This document shows, piece after piece, positions 1-61,826 of a DNA stretch of 61,826 nt. The number at the start of each line of letters is the position of its first letter. Within the stretch, counting starts at the first letter, position 1. A model generated the notes under the pieces. It made no database searches, had not been told where the DNA came from, and worked only from the letters and a program-made list of their open reading frames with translations. Source of the stretch: a virus; the IMG/VR virus record IMGVR_UViG_3300021957_000032, positions 1-61,826 of that record; one strand, written 5' to 3'. A program made the translations under genes and the position numbers.

Positions 1-192
1 TAAGCAACAGATACCACCTTATATTTTGGTAGATTTTTAAATGCAGGAAATCCTTTCCCTATATTAAATAATCCTGTGTTTTTAGACCACGATGGAGTAA
101 ATAGAGTTGCAGACCAAAACTATATAATGGATAATAATCAAGTAATAACAGTAACACAAGGAGTTGTAAGCAGTATACAAACCTGCACTTAG
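1..192 (+). CDS. 3' fragment of the late structural gene at 60877-61797 (duplicate copy)
   Basis: This is the last 64 codons, counting the stop, of the 306-aa gene that is complete at 60877-61797. It appears here only because the contig overlaps itself. The first codon reads TAA where the intact copy has CAA, which is probably an end-of-contig artefact. On the closed circle it is the same gene, followed 19 bases later by the next late gene. Confidence 0.85.
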
Positions 193-221
193 GCCCTTAA
201 AAAAAAGATATATGGCAGTAG
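1..221. repeat. Left copy of the terminal overlap
   Basis: These bases match 61606-61826 base for base except at positions 1 (t/c), 72 (t/c) and 186 (c/t). The offset is 61,605, so the contig closes into a circle of that length or has a short terminal redundancy. The two internal differences are synonymous in the gene they overlap, which suggests real strain variation rather than random error. Confidence 0.93.
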
Positions 222-994
222 CAACAAACATTAATTATACTTTAACATTTAGTGAGTCAGTAAAAGGATGGCCTTCTTTTTACAGTTATATGCCTGATTT
301 TATTTTAGGAATGAATCAGTATTTATATACTTTTAAAGGAGGTAGTTTATACAGACATAATACCAATGAAATTAGAAACAGGTATTACGGAATAGACTAT
401 AATTCTACAATTACAGGTGTATTTAATCAAGAGCCTACAACTGTTAAAGTGTTTAAAACCATTGAGCTTGAAAGTGATGATTCTTGGGATTGTTCTTTAG
501 CAACAGACTTAGGAAGTGGATTTATGGATGAGACTTATTTTGAGCAGAAAGAAGGAGCTTGGTTTGCTTTTGTAAGAAGAATTGGTGGTAGTCAAGATTT
601 TGCTCAAAGATCAACACAGGGTATTGGTGGATTTGCTTCATCAACAGGTGCTTCACCAGGTTTAATCCAAATAGAGTTTAATATTTCAATAAGTAATATT
701 ATTAATTATGGAGACTCTGTGTTTTACAGAGAACCACTAGGTGGTATAATTAAAAAAATTGGCCCAATAACAGGTATTAGTACTGATAGAAAAACAATTG
801 AAGTTGATGCAGTTGACCTTGAACCAATCGGACAGACAGTTCCTTTAGGGTCATACATATTTACAACTAAAGATAGTGTTGCCGAGTCTTATGGAGCAAC
901 AGGATATTTTATGGAGTTTAAATTGACAAACAATAGTAAGACAGCTGTTGAATTATTTACTGTAGATTCAGATGTCTTTAAAAGTTTTCCTTAG
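212..994 (+). CDS. Virion protein, crAss-like muzzle-associated
   Basis: 260 aa. The segments GMNQYLYTFKGGSLYRHN (about residues 35-52), ESDDSWD (about 87-93) and EQKEGAWFAFVR (about 110-121) resemble the distal part of the P22-gp10-like stabilisation or muzzle proteins of crAss-like and flavobacterial podoviruses. Here that region is a free-standing gene. On the circle it lies two genes after the 1479-aa muzzle gene, so it probably acts at the tail end of the virion. No signal peptide or membrane segment is seen. The family link comes from remembered sequence patterns, not a search. Confidence 0.6.
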   Translation: MAVATNINYTLTFSESVKGWPSFYSYMPDFILGMNQYLYTFKGGSLYRHNTNEIRNRYYGIDYNSTITGVFNQEPTTVKVFKTIELESDDSWDCSLATDLGSGFMDETYFEQKEGAWFAFVRRIGGSQDFAQRSTQGIGGFASSTGASPGLIQIEFNISISNIINYGDSVFYREPLGGIIKKIGPITGISTDRKTIEVDAVDLEPIGQTVPLGSYIFTTKDSVAESYGATGYFMEFKLTNNSKTAVELFTVDSDVFKSFP

Positions 995-1000
995 ATTTTG

Positions 1001-1008
1001 TATCTTTG
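1001..1008 (+). promoter_or_regulatory. Bacteroidota-type promoter, -7 box
   Basis: TATCTTTG fits the Bacteroidota -7 consensus TAnnTTTG and ends 5 bases before the ATG at 1014. Transcripts would be nearly leaderless. No clear -33 TTG is seen. It would give the acetyltransferase-like gene and the genes after it their own start inside the late block. Confidence 0.6.
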
Positions 1009-1013
1009 CGTTA

Positions 1014-1424
1014 ATGAAATTCAATATTAGAAAATTAAATTCTTTAGACTACGATTCTATTTTAGTTAAATGGTGGAAAGATTGGAGATGGACAGCACCT
1101 CCAAAAGATTTTTTACCTGAGAATGGTGAAGGTGGGTTTATTGTATATGACAATGATATACCTGTATGTGCAGGATACATATACATGACTAACTCTAAGG
1201 TAGGTTGGTGTGATTGGATAATATCCAATTTTGAGTATAAAAACAAGAAGAAAAGAAAAGAAGCTTTAATTGAGCTTGTAAAAATATTAACGCATACTTT
1301 AAAACTGTCAGACTGTAAATACGCATATGCTTTAATAAAGTCTGATTCTTTAATAGAACATTATAAAGATAATGGATATATTGAAGGTGACAGTTATAAT
1401 AAAGAAATGATAAAACGATTATAA
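1014..1424 (+). CDS. GNAT-like acetyltransferase domain protein
   Basis: 136 aa from the ATG at 1014. An upstream in-frame ATG at 972 is less likely because it overlaps the previous gene and lies before the -7 box. The order of elements resembles small phage GNAT proteins: a basic and aromatic N-terminus, a GGFIVYDNDIPVCAGYIY strand pair, a helix rich in K and E, then DCKYAYALIKSDSLIEHYKDNGY near the C-terminus (N-Y-A-L and GY being typical). Acceptor unknown. It sits among ejected-protein genes, so it could be packaged and modify a host target. Confidence 0.55.
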   Translation: MKFNIRKLNSLDYDSILVKWWKDWRWTAPPKDFLPENGEGGFIVYDNDIPVCAGYIYMTNSKVGWCDWIISNFEYKNKKKRKEALIELVKILTHTLKLSDCKYAYALIKSDSLIEHYKDNGYIEGDSYNKEMIKRL

Positions 1425-1425
1425 T

Positions 1426-2445
1426 ATGGCGGCATTTACAACAATAGCAGCAGCAACAATAGCGGTAGGTGGTCAAGCTGCAAAAGGCTTTCTTGCAAAA
1501 GATGCAGCTGCGGATGCAGCAAGAGCAGCTGGTAGATTTAGAGTACAACAAGAGGAGTTAGAAAAACAATCTGTTGCAAGATTAGAGGCTAATTTTTATG
1601 ATGCTGTTAGAGCTACAACTGATGTTTACGACAAACAACTACAATTAGCAAATCAACAAGGTTCTCAAATATTAGAGGCTGCTCAAGAAGGAGACCAAAG
1701 AGGTATTTCTGCAACTGCAGGTAAAGTAAAGCAAGCTCAAGATGCTACTTCAGGTGCTATTGCTGACAAATATGCTCAACAAAAACTAGATATAGACATG
1801 AAACGTGCTGAGGCTTCTGAAAAAGATGCTTCAGAAATAGCAGGTTTATTTGATGATAGAGCAGCGGCAGCAGGAGTAAAAGCAGATGCTTTAACTCAAC
1901 AAGCAGACGATTTATCAGGACAAGCTACAGGAGCATTTATAGATGCAGGAGTAAGCGCCTTAAGTGCAGGAGTTACTGCGTTTGGAGGTTTAGGTGGTAT
2001 GAAAAATAAAATGGGTCAAGCAGCAGACGCATTATCTAAAAAAACAGGAATGGACAGGGCAGCAGCCTTAAAACAGATTGAAGGTCTTGGATTGGATAGA
2101 AAAGGGTTAAATAGTATAATAGATAGTGGAGCATTACCTAGCGTAAGCACAACAACAACAACAACTAAAGATGTTGTAGATACCACGAATACTAGACAGT
2201 ATGATACCTTTGAAGACGCTGACTCACCTGCAGGTGTAAAAACACTTTCAATAGGGGGAGGAACATTTGACATGGATGCGTTTATGAAAAGTCCTGAAGT
2301 ACAGGAAATCATGAGAAAGAAAAGAGAGGAAGAGGAAGCTGCTGTTAGCGATTTTATGAAAATAGATGGTATGGTTGATCGAACTACAAATAAAATTACA
2401 AAAATATTTACTAGTATATTTGATCCTGAACAAGCAACAAAATAA
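1426..2445 (+). CDS. Putative internal virion (ejection) protein, Ala-rich helical
   Basis: 339 aa. Residues 1-190 are alanine- and glutamine-rich and strongly helical, with a Gly/Ala stretch near 175-190 (AGVSALSAGVTAFGG) that could insert in a membrane. The C-terminus is charged (MRKKREEEEAA). This composition, and a place just before two larger helical proteins, resembles the T7 gp14-type internal core protein that leads a gp14-15-16 set. There is no sequence motif to prove it. The start is the ATG one base after the previous stop. Confidence 0.5.
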   Translation: MAAFTTIAAATIAVGGQAAKGFLAKDAAADAARAAGRFRVQQEELEKQSVARLEANFYDAVRATTDVYDKQLQLANQQGSQILEAAQEGDQRGISATAGKVKQAQDATSGAIADKYAQQKLDIDMKRAEASEKDASEIAGLFDDRAAAAGVKADALTQQADDLSGQATGAFIDAGVSALSAGVTAFGGLGGMKNKMGQAADALSKKTGMDRAAALKQIEGLGLDRKGLNSIIDSGALPSVSTTTTTTKDVVDTTNTRQYDTFEDADSPAGVKTLSIGGGTFDMDAFMKSPEVQEIMRKKREEEEAAVSDFMKIDGMVDRTTNKITKIFTSIFDPEQATK

Positions 2446-2448
2446 GAT

Positions 2449-4572
2449 ATGGGTAACGCATTAGACGCAGCAAAGTTTTCGATAGAACAAGGTAATACAG
2501 GGGTAGGTACTAAAAAGACACTACTAGAAGGTATTGATAAAGGACTTAAAGATGTAAAAACCTGGAAAACAAACATCGACAAACAACGTCTTGAATTAAA
2601 AACAAACACAGCTAAACAATATAGAGATGCTGAGTTAAAGACAATGGAAAATCTTCCTAGTGATAAAACTAGTAGAGATTTAGCAATAAAAGCATTATCA
2701 GATTACAAAGACCGATTATATGGAAACATGGGGTTGGTTCAAGCAGGAGTGATAAAGCCTGAAGATAATTTAATATTTCAAGAAAACGGAAAACAATCTT
2801 TTGATATACTTGCGCAGCAAATAAATGGCTACGCTAAAGAAAAAGAAAACTATATAAAAAGACTTAAGGGATACTACGAATTAGATGAAAACGGAGATAA
2901 GAAAATTGGAACAGATGGAAATCCAATTTTTGTTCCCCCAAGTTCAGGTGGTGTAGACCAATCACTTCAAGATTTACACGATAGAATGGGTAATCCTGAT
3001 TTTACTGAAATGACATTTGGAGAAAATGGAATGGGTAAAATAACTTTTTTCAAAACAAAAATTGACGAAAGAACTAAAACTAGGGTTTTAGATTTAGATG
3101 CTGATGGAAAACCTCAGCCTTATAATGGTATTAAGGATATGAGCGTTTTAGCTTTTAATAACAAAAGAAATCAAACTGCAGAAAAGTTAGACTTAGCAAA
3201 AGAAACTGAAGCAGTTATTGGTAAAGATACTCCATTGGGTCAGATTTTTGAGAAAATGGATAATTTTGGTAAAATGCTTGGTGTTGTTACTGATGACATG
3301 AGAAATAACCCACAATTAAACATATTACTCAAAGATGCGGTAGCTACTGCTGCTGCAACTACTGACAGACAGGCTAGTATATTAAGTGACAATGGCCCTG
3401 AATCACAAAGATCACAAACAATAAATGAGTTTCAAGCTCAAGAGCTAAAAGATGCAGGAATAGATTTAGATGAAAAAATAGATTATACATATATTGATAC
3501 AGACCCAAAAAGTGATACTTACGGACAAGAGCTTCCAGGGAAAAAGAGTAAGTATATACAAATGGTTATGTCTAAGAACAATCAAATTGTTCCTGTAATA
3601 AGTCCTGAAGATAAGTTAGCTGCTGAGAGAATTGCTGGAACTAGTTTCTATTCAGGATTAAGAAGAGATATTACAGATAAAGGAACTAAAAGAAGTGAGT
3701 TCCAAGCTCGTGGAAATAATGCCGCAGACAATGCTAATAATGATGCTAAGAAACAAAAAGTAGGTCGAGTAGAATTTAGTAAAAGACTAGCTATGGGTGG
3801 TGAGGAAGCTGACAAAGCACTAGAAGAAATGAATCAAAGTGGGCTGTATACTCTTGAAAAAGGATATAATCAGATTTTAAGTAAATCAAAGGTTCAAGAG
3901 GTTGAAATAGATGGTGTAAAAAGAAAAGCAGAAGTATATAGAGTTCAAACTCCTAGTGGCCCTAAAGACACTTATGTTTATCACACACAAAAAGACGGAA
4001 CGCCTATACCTTTACAAGAAAGAACTAGACAGACTCTAGCAATAATGATGACAAACCCTACAGAAACAAAAGATTTGTTTGACACCTACATAGATGAAGG
4101 TAATAATTTTAATGAAACTTATAACGAATCTAATTTCAATCAAAAAGACAAGGTTAGTACTGTTAATGTTCGATTAAGCTTAGATACTACAACAGGTGGA
4201 ACAGGTGCGAGTAAATCAACCTTAGGAGATGAGATTGCTTTAGCTGCCGCTGCTGCTGATGACGCAAGTAGTTTTGGTTCAGATAATAAAGTTTTAGCTT
4301 CAGGTTTACAAAACTCTCTTCAGCAAGCTTTATTAAATAGTGGTCAAGCTATGGAATCTACCCCAAAAGTAACTGCTAGTGGTACTACAATTAAAATTAC
4401 AGCCATAAACTCTGATGGCAAAACTATTAGTGTTTCTGGTAACGTTGACGATGGGGCTGGTATAGATGCATCTACAATTGAAACCCAGGCAAAAGCTCTA
4501 ATTACAGAGTTTTTGTCTAATATAAATTCAGATAAAAACTACACAACAGGCAAGGGTAGGTTTGATAATTAA
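2449..4572 (+). CDS. Putative internal virion or cargo protein
   Basis: 707 aa, charged, largely helical in the first 330 residues, with a more Ser/Thr/Gly-rich C-terminal third (TTTGGTGASKS, about 580). No signal peptide, membrane segment or enzymatic motif was recognised. It lies between the Ala-rich protein and the 2209-aa protein with 3- and 11-base gaps, so the three are probably made together and packaged. It is shorter than the large cargo proteins of crAss-like phages. Confidence 0.45.
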   Translation: MGNALDAAKFSIEQGNTGVGTKKTLLEGIDKGLKDVKTWKTNIDKQRLELKTNTAKQYRDAELKTMENLPSDKTSRDLAIKALSDYKDRLYGNMGLVQAGVIKPEDNLIFQENGKQSFDILAQQINGYAKEKENYIKRLKGYYELDENGDKKIGTDGNPIFVPPSSGGVDQSLQDLHDRMGNPDFTEMTFGENGMGKITFFKTKIDERTKTRVLDLDADGKPQPYNGIKDMSVLAFNNKRNQTAEKLDLAKETEAVIGKDTPLGQIFEKMDNFGKMLGVVTDDMRNNPQLNILLKDAVATAAATTDRQASILSDNGPESQRSQTINEFQAQELKDAGIDLDEKIDYTYIDTDPKSDTYGQELPGKKSKYIQMVMSKNNQIVPVISPEDKLAAERIAGTSFYSGLRRDITDKGTKRSEFQARGNNAADNANNDAKKQKVGRVEFSKRLAMGGEEADKALEEMNQSGLYTLEKGYNQILSKSKVQEVEIDGVKRKAEVYRVQTPSGPKDTYVYHTQKDGTPIPLQERTRQTLAIMMTNPTETKDLFDTYIDEGNNFNETYNESNFNQKDKVSTVNVRLSLDTTTGGTGASKSTLGDEIALAAAAADDASSFGSDNKVLASGLQNSLQQALLNSGQAMESTPKVTASGTTIKITAINSDGKTISVSGNVDDGAGIDASTIETQAKALITEFLSNINSDKNYTTGKGRFDN

Positions 4573-4583
4573 AAATAAAATAA

Positions 4584-7500
4584 ATGGAAGAATTATATAA
4601 CAAACTTTTTGAAGCTGGTGAATATACTAAGTCATTTGATGAATTTGTACAACAATATGGAGATGCTGAAAAGTCAGAAAAGCTTTTTAAAGGATTAAGT
4701 CAAACAGGAGACTACACAAAATCTTTTGAAGAATTTAAGTCTCAATATGGATTCGCTGAAAAAAAAAACTCAAATTCCACTTCAGAAGAGGTCGTTACGG
4801 AATCCACTACAAATGTGGAAACAAATCCTTCCTCTTTGGATTCTTCGTCAACAACAACAAGCGTTGATATACCTTTAGTAGAAGAGCCTTTAGTTGACTT
4901 TCCTAATGCACCAGAAAGAAAGGGTGTGTTAGAAAATGAAGATGGTTCTGTTTCAACACATAAAATGAGAACAGAAACTGATGGCAAAGGCAATTGGTTT
5001 TCTTTTCCTACAATATTTCAAAATGAAGACGGAAGTTTTGTTGACATGTCTGAACAAGCAGAGTCAGATTGGGAGAGTGTATACGCAGAAGCTAAAAATA
5101 GAGGAGAAGTTATTGATTTTTCAAAAGATAAAGAATCAGCTATTAAATACGGTAAAGGAGCTTGGAAGCAAAAATACAATGCCAATAAAAAAAATAACTT
5201 ACTTGAAGAATCAGGGTATTTAGCATATGTAAATGATCCTGAAAGAAAAAAGTTTATGTCAATACTTGACACTTCCTCAGAACCTAACCCAAATGTATCT
5301 GATTACCTTAAGAAAAAATATGAAAAACAATACGGATTTGTTAATCCTGAAACAGGTAAAACAGAGTTTAAAAAAGAATCTGAGGTAAATCCAAGTTTAT
5401 TAGAAGCTATCAAAGAATATGACTCAATGGTTGGAGACATAAAAGCTCCTAACTATGTTGACGTTGAGATTGATGATGACGATTATAGTAAACTAGGAAA
5501 TAATGTAAAAAATATTCTTAGAAAACAAGAGATAGATGTAGAAGATTATTTAAAGTGGCAAAAGAAAAACACACGAAATGAAACGAGTGTTTATAAGTGG
5601 ATGAAAAAACTTTTACCAAATGAGGAAGGTGATCAATATTATGAAGAGAAAAATGCTTATGAAAAAGTACAATCTTATAAAGCAGCTCAGCTAAATCAAA
5701 TAGCAAAGAGATTGGGGAAAATCCAATCTACTATGAATTTGACATCAGACAGAAATGAATTAAGAAAACTTGAGAAAGAAGCAGATGAAGTTAGAAAAGA
5801 GTTTTATAGTAAAGTACAATCAGTTACTGAAACTATAAATGACTTCCCTAAATTCAAAGAATATACTGAAGATGCTGACTTAAGAAGAAGAAAAGCAATG
5901 TATCTTGCTGCTCAAGAAGGTGGTCTATCTGAAGGAGGTCAAGGAATGGTTGAATTGCTTTCTGTAACAGGTAACGGTCTTTCAGGATTTGCTACCGATA
6001 TTTTGGCAGGAGTACCTGCTTTTTTTGACCAAAGAATTGCCACTATGGGTGGAGACAATAAGTTTGATGGTAAAGGTGTATTAAAAGGTCTTGAAGAAAT
6101 GCTTACAAACTCTGCTGAAAGCTTAGAGGCATCAACAGGAGCTGTACAAAGACAGGCGTTTATAGAAGGTAAGCCTGTTTTTCAAGGAGGAAAAAGATAT
6201 ATTGTTGATGGTAATGGAACTGTATACGACCAAAACACAAACATAAGAATGGATGGTATTATTCCAAATGATACCATTAAAAAGATTGTAAGCTTATCCA
6301 AAGATGTAAAAGAAACCGAAGTCAATTGGACAGGAGGATCTGTGCTTCAAGGTGGTGTAAGTACACTTGTAAATTTATTTGCATTAATTAGAGCAGGTGG
6401 TAAAGTAAAAGGTACACTTGGGTTAAAAGGGCCTAAAGCAGGTGCATTAGGTATGGGTATTGCCTCATTTACTTCTAGTGTTGCTGGTAATGTTGAAGAT
6501 GTACGTTCTCAATTAGTAGCTTCAGGAATGACTGAAAAAGAAGCTTTAGATATTGCAGTTAATGCAGGTCAAGCAATAGCCACTCTTGATGGTATTTTCT
6601 CAGGATTAGCAGGAGGAAACGAAAAACTTCTTATAGGTTTCCAAGGAATTAAAGACCAAATAAAAAACTTAGCAGTAAAAAAAGGTAAAGACTTTACAGT
6701 TAAACAACTTGTAGACAAGGGTAAAGGATTGGTAAAAGAGAATGCTAAAGAGCTTTTTATTGAAGAGCTTCCAGTTTATTTTTCAGAAAAAGGAATAAAT
6801 CACTTAGTAAATAGACATATAGGAAATGATGTTTTAAATGATAAAATAACAAAAGCAGGGATTACAGAAACAGTCGTTATGACAGTAGGAGCTACTTCAA
6901 CTTTAGGCGCTAAGAAATTATTGTCAGGAAATAAGAGAGCGAATTTAGTAAGATTAGCTGCAGCAAATGTACAAGATTTACAAGCCACACTAGACGTCTT
7001 AGTAAAGGAGGGTTCTTTAACTGAAATAGAAGCTTCAAATGCTTACACAGAAATATACAATGCACAATCAGCTGAGTTAAAAACTCAAGGTACTGTTAAG
7101 ATGACTGAAAACATTGAGCCTGCTGCTGATTTATTAACAGAGAGACAAAACTTAATAAATAAAAAACAAGGCTTAGAAGGCCCTGGGAAACTAGACATTG
7201 ATAAACAAATAGCAGCTGTTGACCAACAGCTAGATGCACTATATGAAAAAGATAAAATAGAAGTTCAAGAACAATTAAAAAAAGAAAACGATGCCATTCA
7301 AGAGCCAAGCACAGAGAAGCAAGTGTTACAGGATGATGCAGGAAGCGAAACTGTTGGGAAAGAAACCGAAGTGGGACTGCCTGAAGTGGGAAAAGGAGAC
7401 ATTGAGTCAGAAACTACCCAACAGACTGAAACCGAAAGTGAAACGAAAACAGACCAAAATGTCGACACGACTACGAAGACAGATTCTGAACAGTTAACCA

Positions 7501-10500
7501 ATACCACTTCTGAGACAGAAGTGATGAGTGTGAACAAGGAAAGAGTAGACTCTATTGTCGATGGTATTGTTAAGAAAACAAAAAGCCGAAATGTAGGAGA
7601 AAGCACTAACCCTCAAAAAGTTGCAGACAACGCAATTGAATATATAAAAGGTTCTAAATTATTTGAACAGTCAAATGATATAGAAAGAGAAAATATAATT
7701 AGAGATGTTAGCAAACAACTAGGTGTAGAAATAAAACCTCCTACTGCAAAAAAATTATTAGGCATTAAAAGAATAGGTAAGCCTAAGACTATTAAAGTAA
7801 AAAGTGACTACGCAGCAATGAAGAAGGATCTTCAAAAAGAAGCGAAGATTGCTAGAGATGCTAAGAACGATGTAAACAGCAGAAGAAAAGGGTTACAGAA
7901 TGCTATAGATTTAGTTGTAAAAGCAGGTAACATTACTACTAAAAAAGCCAACACATTGCTGAAAAAAGTTTCTAATGTAAATCTCTATAACGCCAAGAAA
8001 GTTCAAGACGTAGTAGATTTTACTACAAGAGCAATGAATGATGCAGAGTATTCTAAAAAGTTAGATAAGGCAAAGTCAATTCAGAAAGCTATTAAGAAAA
8101 AGCTAAAAGGTAAAGAAGCAGGTTTATCTGATTCTGCTAAAAAGTTTAGTGAAGTTAATCCGAGTAATGTAGCTGATATTGATGTGTATTTAGAAAAGGC
8201 TAATGAAGTAAGCAAGGGATTACAACCAACTAGAAAACCATCTAAGGGAGAACTTAAAGTAAGTAAGCCTTTTGATATAAAGAAAATGGATGAGTATTCT
8301 AAAAAGGAAAAAGAATTAGAAGCAAAAAGAAACTATGAGCTTGCAAAAGAATCTTTCCAAGAACTAACAGGTCTAGAGCCAGGAGATTTAACTCTTGACG
8401 AAATGAAAAAGATGATGTATGAGGTAGATGGAAACGTAAAAACTGATGAAGCTAAAGAAAAGTTTGAAAAAGAAAAAGCTGCTACAATTGATAAAGCTGT
8501 AAAAAATGCATTTAAGAATACTAAAATAAATATAAAGGGTGCTATAGAGTCAGGGGATATAAAAGTTACCAAAGAACAAAAGACTTTGATTGACAAATTC
8601 CTAAACATGAATTTAGATTTAATGACTACTAAGCAAAAAATGGAAGCATTAGATTCAATTGTAAACTTTGAACTAAACCAATCGACAGGTGGAATGCAAG
8701 CTGCATTGAGTCAACAAGTTGGTAATCTCAATATGCAAAAATTAAAAAACAAAGGGATAAAGTCTAGTGAAAAAAGCACAAGCTTAGGTAGACTTTGGAA
8801 CAAATATATTTCAACATTGCCCAATGCATTTGAACTTGTTTTTGCATCACAACAAAAAGCTAGAGCTGTAATGGATGCTATGGGTCTTGATGGGATTATA
8901 AATGGTTCTGCAAAAGCTCAAACCGAAGGAGTTAATGTAGAAAATGAATACGCAAATTCTTTTGGTAAAAAGAAAATGAAAAGTGGAATTTATTTTGATT
9001 TACAAAATGATACTGAAAGAGGAATATTAGCAGAGGTTAGAAGAGTTACACCTGGGACAGAAACTGAACAACAAGCTGAGTTTGAAAAGAGTAAAAAACT
9101 AGTCAAAGATAGTTACGAAGCTTTATTAAATTCATCAGACAAAATAAAAATAAAAAAAGGAGAGGCTATAAAAGAACAATACGAAAAACTTTTAAAAGAC
9201 TCAAAAAATATTGCAGAGGTTGAAAGCAAAGCAGATCCTGTGAATCTTCAGGGTGTAGAATATGTAACTGATTTATGGGCTAAAAAATACCCTGAGCTTG
9301 CAGACGTTTCTTTAAATGTATATAACAGAAACTTAGGTAGTGATTTAAACTATACACCTAGAAATTTTCAAAAGTTAAAGGATGCAGAGGATACTAGAGA
9401 TATAACTGAACCTGTATTTAATCCAAGTGGCAATAAAGAAAATGCTTACGACAAAGAAACAGGTGTTTTAAAACCCACAACAAAACCAAATAAACTTCCA
9501 AAAAATAAAGTATTGAATTTAAGTTTTGATTCTCAGAACATGAATAACTATAAAGCTGCTTTAACAGATATTTATACAGCATCTTCAATACAGCAAGTAA
9601 AAGGAGCTAGACAATCTAAAGCTTTTAATGAAGTATTTACAAATGAAGGGTCTAAAGAAATTCTAAAAGACAGGGTAAATAATTATGTTGATTCAAAAAG
9701 AGGCAAGAACTATTTAGATAAGAGTCAAAAAAGATTTTTAAGAAGGCTAAATAAAGTAGCTACACTAGGTGTGTCTAGAGTTTTAGGTGGGCCTACTCAA
9801 ATGCTTAAGCAAGTTATTCCTATATTTAATACAGGAGTTAATGCAGGTTTGGTAAACACATTAGAGGGAACAAGGCTAATGTTCAACCCTGATGTTAGAA
9901 AAGCAATAAATAATTCAGGCCTACCTATTGCAAATCGAGGTATACAGTCTCAAGCAGACATTGAAAATGTAGATAGTAGAATTGGTAAAAAAGCTAATAC
10001 TAATACAGGTAAAGCTATTGATGTTGCTGATAAGATAAATAAAAAGACATTAGAGTATTTCTTAGTTGCTCCTGATGTTGCAACTGCCAAGGCTTCTTTT
10101 ATTGCTTATTATTTAAACGCAATGAATAAGAAAGGTGTTAAAACGAGCGAGATAGATTTTACAAAACCTCTTGATAAAGAAGCTGCACAATTTGCACAGC
10201 AACAAGTAGATAGACAGCAAAACACTTCTGACCAAGATTTACAAGGAGAATTATTTACTGACCAAAATGCAGGTAAACAAATTTTAAGGAAAACATTATT
10301 TCCATTTGCAAACTTCTTGTTAAATCAAAAAACAAGAATGTATTCAGACGTTAACACTTTATCTAGTAAGACTACTCTTCCAGGAGATAAAACTAGAGCT
10401 ATTAAATCTTTAGGTGGGTTAGCTGCTGAAACAGTAACTTTTAACGCTGTTGGATTAGGAATAACTCAAATGCTTAGTGCTTTAGCTAGAGAGGTTTCAG

Positions 10501-11213
10501 GAGAAGATGAAGACGATCCTAACTTAAGTAGGGCTAAAAACGTTAAGAAAAAAAGAGAAGCTGAAGAAAAACAAATGATGAGCAGAATAACAGGAAGAAT
10601 TGGAAACATGATTGCAGATGTAGCAGTTCCTGTTCCTATTTTAAATGACGAAACTTTAAATCAGATAAATGGTCTTATGAGTCTTTTTCAAGAAGGCGAT
10701 GATAATCCATTTCAGTTTTTTGCTAAAACAGAGAAAAAAATACTTGACCAGGCAGGTACTTTAGGAATTGGGCCAAAGAAAGCTATGATTCTTAAAGATA
10801 TGATAATGACAATTCAATCAGGTGAATATACTGGGTCATACGCAGGAAAGTCTTATAGTAAAAAATTAACTCCTGAAGCTATTGACAAGTTAACAACTAT
10901 AGCTGTTACTTATGCTATGCATTCAGTAGGTGTGCCTTTTATGAATATGAGTGAGGTAGGTTATGTTTCCGAAAGAGCTTTCAAGAATATAACTAAAATG
11001 ACCGAAAAGAAGAAGAGGTATGACATTGAAGCTGATGCGATTGAAAGACTTAATGATAGGCAAATAAAAAACCCTAGCAGTATTTTGATAGAACAAGAAA
11101 TGAAGAAAATTAGAAAAGAAAACAGAGGAGATAACTCACCTACAAAACGTGATGATAAAACTTTTAATCCTAGTGGTAAAGGAAGTGGTTCATTTACTCC
11201 GAAATCTTTTTAG
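4584..11213 (+). CDS. Very large virion/ejected protein (2209 aa)
   Basis: The N-terminus has two copies of an EYTKSFDEFVQQYG-like repeat (about residues 12-26 and 46-58), then a Ser/Thr/Glu linker. Residues about 110-200 resemble a domain seen in large polyvalent phage proteins (GNWFSFPTIFQNEDGSF). Hydrophobic Gly/Ala stretches occur near 450-480 and 590-650, and an acidic T/E/Q-rich linker near 905-975. Long Lys-rich helices follow, and another hydrophobic patch lies near 1945-1970. Size and position suggest a cargo protein ejected with the DNA. No catalytic motif of a transglycosylase or RNA polymerase was found. The linker is GC-richer than its surroundings. Confidence 0.6.
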   Translation: MEELYNKLFEAGEYTKSFDEFVQQYGDAEKSEKLFKGLSQTGDYTKSFEEFKSQYGFAEKKNSNSTSEEVVTESTTNVETNPSSLDSSSTTTSVDIPLVEEPLVDFPNAPERKGVLENEDGSVSTHKMRTETDGKGNWFSFPTIFQNEDGSFVDMSEQAESDWESVYAEAKNRGEVIDFSKDKESAIKYGKGAWKQKYNANKKNNLLEESGYLAYVNDPERKKFMSILDTSSEPNPNVSDYLKKKYEKQYGFVNPETGKTEFKKESEVNPSLLEAIKEYDSMVGDIKAPNYVDVEIDDDDYSKLGNNVKNILRKQEIDVEDYLKWQKKNTRNETSVYKWMKKLLPNEEGDQYYEEKNAYEKVQSYKAAQLNQIAKRLGKIQSTMNLTSDRNELRKLEKEADEVRKEFYSKVQSVTETINDFPKFKEYTEDADLRRRKAMYLAAQEGGLSEGGQGMVELLSVTGNGLSGFATDILAGVPAFFDQRIATMGGDNKFDGKGVLKGLEEMLTNSAESLEASTGAVQRQAFIEGKPVFQGGKRYIVDGNGTVYDQNTNIRMDGIIPNDTIKKIVSLSKDVKETEVNWTGGSVLQGGVSTLVNLFALIRAGGKVKGTLGLKGPKAGALGMGIASFTSSVAGNVEDVRSQLVASGMTEKEALDIAVNAGQAIATLDGIFSGLAGGNEKLLIGFQGIKDQIKNLAVKKGKDFTVKQLVDKGKGLVKENAKELFIEELPVYFSEKGINHLVNRHIGNDVLNDKITKAGITETVVMTVGATSTLGAKKLLSGNKRANLVRLAAANVQDLQATLDVLVKEGSLTEIEASNAYTEIYNAQSAELKTQGTVKMTENIEPAADLLTERQNLINKKQGLEGPGKLDIDKQIAAVDQQLDALYEKDKIEVQEQLKKENDAIQEPSTEKQVLQDDAGSETVGKETEVGLPEVGKGDIESETTQQTETESETKTDQNVDTTTKTDSEQLTNTTSETEVMSVNKERVDSIVDGIVKKTKSRNVGESTNPQKVADNAIEYIKGSKLFEQSNDIERENIIRDVSKQLGVEIKPPTAKKLLGIKRIGKPKTIKVKSDYAAMKKDLQKEAKIARDAKNDVNSRRKGLQNAIDLVVKAGNITTKKANTLLKKVSNVNLYNAKKVQDVVDFTTRAMNDAEYSKKLDKAKSIQKAIKKKLKGKEAGLSDSAKKFSEVNPSNVADIDVYLEKANEVSKGLQPTRKPSKGELKVSKPFDIKKMDEYSKKEKELEAKRNYELAKESFQELTGLEPGDLTLDEMKKMMYEVDGNVKTDEAKEKFEKEKAATIDKAVKNAFKNTKINIKGAIESGDIKVTKEQKTLIDKFLNMNLDLMTTKQKMEALDSIVNFELNQSTGGMQAALSQQVGNLNMQKLKNKGIKSSEKSTSLGRLWNKYISTLPNAFELVFASQQKARAVMDAMGLDGIINGSAKAQTEGVNVENEYANSFGKKKMKSGIYFDLQNDTERGILAEVRRVTPGTETEQQAEFEKSKKLVKDSYEALLNSSDKIKIKKGEAIKEQYEKLLKDSKNIAEVESKADPVNLQGVEYVTDLWAKKYPELADVSLNVYNRNLGSDLNYTPRNFQKLKDAEDTRDITEPVFNPSGNKENAYDKETGVLKPTTKPNKLPKNKVLNLSFDSQNMNNYKAALTDIYTASSIQQVKGARQSKAFNEVFTNEGSKEILKDRVNNYVDSKRGKNYLDKSQKRFLRRLNKVATLGVSRVLGGPTQMLKQVIPIFNTGVNAGLVNTLEGTRLMFNPDVRKAINNSGLPIANRGIQSQADIENVDSRIGKKANTNTGKAIDVADKINKKTLEYFLVAPDVATAKASFIAYYLNAMNKKGVKTSEIDFTKPLDKEAAQFAQQQVDRQQNTSDQDLQGELFTDQNAGKQILRKTLFPFANFLLNQKTRMYSDVNTLSSKTTLPGDKTRAIKSLGGLAAETVTFNAVGLGITQMLSALAREVSGEDEDDPNLSRAKNVKKKREAEEKQMMSRITGRIGNMIADVAVPVPILNDETLNQINGLMSLFQEGDDNPFQFFAKTEKKILDQAGTLGIGPKKAMILKDMIMTIQSGEYTGSYAGKSYSKKLTPEAIDKLTTIAVTYAMHSVGVPFMNMSEVGYVSERAFKNITKMTEKKKRYDIEADAIERLNDRQIKNPSSILIEQEMKKIRKENRGDNSPTKRDDKTFNPSGKGSGSFTPKSF
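7523..7536 (+). repeat. 14-bp dispersed repeat, copy 1
   Basis: GATGAGTGTGAACA lies inside the 2209-aa gene and encodes MSVN in its reading frame. Identical copies are at 15702 (minus), 19235, 24262 and 27515. Confidence 0.85.
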
Positions 11214-11310
11214 GCTCATCTAACAATTGCTGAAGCTTTCTTATTAAATTATAATTAGGCTTTGGCTTGTATTTTTCTTTTAGTATTTGTTCTTTAATAT
11301 GATCTTTCAT
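11194..11310 (-). CDS. Small hypothetical protein, 38 aa
   Basis: An ATG at 11310 opens 38 codons (starting MKDHIKEQILKEKYKPK) ending at TAA 11194. It overlaps the end of the preceding minus-strand gene by 17 bases and the 3' end of the convergent 2209-aa gene by 20. The protein is highly charged and helical, and the sequence before the ATG is A-rich, as for real starts here. It may be the last gene of the early operon. It could also be chance. Confidence 0.4.
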   Translation of the reverse strand: MKDHIKEQILKEKYKPKPNYNLIRKLQQLLDEPKKISE

Positions 11311-11611
11311 TTTCTATTTCTTTTTGTAGGTTAGCTAAGGCTCTCCAAGCTACTTTAGCCGAGTGTCTTATTCCATCTGTATCTACAGTACCACATTCCA
11401 TTAAGTGCCTTGTAAGGGCATCTAATTCGTCTCCTGACTTATCTCTATCCCAATGTAATGGAAGGTCAGGGTTGTGTTGTTGTTGTCCTGCATAACTGCA
11501 TTGAGCTATTTCTCTTATAGCGTCAGGGAAGTACATTAAAACTCCTGTATAGATTGGAGTTTCTTTTCTTTCTTTTGCTTTATCCATAAAGCGCCATTCT
11601 GGTTTTATCAT
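11294..11611 (-). CDS. Nucleotide pyrophosphohydrolase-like protein (dATP/dGTP diphosphohydrolase N-terminal family)
   Basis: 105 aa from the ATG at 11611, whose A is also the last base of the previous stop (TAATG coupling). A longer frame from 11716 lies inside the upstream gene and is less likely. The pattern of a Tyr/Phe-Pro-Asp start, AIREIAQCSYAGQQQHN, W-D-R-D, then ELDALTRHLMECG...HSAKVAWRALANLQ matches the domain often annotated as dATP/dGTP diphosphohydrolase in phages. In this family the D/E and H residues bind metal. The likely role is hydrolysis of dNTPs to adjust pools. Moderately sure of family, unsure of substrate. Confidence 0.55.
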   Translation of the reverse strand: MIKPEWRFMDKAKERKETPIYTGVLMYFPDAIREIAQCSYAGQQQHNPDLPLHWDRDKSGDELDALTRHLMECGTVDTDGIRHSAKVAWRALANLQKEIENERSY

Positions 11612-12627
11612 TAAAATATATGTGTTAGTCTTGCAACTTGACCATGTTCTTTGGAGTGTATGAAACCTTCTACTGCTTTTACACCACCTATTCCATATCC
11701 GTTTCTGTGATGCCAAGAGTCTGTTCCACTTGGTGATCGTAAAGACTCTACAGTAATTCCATGATAGTCTTTACTAGACTTGTGGTGTATGTGATGAGTA
11801 TAAACATATCTATGTTTTGTTTCTGCCCATTCTTTAGAAAATTCATTTGCCATAATTAATGGTAGGTCAGCTAGCTTAGCTCCATCTCCATGGGTAGTTC
11901 CTATGAGGTTTTGTCCGTACATAAATCCTTTTCTGTGAGCAATGCTACAGTCAAATGTTATGTTCTTACATTTTCTAAACCAAGACTGTATTGAATCAGA
12001 TAACATAAATCCAGACATATAATCATGGTTGCTTGGATTGTATACAAAGTGTACATCTGCAACACTTATTAATGTTTCTAATATATCTACATAAAGTTTT
12101 TTAGCTGTAAGAAAATTATCATACCACATTCCATGCGTATCTTGAGGAGTTCCTGCTGTAGTAACTCGTTTAGGTGTATCTATATGAAGTATATCATTAC
12201 CTCCAACAAAAAGTATCTTATCTATTTTAAATCCGTTTGACTTTTGAAGTATACCTTGAACACCTTTCTTAACTCTTTTTACAGCTATCTGCGAATCATA
12301 ATCTTCACCTGTTTCAAAACTACTAGATAGTTTTCCAATATGAATATCTGCAGGATCAATAACTAGTAAGTGTCCGTTCTCGCTTTTAGTTCTTTGTATT
12401 TTCTTGTAAGAAGGCGAATGCTTATCCATCGCCTTGATAATATCATCTCTAAGTTCTTCAGGTGATACTCCTTTGTTTTTTACGTGAAGAGAAAAGTGTT
12501 TTCCTTTATGCCAGTAATGGTCTACATCTTTCATTGGGATACCCATTGCTTTACATTCTTTTTGTAAAGCTCTATCCTTTTGAATTATGTCATTCTCTCG
12601 CTCTGTTAATCTAGGTCTATATTTCAT
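11611..12627 (-). CDS. Calcineurin-like metallophosphoesterase
   Basis: 338 aa. It has the complete set of phosphoesterase motifs in order: DPADIHIGK (about 92-100), GGND (about 140), NPSNHD (about 196), THGDG (about 246) and YTHHIHHK (about 280). These bind two metals. The N-terminal 80 residues are charged and helical. The family covers phage DNA-repair exonucleases (SbcD/Mre11-like) and other phosphodiesterases. Placement in the replication block favours DNA processing. It overlaps the next gene upstream by 11 bases. Confidence 0.8.
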   Translation of the reverse strand: MKYRPRLTERENDIIQKDRALQKECKAMGIPMKDVDHYWHKGKHFSLHVKNKGVSPEELRDDIIKAMDKHSPSYKKIQRTKSENGHLLVIDPADIHIGKLSSSFETGEDYDSQIAVKRVKKGVQGILQKSNGFKIDKILFVGGNDILHIDTPKRVTTAGTPQDTHGMWYDNFLTAKKLYVDILETLISVADVHFVYNPSNHDYMSGFMLSDSIQSWFRKCKNITFDCSIAHRKGFMYGQNLIGTTHGDGAKLADLPLIMANEFSKEWAETKHRYVYTHHIHHKSSKDYHGITVESLRSPSGTDSWHHRNGYGIGGVKAVEGFIHSKEHGQVARLTHIF

Positions 12628-12805
12628 CTTCTGTTAATTTTTGCGTTTCACGCAAAACAGATTGAAGCTCTTTGATGCTGGAGTTTAAAGAATTGTAATC
12701 CTCATCCATCAATGATTCGTAGATGTCATCGGTTAGATTGTTAATGTTTTTCATTAACAAGTTAATAAAGTTTATTGAGTTTCGACTGTTCTTGTGTATC
12801 GACAT
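12617..12805 (-). CDS. Hypothetical protein, 62 aa, helical
   Basis: Asn- and Ser-rich at the start, then helical and acidic (LKELQSVLRETQKLTEDEI). It overlaps the metallophosphoesterase start by 11 bases, which suggests coupled translation. Its start codon lies in TGTCGAT, the same word found in the putative iterons. Function unknown. Confidence 0.55.
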   Translation of the reverse strand: MSIHKNSRNSINFINLLMKNINNLTDDIYESLMDEDYNSLNSSIKELQSVLRETQKLTEDEI

Positions 12806-12873
12806 TTGTGATTGTGTTTCTTAAAACTACAAATATTTGTTTAAAAATATATTAAAAGTTATACACAAAAAAA

Positions 12874-13104
12874 TCAGTCCATACTAAATAATAAGTGTTT
12901 TCCTGTCTTTGCATCTATTTTTGCTACAGTCTTGTAAATAGCTTTAGATTTCGCTTTTACCTTTTCTCGCTCTGTTTTAGTGGAATCAGTACCTAGATTT
13001 GTATACATTTCGCAATCAATTCTAAACAATTCATCTATTTTTCTTTTGTTTGACCAAGTTTTAAATGATAAAACTTTTTCGATATCATTATATTTATATT
13101 CCAT
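12874..13104 (-). CDS. Hypothetical basic protein, 76 aa
   Basis: Lys-rich with no recognised domain. It is preceded by an A-rich leader and lies 6 bases after the DnaA-like gene. The 68-base gap after it (12806-12873) is AT-rich and holds no clear -7 box. Function unknown. Confidence 0.55.
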   Translation of the reverse strand: MEYKYNDIEKVLSFKTWSNKRKIDELFRIDCEMYTNLGTDSTKTEREKVKAKSKAIYKTVAKIDAKTGKHLLFSMD

Positions 13105-13110
13105 ATTGTC

Positions 13111-13467
13111 TTAATTTATTGTTAAAAACTCTTCTTGTAATTCTTTTATTTCTTTTAATATTTGTTCTTTTCTAAAATTCCCCCTAGATAATTGCTTTAT
13201 AGTTTTATCATATGTTTCTTTAAAATAAGGGTCTGTTTTAATTAAAAAATCTACATCTCTTAGTCCATTTATAACTGAAGCATGGTTCTTCTCAAACTCA
13301 TTAGCTATTGCCTGCAGCGGCAATCCATGTAGGGTTCTTAATATATGATAAGCAATTCGTCTTGCATCAACAAATTCTCTTTGCCTGGTTTTTTCTTTTA
13401 TGTTTCTAATGCCTGAAGAATATTCAACAGCATCTATAACGTAGTCAAACAGCTCTCCTCTTTTCAT
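13111..13467 (-). CDS. DnaA domain IV-like DNA-binding protein
   Basis: 118 aa. Residues about 25-80 (REFVDARRIAYHILRTL, then GLPLQAIANEFEKNHASVINGL) follow the helix-turn-helix and signature layout of DnaA domain IV: a V/I-D-A-R-R-I-A helix, then a helix ending in N-H-A-S-V. There is no AAA+ ATPase domain, so it can bind DNA but not remodel it alone. A likely job is to recognise phage origin or operator sites and recruit host replication proteins. It overlaps the upstream gene by 4 bases (ATGA). Confidence 0.65.
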   Translation of the reverse strand: MKRGELFDYVIDAVEYSSGIRNIKEKTRQREFVDARRIAYHILRTLHGLPLQAIANEFEKNHASVINGLRDVDFLIKTDPYFKETYDKTIKQLSRGNFRKEQILKEIKELQEEFLTIN

Positions 13468-13775
13468 TTTATATTTATATTAGCGTTAATTGAATCTAGA
13501 TATTGGTCTACTTCTATATTATATACGTCAATAAGAACAATAGGCCCTTCATCATCTCTATAATAATCTATGGCAAAAAATACAGGCTCATTATTATCCA
13601 TATGCACGTGACCTGTTTTGTTTCTAATCTGCCCATTAGTTGATTCAATACCATACATTTTGTCAACTAAACTTGCAATTCTTATTGATGCTGGGCTTTT
13701 AAATTGTTGCATTTGCTCAATAAAATATTCATCTATTTCAAATTCCTCCTCTGTATACTTCTGTTTTACACCCAT
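13464..13775 (-). CDS. Hypothetical acidic protein, 103 aa
   Basis: Acidic, with Tyr/Asp-rich strands (FFAIDYYRDDEGPIVLIDVY). No family recognised. The ATG lies inside the 3' end of the VRR-NUC gene (38-base overlap), and the end overlaps the DnaA-like gene by 4 bases, so it sits in a tightly coupled set. Confidence 0.55.
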   Translation of the reverse strand: MGVKQKYTEEEFEIDEYFIEQMQQFKSPASIRIASLVDKMYGIESTNGQIRNKTGHVHMDNNEPVFFAIDYYRDDEGPIVLIDVYNIEVDQYLDSINANINIK

Positions 13776-14001
13776 GTTTTTCTAATTCTTTTAGTCTATA
13801 TTCTTGTAGAGCAGACACCCTGCCCTTTGGCTTTTTTACTTCTGAAAATATCACACCACAATTAGGTGGTATAGCTATAAGATCAGGTATACCATTCTTA
13901 TTAGTTTTAACTAACTTGATTACATAGTAACCTTCAGCTTCTAACTCTTTAATTCTTTTAGCTTGTATTTGTTGTTCAGTCATCTTGGCTTTCATAATCA
14001 T
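13738..14001 (-). CDS. VRR-NUC domain nuclease
   Basis: 87 aa. The pattern GIPDLIAIPPNCGVIFSEVKK (residues about 40-60) is the catalytic core of VRR-NUC, a PD-(D/E)XK subfamily: PD, then a hydrophobic strand, then E-x-K. The following helix (ALQEYRLKELEKHG) is also typical. Single-domain phage VRR-NUC proteins cleave branched DNA such as Holliday junctions, so resolution of replication or packaging intermediates is likely. It overlaps both neighbouring genes. Confidence 0.8.
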   Translation of the reverse strand: MIMKAKMTEQQIQAKRIKELEAEGYYVIKLVKTNKNGIPDLIAIPPNCGVIFSEVKKPKGRVSALQEYRLKELEKHGCKTEVYRGGI

Positions 14002-14161
14002 ACATAAAACCTATAAAAACTATTAGATTCATGCTTACTGATGAACATATCTCAATTACATCATGAAAATCGTGTATTGATAAATGAATATGTCCGACTA
14101 CCCAAAAAGGTATTGCCAGGTTTTGGCTAATCCAAATTAATAAAAATTTTATAAACTTCAT
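13976..14161 (-). CDS. Small membrane protein, 61 aa
   Basis: Two hydrophobic stretches, residues about 3-25 (FIKFLLIWISQNLAIPFWVVG) and about 40-55 (VSMNLIVFIGFMY), suggest two membrane passes. It overlaps the nuclease gene at 14158 by 4 bases and VRR-NUC by 26. Function unknown. Confidence 0.5.
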   Translation of the reverse strand: MKFIKFLLIWISQNLAIPFWVVGHIHLSIHDFHDVIEICSSVSMNLIVFIGFMYDYESQDD

Positions 14162-14610
14162 TGATTAAAAGTTCTAAAGTTACACAATTGCTTTGGTACT
14201 CTATAAAATACATCAGTTCCAAAACGGTGAACTGTGTTAACTTCTTTTATTTCTTTATACTTTTCTTGATAAATAATATCACTTGTACAATATAAAAATG
14301 AATTGTTTTTTTTACACAACAAAAAATAATAAAATAATCCTTCATTAGAATATTTTTTTTTCCTACCTAAAAAAGAAACTGTATCAAATGGATAACTACC
14401 TGAATCAGTAAAAAAAGTATTTTTAACTTCTGCTTCAATTCTATATTTTAATCCATCTTTATATGCAATTATATCTATATCAAAATCTTCTTGGTCTTTT
14501 TCTTCTATAATGAAATTCTTTTTTAATAAATATTTTTGTATTTTATTAATTGCAAACTTATCGTTTTCATCATAACTATCTTGTCTAAATTTACCAGCTT
14601 TAGTTCTCAT
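14158..14610 (-). CDS. Putative PD-(D/E)XK endonuclease-like protein
   Basis: 150 aa. After an N-terminal helix, DIDIIAYKDGLKYRIEAEVK (residues about 47-66) gives the strand-turn-strand layout D...E-x-K of restriction-endonuclease-like folds, followed by FFYFLLCKK-type hydrophobic strands. It is more AT-rich than neighbouring genes. It sits between the helicase and small coupled genes. It could be a Holliday-junction or restriction-like nuclease; no recognition module is seen. Confidence 0.5.
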   Translation of the reverse strand: MRTKAGKFRQDSYDENDKFAINKIQKYLLKKNFIIEEKDQEDFDIDIIAYKDGLKYRIEAEVKNTFFTDSGSYPFDTVSFLGRKKKYSNEGLFYYFLLCKKNNSFLYCTSDIIYQEKYKEIKEVNTVHRFGTDVFYRVPKQLCNFRTFNQ

Positions 14611-14613
14611 AAT

Positions 14614-15852
14614 TTAATTTAAAGTTAGCAAATCTCGTTTGAAATGATTTAAAGTATAATCTTTTTTCTTACTTACTGACTTGTATATTTTACTTTCTAT
14701 ACCACCTTCCGTAAAAATCCAGAACACTTCATTCTCTAATCTTTCTTTAGTTGTCATTCTATCTCTAGACTGCCAATAACTTGTGGCACTAAAGTCTATG
14801 TTATAATATATTAAATACTTAGCTTTTCGTAAGGATATACCCTCACGACCTGACACAATTTGTAAGGCTATAGACTTACTTGTGGTATCAAACTCTTCAA
14901 GATCCGTACATACTTGGTCTCCATAAACTTCCTTAATAGCATTAAGTTCTTCTTTAAACTTATAGAATATTCCTATCTTATTACAACAAAAATTATCGTA
15001 TATGTATTGAGCTTTAAACAAGTCTAACACCATAGAATTACCACTCTCAAACTTAACCGTACCACTATACATTTGATGCAGCTTCTGCATAAGCTTTACA
15101 CTTGTGTCTGCAAGTATAACCTCCTCAGAACCTTCAACTACTAAATCTTTTTTTAATTTAGAACATAGTGAATGTATTTTGTCTGGAGCATCAACAAACA
15201 ATACTTTTTCTTTAATAGAAGATTCAAACCCTGCCTCCTTCTGTGTATATGAAATAGTGTAAGGATTCATTTTATCAATAATAGTATCCTTAGCATTTGA
15301 ATAGTCGTTTACCATAAATCCTCCTATTCTTTTGGTAGTAACTGTTACATAATCTTTAGCAAACTTATAAAAGTTAGAATACTTATTGAATGGATTATTT
15401 GGAATTGCATATACTTGGTGGTACATTTGACTATATGACTCAGGGGTTGGTGTGCCTGAAAGCAATATAACATATGGTTTGTTGCTTCTTATAAGTTGAG
15501 ATACAGTTTTAGCTCTCTTACTTGGTTTTGGAAAAGCTCCCATCCCATGGGCTTCATCACAAACAACGGCATCCCAACCTCCTTGGTCGACCTTGTGAAG
15601 TGATTCGTAGTTGATTACTTGTAGTTCATAGCCTGGCTTCAATAAATTGTAATCAGATTCTATTGAACTTATTGCTCGCTTTTTAGTGATGAACAATACT
15701 CTGTTCACACTCATCATTTTATCTAAAATTCCTAGAGAGGTAAGTGTCTTACCTGTTCTTACTTCCATAGATAGATACAGAAACTTCTTAGTTAATAAAA
15801 CTTCTGTGCCACTATCTATAATGTTTTGTTGGTAGTCTCTAAATTGTATCAT
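14614..15852 (-). CDS. SF2 helicase, SNF2/DEAH type
   Basis: 412 aa. Motif I EVRTGKT (about 30-36), motif II CDEAH (about 96-100), motif III LLSGTPTPES (about 133-142) and motif VI-like QSRDRMTTK (about 366) define a two-lobed SF2 DNA translocase. There is no extra N- or C-terminal domain, and it is close to the usual length of small phage SNF2-like helicases. It may remodel DNA at forks or strip host proteins. It carries one copy of the 14-bp dispersed repeat, in its own sense direction. Confidence 0.8.
   Translation of the reverse strand: MIQFRDYQQNIIDSGTEVLLTKKFLYLSMEVRTGKTLTSLGILDKMMSVNRVLFITKKRAISSIESDYNLLKPGYELQVINYESLHKVDQGGWDAVVCDEAHGMGAFPKPSKRAKTVSQLIRSNKPYVILLSGTPTPESYSQMYHQVYAIPNNPFNKYSNFYKFAKDYVTVTTKRIGGFMVNDYSNAKDTIIDKMNPYTISYTQKEAGFESSIKEKVLFVDAPDKIHSLCSKLKKDLVVEGSEEVILADTSVKLMQKLHQMYSGTVKFESGNSMVLDLFKAQYIYDNFCCNKIGIFYKFKEELNAIKEVYGDQVCTDLEEFDTTSKSIALQIVSGREGISLRKAKYLIYYNIDFSATSYWQSRDRMTTKERLENEVFWIFTEGGIESKIYKSVSKKKDYTLNHFKRDLLTLN
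15702..15715 (-). repeat. 14-bp dispersed repeat, copy 2
   Basis: On the minus strand it reads GATGAGTGTGAACA and encodes MSVN of the helicase. It is the only copy in this orientation. Confidence 0.85.
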
Positions 15853-16081
15853 ACTCGTGTCTTATTTCTGTTAGTACTTGACATTTTTCATACTCCTCTA
15901 ACTCTTCAAAATACATAATCAAATCATCAACAACTTTTGTTGTGATGGGCTTCGTTATGTCGTGAATGAAAAAGCTATAGTCTGAAAATGAAAGCTCAGA
16001 AAAAGGCACTTTATAAACAACTATGTCATAGGAATTAAGCATTCCGTAATGTATTTCATCAAAATGATCAAATTCCTCCAT
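15839..16081 (-). CDS. Hypothetical acidic protein, 80 aa
   Basis: Rich in Asp, Glu, Tyr and Phe (EEFDHFDEIHYG; YFEELEEYEKCQ), with no recognised motif. It overlaps the helicase start by 14 bases and the upstream gene by 14, so expression is coupled to replication genes. An acidic helper or DNA-mimic role is possible but unproven. Confidence 0.55.
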   Translation of the reverse strand: MEEFDHFDEIHYGMLNSYDIVVYKVPFSELSFSDYSFFIHDITKPITTKVVDDLIMYFEELEEYEKCQVLTEIRHEYDTI

Positions 16082-16349
16082 ATGTTTGTCTTAAATAAAG
16101 ATATACTTTAGGTAGATTTTCTGCTGCTTTTTTTTGTGTTTTGTACTCAACAGAACCTAGTGTTTCTTTACTGTATAAAGTTAACCCTTTTTCTTTACAA
16201 TATTTGGAAGGCTTACCATCTGTAGATATGCCTCCCTTCCTAATTGCAATCTTACATCTACCACTATTATCTAGTGGTTGTATGTAAACTTGAAAGTCAT
16301 TATCTATGCACCACTTAAGGTTTTCGTTAAAATTCCAATTGTCCTGCAT
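16068..16349 (-). CDS. Hypothetical protein, 93 aa
   Basis: Mixed charged protein with a central basic part (GRCKIAIRKGG) and a C-terminal aromatic segment. It overlaps the end of the primase-helicase gene by 23 bases, a sign of coupled translation. No family recognised. Confidence 0.55.
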   Translation of the reverse strand: MQDNWNFNENLKWCIDNDFQVYIQPLDNSGRCKIAIRKGGISTDGKPSKYCKEKGLTLYSKETLGSVEYKTQKKAAENLPKVYLYLRQTYGGI

Positions 16350-18753
16350 CTTTCTTAGGCTTTGTTTTATTTGTTAAAAATATAATCCAACGCCCATTCA
16401 AATCTCTACCTTCATCAGGTATTATATCTGTCTTGAATACTGCAAATGATTTCAACCATCTATAAAACTCTGTTCTAGATATAGTTCGTTTGGCTTTAGG
16501 CGCAAAGTCTGGATTGTCTTGAATGAAATCCATATACAATTCATTCTTGTATATCTTTTCATCGAAACGAATCAACTCATTCTTATATTCATTATCAAAT
16601 AATCCACACCATTCAACAAACTCATGAGATGTATCTGCACCTAAGTTTCTTACTGTCTGATTTTTGAAGTTACCTTTAATCAATCCCTTAGTGAGATAGA
16701 ACATAACATTCTCAATCATATAGTTATCAAAAGCACACCACTCATCTTCATCCCACTCAGTAAATAGTAGCTTACCAAACTCAACCAATGGGGTAAAATC
16801 TTTGGTATAAAACTGAGAAAACTCAAGTTCCCACTTTCTCCTGGCGAATGAATTACCTCTACCTTTGATGGCATAGTTGGTTGTAATAGCAACTTTAGGT
16901 GACTTACTAAAAGGAATTTTTATAGCATCCTTGTTTTTCTTTTCCAAGGTAAGACCTTCGGTAACTACACTAAACAGTCTTTCAAAATCAAAATACTTTT
17001 TTACATCATCAAAGCATAGTATTTGAGTGTCAGCACTTACTAATTGATATGCAAAGCTTTTCTCAAAGTTGAAAGACTTACCATCAATAGTGACAAGCTT
17101 TTTCATTTGAGATAGTGCATTCATAAACAAACCCTTACCTGTACCTCCTTCAGGATTTTCAGATATTATTTCATCGTTCAGTATAATTGCAGGACAATAG
17201 GATAAGTTTTTATATGCGTGTAACATATAACCTATAGTACTTCTCATTGAAAGTATTGTCTGCTTGTCTCCACCAGATATGTTATTGATAAATGTTTTGT
17301 AATCACAATCAAAAGAATCACACATATCAAAGTCACGATCAATAACTTGGTCTTTCCAAACATAGCCACCAAGATCTAAATAATCTATTGTAGTTTTCTT
17401 AGTCTTAGTTACCTTGACTGCACAGTTTCTGTAATACAGATAAGCAGTATCTTTGTCATCTTCTATAAAGTATACATCAACTGTACCTAATAAGGATAAA
17501 AACTCTTCTCTGAAGAACCTAGTCTTGTCTGCAAAGTAATTGTATACAGACATATCATCAAGGTCTTCCAAATATCCTAGTACAAAATCTTTAATCTCTT
17601 CTTCAGTAGTATGGTCTATAAGATTATTAGTTACCCTAACAAAAATAAAATGCTTACTACCTTCTGGACTGTACTTATAAAAGCCATTATCTTCTAAGAA
17701 TTGCCTAAACAAATAATGTATAATTGTTATAACCCCTTTATCATTCTTGTTCCAAAAACGTTTTTCGCTTTCATCCTCTTCAATAGAGGTAATAACAGAA
17801 TCAATTACAGCGTCTTCAATTTGGGATTCAGCTAACTGAAGACGTATCTCCTTTTTTGACACTCCACGTTTGAGCTTCATCCGTACTTGATTAACCCTAT
17901 CTTCATCTTCGTAATACTTAGAGCCAAAGTTTTGAGTCTGAGCATAAGCTGAGTTAATAGTGGTTTTAATTTCATTCATTGTAAAATCAGAACTTTCAAA
18001 CTGACTCATAATGTATTCTGATAAAGACCTGCTTACTCCGTAGTCATTAAAAGCAGCTGCTAGTATGTAGATGTTATTGTTTCTTTCTCCATCTATCATA
18101 CCAAACTTCTTAGTCCACCACTTCATAAGAATGTCTACTATCTTATTCTCATCAGTCACAGGTATTGTAGGTCTAGATGAATACTTATCTACCACCTTGT
18201 ACTCTTGCTCTTCTATCTTATTCCACAAATTAGAATTAAGATTTATGTATATTAGTGGGTCATAAGATTCATAACATACTCTGGATACATTCTTACTTGT
18301 CTTATCAAAGTAATCTGAATTGTAATATCTCTCTAAAGATATAAAGTAGTTCTTGTGATTGTTTGGTTCTTTAGGTATCTTAACTAAAGCCTTTAATCCA
18401 TTACCACTTGGTGATATGAATACTGAATACACATACCGATCTTTTGATAGTCGTTCTTTCTCAGACATCATATCTTTCTTTGTCTTGTATCCATCAAAGT
18501 CAAGACATATAAATCCACTATGCTGAGTTATACTATCATCGTTTCTCTTGTTAAACATTCCTGAGAAACATATTGCAGGTAGATTTTTCTTAAGCTCTTG
18601 CCTCACTTCCTTGTTCTTCTCAGAACGTATTTGTTTTATTAAGTCTTTAGAAGTTCCCTCTTTTATCCTTATCAGTATAGATTCTATGTCCCTAAAGAAA
18701 GGAGTAGAGGTGTCTTTTATGTTTCTAAATATAGTAACTTGATTTTGTTCCAT
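16327..18753 (-). CDS. Primase-helicase (VirE-type primase domain plus SF3-like helicase)
   Basis: 808 aa. Residues about 15-180 match the BT4734/VirE N-terminal primase-like domain, with GFICLDFDGY (about 80) as the acidic motif and SPSGNGLKALVK (about 115). A PriCT-like helical part follows (about 200-280). The helicase has Walker A EGGTGKG (about 534), Walker B ILCFDD (about 579) and motif C KVAITTNY (about 624). The likely role is making primers and unwinding DNA at the phage fork. No polymerase gene is seen, so it probably hands over to the host polymerase. Confidence 0.82.
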   Translation of the reverse strand: MEQNQVTIFRNIKDTSTPFFRDIESILIRIKEGTSKDLIKQIRSEKNKEVRQELKKNLPAICFSGMFNKRNDDSITQHSGFICLDFDGYKTKKDMMSEKERLSKDRYVYSVFISPSGNGLKALVKIPKEPNNHKNYFISLERYYNSDYFDKTSKNVSRVCYESYDPLIYINLNSNLWNKIEEQEYKVVDKYSSRPTIPVTDENKIVDILMKWWTKKFGMIDGERNNNIYILAAAFNDYGVSRSLSEYIMSQFESSDFTMNEIKTTINSAYAQTQNFGSKYYEDEDRVNQVRMKLKRGVSKKEIRLQLAESQIEDAVIDSVITSIEEDESEKRFWNKNDKGVITIIHYLFRQFLEDNGFYKYSPEGSKHFIFVRVTNNLIDHTTEEEIKDFVLGYLEDLDDMSVYNYFADKTRFFREEFLSLLGTVDVYFIEDDKDTAYLYYRNCAVKVTKTKKTTIDYLDLGGYVWKDQVIDRDFDMCDSFDCDYKTFINNISGGDKQTILSMRSTIGYMLHAYKNLSYCPAIILNDEIISENPEGGTGKGLFMNALSQMKKLVTIDGKSFNFEKSFAYQLVSADTQILCFDDVKKYFDFERLFSVVTEGLTLEKKNKDAIKIPFSKSPKVAITTNYAIKGRGNSFARRKWELEFSQFYTKDFTPLVEFGKLLFTEWDEDEWCAFDNYMIENVMFYLTKGLIKGNFKNQTVRNLGADTSHEFVEWCGLFDNEYKNELIRFDEKIYKNELYMDFIQDNPDFAPKAKRTISRTEFYRWLKSFAVFKTDIIPDEGRDLNGRWIIFLTNKTKPKKDAGQLEF

Positions 18754-18850
18754 GTCGATTTTGTTTTACTATATACTCTTTTATATAATTATATTAAATT
18801 TATTTTGATTTGCCATATCTAAGGAAAATAATTGACATTTCCGACATTCA
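18751..18850. promoter_or_regulatory. Iteron-like motifs upstream of primase-helicase
   Basis: The word ATGTCGATTTTGT (18752-18764) and the inverted CGACATTC (18842-18849) flank an 80-base AT-rich spacer. Both words recur at 30326-30338 and 30482-30489. This may be a secondary origin or an operator for the minus-strand primase gene. No TAnnTTTG box is seen. Confidence 0.45.
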
Positions 18851-18855
18851 TAATT

Positions 18856-18885
18856 GAAAAGAAAAGGGGCTTTTAGACCCCTAAT
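18856..18885 (-). terminator. Terminator after the SSB-like gene
   Basis: On the minus strand AGGGG (18882-18878 side) and CCCCT enclose an 8-base loop, and TTTTCTTTTC follows. It ends the SSB-like gene's transcript and separates it from the primase gene. Confidence 0.6.
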
Positions 18886-18903
18886 CCTTATCAACATGGT
18901 TAG

Positions 18904-19179
18904 TTAAAATGGTAAATCTGCCTCTTGAACAGGTGCTTGGTTTGGAGCTGTGTCCACGCCATTAGTCTGTTTCTTAGGGACAAACGTATCAAGTTCAATG
19001 TATGGCTTACCCCCCTTGCTATTCAGCACGTTGAGGTTTACCCATCCATTTTTTTGATTGTTATTTAAAAACGCAACTGCTTCTTCAACTTTTACGCTGA
19101 TGTTACCAATTACGAACTCTGGTGCGTTCTCTCTTCTCTTGAAAAGAAATCCGTCTGCAAATACTTTGTCTTGTGACAT
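18904..19179 (-). CDS. Single-stranded DNA-binding-like protein
   Basis: 91 aa. A compact beta-rich N-terminus (FADGFLFKRR, FVIGNISVKVEEAV, GWVNLNVLNSKGG) is followed by a flexible Gln/Pro-rich tail ending EADLPF. An acidic tail with a terminal Pro-Phe is the SSB protein-interaction tip. It is shorter than host SSB (about 150-180 aa). Likely role: coating ssDNA during replication and annealing with the nearby Sak protein. It lies between the recombination genes and a terminator. Confidence 0.65.
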   Translation of the reverse strand: MSQDKVFADGFLFKRRENAPEFVIGNISVKVEEAVAFLNNNQKNGWVNLNVLNSKGGKPYIELDTFVPKKQTNGVDTAPNQAPVQEADLPF

Positions 19180-19234
19180 ATTAATAGTATTAATGTTGAG
19201 CGCTGAGTTGGAGCAACGCCTCTGACTCCTTTAT

Positions 19235-19248
19235 GATGAGTGTGAACA
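19235..19248 (+). repeat. 14-bp dispersed repeat, copy 3
   Basis: Intergenic, between the SSB-like and exonuclease genes. It shares the longer minus-strand form ATTGTTCACACTCATCWTAAAG-like flanks with copy 4. Confidence 0.85.
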
Positions 19249-19250
19249 AT

Positions 19251-19988
19251 TTAAAATTCTTCACGCTCTATGTACTGTGTAATGTCTTCTGCTGAGTCTT
19301 CAGCAAAGAAGGTCTTGTATACCTCAATAGCTTTCAACACCTTCTCTCTACCTCTTAGTATAGTCTCAGGAGATGGCTTAGCTATCTTAAGTTTCAATGT
19401 AGTTTTATCTATAATGTAAAACTCTACAGGCTTACCGAACAGCTGCTCATAGATATATGCTTGGCTGTCGTAGTTGTAGTCGTTAGCACTCCACTTAAAC
19501 TTATCGGCATTTCCTGATGTCTTAATGTCAATTACCTTATTATCTGTAACGATATCTGCCTTACCTTTCCATTCCATACCAAAGATGGTAGCAATAGCAG
19601 GTTTCTCATACTCGTTACCTTCTGCGTATATGTCTGTATACATTTCAAAGTTAGACTTCATAGCATCAACCCACGTGTTAATCTTCTCTACTTCTTTTGT
19701 AAGCAGTACATCGTATGGATCTAGGTTATTGTCATTAATGTATTCTTTAAAACCTTTAGTGGCCCTACTAGATACATCCATTATACTATATGTATCTAAC
19801 TTCTCTGGCTCTAACATAGCCGTATGAAAATAGCCACCCTCTAGTAAGGGTAGGCTTTTTTCTTTGTGTCTGAATTTTCTAGGGTTTTTAAGTAAGCTAT
19901 AAATATCTGAGTTAGATAAATACTGCTGACCAACCTTACCATAGTAATTACTATCGTCTTTGAGTTGTTCTATAATATTATTTTGCAT
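19251..19988 (-). CDS. PD-(D/E)XK exonuclease (RecE / DUF3799-like)
   Basis: 245 aa. The N-terminus YYGKVGQQYLSNSDIYSLL and H at HTAMLEPEKL (about 50) match the start of RecE/Cas4-like phage exonucleases. WKGKADIVTDNKVIDIKTSG (about 138-157) supplies the catalytic D...D-x-K, and QAYIYEQLFG follows as the QxxxY motif. It should resect double-stranded ends for the Sak annealing protein encoded 11 bases in overlap upstream, giving a Red-like recombination pair. Confidence 0.82.
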   Translation of the reverse strand: MQNNIIEQLKDDSNYYGKVGQQYLSNSDIYSLLKNPRKFRHKEKSLPLLEGGYFHTAMLEPEKLDTYSIMDVSSRATKGFKEYINDNNLDPYDVLLTKEVEKINTWVDAMKSNFEMYTDIYAEGNEYEKPAIATIFGMEWKGKADIVTDNKVIDIKTSGNADKFKWSANDYNYDSQAYIYEQLFGKPVEFYIIDKTTLKLKIAKPSPETILRGREKVLKAIEVYKTFFAEDSAEDITQYIEREEF

Positions 19989-20574
19989 AAGTCGAAAGGT
20001 CTTTTTTGATTGCTACTGATAACGTAAACTTCTGCTCTACCTTAGCTATTGTAGAAGCAAATGGTTCGTTCTTATTGGACTTAACAAAGTTCACTACATC
20101 ATTCCACTTAGCGTGTGTCTTTTTTAATGTAGGTTTCTTTGCTGAGGTTGTCACTTTCTTTGGTGCAGTCTCACTAATGTCAGCTAAGTCTTCACCTGCC
20201 CATAATGACAACCCTAATCCATGCATAGCAATAGCCTTTACGGTACTACGTTGAATAGTTTTGTTAACTGCAAACGAAGAAATCTTATCTACACTTAACG
20301 ATTGATTGTTATGTCCCATAATAGGTAAGTAGTCAATGTGTTCAACGTCATTGATTGTTATACCTACCTTTACATAACCTGTATTGCCATCTGTAAAGTA
20401 ATTAAGACCTGTGTGGTCTGACTCATATACTGTTCGGTTGGCGCTAGGATATTTATCCTTGACGATTGCCCAGGCATAAGCCCAAGACAAGTAGTCAAAT
20501 CTTCCCTTCTTTTCTACCTTGTCCTTTACATTGATTGATGTAAGTTCCTTGAATGTTGATTGTGTGTTTCCCAT
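19978..20574 (-). CDS. Single-strand annealing protein, Sak (DUF1071) family
   Basis: 198 aa. KKGRFDYLSWAYAWAIVKD (about 21-39), YVKVGITINDVEHIDYLPIMG (part, about 75-95) and RSTVKAIAMHGLGLSLWAGED (about 108-128, in pieces) are the classic Sak/Rad52-like core. A Lys-rich tail ends the protein. It anneals complementary single strands produced by the adjoining exonuclease and can drive exchange between phages, which may relate to the mosaic terL gene seen here. Confidence 0.85.
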   Translation of the reverse strand: MGNTQSTFKELTSINVKDKVEKKGRFDYLSWAYAWAIVKDKYPSANRTVYESDHTGLNYFTDGNTGYVKVGITINDVEHIDYLPIMGHNNQSLSVDKISSFAVNKTIQRSTVKAIAMHGLGLSLWAGEDLADISETAPKKVTTSAKKPTLKKTHAKWNDVVNFVKSNKNEPFASTIAKVEQKFTLSVAIKKDLSTYAK

Positions 20575-20580
20575 GTTTAC

Positions 20581-20958
20581 TTATTTTAAATTACTAAATT
20601 TATTAATTAATGTTTCTCTTTTTAATTTTAAGGAATCGTAATGTTTCTTATTATTCCTAGTGTTAATCTCTGTCTTTATCTTTTTATTAATCAAATCAAT
20701 CTTACCTTCATACTGTTTCTTTACTACAGCGTGAACGCCTTCTTTGAATCCAAGTTCATGGAACATAAGGTATTGACTATCGTTCATTTCGTGATACGCA
20801 TATCTAGCATTTGATGTGGTAAATATTTTAATATCATTCTCAACTTTAGTAATCTTAATACCTCTGTACATATAAGCTTCCTCACTATGGTAGCTCATAT
20901 TACAAGCTTTATTTAATTCAGTTGCTTCGTTCCATATTTCTTGAATACTGTAACTCAT
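20581..20958 (-). CDS. Hypothetical protein, 125 aa
   Basis: The N-terminus resembles small phage proteins with aromatic and acidic strands. The C-terminal 50 residues are Lys/Asn-rich and helical (KIDLINKKIKTEINTRNNKK). Its ATG overlaps the stop of the DnaA-like gene (ATGA). It is just upstream of the Sak gene in the same operon. Function unknown. Confidence 0.55.
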   Translation of the reverse strand: MSYSIQEIWNEATELNKACNMSYHSEEAYMYRGIKITKVENDIKIFTTSNARYAYHEMNDSQYLMFHELGFKEGVHAVVKKQYEGKIDLINKKIKTEINTRNNKKHYDSLKLKRETLINKFSNLK

Positions 20959-21260
20959 ACTTCGCTATGATTATATTTTTGAATAGTGTTAGATATAAAC
21001 TCCTGAACATCAGGATCGGACTCAGTATTTATTTTACTTATTCCGTATTCGATTGTTTGTCTTGAAGTTGTATAACCTCTCTCTGACATAAGGTCTGAGA
21101 TTTGAAGTATATTCATAGGCCTTTGATAGCACATTGAATACAATATAAATCTTGCAGAAGATATCTTACTTGCCTTGCTCTTCTTGAACAAATCTTTTTC
21201 AGATATACCTACCTCCTTACATAAGAGCTTTACATACTTATTAAATATTCCTCTTTTCAT
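20955..21260 (-). CDS. Second DnaA domain IV-like protein
   Basis: 101 aa from ATG 21260. An in-frame start at 21365 would read through the tandem repeat of the upstream gene and is unlikely. KISSARFILYSMCYQRPMNI, then ISDLMSERGYTTSRQTIEYGI (residues about 32-75), resembles the DnaA domain IV helix-turn-helix, in weaker form than the protein at 13111-13467. It could bind iterons or regulate early genes. It overlaps the upstream gene by 20 bases. Confidence 0.5.
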   Translation of the reverse strand: MKRGIFNKYVKLLCKEVGISEKDLFKKSKASKISSARFILYSMCYQRPMNILQISDLMSERGYTTSRQTIEYGISKINTESDPDVQEFISNTIQKYNHSEV

Positions 21261-21489
21261 TTTTAGATTTTGATAGATTAAACTTAGTTTTTTTAGATTT
21301 TGATAGATTGAACTTAGTTTCTTCAGCACCTCCAAATATCTCACCCCACGCTGTGAATATTTCATTCAATACTAAGCGCTGTTGGTTATGATAATACTCA
21401 GCTACCTGGTATTCATCGTCAATAAATGATGCTAATGTTTCTGATTTCTGTTCACGTTCTCGGTTGAACATTTCTTTTGATTTTCCCAT
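21241..21489 (-). CDS. Hypothetical protein, 82 aa, with duplicated C-terminal repeat
   Basis: Charged helical protein. The C-terminus carries two copies of TKFNLSKSK(K/N), encoded by a 30-bp tandem repeat. Its 3' end overlaps the start of the DnaA-like gene by 20 bases. The leader before it is AT-rich with no clear promoter. Function unknown. Confidence 0.5.
   Translation of the reverse strand: MGKSKEMFNREREQKSETLASFIDDEYQVAEYYHNQQRLVLNEIFTAWGEIFGGAEETKFNLSKSKKTKFNLSKSKNEKRNI
21261..21320. repeat. Tandem duplication, 2 x 30 bp
   Basis: 21261-21290 and 21291-21320 differ at only one base (a/g at the 20th position). The unit is a multiple of three and stays in frame in the 82-aa gene. Confidence 0.9.
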
Positions 21490-21557
21490 TGTAATTAAAT
21501 TATATTGTGTTTGTAAAAATAATAATAATTTGTTTATTATGCAACTTTTTTTTGTTT

Positions 21558-22163
21558 TTAATGAAAAACTAATCCTACTTTATTAGTGTCATTGAACCAC
21601 TTAGTTGCGTAAAGGTCTGTGTCTGAAGCGTCTACATAACCTGCCTCGTGTAAATTATCTTTAGTGTCAAAGATCTGTGTGTGTCTGTCAACTGACTTGT
21701 CTATCAAGTGCTTCTGTTTACCTGAGTCACTAAATATTATGTCATAATTATTTGGAAGCTCAGCCTTGTGCATCATGTCTACCATATTAGTATAGCTATA
21801 GAACCTAACCTCTGGGTTGTCCTTAGCAATTGTAATCCACTTGGCTAGATAGCTACGTGAATAGTAGTCACCACTATCGTGTACCCTAACATAATCAGGG
21901 CGTTTCTTTTTTATCTCTGCATTCATTGCATCAATAAACTCTAGTGTCTTACTTAGTTGGTATCTCTTTTCAAATGCAGGCTGCACATTACTCCATACAT
22001 ATGCACCCTTCTTGGCATAACAGAACTTGACACACTCGTCAGCCATAGGGCATGTAAGCTTCCCACTCGCTGACTTGTATGCAGGTATTCCAAAATTAAA
22101 AACCCTCAAACTGAGGGCTTTACTTGTCTTCTTTAACTTGCTGTTTTGTGTTAGTAAATTCAT
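21558..22163 (-). CDS. GP88-family phage protein
   Basis: 201 aa. CPMADECVKFCYAKKGAY (residues about 38-55) matches the Cys-rich signature of the mycobacteriophage gp88 family, followed by VRVHDSGDYYS (about 92-102) and RFYSYTNM (about 120). The Cys cluster could hold an iron-sulfur centre or zinc; the family's biochemical role is not established. It overlaps the methyltransferase gene by 4 bases (ATGA), so the two are co-translated. Confidence 0.75.
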   Translation of the reverse strand: MNLLTQNSKLKKTSKALSLRVFNFGIPAYKSASGKLTCPMADECVKFCYAKKGAYVWSNVQPAFEKRYQLSKTLEFIDAMNAEIKKKRPDYVRVHDSGDYYSRSYLAKWITIAKDNPEVRFYSYTNMVDMMHKAELPNNYDIIFSDSGKQKHLIDKSVDRHTQIFDTKDNLHEAGYVDASDTDLYATKWFNDTNKVGLVFH

Positions 22164-23200
22164 ATCTCTAGGTTTTTTAATATGTGTTCGATTACTTTAA
22201 CTGTCCAACCATTACCCAACATCTTATATCGTTGTGCGTTTGACACTCCTTCTGTATAATTATCAGGTACAGTTTGAAGTCTCTCACATTCTATAGGCGT
22301 GAGCTTCCTCCAATTGTATTTCTCATTGATGATACCTTGATTGGGTGAGATAGTGGTGAGGCAATGTGCTTTCTCTGTCAATGCCCTACCTCTTCTAGTT
22401 GTGCTAGTGGGATAAGATAAGTCTAGACCTTCTCCAATACCTACGGCAGCGTAACCTTTCTTTGTGGCTTCAGGGAAGCATACCTTGTCTTCTATCCTAA
22501 TCATAGTACGTTGACTTCTTTCTATGCTGTTCCACCATACAGCACCATCGTATCGTGCTGTAAGACAATACGCTTTGCCTTTGTTGGTTACCATTCTCTC
22601 ATCAACAATAGAACCTTCAAGCTCTCCTTCTGTTTGAATAATATCTTTCAATATTATGTGTTGATTGATTGGCTCAAAGAGGTAAGGTATATTTGTCCAA
22701 TAGTATCTCTTCCTGGTTTGTGCAGATACAAGTGCTGAGTCTATGTATATCGCTTCAACACCTAACACATTTGATATAGTATCTCTGTGTTCCTTTGTCA
22801 TCTTTACATTCTCTAACATAAAGTACTTAGGTTTACACTCCTTTATTAACCTAACAAACTCAAAGAATAACTTACTCCTTGGGTCATCAAAGTTTAGGTT
22901 CTTACCTGCTCTACTAAATCCTTGGCAGGGGCTACCACCTATGATAAGATCAATCTGTCTCGACTTAGGAATATCTTGTATATATCCTGAGTCTTTCTCT
23001 ACTACTAAGCAGCCTCTATAATCAGAGTAACTTACTTTGGTAACGTCCCCAACATGAATCATGTCAGGGAAGTTTTTCTTTGCTATCTTTATAGCATACT
23101 TGTCAATCTCTGATGCATAGTAGTTGTCTACTTTTACACCAAGATTCTTGAGGGCTATCTGTCCACAGGACATGCCATCGAATAATGATAGTACATTCAT
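22160..23200 (-). CDS. dcm: DNA (cytosine-5) methyltransferase
   Basis: 346 aa. It has the full C5 set: SLFDGMSCGQIAL (motif I, about 4-16), GGSPCQGFSRAG with the catalytic Cys (motif IV, about 88-99), MLENV (motif VI), QTRKRYYW (motif VIII) and YKMLGNGWTVKVIEHIL (motif X, near the end). The target-recognition region is between motifs VIII and IX. No partner endonuclease is adjacent, so it is probably an orphan that protects phage DNA from host restriction or alters gene control. Confidence 0.92.
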   Translation of the reverse strand: MNVLSLFDGMSCGQIALKNLGVKVDNYYASEIDKYAIKIAKKNFPDMIHVGDVTKVSYSDYRGCLVVEKDSGYIQDIPKSRQIDLIIGGSPCQGFSRAGKNLNFDDPRSKLFFEFVRLIKECKPKYFMLENVKMTKEHRDTISNVLGVEAIYIDSALVSAQTRKRYYWTNIPYLFEPINQHIILKDIIQTEGELEGSIVDERMVTNKGKAYCLTARYDGAVWWNSIERSQRTMIRIEDKVCFPEATKKGYAAVGIGEGLDLSYPTSTTRRGRALTEKAHCLTTISPNQGIINEKYNWRKLTPIECERLQTVPDNYTEGVSNAQRYKMLGNGWTVKVIEHILKNLEI

Positions 23201-23201
23201 A

Positions 23202-23414
23202 TTAATTTGATTTATTTATGATTTGAAATCCTAGTTCAACAAAAGGTTCGTCACTATCTAAACCACCAGTATATATTTCCCCAACGAATCTAACATCTAA
23301 ATCATTCTTATCCCCATCATCTTCGCTCCCATCATTAGGGATTAGTTTCAATAACACCTCGGTTTTATTGTTCTCGTACTTCTCCAATACTCTAATCAGT
23401 TTTTTAACATTCAT
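23202..23414 (-). CDS. Hypothetical acidic protein, 70 aa
   Basis: Acidic and Gly/Asp-rich (NDGSEDDGDKNDLDVRF), with a short basic start. Its start context duplicates that of the methyltransferase over about 22 bases. It lies one base before that gene's start. Function unknown. Confidence 0.6.
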   Translation of the reverse strand: MNVKKLIRVLEKYENNKTEVLLKLIPNDGSEDDGDKNDLDVRFVGEIYTGGLDSDEPFVELGFQIINKSN

Positions 23415-23415
23415 A

Positions 23416-24075
23416 TTAATTTGATTTAATTATATCTTTAACTGCTTCTTCAAAGTTGTCGCCTAAATACTCTTGAAGGTTTGCATCTAGATAATATCCT
23501 TTTAGATGTATTCCCTCAGCATTTGTATATTTGTTTGGAAGAAAATATATCTCATCATTATCTGTGTCCTCCCAATCTGGTAAGTCCCATTCAAGTGAAT
23601 AAGTTTCTTCTCCATTATCAAACTCAAACTCTGCACCCCAACCTTGTTCCTCTTCAAAATAATAACTGAAAGTTGGTATGTCTTTGACAAAATGCTCTAA
23701 GATGATTTCTTCATCAATCGGCCCCCATGCTGAGGTAAATCTGTACGTTCCGTCATCGTACTCATTTTCATAGCAACCCCACTTTGTACCCCAATTCTTG
23801 TAAGCCCAATCATACCAATTGTCATACCCATATCTATCTAGCAGGTATTCTCTTCTGTCTTTTGTGATTGGATAGGACTTATACTTGGCTGTCTCGTTTA
23901 GTTTCATCTGCTTTGCGTATTCCTGCTCGCTCACTACTCTGCATGGACTAGTGGTCTGTATTAGTTCTTCAGGCATTGGCCTGTAGTATCGACATAGCCC
24001 TACTTTGGCTATCTCTTCTAACTTTTTCTCGTATTTTTCTTCTACTGTAATCTGTGCGTAACAATGATTCGGCAT
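23416..24075 (-). CDS. Api92-like ferredoxin-fold protein
   Basis: 219 aa. The MPNHCYAQITV start, YDWAYKNWGTKWGCYE (about 110-125) and TSAWGPIDEE (about 138) match the phage/plasmid Api92-like (YubB, DUF1281) family: a ferredoxin-like fold with a conserved W-G-T-K-W. The family is widespread in mobile elements and of uncertain function. Acidic overall. A structured 200-base leader precedes it. Confidence 0.7.
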   Translation of the reverse strand: MPNHCYAQITVEEKYEKKLEEIAKVGLCRYYRPMPEELIQTTSPCRVVSEQEYAKQMKLNETAKYKSYPITKDRREYLLDRYGYDNWYDWAYKNWGTKWGCYENEYDDGTYRFTSAWGPIDEEIILEHFVKDIPTFSYYFEEEQGWGAEFEFDNGEETYSLEWDLPDWEDTDNDEIYFLPNKYTNAEGIHLKGYYLDANLQEYLGDNFEEAVKDIIKSN

Positions 24076-24278
24076 AATATATTAAATTTAAAGTTACCTC
24101 CTTGGAGGGGCGTCTTTCCGTCCTGTCAGTCTTATTGTAATTTGTGTATGATTAAACCCTTTTCTCATAGGCGTGAGTCTACACTTTAACTGTTAAGCAT
24201 TACAACGGCCTACATTAGCGACAACTAAGGATTATTATATGACTCACTTCAATAACTTTAAGATGAGTGTGAACAATA
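24076..24278 (-). promoter_or_regulatory. Structured leader upstream of the Api92-like gene
   Basis: No gene is seen. On the minus strand GTGAGTC (24247-24241) and GACTCAC (24179-24173) can close a stem around about 60 bases that contains TTAACTGTTAA. Further on, CCTCC-AA-GGAGG (near 24096-24107) is a short perfect hairpin that hides a Shine-Dalgarno-like GGAGG. A copy of the 14-bp repeat lies at 24262-24275. It could be a regulated 5' UTR; no known riboswitch class was recognised. Confidence 0.4.
24262..24275 (+). repeat. 14-bp dispersed repeat, copy 4
   Basis: Intergenic, in the leader of the Api92-like gene. It shares an 18-base match (TTAAGATGAGTGTGAACA) with copy 5. Confidence 0.85.
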
Positions 24279-24551
24279 TTATTCATTGTTCAACTCATCA
24301 TACGTAGAGGTAATCTCTTCTATTATACCTCTACCTGTTCGTGTATGAAAACCATAGCTATGCAAGTATAACCCCTGCACAGGCTCATTCTCTATAAGAA
24401 AATGAAACATATCTGTAGGGTCTACGTTATGCTCCTTTGCTACTATTTCGCATGCTCTCTTTAATGAATGGCAGTCATGTCTTGACTCACCATACGTGTC
24501 AATCAGGTATGCCAGGATACCTGATGTTGACCAATTTTCTACTCTTGCCAT
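24279..24551 (-). CDS. Hypothetical protein, 90 aa
   Basis: The start is the ATG at 24551, 10 bases after the upstream gene; a longer frame from 24617 overlaps that gene. MARVENWSTSGILAYLID begins the protein, and His/Cys residues (SRHDCHSLKRACEIVAKEH) could bind metal. First of the small-protein cluster from its 3' side. No family recognised. Confidence 0.55.
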   Translation of the reverse strand: MARVENWSTSGILAYLIDTYGESRHDCHSLKRACEIVAKEHNVDPTDMFHFLIENEPVQGLYLHSYGFHTRTGRGIIEEITSTYDELNNE

Positions 24552-24561
24552 AGTGTTTAGT

Positions 24562-24831
24562 TTAACAGGCTGCCCACCCAATGAATACATAATGTGTATC
24601 TGTCTCGTAATACACACACTCTCTCTTGTCTACATTGTCCAATGCCTCATCATAAGCATCGTCATCTTTAGGCTCGGATATCTTACCTTCTAATGAACAC
24701 GTGGTAATTGTGCCATTGTACGGATCGTGTCCGTACTCATACGACTCCTCTTCTCTTAAGGATTGGTATGCTTCTCTTGCTGATTTGTACTGCTTTTTAC
24801 TCGCTTGGTAATGAATGTTTGTTGCTCCCAT
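24562..24831 (-). CDS. Hypothetical protein, 89 aa
   Basis: The N-terminus is helical and basic (SKKQYKSAREAYQSLREEE), then acidic (EPKDDDAYDEALDNVDK), ending in hydrophobic YVFIGWAAC. It shares at least 20 bases of start leader with the next gene upstream (25300), as if the junction had been copied. Function unknown. Confidence 0.6.
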   Translation of the reverse strand: MGATNIHYQASKKQYKSAREAYQSLREEESYEYGHDPYNGTITTCSLEGKISEPKDDDAYDEALDNVDKRECVYYETDTHYVFIGWAAC

Positions 24832-24844
24832 AATTTAATTGTGT

Positions 24845-25300
24845 TTATTTATTATTATTATATTCAAATCCTTTTTCTGTTAGTGTTTCCATTATGTCTT
24901 CAATAATCTCGTCTTTCATTATATCATATAGAGCTGTCAATGCATCTTCAACGTATTGTACCTCTATGTCATCAACATATATGGTATCAATATGAGTCTC
25001 TTGCATTGCCTCCATCAATACATCTGATAAACTGTGGTCGTAGTAATGTACGTCTGAACCTACATCTATATCATTATTAGGTTCGTGTGCTATCCATACC
25101 TCGTACCCATCTGCTGTGTCTTGTTGGTAGATAACAAAGTCACGTCTGTATGCATCGTCATCTACTAATTCAAATCCGAAATGAACCTGAAGTTGTGCAT
25201 ATCCTTTATCAGGGTTGTCATAATAGTCAGCCAACACATCTCTGTTGAATAACTCCTGTGAGATTATCTCTTCGGTAATTTCTTTTACTTGTTTTCCCAT
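24845..25300 (-). CDS. Hypothetical strongly acidic protein, 151 aa
   Basis: Asp/Glu-rich throughout (NDIDVGSDVHYYDHSLSD; IKDEIIEDIMETL-like end). No enzymatic motif. The charge, size and early position are compatible with a DNA-mimic or takeover protein, but this is inference only. Confidence 0.6.
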   Translation of the reverse strand: MGKQVKEITEEIISQELFNRDVLADYYDNPDKGYAQLQVHFGFELVDDDAYRRDFVIYQQDTADGYEVWIAHEPNNDIDVGSDVHYYDHSLSDVLMEAMQETHIDTIYVDDIEVQYVEDALTALYDIMKDEIIEDIMETLTEKGFEYNNNK

Positions 25301-25313
25301 AATTTAATTGTGT

Positions 25314-25481
25314 TTATTGTTTATTAACTCTATGTTTTTTTACATCTTTTAATGCTTGCATTACATTATCTCTTTCTGTTTCAGAAGATAACGCACAGTT
25401 TATAAGCCACTCTATTTCTTCCCATGGATTAGAGCATTCTTCTCTGAACCATGCGTAATAAGTATCTATTAATTCCTCCAT
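25314..25481 (-). CDS. Hypothetical protein, 55 aa
   Basis: ATG 25481 opens MEELIDTYYAWFREEC and ends ...KKHRVNKQ at TAA 25314. It is acidic and aromatic at first, basic at the end. It fills the gap between two clear genes with spacings of 13 and 20 bases and has the same leader type (AATTAAATAAATAGA) as other genes of the cluster. Function unknown. Confidence 0.6.
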   Translation of the reverse strand: MEELIDTYYAWFREECSNPWEEIEWLINCALSSETERDNVMQALKDVKKHRVNKQ

Positions 25482-25501
25482 AACTCTATTTATTTAATTG
25501 T

Positions 25502-25768
25502 TTATAAATGTCCTCCTATTCCCCACTCTTCGCATTCGTATCTCCACTCATGCTCTGCTTCTGAGTCCTCGTGTCCAGGGTGGTCGTATAATCCTGTCCC
25601 AAGAATAAACTCTGTTTCGTTTAGCTTGTGGTCTATGTCTTCTATCCACTGATCTTCAATAGATAGTATGTATTCATCAATCTTGTCTTCTTCAATAGTG
25701 TCAGGGATTTCTATCTCCAACTCTACAAACTTGTGGTATACACTACGTTGTTCGATTTTTACTTTCAT
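25502..25768 (-). CDS. Hypothetical acidic protein, 88 aa
   Basis: Basic and beta-like at the start (MKVKIEQRSVYHKFVELEIE), then very acidic, ending in HEDSEAEHEWRYECEEWG. No motif recognised. The leader before its ATG belongs to the repeated ATTTATTTAATTG set. Confidence 0.6.
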   Translation of the reverse strand: MKVKIEQRSVYHKFVELEIEIPDTIEEDKIDEYILSIEDQWIEDIDHKLNETEFILGTGLYDHPGHEDSEAEHEWRYECEEWGIGGHL

Positions 25769-25787
25769 TATTTATTTATTTAATTGA

Positions 25788-25985
25788 TTAGTATCTACTT
25801 GCTTCGCTATTCCAAAATAAACTTTTTAGTACTGCCTCTTCTTTTCTTGACAATACTCTAGTGTCAGGGTCTCCCTTTATTTGTAAGTGAGATGACCAAT
25901 GTGTCCTTGATACTTCATAGGTGTCCTTGTCATCTACTATTACTAATAAAGTTCCTTGCATTGTGTGTGTGTGGGTTACTTTCAT
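25788..25985 (-). CDS. Hypothetical protein, 65 aa
   Basis: Two beta-like stretches (THTMQGTLLVIVDDKDTYEV) then a basic and acidic tail (RVLSRKEEAVLKSLFW). It lies 3 bases after the upstream gene. No family recognised. Confidence 0.55.
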   Translation of the reverse strand: MKVTHTHTMQGTLLVIVDDKDTYEVSRTHWSSHLQIKGDPDTRVLSRKEEAVLKSLFWNSEASRY

Positions 25986-25988
25986 AAT

Positions 25989-26216
25989 TTAATTATTTTC
26001 TCTTGCGTATTCTATTACTTGCTGATATACTTTGTCCTCTACAAAATCCCAAAAGAAATCTGTAATGTCCATTCCATTTAAGTCTACGGATTCAATCTCC
26101 ATATCCTCTGCAGGTGGAAGCTCGTATGAACCTGATGTGTAGTAATATGAGTAGTCTATACTCATCTCGTAATGGTCTTCACTAATTGTGTACGTACCTT
26201 TGCTATTTATATTCAT
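25989..26216 (-). CDS. Hypothetical acidic Tyr-rich protein, 75 aa
   Basis: Contains EMSIDYSYYYTSGSYELPPA followed by acidic residues and a helical C-terminus (FVEDKVYQQVIEYAREN). It is like other small phage acidic proteins but has no named family. Part of the early accessory cluster. Confidence 0.55.
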   Translation of the reverse strand: MNINSKGTYTISEDHYEMSIDYSYYYTSGSYELPPAEDMEIESVDLNGMDITDFFWDFVEDKVYQQVIEYARENN

Positions 26217-26220
26217 CTGT

Positions 26221-26370
26221 TTAGTATTTATATTTAATATCGCTTATCTCTCTAACTATAATCTCATAAGAATGGTCGCAATACATTATTGCCCATTGCT
26301 TTGCATCGTCTAAGGTTTTTGCTAGTATGAATGTTACTTCATCTGCATTGTATATCATGAACTTACTCAT
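26221..26370 (-). CDS. Hypothetical protein, 49 aa
   Basis: ATG 26370 opens MSKFMIYNADEVTFILAKTL, followed by a DDAKQWA helix, ending EISDIKYKY at TAA 26221. It fits exactly between genes at 26216 and 26373. The fold may be a small beta-alpha unit. Function unknown. Confidence 0.6.
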   Translation of the reverse strand: MSKFMIYNADEVTFILAKTLDDAKQWAIMYCDHSYEIIVREISDIKYKY

Positions 26371-26372
26371 AT

Positions 26373-26576
26373 CTATTTATTTAATTGATTAATATTCATC
26401 TCTTCAATCTCCCACACAAAATTATCATGAGGATTGGTTATAATTATTTCGTTCCATGTTGATTCAGCCTTGGCTTTCTGTAGCTTCTCCATGCTATCAA
26501 ACACACCAATTATCTCAGTCGATGGAATTAACCCCCATACCTCCTGAGTTCGTTCAAGTTTTAATAAGTATATCAT
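26373..26576 (-). CDS. Hypothetical protein, 67 aa
   Basis: Short strand-rich start (MIYLLKLERTQEVWGLIPST), a helix with KLQKAKAESTW, then FVWEIEEMN. It overlaps the upstream gene by 4 bases (ATGA). Its last codons and TAG stop form the repeated leader of the next gene. Function unknown. Confidence 0.55.
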   Translation of the reverse strand: MIYLLKLERTQEVWGLIPSTEIIGVFDSMEKLQKAKAESTWNEIIITNPHDNFVWEIEEMNINQLNK

Positions 26577-26815
26577 ATCGTATAGATTGTATGTTCATCA
26601 TTTCCACCTCCAATGAATGCTGCACCCCCATCGTTACCCTCATCATCTGATTGTAATACTAGGTATGTTCCATCTGTAAACATTATTGCTAGTGGTCTTT
26701 TGTACCAACCAAATGCATCTGCCTCTTCTCTATTCATGTATCTGCAAGAGTCTATCTTCTTTCCTTTTAAGATTTTCTCAAATTTTAGTCCGTGTTTTTC
26801 GTCTGTTGTTCTCAT
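26573..26815 (-). CDS. Hypothetical protein, 80 aa
   Basis: Pattern KKIDSCRYMNREEADAFGWYKRPLAIMFTDGTYLVLQSDDEGNDGG-type, given here in outline. It resembles small phage proteins with a strand-loop-strand core that may act as inhibitors or adaptors. The Gly/Asp-rich segment ends at GGGNDEHTIYTI. It overlaps both neighbours by 4 bases. Confidence 0.6.
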   Translation of the reverse strand: MRTTDEKHGLKFEKILKGKKIDSCRYMNREEADAFGWYKRPLAIMFTDGTYLVLQSDDEGNDGGAAFIGGGNDEHTIYTI

Positions 26816-27069
26816 AATTTCTCTAGTGGTTTTATGTATTGATTATTATATTCTTCTCTCTCTTTCCACAACCTGTCTTCCAGTTCTAGGTTTTCATCTG
26901 CAAAATGACACGCTTGATTGTATTCATTGGCGTGTTGTTCTGCAATGTAATCAGCGAATGATTCAAACCATTCTAATTTGTCGTCTGTTCCCCTTAGCTT
27001 TGCCTCCAACTTTTTGATGTGTTTTTGCATCGCTTGAATTCTGTGGTAATTGAAATTGTCTGCTGTCAT
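26812..27069 (-). CDS. Hypothetical coiled-coil protein, 85 aa
   Basis: Long helix in the first 35 residues (IQAMQKHIKKLEAKLRGTDD), then an acidic helix (FADENLELEDRLWKEREEY). It is probably a coiled-coil oligomer. Overlaps the downstream gene by 4 bases. Function unknown. Confidence 0.55.
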   Translation of the reverse strand: MTADNFNYHRIQAMQKHIKKLEAKLRGTDDKLEWFESFADYIAEQHANEYNQACHFADENLELEDRLWKEREEYNNQYIKPLEKL

Positions 27070-27071
27070 TT

Positions 27072-27383
27072 CTATTTATTTAGGTTAAACATTGTTTTCT
27101 CTATCATTAATTCTATTGGCTTTCTTTCTGTGTACTCTTTGGTTTTTTTGTTGTAGTATGATTGCTTTATTACTTTACCATCTACCTTCAATCTAAAGCT
27201 CAGCCAATCTCCAAATTGTTTTTTGGTCTGTTCGATTGTACAGAAGTGGTGCGAGTTCTTGCTTCCACTCCCTACTTTCATATTGATACTTGAGTGGTCA
27301 TGCACTCCGTATGATTTGTTTCCGTTTGCATATGCACAAGAATTTATCTCGTTCCATATTGAGTATTGTCTTCCGAATCCCAT
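27072..27383 (-). CDS. Hypothetical protein, 103 aa
   Basis: Gly/Ser/His-rich N-terminal half (YGVHDHSSINMKVGSGSKNS), then basic strands (FRLKVDGKVIKQSYYNKK). His and Cys residues (HHFCTIEQ) could bind metal. No family recognised. Part of the early accessory cluster. Confidence 0.55.
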   Translation of the reverse strand: MGFGRQYSIWNEINSCAYANGNKSYGVHDHSSINMKVGSGSKNSHHFCTIEQTKKQFGDWLSFRLKVDGKVIKQSYYNKKTKEYTERKPIELMIEKTMFNLNK

Positions 27384-27397
27384 ATCTTTTTTATTTA

Positions 27398-27613
27398 TTA
27401 GTTATACATTCCAAACGCCACATTGTTATCAAGTCCGTTTGCTATTAGATTATAAATTAATGTTACAAATCCTACTACAAATAGTATTGATAAACCCATA
27501 AGAAAAACTCTTAAGATGAGTGTGAACACCGTTCCCCTGAACGTTGTTACAACTTGTCCTTGTCTGTCTCTTACTTGTGTAGTCTCTGCTAATTCTCTGA
27601 TGATTGTTCCCAT
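27398..27613 (-). CDS. Small membrane protein, 71 aa
   Basis: A basic N-terminal 28 residues are followed by one long hydrophobic segment (LILRVFLMGLSILFVVGFVT, about 33-52, plus LIYNLIA). It is probably one membrane pass or a hairpin. It holds copy 5 of the dispersed repeat, read on the opposite strand to the gene. Could affect the host envelope. Confidence 0.55.
   Translation of the reverse strand: MGTIIRELAETTQVRDRQGQVVTTFRGTVFTLILRVFLMGLSILFVVGFVTLIYNLIANGLDNNVAFGMYN
27515..27528 (+). repeat. 14-bp dispersed repeat, copy 5
   Basis: Inside the small membrane-protein gene, antisense to it (the gene strand reads TGTTCACACTCATC and encodes VFTLI). Confidence 0.85.
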
Positions 27614-27625
27614 AATTATTAATTG

Positions 27626-27817
27626 TTATTTGTTATTATTCTTTTCTTTTAAATCCATTATTGTTAGTGGCACGTATAATGCCAAGCACCCCACGAAAAA
27701 CATTAAGGCTGCGACAGATCTGTCCCCCTCTATTAAACTTTGATGTGCTGCTCTCCACGCATTCACGCAAACAAATATTGTGAATAGTGTAATGATTACT
27801 CTTTGTACTTTTTTCAT
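27626..27817 (-). CDS. Small membrane protein, 63 aa
   Basis: The start is ATG 27817 (MKKVQRVIITLFTIFVCVNA); a longer frame from 27940 lies within the next gene upstream. There are two hydrophobic segments, about 6-20 and about 38-54 (AALMFFVGCLALYVPLTIMD), with a short loop. Together with the adjoining 71-aa membrane protein it may act on the cell envelope. No holin signature. Confidence 0.55.
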   Translation of the reverse strand: MKKVQRVIITLFTIFVCVNAWRAAHQSLIEGDRSVAALMFFVGCLALYVPLTIMDLKEKNNNK

Positions 27818-27821
27818 TTGA

Positions 27822-28034
27822 TTAGATTTTTTGTAGCTCTCTTGCGATTGCTCGTTCGACTCTTCTAAATTTGTAAATTCTTGTTGCCTCTGTCCAGGAA
27901 CACTGGACTTCGTGCATAATGTCTTTGACAACCTCTCCAAAGTTTTTATTAAATTGAATTTGTTTGTCTCTTTCTTCTTTTGCCACTTGTTCGATTACTA
28001 CAGTAACCGAGTTGGTTTTGATACGTTTTCTCAT
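27822..28034 (-). CDS. Hypothetical basic protein, 70 aa
   Basis: Starts MRKRIKTNSVTVVIEQVAKE and ends RRVERAIARELQKI: basic ends around a Cys-Trp-containing centre (HEVQCSWTEATRIYKF). It could be a small DNA-binding protein. It is the first gene after the structured 28-kb region, and TATGTTTG at 28108-28101 (minus) could be its -7 box. Confidence 0.5.
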   Translation of the reverse strand: MRKRIKTNSVTVVIEQVAKEERDKQIQFNKNFGEVVKDIMHEVQCSWTEATRIYKFRRVERAIARELQKI

Positions 28035-28057
28035 TTGTAAATTATTAATTGATTAGA

Positions 28058-28102
28058 TGGCATGGAGGGATTCGAACCCTCAGCAGTCCTAACTACATGC
28101 CA
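28058..28102 (-). ncRNA. tRNA-like mini-element (acceptor and T arm only)
   Basis: On the minus strand TGGCATG, a 14-base spacer, GAGGG-TTCGAAT-CCCTC and CATGCCA follow in order. The 7-bp acceptor stem and 5-bp T stem pair perfectly and the T loop has the standard TTCGAAT. A D arm and anticodon arm are missing, so it is not a normal tRNA. It may be a tRNA remnant, or a processing signal for RNase P or Z. TATGTTTG at 28108-28101 could instead be a promoter box overlapping it. Confidence 0.5.
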
Positions 28103-28620
28103 AACATATTACCTTGATACATTCCTGTCTTCCCAATATTGTATCTCTGTAATATCGTTTCTCTTTCGGTTTACAACACAGACTCTCCACTTGCTAGGTG
28201 TGTCTGTCTGTCCGTTCTAGTAATAACGAGAGGCAATTTTACGGCTCTCTACTATATCGAAATAATATAGTTCACTCTATGCTTTATAGGTAGTCTTGAT
28301 ACTTTACCCTTACATAGCCTCTACCTCATACAATTTGGTAGGTTATCAGTTATCTAAATACTTTAAGCCATAGGCGTTGCCATACGTGTACAAGGTGTTT
28401 TTGATAGTCTAGGCGTTGCCATAGATTACCCCTTGAGGTGCTTTGTATTACGTTGTAATTTTTTACGTGCCTGAATACTTGTTTTGAGTTTCATCTTGAG
28501 TTTAGTAAGGGCATAGATTACCCTTGTGTCGTATAGGTGCCGACTCTCTTTATCTACTAACTAACAATAGAATTGTTTCAAGTATCCAATATGTCAAAGA
28601 ACGAGATTAAAAAAACTTTT
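28103..28620 (-). ncRNA. Candidate large structured non-coding RNA or leader
   Basis: About 520 bases with no ORF longer than about 22 codons on the minus strand. Local stems seen there: AACAAT/ATTGTT, AAGGG/CCCTT, CTACC/GGTAG, CTATAT/ATATAG, GAGAG/CTCTC and ACAGAC/GTCTGT. TATGGCAACGCCTA occurs twice (28366-28382 and 28410-28423 area) and GGTAATCTATG twice. Near the 5' end, GTTCTTTGACAT resembles rRNA-leader boxA. With the tRNA-like element it recalls phage ornate large RNAs, but no known family was identified. Confidence 0.4.
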
Positions 28621-28626
28621 ACGCTT

Positions 28627-28641
28627 GTACGCTTTGCGATA
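28627..28641. repeat. 15-bp direct repeat, copy 1
   Basis: GTACGCTTTGCGATA, identical to 28674-28688, 47 bases apart. It lies between the putative non-coding RNA and the first early gene's end. Confidence 0.85.
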
Positions 28642-28673
28642 CAAAAACATTTTTAAAATCCTACCTTTAAAAC

Positions 28674-28688
28674 GTACGCTTTGCGATA
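28674..28688. repeat. 15-bp direct repeat, copy 2
   Basis: Identical to 28627-28641. A possible pair of protein-binding sites. Confidence 0.85.
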
Positions 28689-28721
28689 CGCTAAAGAGGT
28701 GCAATTTTATAGACTTTTTTT

Positions 28722-28782
28722 GTCTTTAGAACCCCCTCAAAATATGAGTTTTGCAACGCCCTAAAGACGTTTAAAGGGGGTT
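28722..28782. terminator. Interleaved inverted repeats: pseudoknot or terminator after the first early gene
   Basis: GTCTTTAG (28722-28729) pairs with CTAAAGAC (28761-28768), and AACCCCCT (28730-28737) pairs with AGGGGGTT (28775-28782). The pairs cross, giving an H-type pseudoknot or two exclusive hairpins. CAAAA...TTTTG (28738-28753) forms a small hairpin inside. Position just after the minus-strand stop at 28793 suggests termination or attenuation. Confidence 0.5.
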
Positions 28783-28792
28783 TTGGTGGTAA

Positions 28793-29281
28793 CTATGCTT
28801 TGACTAATTTAGCCGAAATAATAGCATTTAAAGAGGTCTCAAAATCCAAACCTTTTTCGATTTGTAGCTTTGTTATGCCTTGAATAAGTTGTTCAAATCT
28901 ATATACGTTAAAATTCCCTTTAATTAGTGTTACGGCTTCAGATAACAAAGGAATAAATTTAGCCTTGTTTTTTTCAGAGGTTAAAAAATTAATAGCTTTT
29001 TTGCACTCGTTTTGGTACGCAATATTTTTGTGCGATTTCGTGCTAACATTGTCAAGTTTTGCCGTTCTTTTTACCTCTAACAAGCAAAGCATCGCATCGG
29101 TTTTATATGCGTTCTTTTCGGTTTTTCTTCTAGCACTTTGCACGTTCGCAAATTGTGGGTTTAATGCACGTTTTTTAGCGATTGCCTCTTTTTGTGCGTT
29201 TGTCATTGGTTTACGTGTTACGACTTTTTTAGCCGTTGCGATTGTGTTAACTACTGAATTACTTTTAATTGAATTCTTCAT
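28793..29281 (-). CDS. First early protein, basic, 162 aa
   Basis: Very basic first 60 residues (KKVVTRKPMTNAQKEAIAKK, then ARRKTEKNAYK) suggest nucleic-acid binding. The remainder is helical with no known motif. It is the first gene of the leftward block, behind a near-consensus promoter and before a possible pseudoknot, so it may be a very early regulator. Function unknown. Confidence 0.6.
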   Translation of the reverse strand: MKNSIKSNSVVNTIATAKKVVTRKPMTNAQKEAIAKKRALNPQFANVQSARRKTEKNAYKTDAMLCLLEVKRTAKLDNVSTKSHKNIAYQNECKKAINFLTSEKNKAKFIPLLSEAVTLIKGNFNVYRFEQLIQGITKLQIEKGLDFETSLNAIISAKLVKA

Positions 29282-29320
29282 AATAATAAAAATTTAAGTT
29301 GTTTGGCTTCATTGCCGTTA

Positions 29321-29351
29321 CAAATCTAAGGCTTTTTTATTTATTAGACAA
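29321..29351 (-). promoter_or_regulatory. Main leftward early promoter
   Basis: On the minus strand TTG (29351-29349), 20 bases, then TAGATTTG (29328-29321) fit the Bacteroidota -33/-7 layout closely. The -7 box ends 39 bases before the ATG at 29281. Probably drives the first early gene, and by read-through the rest of the leftward block. Confidence 0.75.
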
Positions 29352-29872
29352 AATAAAAACAAAAATAAAACAAAATAAATTCTTGATCTTTTTAACTGAG
29401 CTTTTAAAATGAATAGTTAAATTGTTGATTATCAGCGTCTTAAGTCGTCAAAGTAATGCTGGAAATCGCAAAATAAAAATTCAAAATAATTTAAAAATAA
29501 ATTTATTCAATAGGTTTTTATTGTGTTTTGGTGTGTTTTTTTTGGTGGGTTTAGTATTAAAAAAGTTAAGCATTTTAAAAAATTAGGGCATTGTTAACCC
29601 TTTCTTTAGTATTGTGTAAAACAAAAACAAAGGGGGCAAAGGGTTTGTTTTGTGTGTGTGTGTGGGTGCGTGGCATGGCGTGGGGGCGTGGGGCGTGGGT
29701 GGTGGTGGTGGTGTGGGGGTGTGGGGTGTAGCAAAAAGCTAAAAAGATGCAACAATAAAAACGGCTTTTAAAAGTACCCCCCCTATCAAAAAAAAGATCG
29801 CCTTCCGATGAGGGATGATCGCTGTATTTTATATTATTACCCAGAGCCTCTTTATAAGTGATATTAATTTTG
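29352..29872. other. Divergence region with G-rich, strand-asymmetric block
   Basis: No supported gene. 29352-29580 is very AT-rich. 29640-29737 on the plus strand is almost only G and T: GTGTGTGTGTG, then GGGGGCGTGGGGCGTGGG and several GTGG repeats, enough for G-quadruplexes. At 29795-29825 GATCGCC...GATCGC can form an imperfect hairpin. The block lies between the leftward and rightward operons, as expected for an origin or R-loop site. Confidence 0.5.
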
Positions 29873-29880
29873 TATATTTG
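29873..29880 (+). promoter_or_regulatory. Rightward promoter, -7 box
   Basis: TATATTTG ends 3 bases before ATG 29884, so the transcript would be almost leaderless. No TTG at the usual -33 distance is seen. Confidence 0.55.
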
Positions 29881-29883
29881 TAA

Positions 29884-30030
29884 ATGGAAGCATGGGAAAT
29901 AGAAATACAAAACAGGATCCCTGTTGGGATTGCAATTGGCTGGAGTCTTTATAATAAAGATGAAAGTTATGATTTTGGTGAATTAATAATTTACCTAGGA
30001 ATAATAAGTTTACATTTTAAATGGCAATGA
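29884..30030 (+). CDS. Small phage protein, 48 aa
   Basis: Opens MEAWEIEIQNRIPVG, continues with a Tyr/Asp-rich turn (YNKDESYDFGE) and ends in hydrophobic LIIYLGIISLHFKWQ. This strand-turn-strand pattern is familiar from small proteins of flavobacterial phages, function unknown. It follows its own promoter; the next gene starts 2 bases later. Confidence 0.6.
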   Translation: MEAWEIEIQNRIPVGIAIGWSLYNKDESYDFGELIIYLGIISLHFKWQ

Positions 30031-30031
30031 T

Positions 30032-30238
30032 ATGATTAGTAAAAAACCGATAATGAAAGAGTATATGTCTTCACGTAACAAACATGAGCTAGATGGTCAT
30101 GGACAGTATTACGAAATGGGGATTAAAAAATTAGCTAGCTTTAAAAAAGCTAAAGATCGTGCTAAGGATATTAGTATGATAGCTGAAGGAATTGAATTAG
30201 CAGAAGCTAAAAAGAATTTCTTTAGTATATATAAATAA
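30032..30238 (+). CDS. Hypothetical basic protein, 68 aa
   Basis: Charged, helical (KKLASFKKAKDRAKD; EGIELAEAKKNFF). It lies 2 bases after the 48-aa gene and ends 34 bases before a strong terminator, so the two form a short transcript. No family recognised. Confidence 0.6.
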   Translation: MISKKPIMKEYMSSRNKHELDGHGQYYEMGIKKLASFKKAKDRAKDISMIAEGIELAEAKKNFFSIYK

Positions 30239-30272
30239 TTTCTTCCCACAATTTATATTGTGTTTCTCAGAG

Positions 30273-30304
30273 AAAGGGGTTTAACTTCGGTTAGCCCCTT
30301 TTTT
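30273..30304 (+). terminator. Rho-independent terminator with TTCG loop
   Basis: AAGGGG..TTAAC-TTCG-GTTA.GCCCCTT followed by a T run. A second hairpin CACAAT-ttat-ATTGTG (30247-30262) lies just before it. Ends the two-gene rightward transcript. Confidence 0.85.
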
Positions 30305-30305
30305 G

Positions 30306-30489
30306 TGTCGTTTTATGTCGGCCTATGTCGATTTTGTGTCGATTATTTTTCTTGTAACTAACTGATTTCTAACTATTAACTATCTTTTATGTCGATTATG
30401 TCGGTTTTTATTCTAATTATATAGATAATAAAAAATATAAATAGTATAATTACTATATATATATATATAGAAACATAAAATCGACATTC
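30306..30489. other. TGTCG iterons and AT tract: candidate replication origin
   Basis: TGTCG starts at 30306, 30316, 30326 and 30337 (steps of 10, 10 and 11 bases) and at 30390 and 30399; CGACA, inverted, is at 30482. Between them lies an AT-only tract with (AT) repeats (about 30420-30470). Phased iterons next to an easily melted tract fit an initiator-binding origin. The phage's DnaA-like proteins are possible binders. Confidence 0.5.
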
Positions 30490-30509
30490 GTCATGAACTT
30501 TAATTTTTG

Positions 30510-30517
30510 TATATTTG
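30510..30517 (+). promoter_or_regulatory. groEL promoter, -7 box
   Basis: TATATTTG, 23 bases before the groEL ATG. A 3-codon reading frame (M-K-I-stop) at 30533-30544 overlaps that ATG. Confidence 0.6.
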
Positions 30518-30540
30518 CATTAATCTAATAAAATGAAAAT

Positions 30541-32106
30541 ATGAATCCAAAAGAATTATCCTTCGATCAAGAGGGGAGAGACAAATTATTAAACGGAATC
30601 ACTACAATTTCCAGAGCAGTTAAAAGTACATTAGGGCCACTCGGCAAAACAGTATTAATAGAATCACCAAACCACAGAGGAGGAATTACAATTACAAAAG
30701 ACGGTGTGACTGTAGCTAAATCAATTGACTTAGAAGACTCGGTAGAGAATCTAGCAATTACTATGATGAAGGAGGCTGCAGACCGAACAGCAACCTCAGC
30801 AGGAGACGGAACTACTACTGCGATTGTTTTAACTGAGGCTATTGTAAAGGAAGGAATGCGTTTGATTCAGAGAAACCCTGAGATAAATACCACACAATTA
30901 ATTAGAGACATCAAGTCTCATTCAGAGGAGGTAATAAAATCTTTAAGCAGTTCATCAAAAAAAGTAACTGGAAAAACATTACGTGATGTTGCTACAATAT
31001 CTGCGAACAACGATTCTGTTTTAGGAAAGATGATTGCTAGTGCGTACAAAGAGTTGGGTAAAGACGGAATACTTACAGTAGAAAATAGTAAGACTGAAAA
31101 AACATACTACGAGGTAACTAAAGGAATTAAGATTGACAGAGGATATTCTTCAAAGCTATTTATCAATAATCACAGAAACGATGAATGTATACTAGATGAT
31201 GTATATGTTTTGATGACGGACATGGAGATTACCAATATACTTCAGATTGAAAATATATTAAAGCCAATAATAAACCAAAACAAAAAACTTCTAGTGATTG
31301 GGAACTGTTCTCAAAATGTAACAAACACATTAGCAGCGAATGTAGTTCAGAATAATTTAAAGCTCTGTAATATTATACCACCATCGTTTGGTTACAAAAC
31401 AAATGAACTGATGAGTGATATTGCTTTGGCAATAGGTGCAAAATATTTTAGCGAGTCGCAGGGCGACAACATTGGGATGTTGACAATGGAAGATTTAGGA
31501 CATGCTGATAAAATTATTGTAGGAAAAGATGGAACTGTAATTATGAATGACGAAGTTCAAGATGCTAAGTCTAGAATTTCTGAGTTGAAAGTTCAGAAAG
31601 AAAACAATAAGGACAAGAAAGAAAGAGATTTCATTACCGAACGTATTGCATTGTTGTCAGGAGCTGTAGGCGTAATTTATGTTGGGGCTGATTCTGATAT
31701 TGAGCAGAAAGAAAAGTATGATCGTGTAGAAGATGCAGTATGTGCAGTAAAATCAGCGATTGAAGAAGGAATTCTTCCAGGAGGAGGGGTAGCTCTTTTG
31801 AGATGTGCAGAAAAACTAGGAGACGGAGACTCAAATGACGTTATGTACGGAGCTTTGATTTCACCACTAGAGCAGATACTTACAAATGCAGGTGAAAACA
31901 TAAAAGAAATTAGAGATAAAATTTGTAGTTGTGCAGATGCTCCACATAATTTTGGATATGACGTAAAAAATAAAGTTTTTGGCGACATGTACAAGATGGG
32001 AGTTATAGATCCTGCAAAAGTTACAAAGAATGCGTTGAAAAATGCAGTAAGTGTAGCGACAACAATATTAAGCACCAATGCAATTGTAACAATGAAAAGA
32101 AAATAA
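30541..32106 (+). CDS. groEL: Chaperonin GroEL (Hsp60), phage-encoded
   Basis: 521 aa, against about 545 for host GroEL. TLGPLGKTVLI (about 31-41), TKDGVTVAKSI (about 50-60, equivalent of D52), GDGTTTAIVL (about 86-95, D87), VEDAV (about 393-397, D398) and ILPGGGVALL (about 407-416) are all kept, so ATPase function is plausible. The flexible GGM tail of host GroEL is missing. It probably helps fold abundant coat or fibre proteins. It is followed after one base by groES. Confidence 0.95.
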   Translation: MNPKELSFDQEGRDKLLNGITTISRAVKSTLGPLGKTVLIESPNHRGGITITKDGVTVAKSIDLEDSVENLAITMMKEAADRTATSAGDGTTTAIVLTEAIVKEGMRLIQRNPEINTTQLIRDIKSHSEEVIKSLSSSSKKVTGKTLRDVATISANNDSVLGKMIASAYKELGKDGILTVENSKTEKTYYEVTKGIKIDRGYSSKLFINNHRNDECILDDVYVLMTDMEITNILQIENILKPIINQNKKLLVIGNCSQNVTNTLAANVVQNNLKLCNIIPPSFGYKTNELMSDIALAIGAKYFSESQGDNIGMLTMEDLGHADKIIVGKDGTVIMNDEVQDAKSRISELKVQKENNKDKKERDFITERIALLSGAVGVIYVGADSDIEQKEKYDRVEDAVCAVKSAIEEGILPGGGVALLRCAEKLGDGDSNDVMYGALISPLEQILTNAGENIKEIRDKICSCADAPHNFGYDVKNKVFGDMYKMGVIDPAKVTKNALKNAVSVATTILSTNAIVTMKRK

Positions 32107-32107
32107 T

Positions 32108-32365
32108 ATGAAAGCAATAGGTAAGTACATTGTAATTACAGAAATCAAAGAACAGCAGAAAACTGAGTCAGGTATTTTACTAACGTCTGACGATAGTAAC
32201 TTGCTAAGGTACAAAAAAGGTTTGATAAAGATTCCAGGGACTGAAGTGTCTGTAGTATCTGAGGGTGACGTTATTTATTATGATAAAAACGCAGGTCACA
32301 AAATGATGTTAGAAGAAGAGGTAGTTACAATTATATATGAAAGAGATATTGTAGTAGTTCTCTAA
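32108..32365 (+). CDS. groES: Co-chaperonin GroES, phage-encoded
   Basis: 85 aa, against about 95. The beta core (YIVITEIKEQQKTESGILLT), the mobile loop with the hydrophobic GILL tripeptide equivalent to GroES IVL, the second-half VVSEGDVIYYDKNAG and the C-terminal EERDIVVVL-like strand are present. The loop touches GroEL's apical domain. It caps the phage GroEL encoded one base upstream. Confidence 0.88.
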   Translation: MKAIGKYIVITEIKEQQKTESGILLTSDDSNLLRYKKGLIKIPGTEVSVVSEGDVIYYDKNAGHKMMLEEEVVTIIYERDIVVVL

Positions 32366-32386
32366 TATTTTATACATATACTAATT

Positions 32387-32428
32387 AATCTGTAAAGAAA
32401 ATCGAAAAATCTTTACAGATTTTTTTTT
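32387..32428 (+). terminator. Terminator after groES, shared with a convergent gene
   Basis: AATCTGTAAAG (32387-32397) and CTTTACAGATT (32411-32421) form an 11-bp perfect stem with a 13-base loop, then eight T's. The stop codon of the convergent minus-strand gene (32413-32415) lies inside the right arm. Confidence 0.9.
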
Positions 32429-32880
32429 ATCTCTTGATTCATTTTCTTAATTATCTTACGATAAACTTTTTGAGAATAATCAGCATTAGGATCAAACATA
32501 GGATTCCGTCTTCTGTCCTCAGAGACGGTTTCTTCCATGTTTAATTTTTTATAAATCGAAGCGCATATGCGCTTACCAGAAAACCCAAGCTCATATAATG
32601 TAGACTCACGCCCTTTACGTTTACGCCATACGACAATTAGTTTATCTTTTAATAGATTGTGAAATCTGTTTTTATCCCAAGACATTATCTCGTTGAATTC
32701 CTCAAAGTCTTTTTGAGTAAATAGTTCTTCACTATATAAAAACAAAAGCATTTCAATATCAGCAGTACCTAATCCGTATTTGACCTTAGCCCATTGTTTT
32801 ACGACTTTCCAATATTTTAGATAATCACTTTTAGGTTGATATCTAGCATATACCTTGCTAATCTTTCTTCGAATTTTCAT
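32413..32880 (-). CDS. Winged-helix (MarR-like) regulator
   Basis: 155 aa. The order YWKVVKQWAKVKYGLGTADIEM, LFLYSEELFTQKDF, then MSWDKNRFHNLLKDKLIVVW, with KGRESTLYEL as the wing (all about 25-105), fits a MarR-type winged helix; common in Bacteroidota phages. It is the only minus-strand gene in the rightward half and is transcribed from a palindrome that is also the promoter of the plus-strand genes, so it may repress itself and them. Confidence 0.6.
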   Translation of the reverse strand: MKIRRKISKVYARYQPKSDYLKYWKVVKQWAKVKYGLGTADIEMLLFLYSEELFTQKDFEEFNEIMSWDKNRFHNLLKDKLIVVWRKRKGRESTLYELGFSGKRICASIYKKLNMEETVSEDRRRNPMFDPNADYSQKVYRKIIKKMNQEIKKNL

Positions 32881-32893
32881 TTAATTAAATTTG

Positions 32894-32909
32894 TATCTTT
32901 GCAAAGATA
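32894..32909. promoter_or_regulatory. Palindromic bidirectional promoter
   Basis: TATCTTTGCAAAGATA is a perfect 16-bp palindrome made of two abutting -7 boxes (TATCTTTG on each strand). The plus box ends 20 bases before ATG 32921, the minus box 21 bases before ATG 32880. The inner TTTGCAAA could be an operator. No -33 TTG on either side. Confidence 0.65.
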
Positions 32910-32920
32910 ACTTATTTATT

Positions 32921-33235
32921 ATGGCATTAAGTAGAACAGCTAAATTTTACCGAGACAACCCAGAGGCTAGAAAAAAACATAGAGCCTACCAAGCTAAGTA
33001 TAATAAAAAAAGAAAATCAATAAAACAACGTGTTGCTGATAACCGAGAAAACCGAAAGAAAGGAACTTACGGCAACTATGATGGATTAGATGTTTCCCAT
33101 AAAGGAAAAGGAAGATATGTTCTTGAGTCTGAAAAAAAGAATCGAGGTAGTAAGACTAACACTCCTGGAGACAAAAGAGCTAGAGGGAAAAAAGGAAAAG
33201 GAAGAAAAAATAAAGGTAATACAGGAGGTAAATAA
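32921..33235 (+). CDS. Small basic protein, 104 aa
   Basis: Start at ATG 32921; an upstream in-frame TTG lies within the promoter. MALSRTAKFYRDNPEARKKH is a motif familiar from phage proteins found near structural genes. Overall Lys/Arg/Gly-rich, ending in KGKGRKNKGNTGGK. It may bind DNA in the capsid. Function not established. Confidence 0.65.
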   Translation: MALSRTAKFYRDNPEARKKHRAYQAKYNKKRKSIKQRVADNRENRKKGTYGNYDGLDVSHKGKGRYVLESEKKNRGSKTNTPGDKRARGKKGKGRKNKGNTGGK

Positions 33236-33249
33236 AAAAAAATAAAACT

Positions 33250-33453
33250 ATGGGATGTGAGTCAGTAAAAGATCCAAAGAAAAGAAAGCAATGTGAAGAA
33301 GCTAATAAGCAACTAAAAACTCACGTGGCTAAAGAAAGGGCTGAAAGTAATTTCAATAATCAAAACTTTGAAATGCTTGCTGCCCAAAGAGCTAAACGAG
33401 AAGCTTTAAGAGGGCCAGCTGCGAAAGCACTAAAACCGTTAAAAGAAAAATAA
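33250..33453 (+). CDS. Small basic protein, 67 aa
   Basis: MGCESVKDPKKRKQCEEANK start with two Cys that could bind metal or form a disulfide, then an Ala/Arg/Lys helix. The stop shares its last base with the next start (TAATG). Function unknown. Confidence 0.55.
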   Translation: MGCESVKDPKKRKQCEEANKQLKTHVAKERAESNFNNQNFEMLAAQRAKREALRGPAAKALKPLKEK

Positions 33454-33617
33454 TGGGACTAGGAGCAGCTATAGGAAACGGAATACCTTTTCAAGATAAA
33501 AGAAACGAAGATATACCTGAAATCTGTTTTATTATAACAGAGTTAGATGATTTTTGTGAGCAAGAAACAGTAATTGGAGATAGCAGAATGATTCCAGAAC
33601 TATGCGTAACTCCTTAA
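33453..33617 (+). CDS. Small protein, 54 aa
   Basis: MGLGAAIGNGIPFQDKRNED start, then ICFIITELDDFCEQETVIG. Hydrophobic strands with two Cys. The TAATG coupling to the previous gene supports it as real. Function unknown. Confidence 0.6.
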   Translation: MGLGAAIGNGIPFQDKRNEDIPEICFIITELDDFCEQETVIGDSRMIPELCVTP

Positions 33618-33628
33618 AATAAATAAAA

Positions 33629-34393
33629 ATGGCAAATAAGAAATTTTCACAATTTGAATTAAAGACAGATCAAGCGGATGTAGACTTTTTGGTAGGATAC
33701 ACAGGGACAGAAAATGTTCAAATAGCATCTGAAAAAGTAGGATTAAGATACGACTTATCAGGAAGCGTAAGTGATGTAACTGATTATGCAGTTTCATTAA
33801 CAGACAATAATGGAGGATTAGACAAAGTAACTCTTGTTGCAGGAGACAATATTGTTTTAACAGATTTATCCCCTGGCACACCAAATGCAGTTCAAATAGA
33901 TACAAAAAGAGGTTCTGTGTACATGGTTACAGGAACATTTCAAAACGTTTTTGGTGGAGACCCTGGTATTTTTGGTGATACTTTAGAGTTTGGAATTAGT
34001 TCAGTTCCTGCAGCAGATCATTCTTCAGTATTAGTTATTCCTGTAGACGCAAAGTTAATTGGTATAAGTTATAAATGGATATCAGATGATGCCGTAGTAG
34101 GTATTCCAGTTGGTGGAGTTTATAAAATTCAATTAAGAGCAATGTCAAATACAAGTGGAGCTACTACAGATACTGCAAATTATACAACGCCTCAAAACAT
34201 AAACGGAATTGATTTAACAGATTCTGACAATGGAACTTATCCATTTAAAAGTCAAAATGCAATTAGCCCTTCAGTATCTTTAGCTGCAGGAACAATTATT
34301 AATGTATCAGGAGTACAGACATCAGGAGCAACTATCCCTACTTCAAATTCAGAAATAGAAGTAACTTTAGTGTTTGAAACAACATCATTTTAA
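33629..34393 (+). CDS. Virion-associated protein, putative fibre or decoration
   Basis: 254 aa. The start MANKKFSQFELKTDQADVDF and following GYTGTENVQI resemble attachment regions of flavobacterial phage fibres (compare 37341-40601). The rest is Ser/Thr/Gly/Asn-rich and beta-type, ending in EIEVTLVFETTSF. No chaperone domain. It probably forms part of a trimeric spike or fibre. Confidence 0.55.
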   Translation: MANKKFSQFELKTDQADVDFLVGYTGTENVQIASEKVGLRYDLSGSVSDVTDYAVSLTDNNGGLDKVTLVAGDNIVLTDLSPGTPNAVQIDTKRGSVYMVTGTFQNVFGGDPGIFGDTLEFGISSVPAADHSSVLVIPVDAKLIGISYKWISDDAVVGIPVGGVYKIQLRAMSNTSGATTDTANYTTPQNINGIDLTDSDNGTYPFKSQNAISPSVSLAAGTIINVSGVQTSGATIPTSNSEIEVTLVFETTSF

Positions 34394-34395
34394 TT

Positions 34396-34539
34396 ATGGC
34401 AAAAAAAGGTAAAACAAAAGGAAATAAAATTTGTCCTGCAGGAATAGCATGGGCTAAGAAAAAGTTTGATACATATCCATCCGCATATGCAAATATGGCG
34501 GCAAGTAAATATTGTAAAGACCCTAAATACGGAAAGTAA
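34396..34539 (+). CDS. Small conserved phage protein, 47 aa
   Basis: The pattern KICPAGIAWAKKKFDTYPSA and YANMAASKYCKDPKYGK is strongly conserved in phages of marine bacteria and Bacteroidota. Two Cys, basic ends, helical. No function is established. Stop and next start overlap (TAATG). Confidence 0.7.
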   Translation: MAKKGKTKGNKICPAGIAWAKKKFDTYPSAYANMAASKYCKDPKYGK

Positions 34540-34721
34540 TGGATAAAGATACTATAAAGTATACGCTTCAATATATTGAATCGGTAAAAAAGATGAAAGA
34601 ATTATCTGATGATTTTGAAGAGCAAATGATGTTTGCTGATGTAATTCATAAGTATGAAATGAAGTTAAAAGGAATTAAGCCAACAGATTCTTATATAGAG
34701 TGCGTAGGCTGTGGTTCATAA
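34539..34721 (+). CDS. Hypothetical acidic protein, 60 aa
   Basis: Helical (SVKKMKELSDDFEEQMMFAD), ending with CVGCGS, a possible metal-binding pair. Coupled to both neighbours. Function unknown. Confidence 0.55.
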   Translation: MDKDTIKYTLQYIESVKKMKELSDDFEEQMMFADVIHKYEMKLKGIKPTDSYIECVGCGS

Positions 34722-34731
34722 ATTTATATAG

Positions 34732-34983
34732 ATGGGTGAGTTAGCTAAATGGAGAGCAGAAAAGTGGGTACGCATTGGAACTGATGGTTCTATCAAAGGA
34801 GAGTGCGGTACTAGCAAAAACAAAAAAAATCCAGATAGGTGTTTGCCATTAGCAAAAGCAAAAAGCATGAGTAAAGCAGCAAGAGCCAAAACAGCAAGAA
34901 AGAAAAAAGCAGCAGGTAAAAAAGGAAAAACAGTTGTTTCCAATACTAAGGCAGCGAAAGTGACTAAAAAATATACAAAGTAA
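34732..34983 (+). CDS. Small basic protein, 83 aa (DUF6321-like)
   Basis: WVRIGTDGSIKGECGTSKNK followed by KNPDRCLPLAKAKSMSKAAR matches a small domain common in phages, of unknown role: paired Cys and a K-A-K-S helix. A Lys/Ala-rich tail resembles a DNA-binding tail. The exact domain name is from memory. Confidence 0.6.
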   Translation: MGELAKWRAEKWVRIGTDGSIKGECGTSKNKKNPDRCLPLAKAKSMSKAARAKTARKKKAAGKKGKTVVSNTKAAKVTKKYTK

Positions 34984-35237
34984 TGGCAAAACCAAGAGCA
35001 GGAAAAGCAAAAGTTAAAATTACCTCAACAGGTAAAAAAGTTAGCTACGGACAGGCAGGAAAAGCAAAAGGTGGAGGCCCAAGAGTAAGACCTGGAACAA
35101 GCAAAGGAGATAGTTATTGTGCGAGAAGTTTAGGTATAAAAAAAAGATTGTCAGCAAAAAAAAGAAACAATCCTAATACTCCAAACAATTTGTCTAGAAA
35201 GAGATGGAAGTGTGTGGGGGCTAAGTCTAGAAAATAA
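34983..35237 (+). CDS. Small basic protein, 84 aa
   Basis: Lys/Gly-rich front, then RVRPGTSKGDSYCARSLGIK and NNPNTPNNLSRKRWKCVGAK, which is a recurrent pair of Cys motifs in marine phage small proteins. Probably nucleic-acid binding and perhaps packaged; function not known. Overlaps the previous stop. Confidence 0.6.
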   Translation: MAKPRAGKAKVKITSTGKKVSYGQAGKAKGGGPRVRPGTSKGDSYCARSLGIKKRLSAKKRNNPNTPNNLSRKRWKCVGAKSRK

Positions 35238-35252
35238 GTATTAAAATATTAG

Positions 35253-35260
35253 TATATTTG
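35253..35260 (+). promoter_or_regulatory. Promoter, -7 box
   Basis: TATATTTG, 22 bases before ATG 35283. No TTG at -33 distance. An internal start for the small-protein and lysis genes. Confidence 0.55.
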
Positions 35261-35282
35261 TAAAATACAAAAACAATTTATT

Positions 35283-35486
35283 ATGGCACAAGGTTACAAC
35301 TCACGCTTAGATGAATCAATCGCAGCAAAAAACGGAAAAAAGAAACAATCACTAAAAGATCGTAGAGACGAATCTAAAGCAATGTCTAAAAAAGATTACG
35401 GACATTCTTATGGAGGAGATCACAACATGTCTTATGAGTGTATCAACAATGTAAAGAAAAAAATCGGAGGATTAATAAAAAAATAA
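35283..35486 (+). CDS. Small basic protein, 67 aa
   Basis: MAQGYNSRLDESIAAKNGKK then SLKDRRDESKAMSKKDYGHS: a pattern repeated in many Bacteroidota and marine phages, function unknown. Highly charged. It has its own promoter and is followed directly by the next start. Confidence 0.6.
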   Translation: MAQGYNSRLDESIAAKNGKKKQSLKDRRDESKAMSKKDYGHSYGGDHNMSYECINNVKKKIGGLIKK

Positions 35487-35630
35487 ATGGGGAAAGCTTT
35501 TGTAAAATTAGGATTGTGGATGCAAAGAGTTTGGTGTAAATTTCAATGTGCTTGGAATTACGCTATAATGTCTTTAACTTTTAAAGTAATTGACAAGTGT
35601 CCAAACAAATTATGTACTTGTAAGAAATGA
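35487..35630 (+). CDS. Small Cys-rich hydrophobic protein, 47 aa
   Basis: MGKAFVKLGLWMQRVWCKFQ, a hydrophobic stretch through AIMSLTF, then KCPNKLCTCKK. The C-terminal C-P-x3-C-x-C looks like a metal-binding turn. It begins right after the previous stop and overlaps the next start by ATGA. Function unknown. Confidence 0.6.
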   Translation: MGKAFVKLGLWMQRVWCKFQCAWNYAIMSLTFKVIDKCPNKLCTCKK

Positions 35631-35782
35631 AATCAAGAGGATTAGGAGATAGCGTTGAAAAATTAACCAAAGCAACTGGAATTAAAAAGGTTGTAGATAC
35701 AGTTAGTAAGGTAACAGGGAAGCCTTGTGGGTGTGGTCAAAGACGTGATAATTTAAACAGAATGTTCCCTTATAATAAATAA
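35627..35782 (+). CDS. Small conserved phage protein, 51 aa
   Basis: KSRGLGDSVEKLTKATGIKK then GKPCGCGQRRDNLNRMFPYN: a familiar small phage protein with a C-x-C turn and an N-terminal helix. It occurs near tail or lysis genes in many phages; role unknown. Overlaps the previous stop by 4 bases. Confidence 0.65.
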   Translation: MKSRGLGDSVEKLTKATGIKKVVDTVSKVTGKPCGCGQRRDNLNRMFPYNK

Positions 35783-35785
35783 ACT

Positions 35786-36043
35786 ATGGCTTATCAAAAA
35801 TTACAAGCAGGTAGAGCAGCATTAGTAGTTCCAAGTGATACGGATCAAATTCCAAGTGTTACAGGAGGTACAAATAATGGATGTGCTTTATATATTGGAC
35901 TTCCAGGAAATGTTCGAGTAAAGACTGTTGGTGGAGATGATGTCATATTTGTTGGATGTTATGCAGGTCAATTTTTTCCTGTAAATGTTTTACAAGTATT
36001 TGACACAGGAACTACAGCAGGAGAAATAGTAGCGCTATGGTAG
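35786..36043 (+). CDS. Small beta-structured virion protein, 85 aa
   Basis: Strand-rich protein ending VLQVFDTGTTAGEIVALW, a pattern common in small phage decoration or spike-base proteins (VKTVGGDDVIFVGCYAGQFFPV in the centre, given in part). No signal peptide. Likely a minor virion protein; the exact place is unknown. Confidence 0.6.
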   Translation: MAYQKLQAGRAALVVPSDTDQIPSVTGGTNNGCALYIGLPGNVRVKTVGGDDVIFVGCYAGQFFPVNVLQVFDTGTTAGEIVALW

Positions 36044-36108
36044 AATATACGCAAGATAATAGTGCATTATTAGACTTAGAAGTGAATTACATACTTATAA
36101 GAGAATAA
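36037..36108 (+). CDS. Very small ORF, 23 aa
   Basis: MVEYTQDNSALLDLEVNYIL then IRE. It overlaps the previous gene's end by 7 bases, and its stop overlaps the next start (TAATG). That coupling is the only support. It may be a real micro-protein or a translation bridge to the membrane protein. Confidence 0.35.
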   Translation: MVEYTQDNSALLDLEVNYILIRE

Positions 36109-36269
36109 TGACGATGCAAGATATAAAAATATATGCTTTAAATTTGGTGAGTTTAGCTGTGTCTTTTACACACGTAGAGATGGTATTAAAATTAATTCTA
36201 TTAGCAGCTTCTATAGTTTATACGGCTCAAAGAATATGGATTAATTATAATGAAAAGAAAAATAGATAA
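36108..36269 (+). CDS. Small membrane protein, putative holin
   Basis: 53 aa. One hydrophobic hairpin-like region (YALNLVSLAVSF, then VLKLILLAASIVYTA) and a basic tail (NEKKNR). It overlaps the amidase gene by 20 bases, the typical setting of a small holin or pinholin. Its type cannot be fixed from sequence. Confidence 0.55.
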   Translation: MTMQDIKIYALNLVSLAVSFTHVEMVLKLILLAASIVYTAQRIWINYNEKKNR

Positions 36270-36678
36270 AATTATAGTTCATTGCTCAGCAACCAGACCT
36301 TCACATGATATAGATGTGAAAGAGGTTGACAAGTGGCACAAAAAAAGAGGGTGGTCAGGTATTGGCTACCATTTTTTTATAAAAAGAGGTGGTTTAATTG
36401 AATTTGGCAGACCTTTAGAGAAACAAGGCGCTCATACAAAAGGCCACAATAAAAACAGCATAGGTATTTGTTACGCAGGTGGAGTTGAAGAAGAAAGAGG
36501 AGAAGACGGCAAATACGAAGCAGTAGATAATAGAACTGATCAACAAAAAGACAGTATTTTAACTTTGCTGATATTTCTTAAAAAAGCTTTTCCAAAAGCA
36601 GTAATACATTCTCATCGAGATTTTGCTGCAAAAGCATGTCCAAGTTTTGACGCAACAAAAGAATATAAGTATTTATGA
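36250..36678 (+). CDS. N-acetylmuramoyl-L-alanine amidase (endolysin)
   Basis: 142 aa, like T7 lysozyme (151 aa). KIIVHCSATRP (first zinc His at about 11), GWSGIGYHFFIKRGG (about 31-45), QGAHTKGHN (about 60) and HSHRDFAAKACPSF (about 117-130, second His and Cys ligands) make a complete Amidase_2 domain. It cuts the bond between muramic acid and alanine. No signal peptide, so it needs a holin; one lies on each side. Confidence 0.92.
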   Translation: MKRKIDKIIVHCSATRPSHDIDVKEVDKWHKKRGWSGIGYHFFIKRGGLIEFGRPLEKQGAHTKGHNKNSIGICYAGGVEEERGEDGKYEAVDNRTDQQKDSILTLLIFLKKAFPKAVIHSHRDFAAKACPSFDATKEYKYL

Positions 36679-37070
36679 AAAAACTATGGCAATGGCTCAG
36701 CGGAAATGTAATAAAAGATGTTGGCGAAGTATTAGATGAGCTTATAACTACTGATGAAGAAAGGTTAGAGGCAAAACAAAAAATTACAAAAATTTTAGAA
36801 CAAGCTGATAAAGAAGCTCAAGAACAAGTTACCGAACGTTGGAAATTTGACATGGCATCAGATTCAGTCTTATCCAAAAATATTCGTCCAATGGTACTAA
36901 TATATTTGACAGTAATATTTACTGCATTATGTTTTACGGATGGAAACATTGGAAGCTTTACAATATCAAAAGAATACATTCCTATTTTTCAAACATTGCT
37001 CGTAACAGTATATGGAGCTTATTTTGTTGGAAGAAGTTGGGAGAAAGCTTCAAAGAAAACTAAAGAATAA
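36675..37070 (+). CDS. Holin of the 3TM (gene-transfer-agent) family
   Basis: 131 aa. An N-terminal amphipathic part, a long charged helix with TTDEERLEAKQKITKIL, then SKNIRPMVLIYLTVIFTALC (about 79-98), a second hydrophobic stretch (YIPIFQTLLVTVYGAYFVG) and a basic tail. The R-P start of the first membrane segment is a mark of the 3TM holin family. It overlaps the amidase by 4 bases. Confidence 0.72.
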   Translation: MKKLWQWLSGNVIKDVGEVLDELITTDEERLEAKQKITKILEQADKEAQEQVTERWKFDMASDSVLSKNIRPMVLIYLTVIFTALCFTDGNIGSFTISKEYIPIFQTLLVTVYGAYFVGRSWEKASKKTKE

Positions 37071-37074
37071 TTCA

Positions 37075-37082
37075 TACCTTTG
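37075..37082 (+). promoter_or_regulatory. Promoter, -7 box
   Basis: TACCTTTG, 23 bases before ATG 37106. It likely serves the coiled-coil and fibre genes. Confidence 0.55.
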
Positions 37083-37105
37083 CATAATAACCATAATTTA
37101 ATAAA

Positions 37106-37339
37106 ATGAAAAATTTAAAAAAGACAGAACTAGTAGAATTACAAACTTTGAATTCAGATTTTGTAAACTTAAAAACTCAATTAGGTGATTTAGAATTACA
37201 AAAGCACCTAATAATAGAGCAAGTACAAGAAGTTAGAAAAAAATTCTCAGATTTAGAAGTTAATCTTGTAAAGAAATACGGAGAAAACACAACTATTAAC
37301 TTGCAAACAGGTGAAATAAAAGAAAAAGAAAAAGAATAA
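37106..37339 (+). CDS. Coiled-coil protein, 77 aa
   Basis: Heptad-like leucines and charged residues over most of the length (LNSDFVNLKTQLGDLELQKH; VRKKFSDLEVNLVKKYG). It is one base before the fibre gene and may be its assembly partner or chaperone. No family recognised. Confidence 0.55.
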   Translation: MKNLKKTELVELQTLNSDFVNLKTQLGDLELQKHLIIEQVQEVRKKFSDLEVNLVKKYGENTTINLQTGEIKEKEKE

Positions 37340-37340
37340 G

Positions 37341-40300
37341 ATGGCAAAAATTAGCAATACTTTATCGTACCCTGGTCAATCACCGATTGAAGGGGCAGAT
37401 TATTTAATTGGAACAGCGGCTAACTCTACTCCAATTGGTCTTCAAACAAAAACATTTACAATACAAGGTATTGCTAATTTTATTATTGACGCAGCATTTG
37501 ATGGTGTGTCATACAGGCTTCCTATTTTTACTGCTGCAACAGCAGGATTGGAATCTGTAAAATTAGTAAATTCATTATTTTATCAAGATACGGCTTCGCT
37601 GGGTGGAAAAGTCAGCGAAGTCCTTGGTACAACCGTTTACTTAAATGACGGTTCAGGAGTTGGTAATTTAGAAGTTGCTCAAAAAGTAACTGTAGGAAGT
37701 AATTTAATAGTAACAGGTAATTCTGCTTTAGCAGGAACATTAACTGTAGGAGGAAACACAACATTAGGAACTGATGATACTACTGAAGCAAGCATTGAAT
37801 CAGTATTAAGTATTCAAGGGCCTGTAAAAGATTCTACAAGTACTTTAGGTAATTCTGAACAAGTTTTAGTTTCAGATGGAAACGGACAAGTAACTTGGCA
37901 AAACTTCCAAGGTTCAGGATTAGAATACCAATCAGCTTGGGATGCTTTAACAAATGTACCTGATTTACAGGTTTATCCATTAACTGCTGATAATACAGGT
38001 AAATATTGGGTAGTATCAGTTCCAGGAACAACTCCTTTAACAGATGCCGCAGGTGGAACAATTACAGATTGGGAGCCAGGTGATTGGGCAATTATCTCTG
38101 AAGATATTGCAGGAAATGTTTTTTGGGATAAAATTGACAACTCCTCTGTATTAACAGGGCAAGGTACAACAGGAAATATAGCAATATGGACAGCACCAAG
38201 AGAGCTTGGTGATGCACCAATAAAACTAGGAGCAGGAACTAATTCTTTAATCTTTAATGACGCATTTTCTTCAAATGGAGATTATGCTAATTCCTTTGGG
38301 TCTGATTCAAGTGCAACAGGAAATCAATCTTTTAGTGCAGGTTATGCTACTGATGCTCAAGGAGGAGCTTCACAAGCTTTTGGAAATCAAACTACAGCAA
38401 CTGGTGATTATTCATTTGCCGCAGGTTTTGAATCAACTGCAAATGGGACAGCTTCTGTTGCAATGGGAAGTAGCGCAACAGCAGATGGAAAATATTCTGC
38501 TGCATTGGGAGAGACAAGTATTTCAACAGGTGAAGCATCATTTGCAGCTGGTAAACAAGCGAAATCTACAGGAGATTATTCTGTAGCTTTTGGAGATTCA
38601 TCTGAATCAATAGGACAACATTCTTTTGCAGGAGGTAAAGATTCTATTGCTTCACAACAAGCTTCTTTTGCATTTGGAGAAAATTCATTTGCTCAAGGAC
38701 AAGCTTCAACATCTATAGGTACAGATCTTACTGCAAAAGGGAATAGCTCTATAGCTTTAGGTAAAGATAGTATTGCAGAACAAGATTTCTCAATAGTAAT
38801 AGGTTCAAGTAATGTTGCAGGTTCAGCAGGTAATGCAGGTGGAGTTGCAATAGGTTCAGGAAACAATGCATTAGGGGCTAGTTCAGTCGCTATAGGTGAT
38901 GGAAACAATGTTGCTGCAACTGCAATTGGTGCAGTTGTAATGGGAGCTTCAAGTATTGTAAGCGGAGAATTTTCTTTTGCTGTAGGTAAAGGTAATACAG
39001 TTGAATCTACTAGCGGTACAGGAATAGGTCGTGATAATGTAGTTAAAGCACCTGCAACAAATGGAATTGCTTTAGGTTATGAAAATCAGGTTGAAAAAGA
39101 AGGTGCAGTTGCGATAGGTACAGATAATGATGCTCTAGGAAAATGGAGTATTGCATTTGGATACAAGAACGGCTCTACAGCGGATTATAGTGTTGGAATA
39201 GGACAAGAAAACCAAGCTACAGGACTCAATGGTACTGCAATTGGTAAGTCAAACACAGCATCTTCTGCAGCAGCAGTAGCTTTAGGATTAGCAACTACAG
39301 CTTCAGGTAGTGCTTCAGTAGCATTAAACAATTCAACAGTTGCTTCAGGAGGTGATTCATTTGCTTCAGGATTTGAATCAACTGCAACAGGAGCTGCAGG
39401 AACAGCAATGGGATATAGAACTTCTGCATTAGGAGATTATGCTTTTGCAGCAGGTTATTTATCTAACACAAACGGAGATTCAGCTATTGCAATGGGTGAT
39501 AATGCAAAAGCAGATGCTAATAATACTGTAGCAATTGGAGCTGATATAGTAGTTGATTTAAAAAGAAGTGTTGGTATAGGAAACAACTTACTAGTTAAGG
39601 GAGATACTCAAGTAGTAATTGGAAATGGATTAGAAGGAACTTCTTTTAAAGAAACAGTATTAGGTTCATTTAATTTACCTCCAAGTAGTCCAAGTGTAAA
39701 TACTTGGGTTGGTACTGATGATTTATTTACTATCGGTAATGGACAAGATATTAATACTAAAAGTAATGCCTTAGTTTTAAATAAAAATGGTGAATTAAAA
39801 TTACCATCATATGGAGGTGGAACAATAACAGGAACTGCCACATATAATTTAGGTGTTGATGCAAGTGGTAACGTAATCGAAGTATCCACAGGTGGTGGAG
39901 GTGGAGGTACAGTTACAGGTTCTGGAACTCAAGACTACATTACTAAATGGAATAGCAATACAGCTGTTGGAAACAGTATAATGTTTGAAGGAGGGTCAGG
40001 AATTGGACTTGGAACGGTTACTCCATCATACGCTTTTGATAATCATTATAACTTAGGAAGATATGCTTCATTTGGAGTTGCATTTGCTGAAGCAGTACCA
40101 GCTAACAGCATTATAAATATTGGAGATGTAGATGGCAATGGAGCTGCTTTAGGTCTTTATGATGATGCTAGTGCTAGAACAGTTCTTGTAAAAGGTGGAA
40201 GTGTAAGAATAGGTACAGGTGCAGCAGCTGCTGAAAGATTAGAAGTAGAAGGAAGTATAAGGTTAAGTGGAACTGGCAGTCAAGATAATATTTATACTAC

Positions 40301-40601
40301 TAATGATAAATTACTTTTAAGCTCTGGTGGTAATAATGGCACTAGTTTCTTGTTTGATGATGCAAATGGTACAATCTTAACAGATACAAATGCTGAAGTT
40401 GGAATAGGAGTTGCAGTTCCATATGCAAAATTAGATGTAGCTGGTGCTATAAAAATCGCTGACACTAGCGCTTCACCAACTGCAAATACTGTTGGTTCAA
40501 TAAGATATAGAGTAAGTGGTAACAATAGTTATATAGATATGGTGATGCAAGATGGTGCTACTTCATATGCATGGGTAAATATAGTACAAAAGAACTGGTA
40601 A
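37341..40601 (+). CDS. Tail fibre/adhesin with YadA-like head repeats
   Basis: 1086 aa. The N-terminal segment (PGQSPIEGADYLIGTAANST) is probably the virion attachment. Residues about 305-770 are a long run of repeats of the type SxAxGxxSxAxGxxSxAxG (for example ATGDYSFAAGFESTANGTAS), the left-handed beta-roll of trimeric autotransporter heads such as YadA. A Gly-rich turn (GGGGGGTVTGSG) lies near 850. The C-terminus resembles fibre tips (GSIRYRVSGNNSYIDM). It should form a trimeric receptor-binding fibre. No S74 chaperone at its end. Confidence 0.75.
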   Translation: MAKISNTLSYPGQSPIEGADYLIGTAANSTPIGLQTKTFTIQGIANFIIDAAFDGVSYRLPIFTAATAGLESVKLVNSLFYQDTASLGGKVSEVLGTTVYLNDGSGVGNLEVAQKVTVGSNLIVTGNSALAGTLTVGGNTTLGTDDTTEASIESVLSIQGPVKDSTSTLGNSEQVLVSDGNGQVTWQNFQGSGLEYQSAWDALTNVPDLQVYPLTADNTGKYWVVSVPGTTPLTDAAGGTITDWEPGDWAIISEDIAGNVFWDKIDNSSVLTGQGTTGNIAIWTAPRELGDAPIKLGAGTNSLIFNDAFSSNGDYANSFGSDSSATGNQSFSAGYATDAQGGASQAFGNQTTATGDYSFAAGFESTANGTASVAMGSSATADGKYSAALGETSISTGEASFAAGKQAKSTGDYSVAFGDSSESIGQHSFAGGKDSIASQQASFAFGENSFAQGQASTSIGTDLTAKGNSSIALGKDSIAEQDFSIVIGSSNVAGSAGNAGGVAIGSGNNALGASSVAIGDGNNVAATAIGAVVMGASSIVSGEFSFAVGKGNTVESTSGTGIGRDNVVKAPATNGIALGYENQVEKEGAVAIGTDNDALGKWSIAFGYKNGSTADYSVGIGQENQATGLNGTAIGKSNTASSAAAVALGLATTASGSASVALNNSTVASGGDSFASGFESTATGAAGTAMGYRTSALGDYAFAAGYLSNTNGDSAIAMGDNAKADANNTVAIGADIVVDLKRSVGIGNNLLVKGDTQVVIGNGLEGTSFKETVLGSFNLPPSSPSVNTWVGTDDLFTIGNGQDINTKSNALVLNKNGELKLPSYGGGTITGTATYNLGVDASGNVIEVSTGGGGGGTVTGSGTQDYITKWNSNTAVGNSIMFEGGSGIGLGTVTPSYAFDNHYNLGRYASFGVAFAEAVPANSIINIGDVDGNGAALGLYDDASARTVLVKGGSVRIGTGAAAAERLEVEGSIRLSGTGSQDNIYTTNDKLLLSSGGNNGTSFLFDDANGTILTDTNAEVGIGVAVPYAKLDVAGAIKIADTSASPTANTVGSIRYRVSGNNSYIDMVMQDGATSYAWVNIVQKNW

Positions 40602-40604
40602 TAA

Positions 40605-41240
40605 ATGGCTGTAATTAAAAAGTACATTTCAAATGAGTTTGTAATCATAGGTGGTAATGCTTCTCAATTTTTAAAAGGAGATGGTTCATTAGACACAAGC
40701 ATTTATGTTACAGGAGGCCCTTATTTACCTGTTGCAGGTGGAATAATGAATGGGCCTACTTACCATGGTAACAATGTAAAGTCATTGTGGGGGTCAGGAA
40801 ATGAGCTTAGTATTTTTCATGATGGAACAGATGCTTATATAGATAATGTTTTAGGTAATTTAAAAGTATCATCTGATGTAGATTTTTCAGGAACTATTAC
40901 AGCTGATGGTTATGATTCCCAGGATTGGGCAACTGCTTATGAAGCTTCAATATATAAAGCAACAGTAACAGGGTCTACTAATAAAACATTAACCTTGGAT
41001 CGTGAAGATGGTGGAACATTACAAGCAACATGGCAGGATAATACAGATTCAACTTTTACTTTTACACAAGGAGTTTCATCTGTAACATGGAATATACAGC
41101 ATAATTTAGCTAGGTTTCCATCAGTATCAGTCGTAAATACCAATGAATTTGTCATTCATGGCGAAGTCGAATATATAGATAATAACAACGTAACATTAAC
41201 ATTTTCAGCAGCCTTTGCAGGTAAAGCTTATTTAAACTAA
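40605..41240 (+). CDS. Fibre-associated protein, 211 aa
   Basis: The start ASQFLKGDGSLDTSIYVTGG carries the FLKGDGS motif of phage fibres, followed by LSIFHDGTDAYIDNVLGNLK, a short beta pattern common in phage fibre bodies. The end is a beta-rich domain (NIQHNLARFPSVSVVNTNEF). Probably a side or tip fibre. Four bases after the big fibre. Confidence 0.6.
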   Translation: MAVIKKYISNEFVIIGGNASQFLKGDGSLDTSIYVTGGPYLPVAGGIMNGPTYHGNNVKSLWGSGNELSIFHDGTDAYIDNVLGNLKVSSDVDFSGTITADGYDSQDWATAYEASIYKATVTGSTNKTLTLDREDGGTLQATWQDNTDSTFTFTQGVSSVTWNIQHNLARFPSVSVVNTNEFVIHGEVEYIDNNNVTLTFSAAFAGKAYLN

Positions 41241-41250
41241 AAAAAACAAC

Positions 41251-43767
41251 ATGGCAATTAATTTTTTAAACAGCATTGACTTCAACAAAAATGAGTTATT
41301 CAATGCAAAAATTCAAAACGAAATAAATGACGCAGCTGCAGGAACTCCTGTTGATGGTCAGTTATATTACAACACCACAGACGATAAGCTGAAAGTTGGT
41401 GAAGGAGGAAGTTGGGTAGCCCTTCAATCTTCTGCTGATACAAACACAACCTATGATTTAACTGCTACAGGTTCAGGTAATGGAACTTCTACAGTTAATT
41501 TAGTGGCTTCTAATCCATCAAGTACTGATAGTATTTTATTTACAGGTGGTGGTACAGCTAGTGTAACACGTTCAGGTTCTACAATTACAATTACAACAAA
41601 TGATCAATATGATGGTACAGTAACATCTGTTGCAGCTACACATGCAGGTAATGCATTTACAGCTGGAATTGGAGGAACTGCTACAATTAATCCGTCCGTT
41701 AATATAACAATGAACGGTACAACTTCTCAGTATATTAATGGTGCAGGTAATTTAGTAACTTTCCCATCTATTCCACAAGGAGATATTACTGCAGTAAGTG
41801 CAGGAGCAGGTCTTCAAGGTGGAGGAACTTCAGGTTCAGTATCATTAGCTGTAGATTATTCAGGTGCAAATAACATTATAGATTCTGCTCCAGATGGAAC
41901 AGCTATAGTTGCTTCTGATAAAATTTTATATGAGGATGCAACAGATAGTACAGTAAAAGAAATTGCTGTATCAAGTTTAATAGCTTTAGCACCTCAAGGA
42001 GATATTACAAATGTAAGTACAACATCGCCAATAACAGGTGGTGGGTCAAGTGGTTCTGTAAATATTTCTCACGCAAGTCAGTCTGATACAGAAACTACAG
42101 ATACTGCTTCTTTATCATTTGGAGGGACATTCGATGCATATACAGACGTAACAACAAATGCTACAGGACACGTTACAGGTCATGAAGTAACAACATTTAC
42201 TTTACCTGCTAACCCAAATACAAACACAACTTATCAGGTAAAAGTTGGAGCAGGTGGTGCAAATACCGCTAAAGTAGAATTAGATGCTAGTTCAGGAACT
42301 GATACAAGCATTACTCTTAGTGGTACATCTAATGAAATACAAGTTACTGAAACTGCAGGAGCAGGAGGGACAATATTTGTTGGATTACCAAATGACGTTA
42401 CAATTACTTCTGACTTAACAGTTGGAGACAATATAACAATGACAGGCGGTATTTTAAGCGTTACAGGTACAGGTTCTTTTACAGGACAGTTAAGTGTTCC
42501 AGTAACTCCAACAGCAGCAGGTTCAGCAGCTTCTAAAAGCTATGTAGATTCTACACTAGCAGGTTCAGGAGCTTTAATTTTCCAAGGAGGATATAACGCA
42601 GCAACCAACTCACCTGACTTGGATTCAAATCCAAGTTCATCTATTAAACAAGGTTGGACATATGCAGTAACAACTGCAGGACAATTCTTTGGAGAAACAG
42701 TTGAAGATGGTGATTTACTTATTGCAGAATCAGATGCTCCAACCGCACTAGCTAATTGGACAGTAGTTCAAAACAACATAGGTGTTGCAACAGCAGGTTC
42801 AAGTGATGGAGCAACAACAAAAGGTATTGCAGGATTTAATTCAGCTCACTTTAGTGTAACATCAAACGGATGGGTTTCTTCTGATGTTTATAGTGGTGGT
42901 TCAACATTAGGTATTGTTCCTGATGGGGGTGGAAGTACTACTTTCTTAAGAGGTGATGGTTCATGGGTAACACCAACAAACACAAACACGCAAAGAGCTG
43001 CAGGAACAGGTTTAAGTTTATCAGGTAATACTATAAACGCAAATGTAGATGGCACAAATTTAACAGCTGCTAACTCTTCAAGTACTACTGCATCTAGAAC
43101 ATATAAGGTTCAAGTTGACTCAGGAGACAACTTAGTAGTTAACGTACCATGGGTAAATACAAATACTCAAACTGTAACTAGTGTAGATGAAGTAAGTCCA
43201 GGGACTTCTTCAGGAACGCCAATTGTGGTTAATCCAACTACAGGTAATGTTAAAGTTCAGTCAATGGCTTATGCAGGTTCAACTAAAGTTGGTCACGTTC
43301 CTTCAGGAGGTTCAAGTAGTACGTTCTTACGTGGTGATGGTAGTTGGGTAACTCCTTCAACAGGAACTAACAACTATTTAACTTCTTTATCTTTTAACAC
43401 AGGTAATGGTATATTAACTGCAGCAAGACAAGGTTTAGGAAATGTAACTGTTGATTTAGATGGTAGATATGCATTAAACTCTGTAGTTACAGGTGCATTA
43501 GGAAAAAGACTTACATTAACTAGTGCTTCAGGAGCAGTAACAAGAACTACAGGAGGCGGAACAACTAAATTTATTGTAGATGTTTCAAATGCAGCTGTAT
43601 TTGGAGGTGGAGTAAATGATGCTTTAGATGTAAAAGTTGAAGTTATGTCTTCAGTTGGAGATACAGTATTTGCTGAAACAACTAGAAGTGGTGCTGATTT
43701 AACTGTTGCTTTTGCAGGTACAATTGCAGATGGAAGTTACATAGTGCTTCTTACATATGTAGGATAA
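41251..43767 (+). CDS. Large fibre/adhesin, 838 aa
   Basis: Mostly Thr/Ser/Gly/Asn beta-type. GTPVDGQLYYNTTDDKLKVG (about 33-52) is a phage fibre start motif. TTFLRGDGSWVTP and STFLRGDGSWVTP (about 568 and 690) are internal duplicates with VPDGG/VPSGG before them. An Ala-rich stretch, VTPTAAGSAASKSYVDSTL, resembles a fibre knot. Ends in LTVAFAGTIADGSYIVLLTY. No chaperone. Followed by a strong hairpin. Confidence 0.65.
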   Translation: MAINFLNSIDFNKNELFNAKIQNEINDAAAGTPVDGQLYYNTTDDKLKVGEGGSWVALQSSADTNTTYDLTATGSGNGTSTVNLVASNPSSTDSILFTGGGTASVTRSGSTITITTNDQYDGTVTSVAATHAGNAFTAGIGGTATINPSVNITMNGTTSQYINGAGNLVTFPSIPQGDITAVSAGAGLQGGGTSGSVSLAVDYSGANNIIDSAPDGTAIVASDKILYEDATDSTVKEIAVSSLIALAPQGDITNVSTTSPITGGGSSGSVNISHASQSDTETTDTASLSFGGTFDAYTDVTTNATGHVTGHEVTTFTLPANPNTNTTYQVKVGAGGANTAKVELDASSGTDTSITLSGTSNEIQVTETAGAGGTIFVGLPNDVTITSDLTVGDNITMTGGILSVTGTGSFTGQLSVPVTPTAAGSAASKSYVDSTLAGSGALIFQGGYNAATNSPDLDSNPSSSIKQGWTYAVTTAGQFFGETVEDGDLLIAESDAPTALANWTVVQNNIGVATAGSSDGATTKGIAGFNSAHFSVTSNGWVSSDVYSGGSTLGIVPDGGGSTTFLRGDGSWVTPTNTNTQRAAGTGLSLSGNTINANVDGTNLTAANSSSTTASRTYKVQVDSGDNLVVNVPWVNTNTQTVTSVDEVSPGTSSGTPIVVNPTTGNVKVQSMAYAGSTKVGHVPSGGSSSTFLRGDGSWVTPSTGTNNYLTSLSFNTGNGILTAARQGLGNVTVDLDGRYALNSVVTGALGKRLTLTSASGAVTRTTGGGTTKFIVDVSNAAVFGGGVNDALDVKVEVMSSVGDTVFAETTRSGADLTVAFAGTIADGSYIVLLTYVG

Positions 43768-43775
43768 ACTTTTTT

Positions 43776-43806
43776 ATAGGCACACTATGTAATGTAGTGT
43801 GCCTAT
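43776..43806. terminator. Strong 12-bp hairpin between fibre genes
   Basis: ATAGGCACACTA and TAGTGTGCCTAT pair perfectly around a 7-base loop. There is no T run on the plus side, so it may be an RNA-processing site or a pausing hairpin rather than a classic terminator. The minus-strand exit has a T-free A-rich tract. Confidence 0.55.
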
Positions 43807-43825
43807 ATAATATATAAAACAAATA

Positions 43826-44794
43826 ATGGCTATACAATTATTAACATCAGCAGAAGTATCTACTACATTAAAAGTTGGTACAACTGCAGCTATAGGGTCT
43901 CCACTGTATTCAGCGCCTAATTTTGGATTAACCCCTAATCTTATTGTTGCTACACCAGTTGAACCTGTTCCAAACAGCGCACCAGGTGTGTTGCAGTTAA
44001 TGTGCTTGGATGGAACTGTATCAGCAGGTCAAGAGATTGGAAGAGTTCAGTTTGCTCACAAAGATGACTCTACTACTGGTTATGCAAATGCATATATAAG
44101 GACTGTAAATCAAAATTCCGCAGGTTCAGGTTCAGGAGGTGGAGGTAATTTAAGATTTGGAACTGCATCGACTAATTCAGGTAGTTCTCCTCAAGATTGG
44201 ATGACCATTCGTTATAATGGAAATGTGGGCGTAGGTACTTTGACACCTGGCTCTAAATTTGTCGTAAATGGAGATGTTGAATTTTCTGATTCAGGTGACC
44301 GAGGTTTCACTCTAGACCCTACTACAGGGGAATTTGAACTAGGAGATATTGATGGACTTGGTGGTGAAGCATACATGTCTGGCGATTCATCTGACATTAC
44401 TTTTTATAATTCAGGAAATACAACTTTAAACCTTCAAAGTAATAATAGGGTAAAAGTTGGTGCAGGCTCTGCTTCTTACAATTTTGATGTAACAGGTACA
44501 GGTAGATTTACCTCTACAGTTAGAGCTACTAACTTTATATTGTCTTCTGATGAGCGTTTAAAAACAAAAATAAAAGATTTAGAACCAACAAAAATAGATG
44601 TTGATTGGAAGTCTTTTGAAATGAAAGAAGAAGAAGGAGATTATAGAACAGGTGTTATAGCTCAAGATTTAGAAAAATCTCATCCTGAGTTTGTTAGTCA
44701 AGATGAAGACGGTTTTAAATCAGTTAAATACGTAGATTTATTAATAGCTAAAATTTCAGAGCTAGAATCTCGTTTAGCAAAACTTGAAAAGTAA
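43826..44794 (+). CDS. Fibre with peptidase S74 chaperone domain
   Basis: 322 aa. An N-terminal beta body (LMCLDGTVSAGQEIGRVQFA; GGNLRFGT) is followed by VGVGTLTPGSKFVVNG, a fibre hinge. From about 235, SSDERLKTKIKDLEP with the Ser-Lys dyad, then YRTGVIAQDLEKSHPEFV and KYVDLLIAKISELESR complete a Peptidase_S74 intramolecular chaperone. It trims itself after trimer assembly. Likely receptor-binding. Confidence 0.8.
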   Translation: MAIQLLTSAEVSTTLKVGTTAAIGSPLYSAPNFGLTPNLIVATPVEPVPNSAPGVLQLMCLDGTVSAGQEIGRVQFAHKDDSTTGYANAYIRTVNQNSAGSGSGGGGNLRFGTASTNSGSSPQDWMTIRYNGNVGVGTLTPGSKFVVNGDVEFSDSGDRGFTLDPTTGEFELGDIDGLGGEAYMSGDSSDITFYNSGNTTLNLQSNNRVKVGAGSASYNFDVTGTGRFTSTVRATNFILSSDERLKTKIKDLEPTKIDVDWKSFEMKEEEGDYRTGVIAQDLEKSHPEFVSQDEDGFKSVKYVDLLIAKISELESRLAKLEK

Positions 44795-45240
44795 TGGCTG
44801 TACCTAATACAACCACATTTGATATGTCTGATGTAAGGACTGCTGTGGGAAACTACGACAATCTTTCAGACCTTTTTAAATTTGCGGATTCAGCTCAGTT
44901 TGATCCTTTGTATGCAGGTAATAAAGATAATTTACTAAATTTTAGAAATTACGGAAATCAAATAGTATGGAGATCTTTTAATGCTTATGGGCCTGAAAGA
45001 AGCTACAATAGTAAATCTTGTGGAACAAAACCTACTTTAACATTATATTACCTTGGAAGTAATAGTAACTGTATTCAACTTGGAAATAAAATTTGTAGTA
45101 ATAACTCTGGAGAAGATTGTAAAGTACTTGCAGGATTCTATTATACTACTTATTGTTTTAGCCAATGGATAGAGGTTCGTTTTGATCTTAAGGCAGGCAA
45201 TTATTTTGTGCAAGATTTAGGATACTGTTTTCCACCTTAA
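44794..45240 (+). CDS. Small tail or adhesin protein, 148 aa, Cys-rich C-terminus
   Basis: The start FDMSDVRTAVGNYDNLSDLF and GNKDNLLNFRNYG is a repeating pattern in Bacteroidota phage tail genes. From about 65 there are eight Cys (KSCGTKPTL; CIQLGNKICSNNSGEDC), suggesting disulfides in an exposed domain. Coupled to the S74 fibre gene. Likely a fibre tip or adhesin. Confidence 0.55.
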   Translation: MAVPNTTTFDMSDVRTAVGNYDNLSDLFKFADSAQFDPLYAGNKDNLLNFRNYGNQIVWRSFNAYGPERSYNSKSCGTKPTLTLYYLGSNSNCIQLGNKICSNNSGEDCKVLAGFYYTTYCFSQWIEVRFDLKAGNYFVQDLGYCFPP

Positions 45241-45250
45241 ATAAAATAAA

Positions 45251-45481
45251 ATGGATATAAGAAAAATATCAGTCGGAGCAGACTATAAATCGAGTGCAAT
45301 GCACTATATTGTAAATCAAGAAATTTTAAATGCAAATTATATTATACATTTAATAAAATATGTATCTGAAAATGATTCAATAAAAATATGGATTGAAAAC
45401 AAACAAGGAGAAATATTTCTCTGGAAAGAGTTTAATTCAAATATGCCAATATCAATCGAATATAATATAAATTTTGAATGA
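45251..45481 (+). CDS. Hypothetical protein, 76 aa
   Basis: Short protein with strand and helix pattern (ANYIIHLIKYVSENDSIKIW). It overlaps the next gene by 4 bases. No family recognised. Confidence 0.55.
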   Translation: MDIRKISVGADYKSSAMHYIVNQEILNANYIIHLIKYVSENDSIKIWIENKQGEIFLWKEFNSNMPISIEYNINFE

Positions 45482-46041
45482 AATCACCTTTTTATTTCAT
45501 TGTAAAACCAAGCAATGACAAAAGGTATGATAATACTAAAAAGATTGGAAATGTTAATTTTATAACAAGCACATCAAAAGAAGATCATACCGTATCAAAT
45601 AGATATGCAATAGTTGTTGAAACACCAATAAACTATTCAGGCCCTATTAAAATAGGAGACACACTTTTAGTTCATCATAATGTTTTTAAATATTATAATG
45701 ACATGAAAGGAGTAGAGAGAAGTGGAAAGAGTTTTTTTAAAGATAATTTGTTTTTTATTGATTTCGATCAATTTTTTATGTTTAAAAGTAAAGACACTTG
45801 GTCATGCCACTCAAAATACTGCATGGTAAAACCTTTACCTAAAAAAAACAATTACCTTAAAACACATCAAGACGAAGAACCTTTAGCAGGTTTAATTAAA
45901 TATACTAATGATTCTTTAATAGAAAAAGGAGTTAATGTAGGTGATAAAGTTTATTTTCAACCTGATAGCGAATATGAGTATAATTTAGACGGTGAAAAAT
46001 TATACAGAATGTTTACTAATAACATAACAATGGTTTCATGA
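45478..46041 (+). CDS. Second GroES-like protein (double module)
   Basis: 187 aa. Two halves each look like a cpn10 fold: ETPINYSGPIKIGDTLLVHH (about 43-62) with the VKP-type start at residue 10, and KGVNVGDKVYFQPDSEYEY (about 149-167) ending TNNITMV. Between them lies a central insertion containing GKSFFKDNLFFIDFDQFFMF. Related proteins in Bacteroidota phages are annotated as co-chaperonin-like. It is far from the groELS pair and next to packaging genes, so it may serve a different client. Family assignment is tentative. Confidence 0.5.
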   Translation: MKSPFYFIVKPSNDKRYDNTKKIGNVNFITSTSKEDHTVSNRYAIVVETPINYSGPIKIGDTLLVHHNVFKYYNDMKGVERSGKSFFKDNLFFIDFDQFFMFKSKDTWSCHSKYCMVKPLPKKNNYLKTHQDEEPLAGLIKYTNDSLIEKGVNVGDKVYFQPDSEYEYNLDGEKLYRMFTNNITMVS

Positions 46042-46325
46042 ATAATATAGAATTAAAATTAGAAATAATTAAAGCAGGAAAAAAAGCTGTAAAAGAGCTT
46101 ATAAAAGTCGCTAACGAAGGTATATTAAAAAAAGACCTAGATGGATTAGCTCCTGATATTGCAGCAGATAGATTAAAGAACGCAGCGGCTTCTAAGAAGT
46201 TAGCTATATTTGACGCTTTTGAAATTTTATCTAAAATTGAAGAAGAAAACAATATGATTAATACAGAAAACGTAGAAACAAAAGCAGCGCTATTTAAAGG
46301 CTTTGCAGAAGGTAGGTCAAAATAA
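46038..46325 (+). CDS. Putative small terminase subunit (TerS)
   Basis: 95 aa, all helical (IELKLEIIKAGKKAVKELIK; LAPDIAADRLKNAAASKKLA). It is adjacent to terL and overlaps both neighbours by 1-4 bases, the usual place of terS. There is no recognisable helix-turn-helix. Position is the main support. Confidence 0.45.
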   Translation: MNNIELKLEIIKAGKKAVKELIKVANEGILKKDLDGLAPDIAADRLKNAAASKKLAIFDAFEILSKIEEENNMINTENVETKAALFKGFAEGRSK

Positions 46326-48550
46326 TGTATACACAAACTTTATATAAAATACTTGAAAATGTTGTGCCTGAAAAGGTATTGAATTCTTACAATAAAAAGA
46401 AGGCATGGAAGTATGGATATAATAAAGAATATGACATTGTTATTATTTCAAAAGACGGCACAATTGGTGATGTATATGAAATACAAAAATTACGAATAGC
46501 CTTACCAAAAGTAAAAGATGTTCATAGTTTTAAAAATAATTATTGGGATAAATTAGAATATCCTAAAGAATTAAGTAAAATAAAGAATGTATTTGATTGG
46601 GATAAATATCCTGATACTTTTAAAGAAAAATGGTATGACTATATTGACAAAGAATTTGAAAGGCGTGAAAAAGGTTTTTGGTTTAATAACAAAAACGTTC
46701 CTACTTATATTACTGGCTCTCATTACATGTACTTGTGCTGGACCAAAATTGATGTTGGGCAGCCAAACTTTAGAGAGTCCAATAGATTATTCTATTTATT
46801 TTGGGAGGCATGCAAAGCAGACATTCGTTCATACGGAATGTGCTATCTTAAAAACAGGCGTTCAGGCTTTTCGTTTATGTCCTCATCAGAACTCGTGCAT
46901 GCAGCAACCACCTCACGTGACTCACGTTTTGGCATATTGTCAAAGACAGGGTCGGATGCTAAGAAGATGTTCACCGATAAGGTCGTTCCCATATCACTTA
47001 ACTATCCCTTCTTCTTCAAGCCCATCCAGGACGGTATGGACAGGCCGAAGACGGAGCTTGCCTATAGAGTCCCTGCCTCAAAACTCACCAGAAAGAAACT
47101 TGATGCAAATCAAGCCGTTGAGGAACTCGAAGGTCTTGACACCACGATTGACTGGAAAAACACAGGGGACAACTCGTACGATGGAGAAAAATTAAAAATA
47201 CTTGCTCACGATGAAAGTGGGAAATGGGAAAGACCTGACAACATATTAAATAATTGGAGGGTTACAAAAACTTGTTTAAGATTAGGTTCTAGAATTATCG
47301 GAAAATGTATGATGGGAAGTACATCTAATTCATTAGAAAAAGGTGGAGGTAACTTTAAAAAATTATATACAGATTCCGATGTGGGAAAACGAAACAAGAA
47401 TGGTCAAACCAAAAGTGGACTATATTCACTTTTCATCCCTATGGAATGGAATTATGAAGGATTTATAGATGTTTATGGGTATCCTGTATTTGATGAGCCG
47501 AAAGAAGATTTAGAAGGGCCATTTGGAGACGTAATAGATGAGGGTGTCATCAATCATTGGAATAATGAAGTAGAAGGTTTAAAGTCTGATCCTGATGGAT
47601 TAAACGAATATTATAGACAATTTCCTAGAACAGAGTCTCATGCATTTAGAGATGAAAGCAAGCAATCATTATTTAATTTACAAAAAATTTATCAGCAGAT
47701 AGATTACAATGATTCTTTGATAAAAGATAGGTTTGTTACAAGAGGTTCTTTTAGTTGGAAAAATGGAGTTCAAGATACAGAAGTTATTTTTTCACCAAAT
47801 GATAGAGGTAGATTTTATGTTTCTTGGACTCCTAACAAGCAATTACAAAACAAATATTATTATAAAAACGGAGTTAAATATCCAAGCAATGACCATATGG
47901 GAGCGTTTGGTTGTGATAGCTACGATATATCAGGAACAGTAGGTGGGGGTGGTTCTAACGGAGCTTTGCATGGAATGACTAAGTTTCATATGGATGAAGG
48001 CCCAACTAGTGAGTTTTTTTTAGAATACATTGCTAGGCCTCAAACTGCAGAAATATTTTTTGAAGATGTTCTTATGGCTTGCGTATTTTATGGAATGCCA
48101 ATTTTAATAGAAAATAATAAACCTCGTTTATTATATCATTTTAAAAATAGAGGATACAGAGGCTTTAGTATGAACAGGCCTGATAAAATTTATACTAAAT
48201 TATCAAAAACAGAAAAAGAATTAGGAGGAATACCTAACAGTTCAGAAGACGTAAAACAAGCACACGCAGCAGCTATAGAGTCGTATATAGAAAAGCACGT
48301 AGGTTTTGATATGTCAGGCACATTTAGGGAATCAGATTTAATAGGTTCTATGTATTTTATTAGAACGTTAGAAGACTGGGCAAGGTTTAACATTAACAAC
48401 AGAACTAAGTTTGATGCGTCAATAAGTTCTGGCTTAGCTATTATGGCAACGCAAAAGAACCTTTATCAACCCATTAAAAAGAAATCAAAAATAAAACTTA
48501 ACTTTGCAAGATACGACAATAAGGGAAGTTATAGCCAAATTATACAATAA
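46325..48550 (+). CDS. terL: Terminase large subunit (TerL)
   Basis: 741 aa. The ATPase: LKNRRSGFSFMSSSE (about 177-191) is a divergent Walker A like that of crAss-like terminases; ILAHDESGKW (about 291-300) is Walker B with catalytic Glu. The nuclease: GCDSYD (about 529), then E and D residues (LLYHFKNRGYRGF). It packages DNA into heads. The segment 46740-47185 is GC-rich with different codon use, suggesting a recombination import; an unrelated open frame there is a by-product. Confidence 0.85.
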   Translation: MYTQTLYKILENVVPEKVLNSYNKKKAWKYGYNKEYDIVIISKDGTIGDVYEIQKLRIALPKVKDVHSFKNNYWDKLEYPKELSKIKNVFDWDKYPDTFKEKWYDYIDKEFERREKGFWFNNKNVPTYITGSHYMYLCWTKIDVGQPNFRESNRLFYLFWEACKADIRSYGMCYLKNRRSGFSFMSSSELVHAATTSRDSRFGILSKTGSDAKKMFTDKVVPISLNYPFFFKPIQDGMDRPKTELAYRVPASKLTRKKLDANQAVEELEGLDTTIDWKNTGDNSYDGEKLKILAHDESGKWERPDNILNNWRVTKTCLRLGSRIIGKCMMGSTSNSLEKGGGNFKKLYTDSDVGKRNKNGQTKSGLYSLFIPMEWNYEGFIDVYGYPVFDEPKEDLEGPFGDVIDEGVINHWNNEVEGLKSDPDGLNEYYRQFPRTESHAFRDESKQSLFNLQKIYQQIDYNDSLIKDRFVTRGSFSWKNGVQDTEVIFSPNDRGRFYVSWTPNKQLQNKYYYKNGVKYPSNDHMGAFGCDSYDISGTVGGGGSNGALHGMTKFHMDEGPTSEFFLEYIARPQTAEIFFEDVLMACVFYGMPILIENNKPRLLYHFKNRGYRGFSMNRPDKIYTKLSKTEKELGGIPNSSEDVKQAHAAAIESYIEKHVGFDMSGTFRESDLIGSMYFIRTLEDWARFNINNRTKFDASISSGLAIMATQKNLYQPIKKKSKIKLNFARYDNKGSYSQIIQ

Positions 48551-51007
48551 ATGGAGGATGTAAAAATCACGTTAAATCCCACAGGTTTTCCTAGTCAATT
48601 TGTTTCAGACAAAGAAAAGGATTCCTTTGAGTTTGGATTACAAATAGGACAAGCTATTCAATATGAATGGTTCAGAAAAGATGGTGGACAAAGTAGATTC
48701 TACAATCAATGGGCAGACTTCCATAGATTGAGACTATATGCTCGTGGTGAGCAGTCAATACAAAAATACAAGAACGAACTTGCTATAGATGGCGATTTAA
48801 GTTATCTTAATCTTGACTGGACTCCTGTACCTATTATTCCAAAATTTGTAGACATTGTTGTAAATGGAATGGCTGATAGAGTATTCAAAATAAAAGCTTA
48901 TGCTCAAGACGGAATGTCTTTAGATAAAAGAAGTGAATACCAAGTAAATTTAGAAAAAGATATGCTAGCAAAACCTGTTATGAAACAGGTACAGCAGCAA
49001 CTAGGAATAAATACATTTGCTACGTCAGAAGAAGATGTTCCTAATACTTCAGAAGAATTAGCATTACATATGCAGTTGAAGTATAAACCTTCAATTGAAA
49101 TAGCAGAAGAAGAAGCAATAAATACATTACTTTCTGAAAATAGATATTACGAAATACAAAAACAGTTGTACTACGATCAAACTGTATTAGGTGTTTCAAT
49201 GTGTAAAAATACATTTAAGCCAGGTGCAGGTATTTCAATTGAATATGTAGACCCTGCTAATGTTGTTTATAGTTATACGGAAGATCCTCATTTTGAAGAT
49301 TGTTTTTATTGGGGTGAAATTAAAACATTACCAATAACTGAATTGAAAAAAATTGATACGAGTTTGACAAGACAGGATATGGATGAAATATCTAAGTATA
49401 GTCAAAGTTGGTATGATTACAATAATACAGCTCAATATTACAATAATAGTTTATTTAGTAAAGATAGCGCTACTGTTTTGTTTTTTAATTATAAAACAAC
49501 ACATACGTTTACTTACAAGAAAAAAGTAAATTCAGTAGGAGCAGAAAAAGTAATAGAAAAAGAAGATACGTTTGACCCTACTCAGGAAATGCAGGAAGAA
49601 GGAAACTTTAAAAAAGTTTCTAAGACTATAGATGTTTGGTATGAGGGTGTAATGGTGATGGGTACAAATATTTTATTAAAGTGGAGAATGGCTGAAAACA
49701 TGGCTAGACCACAGTCTGCATCTCAAGAAGTTTATCCTGAATATATAGCATGCGCACCTAGAATGTATAAAGGTGTTTTTGAATCTTTAACAAGACGTAT
49801 GATTACGTTTGCTGATTTAATTCAAATAACACATTTAAAATTACAACAAGTAATATCTAGAGTAGTCCCTGATGGTGTTTTTATAGATGCTGATGGATTA
49901 AATGAAGTAGACCTAGGAACAGGCCAAGCCTATAATCCTGAAGATGCATTACGAATGTTTTTTCAAACAGGTTCTGTTATTGGTAGAAGCTATACTCAAG
50001 ATGGAGATTACAATCAAGCAAAAGTACCAATTCAACAATTAAATAGTAATTCAGGACAAGGTAAAATACAAAGCTTAGTTGGTTCATATAATCATTATAT
50101 GCAAATGCTAAGAGATGTAACTGGATTAAACGAGGCAAGAGATGGCTCAACTCCTGATTCATATTCTTTGGTGGGATTACAAAAACTAGCTGCATTAAGT
50201 AGTAATACAGCTACAAGACATATTTTAGACGCAGGTCTTCAAATGAGTCAAAGACTTTGTACAGCATTATCTAGTAGAATTGCGGATGTAATAGAATATT
50301 CAGAATTTAAAGAAGAATTTGTTAATCAGATTGGAAAATTTAATGTTGGATTACTTGAAGAAATAAGTAAATTATATTTGAGTGACTTTGGAATATTTAT
50401 AGAAATTGAGCCTGACGAAGAAGAAAGAAAAATGCTTGAACAAAACATTCAAATGGCATTGCAGAGAGATTCTATAAACTTAGAAGATGCTATTGATATA
50501 CGTGAGATAAGAAACTTAAAGTTAGCTAATCAAATACTTAAATTAAAAAGAGTAGCTAAGCAAGATAGAGTTCAAAAAGAAAAAGCTGCTGCTGCTCAAC
50601 AGCAAGCTCAGATAAACCAGCAGTCACAACAAATGGCAGCACAAGCTAAAATGCAGCAATTCCAAATGGAACAACAAGCTTTGATTCAATTAGAAGAAGC
50701 TAAGATGAGTTTTTCTGTTAAAAAGATGCAAGGCGAAGCCTCGATAAAAGCTGAGCTTATGAATCTTGAATTTTCACTTCAAATGAAATTAAAAGGAGTG
50801 GATATAGATTTGAAAAAAATGGAGCAAGAAGGTTTGAAAAAAAGAGAAGATGAAAGAGAGAATGCTAAGTCTGCTAGAATATCTCAAGCGAATACAGAAC
50901 AATCAAAACTTATAGAACAAAGAAAAAACAATTTACCATCAGTTAGTTTTGAATCCAATGAAGATAGTTTAGATGGGTTTGACCTTGCTGAATTTGAGCC
51001 AAGATAA
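48551..51007 (+). CDS. Portal protein, crAss-like
   Basis: 818 aa. LDWTPVPIIPKFVDIVVNGM (about 94-113) and GLNEARDGSTPDSYSLVGL (about 535) are portal signatures; the centre fits the wing, stem and crown order. The C-terminal 150 residues are a Gln/Lys-rich coiled coil (AAAQQQAQINQQSQQMAAQA), probably the crown or barrel. It forms the dodecameric vertex for DNA passage. Follows terL directly. Confidence 0.85.
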   Translation: MEDVKITLNPTGFPSQFVSDKEKDSFEFGLQIGQAIQYEWFRKDGGQSRFYNQWADFHRLRLYARGEQSIQKYKNELAIDGDLSYLNLDWTPVPIIPKFVDIVVNGMADRVFKIKAYAQDGMSLDKRSEYQVNLEKDMLAKPVMKQVQQQLGINTFATSEEDVPNTSEELALHMQLKYKPSIEIAEEEAINTLLSENRYYEIQKQLYYDQTVLGVSMCKNTFKPGAGISIEYVDPANVVYSYTEDPHFEDCFYWGEIKTLPITELKKIDTSLTRQDMDEISKYSQSWYDYNNTAQYYNNSLFSKDSATVLFFNYKTTHTFTYKKKVNSVGAEKVIEKEDTFDPTQEMQEEGNFKKVSKTIDVWYEGVMVMGTNILLKWRMAENMARPQSASQEVYPEYIACAPRMYKGVFESLTRRMITFADLIQITHLKLQQVISRVVPDGVFIDADGLNEVDLGTGQAYNPEDALRMFFQTGSVIGRSYTQDGDYNQAKVPIQQLNSNSGQGKIQSLVGSYNHYMQMLRDVTGLNEARDGSTPDSYSLVGLQKLAALSSNTATRHILDAGLQMSQRLCTALSSRIADVIEYSEFKEEFVNQIGKFNVGLLEEISKLYLSDFGIFIEIEPDEEERKMLEQNIQMALQRDSINLEDAIDIREIRNLKLANQILKLKRVAKQDRVQKEKAAAAQQQAQINQQSQQMAAQAKMQQFQMEQQALIQLEEAKMSFSVKKMQGEASIKAELMNLEFSLQMKLKGVDIDLKKMEQEGLKKREDERENAKSARISQANTEQSKLIEQRKNNLPSVSFESNEDSLDGFDLAEFEPR

Positions 51008-51009
51008 GC

Positions 51010-51042
51010 TTGAAAATCAATTATAATTATATAGTAACTTTG
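51010..51042 (+). promoter_or_regulatory. Promoter for scaffold and capsid
   Basis: TTG (51010-51012), 22 bases, TAACTTTG (51035-51042), then 15 bases to ATG 51058. A complete Bacteroidota-type promoter ahead of the most abundant virion genes. Confidence 0.65.
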
Positions 51043-51057
51043 TAAAAATTAAATCAA

Positions 51058-52155
51058 ATGGAAATTAAAGTAAAATCACTAGACTCTGTGCCAGAAAAAT
51101 CTACACAGGAAGTAGAAGAAAATCTACTAAAAAAACACGAACAAGAAAACAACGATAAATCTACTGATGTTGTTGAAGAACAACCTGTAGAACAAGTAGC
51201 CGAAGATTCGGCAGTTGAAAGTCCAACTATAAAAGACGAAGACGTTCTTTCATATATTAAAAATAGATATAATAAAGATATATCTTCAGTTGATGATTTG
51301 TTTGTTGAAAGAGAACAATCGAATGATTTACCTGAAGAAGTATCTAAATATTTAGATTATAAAAAGAATACAGGTCGTGGATTTGAAGATTTCGTAAAAG
51401 TAAATAAAAATTACGATAATTTAGATGACGATCAAGTATTAGCAGAGTACTATTCTTTAACAGAATCAGACTTAGACAAAGAAGACATTCATTATTTAAT
51501 GGAAGAAAAGTTTTCTTTTGATGAAGACATTGACGATGAAAAAGATATAAAGAAAAAGAACATTGCTAAAAAAAGAGAACTTTCAAAAGCTAAGACATAT
51601 CTTAATGAGTTAAAAGAAAAATACAGAACTCCTCTTGAGTCAAGTGGGAATTCTATTTCAGAAGAACAAATTAAGGAAATCGAAGCTTATAAGAGTTATA
51701 TTAAAAATTCTCAATCAGCTAAAGAAGTCAATGATAAGAAGAATGAGTTTTTTGTTAAACGAACTAATGAAGTTTTTAATCCTGAATTCAAAGGTTTTGA
51801 GTTCGAAGTAGGAGACAAAAAAGTAAAATATTCTTATGGTGACGTTAATGAGATGAAGTCTAAGCAAAGTGATTTAAACAATCTAGTCAGTAAATATGTT
51901 GGCGATGATGGTTTAATAAACGATGCTAATGGATGGCATAGAGCGCTAAGTGCTGCTATGGATCCTCAGCGATTTGCTAATTATTTTTATGAGCAGGGAA
52001 AAGCAGATGCGATTGGTGACGTTACTAAAAAAAGTAAAAACGTCAATATGTCAATTAGGCAAACTCCTCAATCAATTGGAGATACAGGTTTTAAAGCTAG
52101 ACAAGTTTCAGACACAAGCGGCAGAGGGTTGAAAATTAGAAGTAAAAAAAAATAA
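51058..52155 (+). CDS. Scaffolding protein
   Basis: 365 aa, very acidic and helical for the first 250 residues (EEQPVEQVAEDSAVESP; DEDIDDEKDIKKKNIAKKRE), with a basic C-terminus (SGRGLKIRSKKK), the usual place for coat-binding. It lies between portal and coat with its own promoter. The start may be later. Scaffold role inferred from composition and place. Confidence 0.65.
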   Translation: MEIKVKSLDSVPEKSTQEVEENLLKKHEQENNDKSTDVVEEQPVEQVAEDSAVESPTIKDEDVLSYIKNRYNKDISSVDDLFVEREQSNDLPEEVSKYLDYKKNTGRGFEDFVKVNKNYDNLDDDQVLAEYYSLTESDLDKEDIHYLMEEKFSFDEDIDDEKDIKKKNIAKKRELSKAKTYLNELKEKYRTPLESSGNSISEEQIKEIEAYKSYIKNSQSAKEVNDKKNEFFVKRTNEVFNPEFKGFEFEVGDKKVKYSYGDVNEMKSKQSDLNNLVSKYVGDDGLINDANGWHRALSAAMDPQRFANYFYEQGKADAIGDVTKKSKNVNMSIRQTPQSIGDTGFKARQVSDTSGRGLKIRSKKK

Positions 52156-52179
52156 GTTAAAAATTAAAAAATTATTATT

Positions 52180-53601
52180 ATGGCAGTAGATGCAGTACCT
52201 GGGTTTGACTTACAACCAAGTTCAGAACAGGTTTTATTACAGACAAACTACATTACTAACTTTGATTTCTTAAACCAATATCTTCCAGATACTTACGAGA
52301 AAGAATTCGAACGTTACGGTAATCGTACAGTAGCATCATTCTTAAGAATGGTAGGCGCTGAAATGCCTTCTAACTCTGACCTTATCAAATGGGCTGAGCA
52401 AGGAAGACTACACACTAAATATGCTGATGTTGTATCAGCAGGAGCAGCAGGAGCGGCTACGGCAACTCTAACTATTAACGATGTATTAGTACCTGGTTCA
52501 GGTTCTATCGCAATTCGTGTTGGTCAAACAATTATGTTGTCTGACAGTTCAGTTGCTTCAACTAATAGTAACAAAGCAATTGTAACGGCAGTAGATACTG
52601 CAAACGGAACAGTTGACGTAGCTTACTATGAGTTAGCAGGTCAATCAATGGCAGCAGCAGTAAAATGTTCTTTATTTATCTATGGTTCTGAGTTTCAAAA
52701 AGGAGCTATTGGAATGCAAGGACAGTTAGAAGCTGATGACAGTATTTTCCAAAATTCACCAATCATCATCAAAGATCACTACGCAGTAAGTGGTTCTGAC
52801 ATGGCTCAGATTGGATGGATTGAAGTAACAACTGAAAATGGTGCTACAGGATACTTATGGTATTTGAAATCAGAGCATGAAACTAGACTTCGTTTTGAAG
52901 ACTATTTAGAAACAGCGATGGTTGAAGCAGTACCAGCAGAAGCAGGTTCAGGTGCAGCAGCAATTGTAGAAGGTGTAGCTTCAGGTGTAGGTAACAAAGG
53001 TTCAGAAGGACTTTTCTATGTTATTGAAGAGCGTGGAAATGTATGGAGTGGTGGTAACCCAACAACTCTTGCAGATTTCGATGCAATTATTCAAAGACTT
53101 GATAAGCAAGGTTCTATTGAAGAAAACGTAATTTTCTTAAACAGAGAGTTTGGATTTGACATTGATGATATGTTAGCGTCTCAAAACTCATATGGTAACC
53201 CAGGTGGTACATCATATGGTCTTTTTGACAATGACGAAGAAATGGCTCTAAACTTAGGATTCTCAGGATTCCGTAGAGGATATGATTTCTACAAAACAGA
53301 CTGGAAATATCTTAACGACCCAACAATGCGTGGTGATATCGTTGGTGGAGCTATCAATGGGGTATTAGTACCTGCAGGTTCTACAACTGTATACGACCAA
53401 GTATTAGGAAAGAATGCTAAGCGTCCTTTCTTACACGTTCGTTACAGAGCTTCAGAAACTGAAGACAGACGTTACAAAACTTGGATTACAGGTTCAGCAG
53501 GTGGAGCAGCTACTTCTAGCTTAGATGCTATGGAAGTAAACTTCTTATCTGAAAGAGCTTTATGTACTTTAGGTGCTAACAACTTCTTTATCTTTAAATA
53601 A
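52180..53601 (+). CDS. Major capsid protein
   Basis: 473 aa. The N-terminal TNYITNFDFLNQYLPDTYEK and FERYGNRTVASFLRMVGAE are the start pattern of crAss-like and flavobacterial podovirus HK97-fold coats. Later, IDDMLASQNSYGNPGGTSYG and LSERALCTLGANNFFIFK fit the family. Codons are more C-ending (AAC, TTC) than in neighbours, typical of a highly expressed gene. A hairpin terminator follows. Coat identity rests on position and pattern. Confidence 0.88.
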   Translation: MAVDAVPGFDLQPSSEQVLLQTNYITNFDFLNQYLPDTYEKEFERYGNRTVASFLRMVGAEMPSNSDLIKWAEQGRLHTKYADVVSAGAAGAATATLTINDVLVPGSGSIAIRVGQTIMLSDSSVASTNSNKAIVTAVDTANGTVDVAYYELAGQSMAAAVKCSLFIYGSEFQKGAIGMQGQLEADDSIFQNSPIIIKDHYAVSGSDMAQIGWIEVTTENGATGYLWYLKSEHETRLRFEDYLETAMVEAVPAEAGSGAAAIVEGVASGVGNKGSEGLFYVIEERGNVWSGGNPTTLADFDAIIQRLDKQGSIEENVIFLNREFGFDIDDMLASQNSYGNPGGTSYGLFDNDEEMALNLGFSGFRRGYDFYKTDWKYLNDPTMRGDIVGGAINGVLVPAGSTTVYDQVLGKNAKRPFLHVRYRASETEDRRYKTWITGSAGGAATSSLDAMEVNFLSERALCTLGANNFFIFK

Positions 53602-53628
53602 GATAAGAGTATAATTATGTAGTAGTTG

Positions 53629-53665
53629 CCCTCGTTGAAATGACGAGGGTAATTATTACTTTTAT
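53629..53665 (+). terminator. Terminator after the capsid gene
   Basis: CCCTCGT (53629-53635), 7 bases, ACGAGGG (53643-53649), then T-rich AATTATTACTTTT. Limits transcription after the major coat gene. Confidence 0.7.
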
Positions 53666-53685
53666 TAAAATTTAATCGAAATCAA

Positions 53686-54429
53686 ATGAAAAAAAAGAAA
53701 CAATCTTTTGTAGATAAAACCTACAAACTTACCAGAGACAAAGCTCCATTGAGCTACACAATTCCATCAAGGAATACAAGAAGAAGTACATTATTATATT
53801 TTGACGAAGAGACTGGAACAAACAGGTCTATGCGTTATGCTAAAAATCAAAAAAGTATTTTTGAAGATGAGCAAGATGGTAATGTAATTTTAGAGCCAAT
53901 TATTTTTGAAGATGGCTTTCTAAGAGTAGAAAAACAAAACCAAATATTACAAAAATTTTTATCACACCATCCAGCTAACGGAAAAGAATTTGTTGAAGTT
54001 GACAAAGAAAGAGACGCTAGTTTAGATGTTGATTTCTTAGATGTGGCATTAGAAGCTCAAGTTTTAGCTAAAGATTTAGATATTGAAATGCTAGAAACAG
54101 TTGCACGAATTGTAGTGGGACTTAGAGTTGATAACTTAACGTCTGCTGAATTGAAAAGAGATGTTAGAATGTTTGCAGGAAGATATCCTGAAGACTTTAT
54201 GGAGGCTTTAAATGATCCTTTATTAAAACTTCAAAATAAATGTGCTAAATTTTTTAGTGAAGGTTTGTTAGTTTTAAAGAATAAAAAGGATGTTTATTAC
54301 AACTTAAAAGGAAATAAGAAAAAATTACTTACAGTTCCCTACGGTGAAGACCCTTTATTTATACTAGCGTCATTTCTTCAGAGTGATGAAGGGCTAGAGG
54401 TAATGAGAATATTGGAAGACAAGCTATAA
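53686..54429 (+). CDS. Head or connector protein, 247 aa
   Basis: Basic N-terminus (MKKKKQSFVDKTYKLTRDKA), then SMRYAKNQKSIFEDEQDGNV and ILEPIIFEDGFLRV, a pattern seen after capsid genes in Bacteroidota and marine phages. Helical C-terminus (NDPLLKLQNKCAKFFSEGLL). Likely head decoration or connector; precise role unknown. A terminator and new promoter follow. Confidence 0.6.
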   Translation: MKKKKQSFVDKTYKLTRDKAPLSYTIPSRNTRRSTLLYFDEETGTNRSMRYAKNQKSIFEDEQDGNVILEPIIFEDGFLRVEKQNQILQKFLSHHPANGKEFVEVDKERDASLDVDFLDVALEAQVLAKDLDIEMLETVARIVVGLRVDNLTSAELKRDVRMFAGRYPEDFMEALNDPLLKLQNKCAKFFSEGLLVLKNKKDVYYNLKGNKKKLLTVPYGEDPLFILASFLQSDEGLEVMRILEDKL

Positions 54430-54457
54430 CCAATATAAAAAAACAGGCTTTTACCTG

Positions 54458-54492
54458 AAAGGGGCTTCACAAAAAATGAAGCTCCTTTTTTT
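54458..54492 (+). terminator. Terminator after the head protein
   Basis: GGGGCTTCA (54461-54469), CAAAAAA loop, TGAAGCTCC (54477-54485), then seven T's. A smaller hairpin CAGG...CCTG comes just before it. Confidence 0.85.
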
Positions 54493-54493
54493 G

Positions 54494-54501
54494 TATCTTT
54501 G
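54494..54501 (+). promoter_or_regulatory. Promoter, -7 box
   Basis: TATCTTTG directly after the terminator and 17 bases before ATG 54519. The alternative start GTG at 54501 lies within the box, so ATG 54519 is preferred. Confidence 0.65.
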
Positions 54502-54518
54502 TGAAAAGATTAATAGGT

Positions 54519-55496
54519 ATGATAAATACAGTAAGAGCTACCGTCCTTTCTATCGCAAATAAAAATAATTACGGTTATATAACACCTAATGATTTTAACT
54601 TATATGCAAAGCAAGCACAATTAGATATTTTTGAAGATTATTTTTATCAATATAATTCACAGATAGTAAAACAAAACGCTAGAGTTTCAGGATCAGGGTA
54701 CGCAGATATTTTAAAAGGAATAGAGGAAGTTGTTGATAGTTTTTCATCTACTAAATCTTTAGTGACAAGTGGGCTAAATACCTACGATATGCCTGAAGAT
54801 TATTATTTAATGAACAAGATAAATTACTATCCGTTGTTTATTACGCAAGGTGCAGTTACAGTAGTTTCTCAAGATAGAATAGTAGACCAAAATGCAGACT
54901 TTATAGCTGATGGTGTTCAGCCAGGAATGTTGGTTGTGAGTGTTACAAACCCTCTTGACCCTTCAGTAATTGTTACAGGTGATAGTGCTTTTGTTGTTAG
55001 TGTTGATGGTATAAATCAATTAACAATATCTTCAAATATAGGTATTGTTCAAGATCAAGGTTATGCTATTTTAAGTACATCAAGAATAACTGAAGTTGAA
55101 AGAGTTTCTCAAAACAAAATATTTTATTTGAATTCATCGCCTTTAACTCAACCGAATTCAACATTCCCAGCCTATGTTTTAGGTGGAGCAAATAGTACTG
55201 TTTATGGAAATACCATTACTGTATATCCAAATACCTTAACAACAGAAGGAACAATTATAGGTCAATATATAAGATACCCTAAAGATCCTAATTGGACATA
55301 TTTTAATATTATTACAGGAGGAGAACCTAGTTTTGATGAAACAGCTCCTGATTATCAAGATTTTGAATTGCCTGATTCTGACCAGACTAATTTAGTTAAT
55401 AAAATTCTTCAGTACGCAGGAGTATCTATAAGAGAAACAGCATTAGCACAATTTGGAAAAATGGAAGAAAAAGAATCAGACCAACAAGAAGGATAA
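54519..55496 (+). CDS. Head-tail connector (ring protein 1-like)
   Basis: 325 aa from ATG 54519. MINTVRATVLSIANKNNYGY and ITPNDFNLYAKQAQLDIFED match the first neck/ring protein of crAss-like and similar podoviruses. A central beta domain (VTVVSQDRIVDQNADFI) may be the ring contact. Acidic end. Forms part of the neck below the portal. Family from pattern memory. Confidence 0.65.
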   Translation: MINTVRATVLSIANKNNYGYITPNDFNLYAKQAQLDIFEDYFYQYNSQIVKQNARVSGSGYADILKGIEEVVDSFSSTKSLVTSGLNTYDMPEDYYLMNKINYYPLFITQGAVTVVSQDRIVDQNADFIADGVQPGMLVVSVTNPLDPSVIVTGDSAFVVSVDGINQLTISSNIGIVQDQGYAILSTSRITEVERVSQNKIFYLNSSPLTQPNSTFPAYVLGGANSTVYGNTITVYPNTLTTEGTIIGQYIRYPKDPNWTYFNIITGGEPSFDETAPDYQDFELPDSDQTNLVNKILQYAGVSIRETALAQFGKMEEKESDQQEG

Positions 55497-55499
55497 ATT

Positions 55500-56426
55500 A
55501 TGGCATATATAACAGAATATCAGTATTACGAAAATACAGGAAACCCAAACACATTAGATGAAAATTGGGGTTCATATCAATATGTATCATTAAATGACAT
55601 TGTAAATAATTTCATTTTAATGTATGTTGGAAATGACAAGTTGATAAATAATGTTGAAAGATTTAATATTATATTTCATGCTAAAAGAGCTATTCAGGAG
55701 TTGAACTACGATTCAATGAAAGAAATTAAAATCTTAGAATTAGAAGTTTGTGATACATTAAGATATGTATTGCCACATGACTATGTAAATTGGGTAAGAA
55801 TTTCTTTATACAAAAACGGAACATTACTTCCACTAACTGAAAATATACAAACAAATTGGAGTGATGCGTATTTACAAGATAATAATTGTAGAATACTGTT
55901 TGACCATGAAGGTAAAATACTAAAACCATCTACTTCAACTGTAGACTTACAAAGAATTACAGGTGGTAAGAAAAGTATTTACTTAAACGAACAAAGTCAA
56001 TACAATGGACAAGAGGGATATTTTTATAATGGCCTTTGGTATTTTGAGTATCCTGTAGGTGCAAGATATGGATTGAATACAGAAACAGCAAATGCAAATC
56101 CTACTTTTAAAATAAACAAAAAGTCAGGAGTAATAAACTTTAGTTCTGACATGGCAGGTGAGCTTTGTGTATTAGAATATGTATCAGATGGTATGGAAAA
56201 TGGAGTTGACTCAGAGATAAGCGTTAACAAGCTTTTTGAAGAGTTTATTTATTCATATATGAAATTTGTTATTCTTTCAAGTAAATATGGAATACAAGAG
56301 TATATCGTAAATAGAGCTAGAAAGGAAAAATCAGCCCTTCTAAGGAACGCAAAATTAAGATTGAGCAATATACATCCAGGGAGATTATTAATGAATCTAA
56401 GGGGACAAAACAAGTGGATAAAATAA
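55500..56426 (+). CDS. Head-tail connector (ring protein 2-like)
   Basis: 308 aa. IFHAKRAIQELNYDSMKEIK (about 60-80), YVLPHDYVNWVRISLYKNGT and NIQTNWSDAYLQDNNCRIL are typical of the second ring protein of crAss-like phages. The C-terminus is basic (ARKEKSALLRNAKLRLSNIH). It should sit between ring 1 and the muzzle. Three bases after the previous gene. Confidence 0.7.
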   Translation: MAYITEYQYYENTGNPNTLDENWGSYQYVSLNDIVNNFILMYVGNDKLINNVERFNIIFHAKRAIQELNYDSMKEIKILELEVCDTLRYVLPHDYVNWVRISLYKNGTLLPLTENIQTNWSDAYLQDNNCRILFDHEGKILKPSTSTVDLQRITGGKKSIYLNEQSQYNGQEGYFYNGLWYFEYPVGARYGLNTETANANPTFKINKKSGVINFSSDMAGELCVLEYVSDGMENGVDSEISVNKLFEEFIYSYMKFVILSSKYGIQEYIVNRARKEKSALLRNAKLRLSNIHPGRLLMNLRGQNKWIK

Positions 56427-56427
56427 T

Positions 56428-59400
56428 ATGGCTAAGATTCAAAAGAACTTTGTTGCAGGTAGAATGAATAAAAGCATTGATGAACGACTAGTTCCTCAAG
56501 GCGAGTACATAGATGCATTAAATGTAAGATTGGGTTCTACAGAAGGTACTGAAATAGGTGCTGTAGAAAACTCAAAAGGAAATGATTTAGTAGTTGAGTT
56601 AGAATTTTTAAATCAACCATTAAGTCTTAGCGCTAGATGTATTGGTGCTTATGAAGATGGTGCAAACGAAACAATTTATTGGTTTGTACACGACAAGGCA
56701 AATACTTTGTCATCTACAGGAAAAGTAGATTTGATAGTATCATATAATACAAGAACATTTGTTTTATTTTATCATGTAATATCTACGTCTATATTAAATT
56801 TTGATGAAGATTATTTAGTTAATGGAGTTAATTTAATAGGTGATTTATTGTTTTTTACAGACAACATAAATCCTCCTAGAAAAATAAATGTAAATAGAAC
56901 TTACTTAAGGCCAAACAACTTTACAACAGTTGATGAGATTACAGAGCAAGATATAGGGGTTATATTAGCCCCTCCATTAAACCCTCCAACTTTAGATAGC
57001 TATCAATTAGGTGGTGGTGAAAATTACATGGAGCAACTTTTTTTAAGCTTTGCTTATAGATGGCAATATGAAGATGGAGAGTATTCAGCTTTATCACCGT
57101 TTAGTCAAGTTGCTTTTACCCCAGGGCCGTTTGAAATAAATTATGACACCTATGATAATGATGGAATGCTTAATCAGTTTAATACTACTGATATTACATT
57201 TAATACAGGTGGTAAAAATGTAAAAGATATAGATGTAATATTTAAGTTTAGCACAAGTCAAACTGTCAATGTTATAGAAAGATTTAATAAAATTAACGAG
57301 GGATGGCAAGACAATAGCTTTCAAACATTGCCATTTACAAACAAAAAAATATTTACAACTTTACCTGAAGCTCAGTTGCTTAGGTTGTTTGATAACGTGC
57401 CTAAAAAGGCTCAGGCTCAAACAATTATGGGTAATAGATTAATGTATGGTAATTATGTTGATGGATACGATGTTGTTAACTCACAGGGTAAGGAAATATA
57501 CTTAGATTACAACTTATCTTTAATATCAAAAGATCTTACTGCAGACGAAATTGACGGAACACTATCAGATGTTGATTATACAATACAAGGAAGTACTGTT
57601 AATGTAAACAATGCAAAAACAACAATTGATTTTAGTGGTTTAGATTTAGTAGCAGGCTCACAGATAGGTGTTGATTTTTCTTACGAAAGCAATACTTTTG
57701 GTGGAGATGCATCTTATTATGATGGAACACAACCTGAAAACTCATATGAAAGGACTTTTCTTTTTAATATACAACAAGATTATCCAAGTGTTTTTGCGTT
57801 AGTTACAAGTGCTGAGTTTATAAATGCTGTTAGTGACTTTGTTCCTATAGCTGACTCAAGCTGTTTTAATGTTTGTCAAGCAAACTGTACTTCAGGAAGC
57901 AGTCAAACTGACCTTTTTAATTGTGGTATACTTAGTAAAAATGAATGGGAGTATGTGGGATTCGGTATAACAGGTACACCACAAGGTATATTAATTGAAG
58001 CATCACAAGGTAGTGATGAAGTTTCTTTTACTTTTCCAGCTTTAAAATTCGAACAATATGACCAAACACAAACCCCTCCAACACCAATGGGGGTATTTGC
58101 TTATGAGTATTTAGGAGCTATAGATGCAACAGGTTTATACGCTAAAGATAGTTCAAAACAATCCTTGCATAGTAATAGAGATTACGAAATAGGAATTGTA
58201 TACATGGATGAGTATGGAAGAAGTACTACTGCTTTAGTTGATACAAATAATACAGTTTTTATACCATGTGATAAATCCATAGCAAAAAATAACATTAGAG
58301 TTGAGTTAAACAACTACCCTCCATATTGGGCAACTAAGTATAAGTTTGTAATAAAAGAATCAAAAGGATTATACAGAACTATTTACTCAAACATATTTTT
58401 TCAAGAAGAAGAAACAGGTTTGATATACTTTAAGCTTGAAGGAGACAACAGAGATAAGGTAAAAGATAATGAAACTTTATTTGTAAAATCTGATACCAAT
58501 GGTGCTGTATTAAATTGCGCATCTACAAAAGTTTTAGGTTTTGGTGTAGAGGTAGATGATTTTCTTTGCGATAAAGATGCAGATGGAAATATTATAGATG
58601 GAAGTCCTGCATGTGGACAATTAGGGGGAACGTATATGCAATTAAAACCAAATGGGTTTGCTGCAAATTATCCACCCAATGCTTTTATTGATAGAAAAGA
58701 TGATTGTAGAGGAAGCTATTGTATTACAGAGGTGGGTACATATATTGATAATCCTGATTTTGGTGACCCTGGTGAATTAGAGTATATACCCTATGATGTG
58801 CCTGCAGGTAGTCTTGTTAAGATTAAACTAAGAGCGCACAGAAACAGAAGAGGAAGTAAATGTGGTAGTCGTACATATGATTATGAAAAAAGATTTACAG
58901 CTTCTCAAGATTACAATAGTTTATATGCTTGGGCTATAGGAGACAATATAGATTTTACAAACGGTACAACAACAGGTTCAGATGATACTATTAATAGTGT
59001 TTCATTTGATGAAACAATGTATGCTTTTCCATTCAATGAGATTTTCCCAGGTTTACCTACAGGAGTCCCTGGTGGAGCAGGGCAAAACGTAGTATTTTTT
59101 GCAGAAGACCCAAATGATGGTAGACAAGTTATGGCTTGGAGAAACGGAACGCCTAATTGTTCTTCACCTGACAAGAGAAACTCTTTTGGTAACATTTCAG
59201 TTATAATAAATAGAGCTACTTCTTTAATGGTATTTGAAACAGAGCCTTTAGATGCAAATGATGAATTGTACTATGAAAATGAGCAAACATTTGATATTGT
59301 AAATGGATTTCATTTATCAGGTAATGCAGATGCTGACCAAAACCAAACATTAACAGACCCTGCTATTGTAGATTTAACTTTTTTTAATTGCTTTACTTTT

Positions 59401-60867
59401 GGTAATGGTGTTGAAAGTAATACTGTTTTAGACGCCTTAATAAAACCTACGTTAAGTTTAGGTGATAAAGTAACCTCTGTATCTGAAGAACAATACAAAG
59501 AATCTAATAGATTTGGTGATGTAACTTATAGTGGAGTGTTTAATCAAGAAACAAACTTAAATAAGTTAAATCAATTTAATTTAGCGTTAGCTAATTTTAA
59601 AACACTTGAAACATCTTATGGGCCTATAAGAAGAATGCATTCAAGACAAACAGATATATTAATCTTACAGGAAGACAAAATATCTTCTTTACTTGTAGGA
59701 AAAAACTTACTATCTGATGCAGCTGCAGGAGGAGCTATTACTTCAGTACCTGAAGTTTTAGGAACACAGTTAGCTAGAGTAGAAGAGTATGGAATAAGTA
59801 ACAACCCTGAAAGCTTTTCAGTTTATGGACAAGATGTCTTTTTTACTGATGCAAAAAGAAGTTCTGTTATTCAATTAAAGGGTGCAGGAACTAGAGGAGA
59901 TACAGGTGGAAGACTAGGTGTTATATCTGAAGTTGGTATGAGGTCATGGTTTAGGGATTTGTTTGTTGATGCTTTTGAGACTCAAAAATTAGGTGGATTT
60001 GATCCATACATGAATGAGTTTGTATTAAGTTCTAACACAAGAAAAATACCTCAACCCCCAACTGTAAGAGAATGTGGATATACATTGTTAATTAGTAATT
60101 CTAGAGATATTTATAACTTAGAGGTTGATTTAGGTACAGTAATTGGAACGGTTAAATTTGATTACGAAACAAACAACCCATTAAATATTTCGGTAGAATT
60201 AGATGGTGTGATTGTAGTTAGTCAAACTGTAACAGGAAATGGGTTTGTAACTTTTGATAAACTATCTAACTTTCCAACAAACGCAAGCGTTAAATTAACT
60301 CCTGGAGTTGACCCTGTTACATATGAAATAGATTTTAATTGTCCTGTTGCAGAAGAATTAACTGTAAAAGAGATTGTTATTAATTTTGCAGGAGATGCAG
60401 ACCTTACAACCACATGTAGATATAGATGGGCTTTAGGAACTGATGTAAGTCCATATAGCACAAATCAGGTAACACTTGATGAAGATGCTGTTAGCTTATT
60501 TAATGAAACAACAGGAAGTTCATCAGTTGGTACACTACCTGCTTTAGGTTCTGTAGTGACAATGAAAAACAGACAAAATGCAGGACAAACATTTGAGTTT
60601 GTTCCAGGTCAAGATAAGTTTAAGTATTTAGTAAGTAATACAAATTATAACGAAGCTGACTTAGCAACATTGCTTCCATTATTAAATACAGCAAGTCCAA
60701 CAACAGGTTCGTTCCCTGAATATCAAGCTAGCTTTACATATAGCAATCAAGCAAGTTACATGTATTTAGTTTGGGATTTAAGAGAGCCAACGCCATTGCA
60801 GTTTTGCTATGATGTGGCAAGCCCAACAGAAGCATGTTGTGAATGTGATGAACCACCAACACCTTAA
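56428..60867 (+). CDS. Muzzle / tail stabilisation protein (P22 gp10-like)
   Basis: 1479 aa. The start NFVAGRMNKSIDERLVPQGE, then YIDALNVRLGSTEGTEIGAV, is the signature of crAss-like muzzle and P22 gp10-like proteins. The rest is beta-rich. Cys clusters occur at about 480-495 (SSCFNVCQANCTSGSS) and at the C-terminus (EACCECDEPP). It forms the hub at the tail end. It is longer than usual (about 1000-1300 aa). Confidence 0.85.
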   Translation: MAKIQKNFVAGRMNKSIDERLVPQGEYIDALNVRLGSTEGTEIGAVENSKGNDLVVELEFLNQPLSLSARCIGAYEDGANETIYWFVHDKANTLSSTGKVDLIVSYNTRTFVLFYHVISTSILNFDEDYLVNGVNLIGDLLFFTDNINPPRKINVNRTYLRPNNFTTVDEITEQDIGVILAPPLNPPTLDSYQLGGGENYMEQLFLSFAYRWQYEDGEYSALSPFSQVAFTPGPFEINYDTYDNDGMLNQFNTTDITFNTGGKNVKDIDVIFKFSTSQTVNVIERFNKINEGWQDNSFQTLPFTNKKIFTTLPEAQLLRLFDNVPKKAQAQTIMGNRLMYGNYVDGYDVVNSQGKEIYLDYNLSLISKDLTADEIDGTLSDVDYTIQGSTVNVNNAKTTIDFSGLDLVAGSQIGVDFSYESNTFGGDASYYDGTQPENSYERTFLFNIQQDYPSVFALVTSAEFINAVSDFVPIADSSCFNVCQANCTSGSSQTDLFNCGILSKNEWEYVGFGITGTPQGILIEASQGSDEVSFTFPALKFEQYDQTQTPPTPMGVFAYEYLGAIDATGLYAKDSSKQSLHSNRDYEIGIVYMDEYGRSTTALVDTNNTVFIPCDKSIAKNNIRVELNNYPPYWATKYKFVIKESKGLYRTIYSNIFFQEEETGLIYFKLEGDNRDKVKDNETLFVKSDTNGAVLNCASTKVLGFGVEVDDFLCDKDADGNIIDGSPACGQLGGTYMQLKPNGFAANYPPNAFIDRKDDCRGSYCITEVGTYIDNPDFGDPGELEYIPYDVPAGSLVKIKLRAHRNRRGSKCGSRTYDYEKRFTASQDYNSLYAWAIGDNIDFTNGTTTGSDDTINSVSFDETMYAFPFNEIFPGLPTGVPGGAGQNVVFFAEDPNDGRQVMAWRNGTPNCSSPDKRNSFGNISVIINRATSLMVFETEPLDANDELYYENEQTFDIVNGFHLSGNADADQNQTLTDPAIVDLTFFNCFTFGNGVESNTVLDALIKPTLSLGDKVTSVSEEQYKESNRFGDVTYSGVFNQETNLNKLNQFNLALANFKTLETSYGPIRRMHSRQTDILILQEDKISSLLVGKNLLSDAAAGGAITSVPEVLGTQLARVEEYGISNNPESFSVYGQDVFFTDAKRSSVIQLKGAGTRGDTGGRLGVISEVGMRSWFRDLFVDAFETQKLGGFDPYMNEFVLSSNTRKIPQPPTVRECGYTLLISNSRDIYNLEVDLGTVIGTVKFDYETNNPLNISVELDGVIVVSQTVTGNGFVTFDKLSNFPTNASVKLTPGVDPVTYEIDFNCPVAEELTVKEIVINFAGDADLTTTCRYRWALGTDVSPYSTNQVTLDEDAVSLFNETTGSSSVGTLPALGSVVTMKNRQNAGQTFEFVPGQDKFKYLVSNTNYNEADLATLLPLLNTASPTTGSFPEYQASFTYSNQASYMYLVWDLREPTPLQFCYDVASPTEACCECDEPPTP

Positions 60868-60876
60868 AATTAAATT

Positions 60877-61797
60877 ATGCCAAGTATAGTAAATAAATTT
60901 ATAGACTCATCAAGTTTTGCAACTGCAACTAGAGTATACGATGATATACACTTAACAACTGTATCACCAGATGGATATTATCAATATAATAATGAATATA
61001 GAAATCAAGTAAATGGACTTTTAGGGCCACTTACAATATGTGAAGAATGCGGTCTACCATGTGGTGGAATTTTAAATCCTCCAACAGGAAACGAGGGTAT
61101 ATATCAATTAGAGATTACAGCAGGAAGTACATCAGCCGATACAGGAGCTATATCTATTTATTTTGATCCTAAAAGTTTTCCTGACGGAATAAGAGTTTTA
61201 TACGATGGTGTTTATTATAATAGGTTGTCAAGTCCAAATGACGGTAACTTACAATCAACAAGTGGTGTTGCAGATGCCTTTACTATATTAGGAGACCCCA
61301 ATGACAATTGTGTTCCTTCAACGCCAAGCACACTTAATTATGTTTTCAAAAATGGTTATGATTCAAATGGATGGATAGATGGTACTCCATCACCACAAAG
61401 TATTACTATAAATACAGGAGATGATATTAGGTTTGGTCAAAATCAAGATAATTTATTAATAGTTCCAAAACCAAATGCATTACCAGCTCTTGTAACAATA
61501 CAGGTTTTAGGGCCTTGTAGTGGAACAGGTTGGGATATAGCTGTTCAATGTCCTGCAGCATTGCCTTCTTTTCAAGCTAAAGCAATAGCTAATAATGTAT
61601 CTTGTCAAGCAACAGATACCACCTTATATTTTGGTAGATTTTTAAATGCAGGAAATCCTTTCCCTATATTAAATAACCCTGTGTTTTTAGACCACGATGG
61701 AGTAAATAGAGTTGCAGACCAAAACTATATAATGGATAATAATCAAGTAATAACAGTAACACAAGGAGTTGTAAGCAGTATACAAACCTGTACTTAG
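60877..61797 (+). CDS. Tail-associated structural protein
   Basis: 306 aa, beta-rich. PLTICEECGLPCGGILNPP (about 51-69) has paired Cys that may bind metal or form disulfides; the centre is Asp/Gly/Ser-rich (VLYDGVYYNRLSSPNDGN). It lies 9 bases after the muzzle gene and, on the circle, 19 bases before the next late gene, so it is probably exposed tail. Its 3' end is repeated at the window's start. Confidence 0.65.
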   Translation: MPSIVNKFIDSSSFATATRVYDDIHLTTVSPDGYYQYNNEYRNQVNGLLGPLTICEECGLPCGGILNPPTGNEGIYQLEITAGSTSADTGAISIYFDPKSFPDGIRVLYDGVYYNRLSSPNDGNLQSTSGVADAFTILGDPNDNCVPSTPSTLNYVFKNGYDSNGWIDGTPSPQSITINTGDDIRFGQNQDNLLIVPKPNALPALVTIQVLGPCSGTGWDIAVQCPAALPSFQAKAIANNVSCQATDTTLYFGRFLNAGNPFPILNNPVFLDHDGVNRVADQNYIMDNNQVITVTQGVVSSIQTCT

Positions 61798-61826
61798 GCC
61801 CTTAAAAAAAAGATATATGGCAGTAG
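61606..61826. repeat. Right copy of the terminal overlap
   Basis: Same 221 bases as the window's start, with three single-base differences. It includes the end of the 306-aa gene and the leader and first codons (MAV) of the gene at 212. Confidence 0.93.

What the first reader, a model, noticed from the sequence alone, without database searches (positions are those of the whole stretch)
28058..28620. Largest non-coding stretch looks like a structured RNA
About 560 bases without a credible ORF hold at least six local stems on the minus strand, two internal repeated words, a boxA-like GTTCTTTGACAT near the 5' end and a tRNA-like end. Ornate large RNAs (GOLLD and ROOL types) are known from phages and lie near tRNAs. 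This could be a new member or an antitermination leader for the early block.
Basis: partly seen in the sequence, partly recalled or inferred. Interest (0 to 1): 0.7.

Follow-up and report, generated by a model that had tools for sequence, protein, structure and literature searches.

The report
Phage noncoding RNA with tRNA-like tail
A Bacteroidota phage carries a ~550-base noncoding RNA that starts with the host's ribosomal-RNA antitermination signal, contains repeated bulged hairpins and ends in the top half of a tRNA; related phages keep this layout while most letters change, so it is a real, undescribed structured RNA whose job is unknown.

Summary
Window 28058-28602 (minus strand), with flanking hairpins up to 28692, is noncoding and encodes a structured RNA. 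No Rfam family reaches threshold in the window or ten related loci, so it is not a detectable GOLLD or ROOL. Ten further distinct IMG/VR versions lie in the same slot, between a basic ~160-aa gene and a 70-aa gene wherever both are on the contig.

Parts: (1) exact boxA GTTCTTTGACAT, whose extended form precedes 16S/23S rRNA in Bacteroidota at 18 or more sites; (2) a closing stem right after it; (3) two pairs of short hairpins with one bulged base and a 5-base loop, the cap repeated within a genome and different between genomes; (4) a conserved core; (5) a 3' end made of a 7+5 bp acceptor/T-arm "minihelix" (T-loop TTCGAAT) without anticodon arm. Elements 2-5 show compensatory changes.

Best explanation: a boxA-antiterminated phage RNA, bound by a phage protein at the bulged hairpins and released by tRNA-processing enzymes at the minihelix. 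Main rival: a nut-like cis antitermination leader. Structure is shown; transcription, processing, partner and function are inferred.

The parts
28793..29281 (-). P1: 162-aa basic protein gene directly upstream of the RNA, candidate RNA-binding partner (motif TNAQKEAIAKKRALNP)
   Evidence: Conserved upstream neighbour in relatives; no Pfam or PHROG family; predicted all-helical with disordered N-terminus, no solved relative. RNA binding is inferred only.
28671..28692 (-). Front bulged hairpin 1: AGCGTA-T-CG-CAAAG-CG-TACGTT
   Evidence: compensated relative to L178 (ATGTATGGCAAAGCCTACAT) and others
28624..28645 (-). Front bulged hairpin 2: TTTGTA-T-CG-CAAAG-CG-TACAAG
28591..28602 (-). boxA GTTCTTTGACAT
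   Evidence: Single exact copy; extended word precedes 16S/23S rRNA in Bacteroidota
28579..28589 (-). 5' arm of the closing stem of domain I (TTGGATACTTG)
   Evidence: Pairs with 28471-28481; 97.9% of cells paired over six genomes of both RNA groups; consensus fold
28471..28481 (-). 3' arm of the closing stem of domain I (CAAGTATTCAG)
28408..28425 (-). Body bulged hairpin 1: TCTA-T-GG-CAACG-CC-TAGA
28369..28386 (-). Body bulged hairpin 2: CGTA-T-GG-CAACG-CC-TATG
28251..28366 (-). Conserved core: stem CCTACC/GGTAG-A-G with bulged A, stem CTATG/CATAG, then a hairpin
   Evidence: 100% of cells paired over six genomes, 8 of 11 pairs with changes on both sides
28058..28102 (-). 3' acceptor/T-arm minihelix: TGGCATG (28096-28102), 14-nt linker (28082-28095), T stem-loop GAGGG-TTCGAAT-CCCTC (28065-28081), CATGCCA (28058-28064)
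   Evidence: Rfam tRNA 28.5 bits, E 0.0012; ten-sequence count 97.5% paired, 9 of 12 pairs with changes on both sides; one strong copy per record searched
27822..28034 (-). P2: 70-aa gene that starts about 25 nt after the minihelix; conserved downstream neighbour

Best explanation
The minus strand of 28602-28058 encodes a long structured noncoding RNA of a Bacteroidota phage, sitting as its own unit inside the minus-strand operon. Steps: (1) RNA polymerase transcribes boxA and host Nus factors bind it, as on rRNA, so that the long untranslated stretch is not cut short [inferred from the boxA match]. (2) The RNA folds into a closed domain right after boxA, a core and two pairs of bulged hairpins [structure shown comparatively]. 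(3) The bulged hairpins bind a phage protein, most likely the basic protein P1 encoded just upstream [inferred]. (4) The acceptor/T-arm minihelix at the 3' end is recognised as the top half of a tRNA by RNase P and/or tRNase Z, which separates the RNA from the downstream mRNA [inferred from geometry and known enzyme specificity]. The product is a discrete phage ribonucleoprotein acting in trans; its target is unknown.
For: Noncoding. Ten further distinct versions in the same gene slot. Minihelix kept in ten versions with complete turnover of its letters, one strong copy per record. boxA word in Bacteroidota rRNA leaders. Closing stem in both RNA groups, core stems, bulged hairpins. Acceptor/T-stem minihelices are used as RNase P substrates, the rest of the tRNA being dispensable for binding (PMC11221534). 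Type of P1 and type of RNA go together.
Against: No transcript or processing data. Folding energy is only mildly low. In L020, L035 and L038 the hairpin is kept but its T-loop is lost, so tRNA-enzyme recognition is not universal. No CCA is encoded after the minihelix. Group B RNAs lack the bulged hairpins, and the P1/RNA association rests on one split, so it could be simple linkage. Relative L013 lacks the element.
Confidence: 0.5

Rival explanations
1. A cis-acting antitermination leader working like lambda nut sites: boxA recruits Nus factors, the paired bulged hairpins act like boxB, basic protein P1 plays the part of N, and RNA polymerase becomes resistant to terminators over the roughly 17 kb of minus-strand genes downstream. 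The minihelix only trims the leader from the mRNA.
For: boxA; genome-specific repeated hairpins with five-base loops close to boxA; basic protein with an N-like lysine/arginine-rich helix encoded next to it; position at the start of a long early operon.
Against: 434-727 nt with a conserved core is far longer than a nut site; P1 lies upstream of the element rather than under its control; hairpin placement relative to boxA varies between genomes; group B has boxA but no such hairpins; L013 lacks the element yet keeps a comparable operon.
Confidence: 0.3
2. A tRNA-mimicking decoy: the minihelix titrates RNase P, tRNase Z, T-loop modification enzymes or elongation factor, and the rest of the RNA stabilises it.
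For: Exact 7+5 bp tRNA geometry and T-loop in most versions.
Against: The T-loop is lost in L020, L035 and L038 while the hairpin is kept; it does not explain boxA, the core or the paired hairpins; one copy per genome.
Confidence: 0.06
3. A divergent member of a known ornate-RNA family such as GOLLD or ROOL that forms an RNA-only cage.
For: Phage origin, length of 434-727 nt, complex fold, tRNA-related end; GOLLD linkers sometimes hold phage tRNAs (PMC12286853).
Against: No match at gathering score in the window or ten related loci; nothing of those families at E up to 10 in the window region; no tRNA genes in the window.
Confidence: 0.03
4. Conserved DNA features (mobile palindromes, operators) or a decayed tRNA locus rather than a functional RNA.
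For: Bulged hairpins are near-palindromic and repeated; the window linker looks like the remains of a tRNA.
Against: Caps are confined to one strand and one region; the single bulge on the 5' side is an RNA-type feature; compensatory changes occur in stems 10-400 nt apart, including the closing stem and core, while intervening letters turn over; decay would not keep a 12-bp helix in ten versions.
Confidence: 0.05

Closest known systems
Bacteroidota rRNA leaders with boxA (rrn antitermination)
   Same: Same boxA word in front of a long untranslated structured RNA, followed by a closing stem
   Different: Phage operon, not rRNA; no sequence likeness beyond boxA
Lambda N/nut antitermination
   Same: boxA plus phage-specific small hairpins plus a basic phage protein gene next door; working resemblance only
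   Different: Several paired hairpins with a bulged base, a ~500-nt conserved fold, a tRNA-like 3' end, P1 upstream; no likeness of P1 to any known family
GOLLD and ROOL RNAs
   Same: Large structured phage RNAs of unknown function, often near tRNAs (PMC12286853)
   Different: No covariance-model match; tRNA half is built into the 3' end rather than a tRNA gene nearby
MALAT1/mascRNA-type 3' ends
   Same: From general knowledge: a long RNA followed by a tRNA-like element cut by RNase P; mascRNA model hits weakly at the minihelix (17.6 and 19.3 bits, gathering 42.5)
   Different: Eukaryotic and unrelated; here only acceptor and T arms exist; cutting not shown
MS2-type coat-protein operator hairpin
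   Same: From general knowledge: stem, one bulged base, GG/CC pairs, small loop
   Different: Five-base rather than four-base loop; bulged U in the window; no related protein found

Membership tests
GOLLD / ROOL (Rfam) | Match to the family covariance model at gathering score | tested here: not met
   permissive scan of the region
GOLLD / ROOL (Rfam) | Homo-oligomeric RNA cage | not testable with these tools
   needs cryo-EM
tRNA | Acceptor stem and T-arm with T-loop | tested here: met
   lost T-loop in L020, L035, L038
tRNA | D arm and anticodon arm | tested here: not met
   absent
tmRNA | 5' acceptor strand hundreds of bases from the T-arm, tag ORF, Rfam/ARAGORN match | tested here: not met
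   acceptor strand 14 nt or less from the T-arm; no match
N/nut-type antitermination system | boxA | tested here: met
N/nut-type antitermination system | boxB hairpin next to boxA bound by an N-like protein | tested here: inconclusive
   Paired bulged hairpins in group A only; P1 basic but without a known family
N/nut-type antitermination system | Terminator read-through | not testable with these tools
   needs a reporter assay
Rfam DUF2693 RNA | Match to the family covariance model at gathering score | tested here: not met
   18.8 bits against 81.3, starting on the shared boxA stretch

The most novel reading that the evidence does not exclude
A new class of phage ribonucleoprotein: a boxA-antiterminated long RNA whose 3' end is set by a stripped-down tRNA minihelix used as a processing handle, with a co-diverging phage protein that reads genome-specific bulged hairpins.
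Probability: 0.35. Interest if true: 0.8.

Novelty: new variant of a known kind. Interest (0 to 1): 0.62.

Why it matters
It adds an RNA family without an Rfam match to the short list of large structured phage RNAs, with an anatomy that suggests how such an RNA could be made: the host's rRNA antitermination signal at one end and a minimal tRNA half at the other. Each step is directly testable in vitro. If the hairpin/protein pairing is right, the natural variants form a set of matched RNA-protein pairs comparable with N and boxB.

Tried and rejected
Pattern TAAYCTATGGCAACGCCTA in viral contigs: five hits, all chance matches inside coding genes of unrelated phages. Core pattern in viral contigs: eight hits; four are chance matches in a coding gene, three are contigs already held, one (L178) is a new close relative. 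Host genomes with the P1 alignment: none. Phage records with the RNA as DNA: one weak partial hit (6% of the query, E 0.9). Phage records with P1: none. Plasmids: none. P1 fold: all helical, no solved relative. groEL relatives L013, L027 and L028 lack the RNA where their sequence reaches. An Elemovirus phage and MW202828 do not carry it recognisably. Folding energy as evidence: too weak. Rfam tRNA model on single relatives L016, L024, L039: no tRNA report. Kissing of the paired hairpin loops: by inspection the loops are not complementary. A link between bulge identity (U or A) and P1 subtype: dropped because by inspection L039 seems to have both. My hairpin scans of the loci read short alignment rows instead of the loci because of a naming clash; the window part is unaffected, and the loci were rescanned correctly.

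Full report
WHAT IS THERE. The window is a 61,826-base virus record. It has a phage chaperonin groEL at 30541-32106 +, and its nearest annotated relatives are mostly phages of Bacteroidota. The minus-strand operon begins with a 162-aa basic gene (P1, 28793-29281), followed by 758 bases without a gene and then a 70-aa gene (P2, 27822-28034). In the RNA sense the longest ATG frame is 22 codons and no frame is kept across relatives.

5' END. GTTCTTTGACAT occurs exactly once (28591-28602 -). Allowing two mismatches, the word is at chance in this window, so the word alone proves little. Scanning GTDB genomes for CGTTCTTTGACATATTGR gave a capped list of 120 stretches; most of those with a title shown are Bacteroidota. 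At least 18 of 123 sites lie 62-206 nt upstream of a 16S or 23S rRNA start; further Mucilaginibacter sites share the same leader text. It is therefore a boxA of this phylum, although many copies sit in other contexts. boxA is the key element for rRNA antitermination in E. coli (PMC10250234).

3' END. The RNA ends with UGGCAUG - 14 nt - GAGGG UUCGAAU CCCUC - CAUGCCA. Rfam's tRNA model aligns it at 28.5 bits (gathering 29; E 0.0012) with the D and anticodon arms skipped; ARAGORN finds no tRNA. In relatives the linker is 0-1 nt (L015, L016, L017, L019, L024, L039) or carries an extra hairpin (L012), leaving 7+5 bp (6+5 in some) and a T-loop. Across ten sequences 97.5% of cells pair, 9 of 12 pairs have changes on both sides, and no shuffle out of 500 or slid register comes near the covariation score. 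A covariance model finds one strong copy per phage record, here. In L020, L035 and L038 the hairpin stays but the T-loop is replaced by AGNGAT. Acceptor/T-stem minihelices are used as RNase P substrates, and the rest of the tRNA is dispensable for binding (PMC11221534). In L016, L024 and L039 the Rfam tRNA model alone does not report the element.

MIDDLE. Relatives were fetched through P1, P2, groEL and a core pattern, giving ten further distinct versions: L012, L015, L016, L017, L019, L020, L024, L035, L039 and L178, plus near-copies L032 and L050 and the partial L038. Two RNA groups exist: A (window, L012, L015, L019, L024, L035, L039, L178) and B (L016, L017, L020). They match two weakly similar types of P1; L178 starts after P1 and L024 ends before P2, so those neighbours are unseen there. 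Both groups have a stem that closes a domain right after boxA (97.9% paired in six genomes, four pairs with changes on both sides). Group A shares a core with a bulged-A stem and a second stem (100% paired in six genomes, eight of eleven pairs with changes on both sides); an automatic alignment and fold of four members gives 24 of 90 pairs with a kept double change.

BULGED HAIRPINS. Group A carries short hairpins: outer stem, one bulged base (U or A), two G-C pairs, five-base loop. The cap is repeated in a genome and differs between genomes: window CGCAAAGCG twice and GGCAACGCC twice; L035 GGTCAATCC four times; L019 GGCAAGTCC and GGCAAGACC; L039 GGCTTGACC twice. Copies within a pair lie about 30-48 nt apart. 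Seventeen copies from six genomes (window, L012, L015, L019, L035, L178) and one from L039 were counted together: 93.3% paired cells and changes on both sides in all seven pairs (first count). A fixed descriptor finds them about 40 times more densely inside the RNA strand than elsewhere in the same loci, though the descriptor was derived from these hairpins. In 20 shuffles of the window strand no cap was repeated.

INTERPRETATION. Shown: a conserved, noncoding, structured RNA element with boxA at one end and a tRNA half at the other, in a fixed gene slot. Inferred: antitermination by Nus factors, binding of P1 to the bulged hairpins, cutting by RNase P and/or tRNase Z, and a role in trans. A nut-like cis leader is the chief rival and shares the first steps; the long core, the 3' minihelix and the variable hairpin placement tip me towards a discrete RNA. 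Loss of the element in L013 shows that it is not essential to all relatives.

LIMITS. Only viral contigs were available and there are no transcript data. Stem arms were picked by hand from folds and inspection, so the percentage paired is optimistic; the changes on both sides are the informative part. Related sequences are not independent events. The P1/RNA-type association is one split.

KNOWN RELATIVES. No Rfam family reaches threshold. GOLLD and ROOL (PMC12286853) share only the general description. The Rfam DUF2693 RNA scores 18.8 against 81.3, on a stretch that starts at the boxA. The literature searches made here did not surface a described RNA of this build, but the library holds open-licence papers only.

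Noticed in passing
window 29633-29720: Very G-rich low-complexity tract (GTG/GGGG repeats) between the minus operon and the divergent plus-strand genes; possible origin or regulatory feature.
   Followed up: no
window 30541-32106 +: Phage-encoded chaperonin GroEL; 19 IMG/VR relatives and 237 phage records with a match.
   Followed up: partly
window 28793-29281 - and 27822-28034 -: P1 and P2 both begin with a similar N-terminal stretch (KSNSV / KTNSV), as if the N-terminus had been copied.
   Followed up: no
L029 (MW202828.1) 7868-8090 +: Distant groEL relative: an exact GTTCTTTGACAT about 260 nt before the first plus-strand early gene and a hairpin-like TTCGAGGT stretch near 8055, with the palindrome GTGTCGTTAACGACAC repeated between genes; could be a far cousin of this leader.
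   Followed up: partly
L171 (MT497078.1) 23733-24187 +: Elemovirus early operon also starts with a boxA-like GTTCTTTC and about 450 nt of apparently structured noncoding sequence; no T-arm minihelix seen.
   Followed up: partly
L052, L054, L077 and about 20 other genome-contig loci: CGTTCTTTGACATATTGGTTTACACG recurs upstream of assorted genes in gut Bacteroidales, often shortly before a TATCTTTGC-like promoter element; not rRNA.
   Followed up: no
window 28526-28602 -: Rfam DUF2693 RNA begins with the same boxA stretch, so that family may also be boxA-led.
   Followed up: no
L012 5602-5655 -: The minihelix linker holds an extra perfect hairpin CTGAGGGTTAACCCTCAG, apparently copied from the T-arm; the window and L178 linkers keep UAG after the acceptor and look like the remains of a full tRNA.
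   Followed up: partly
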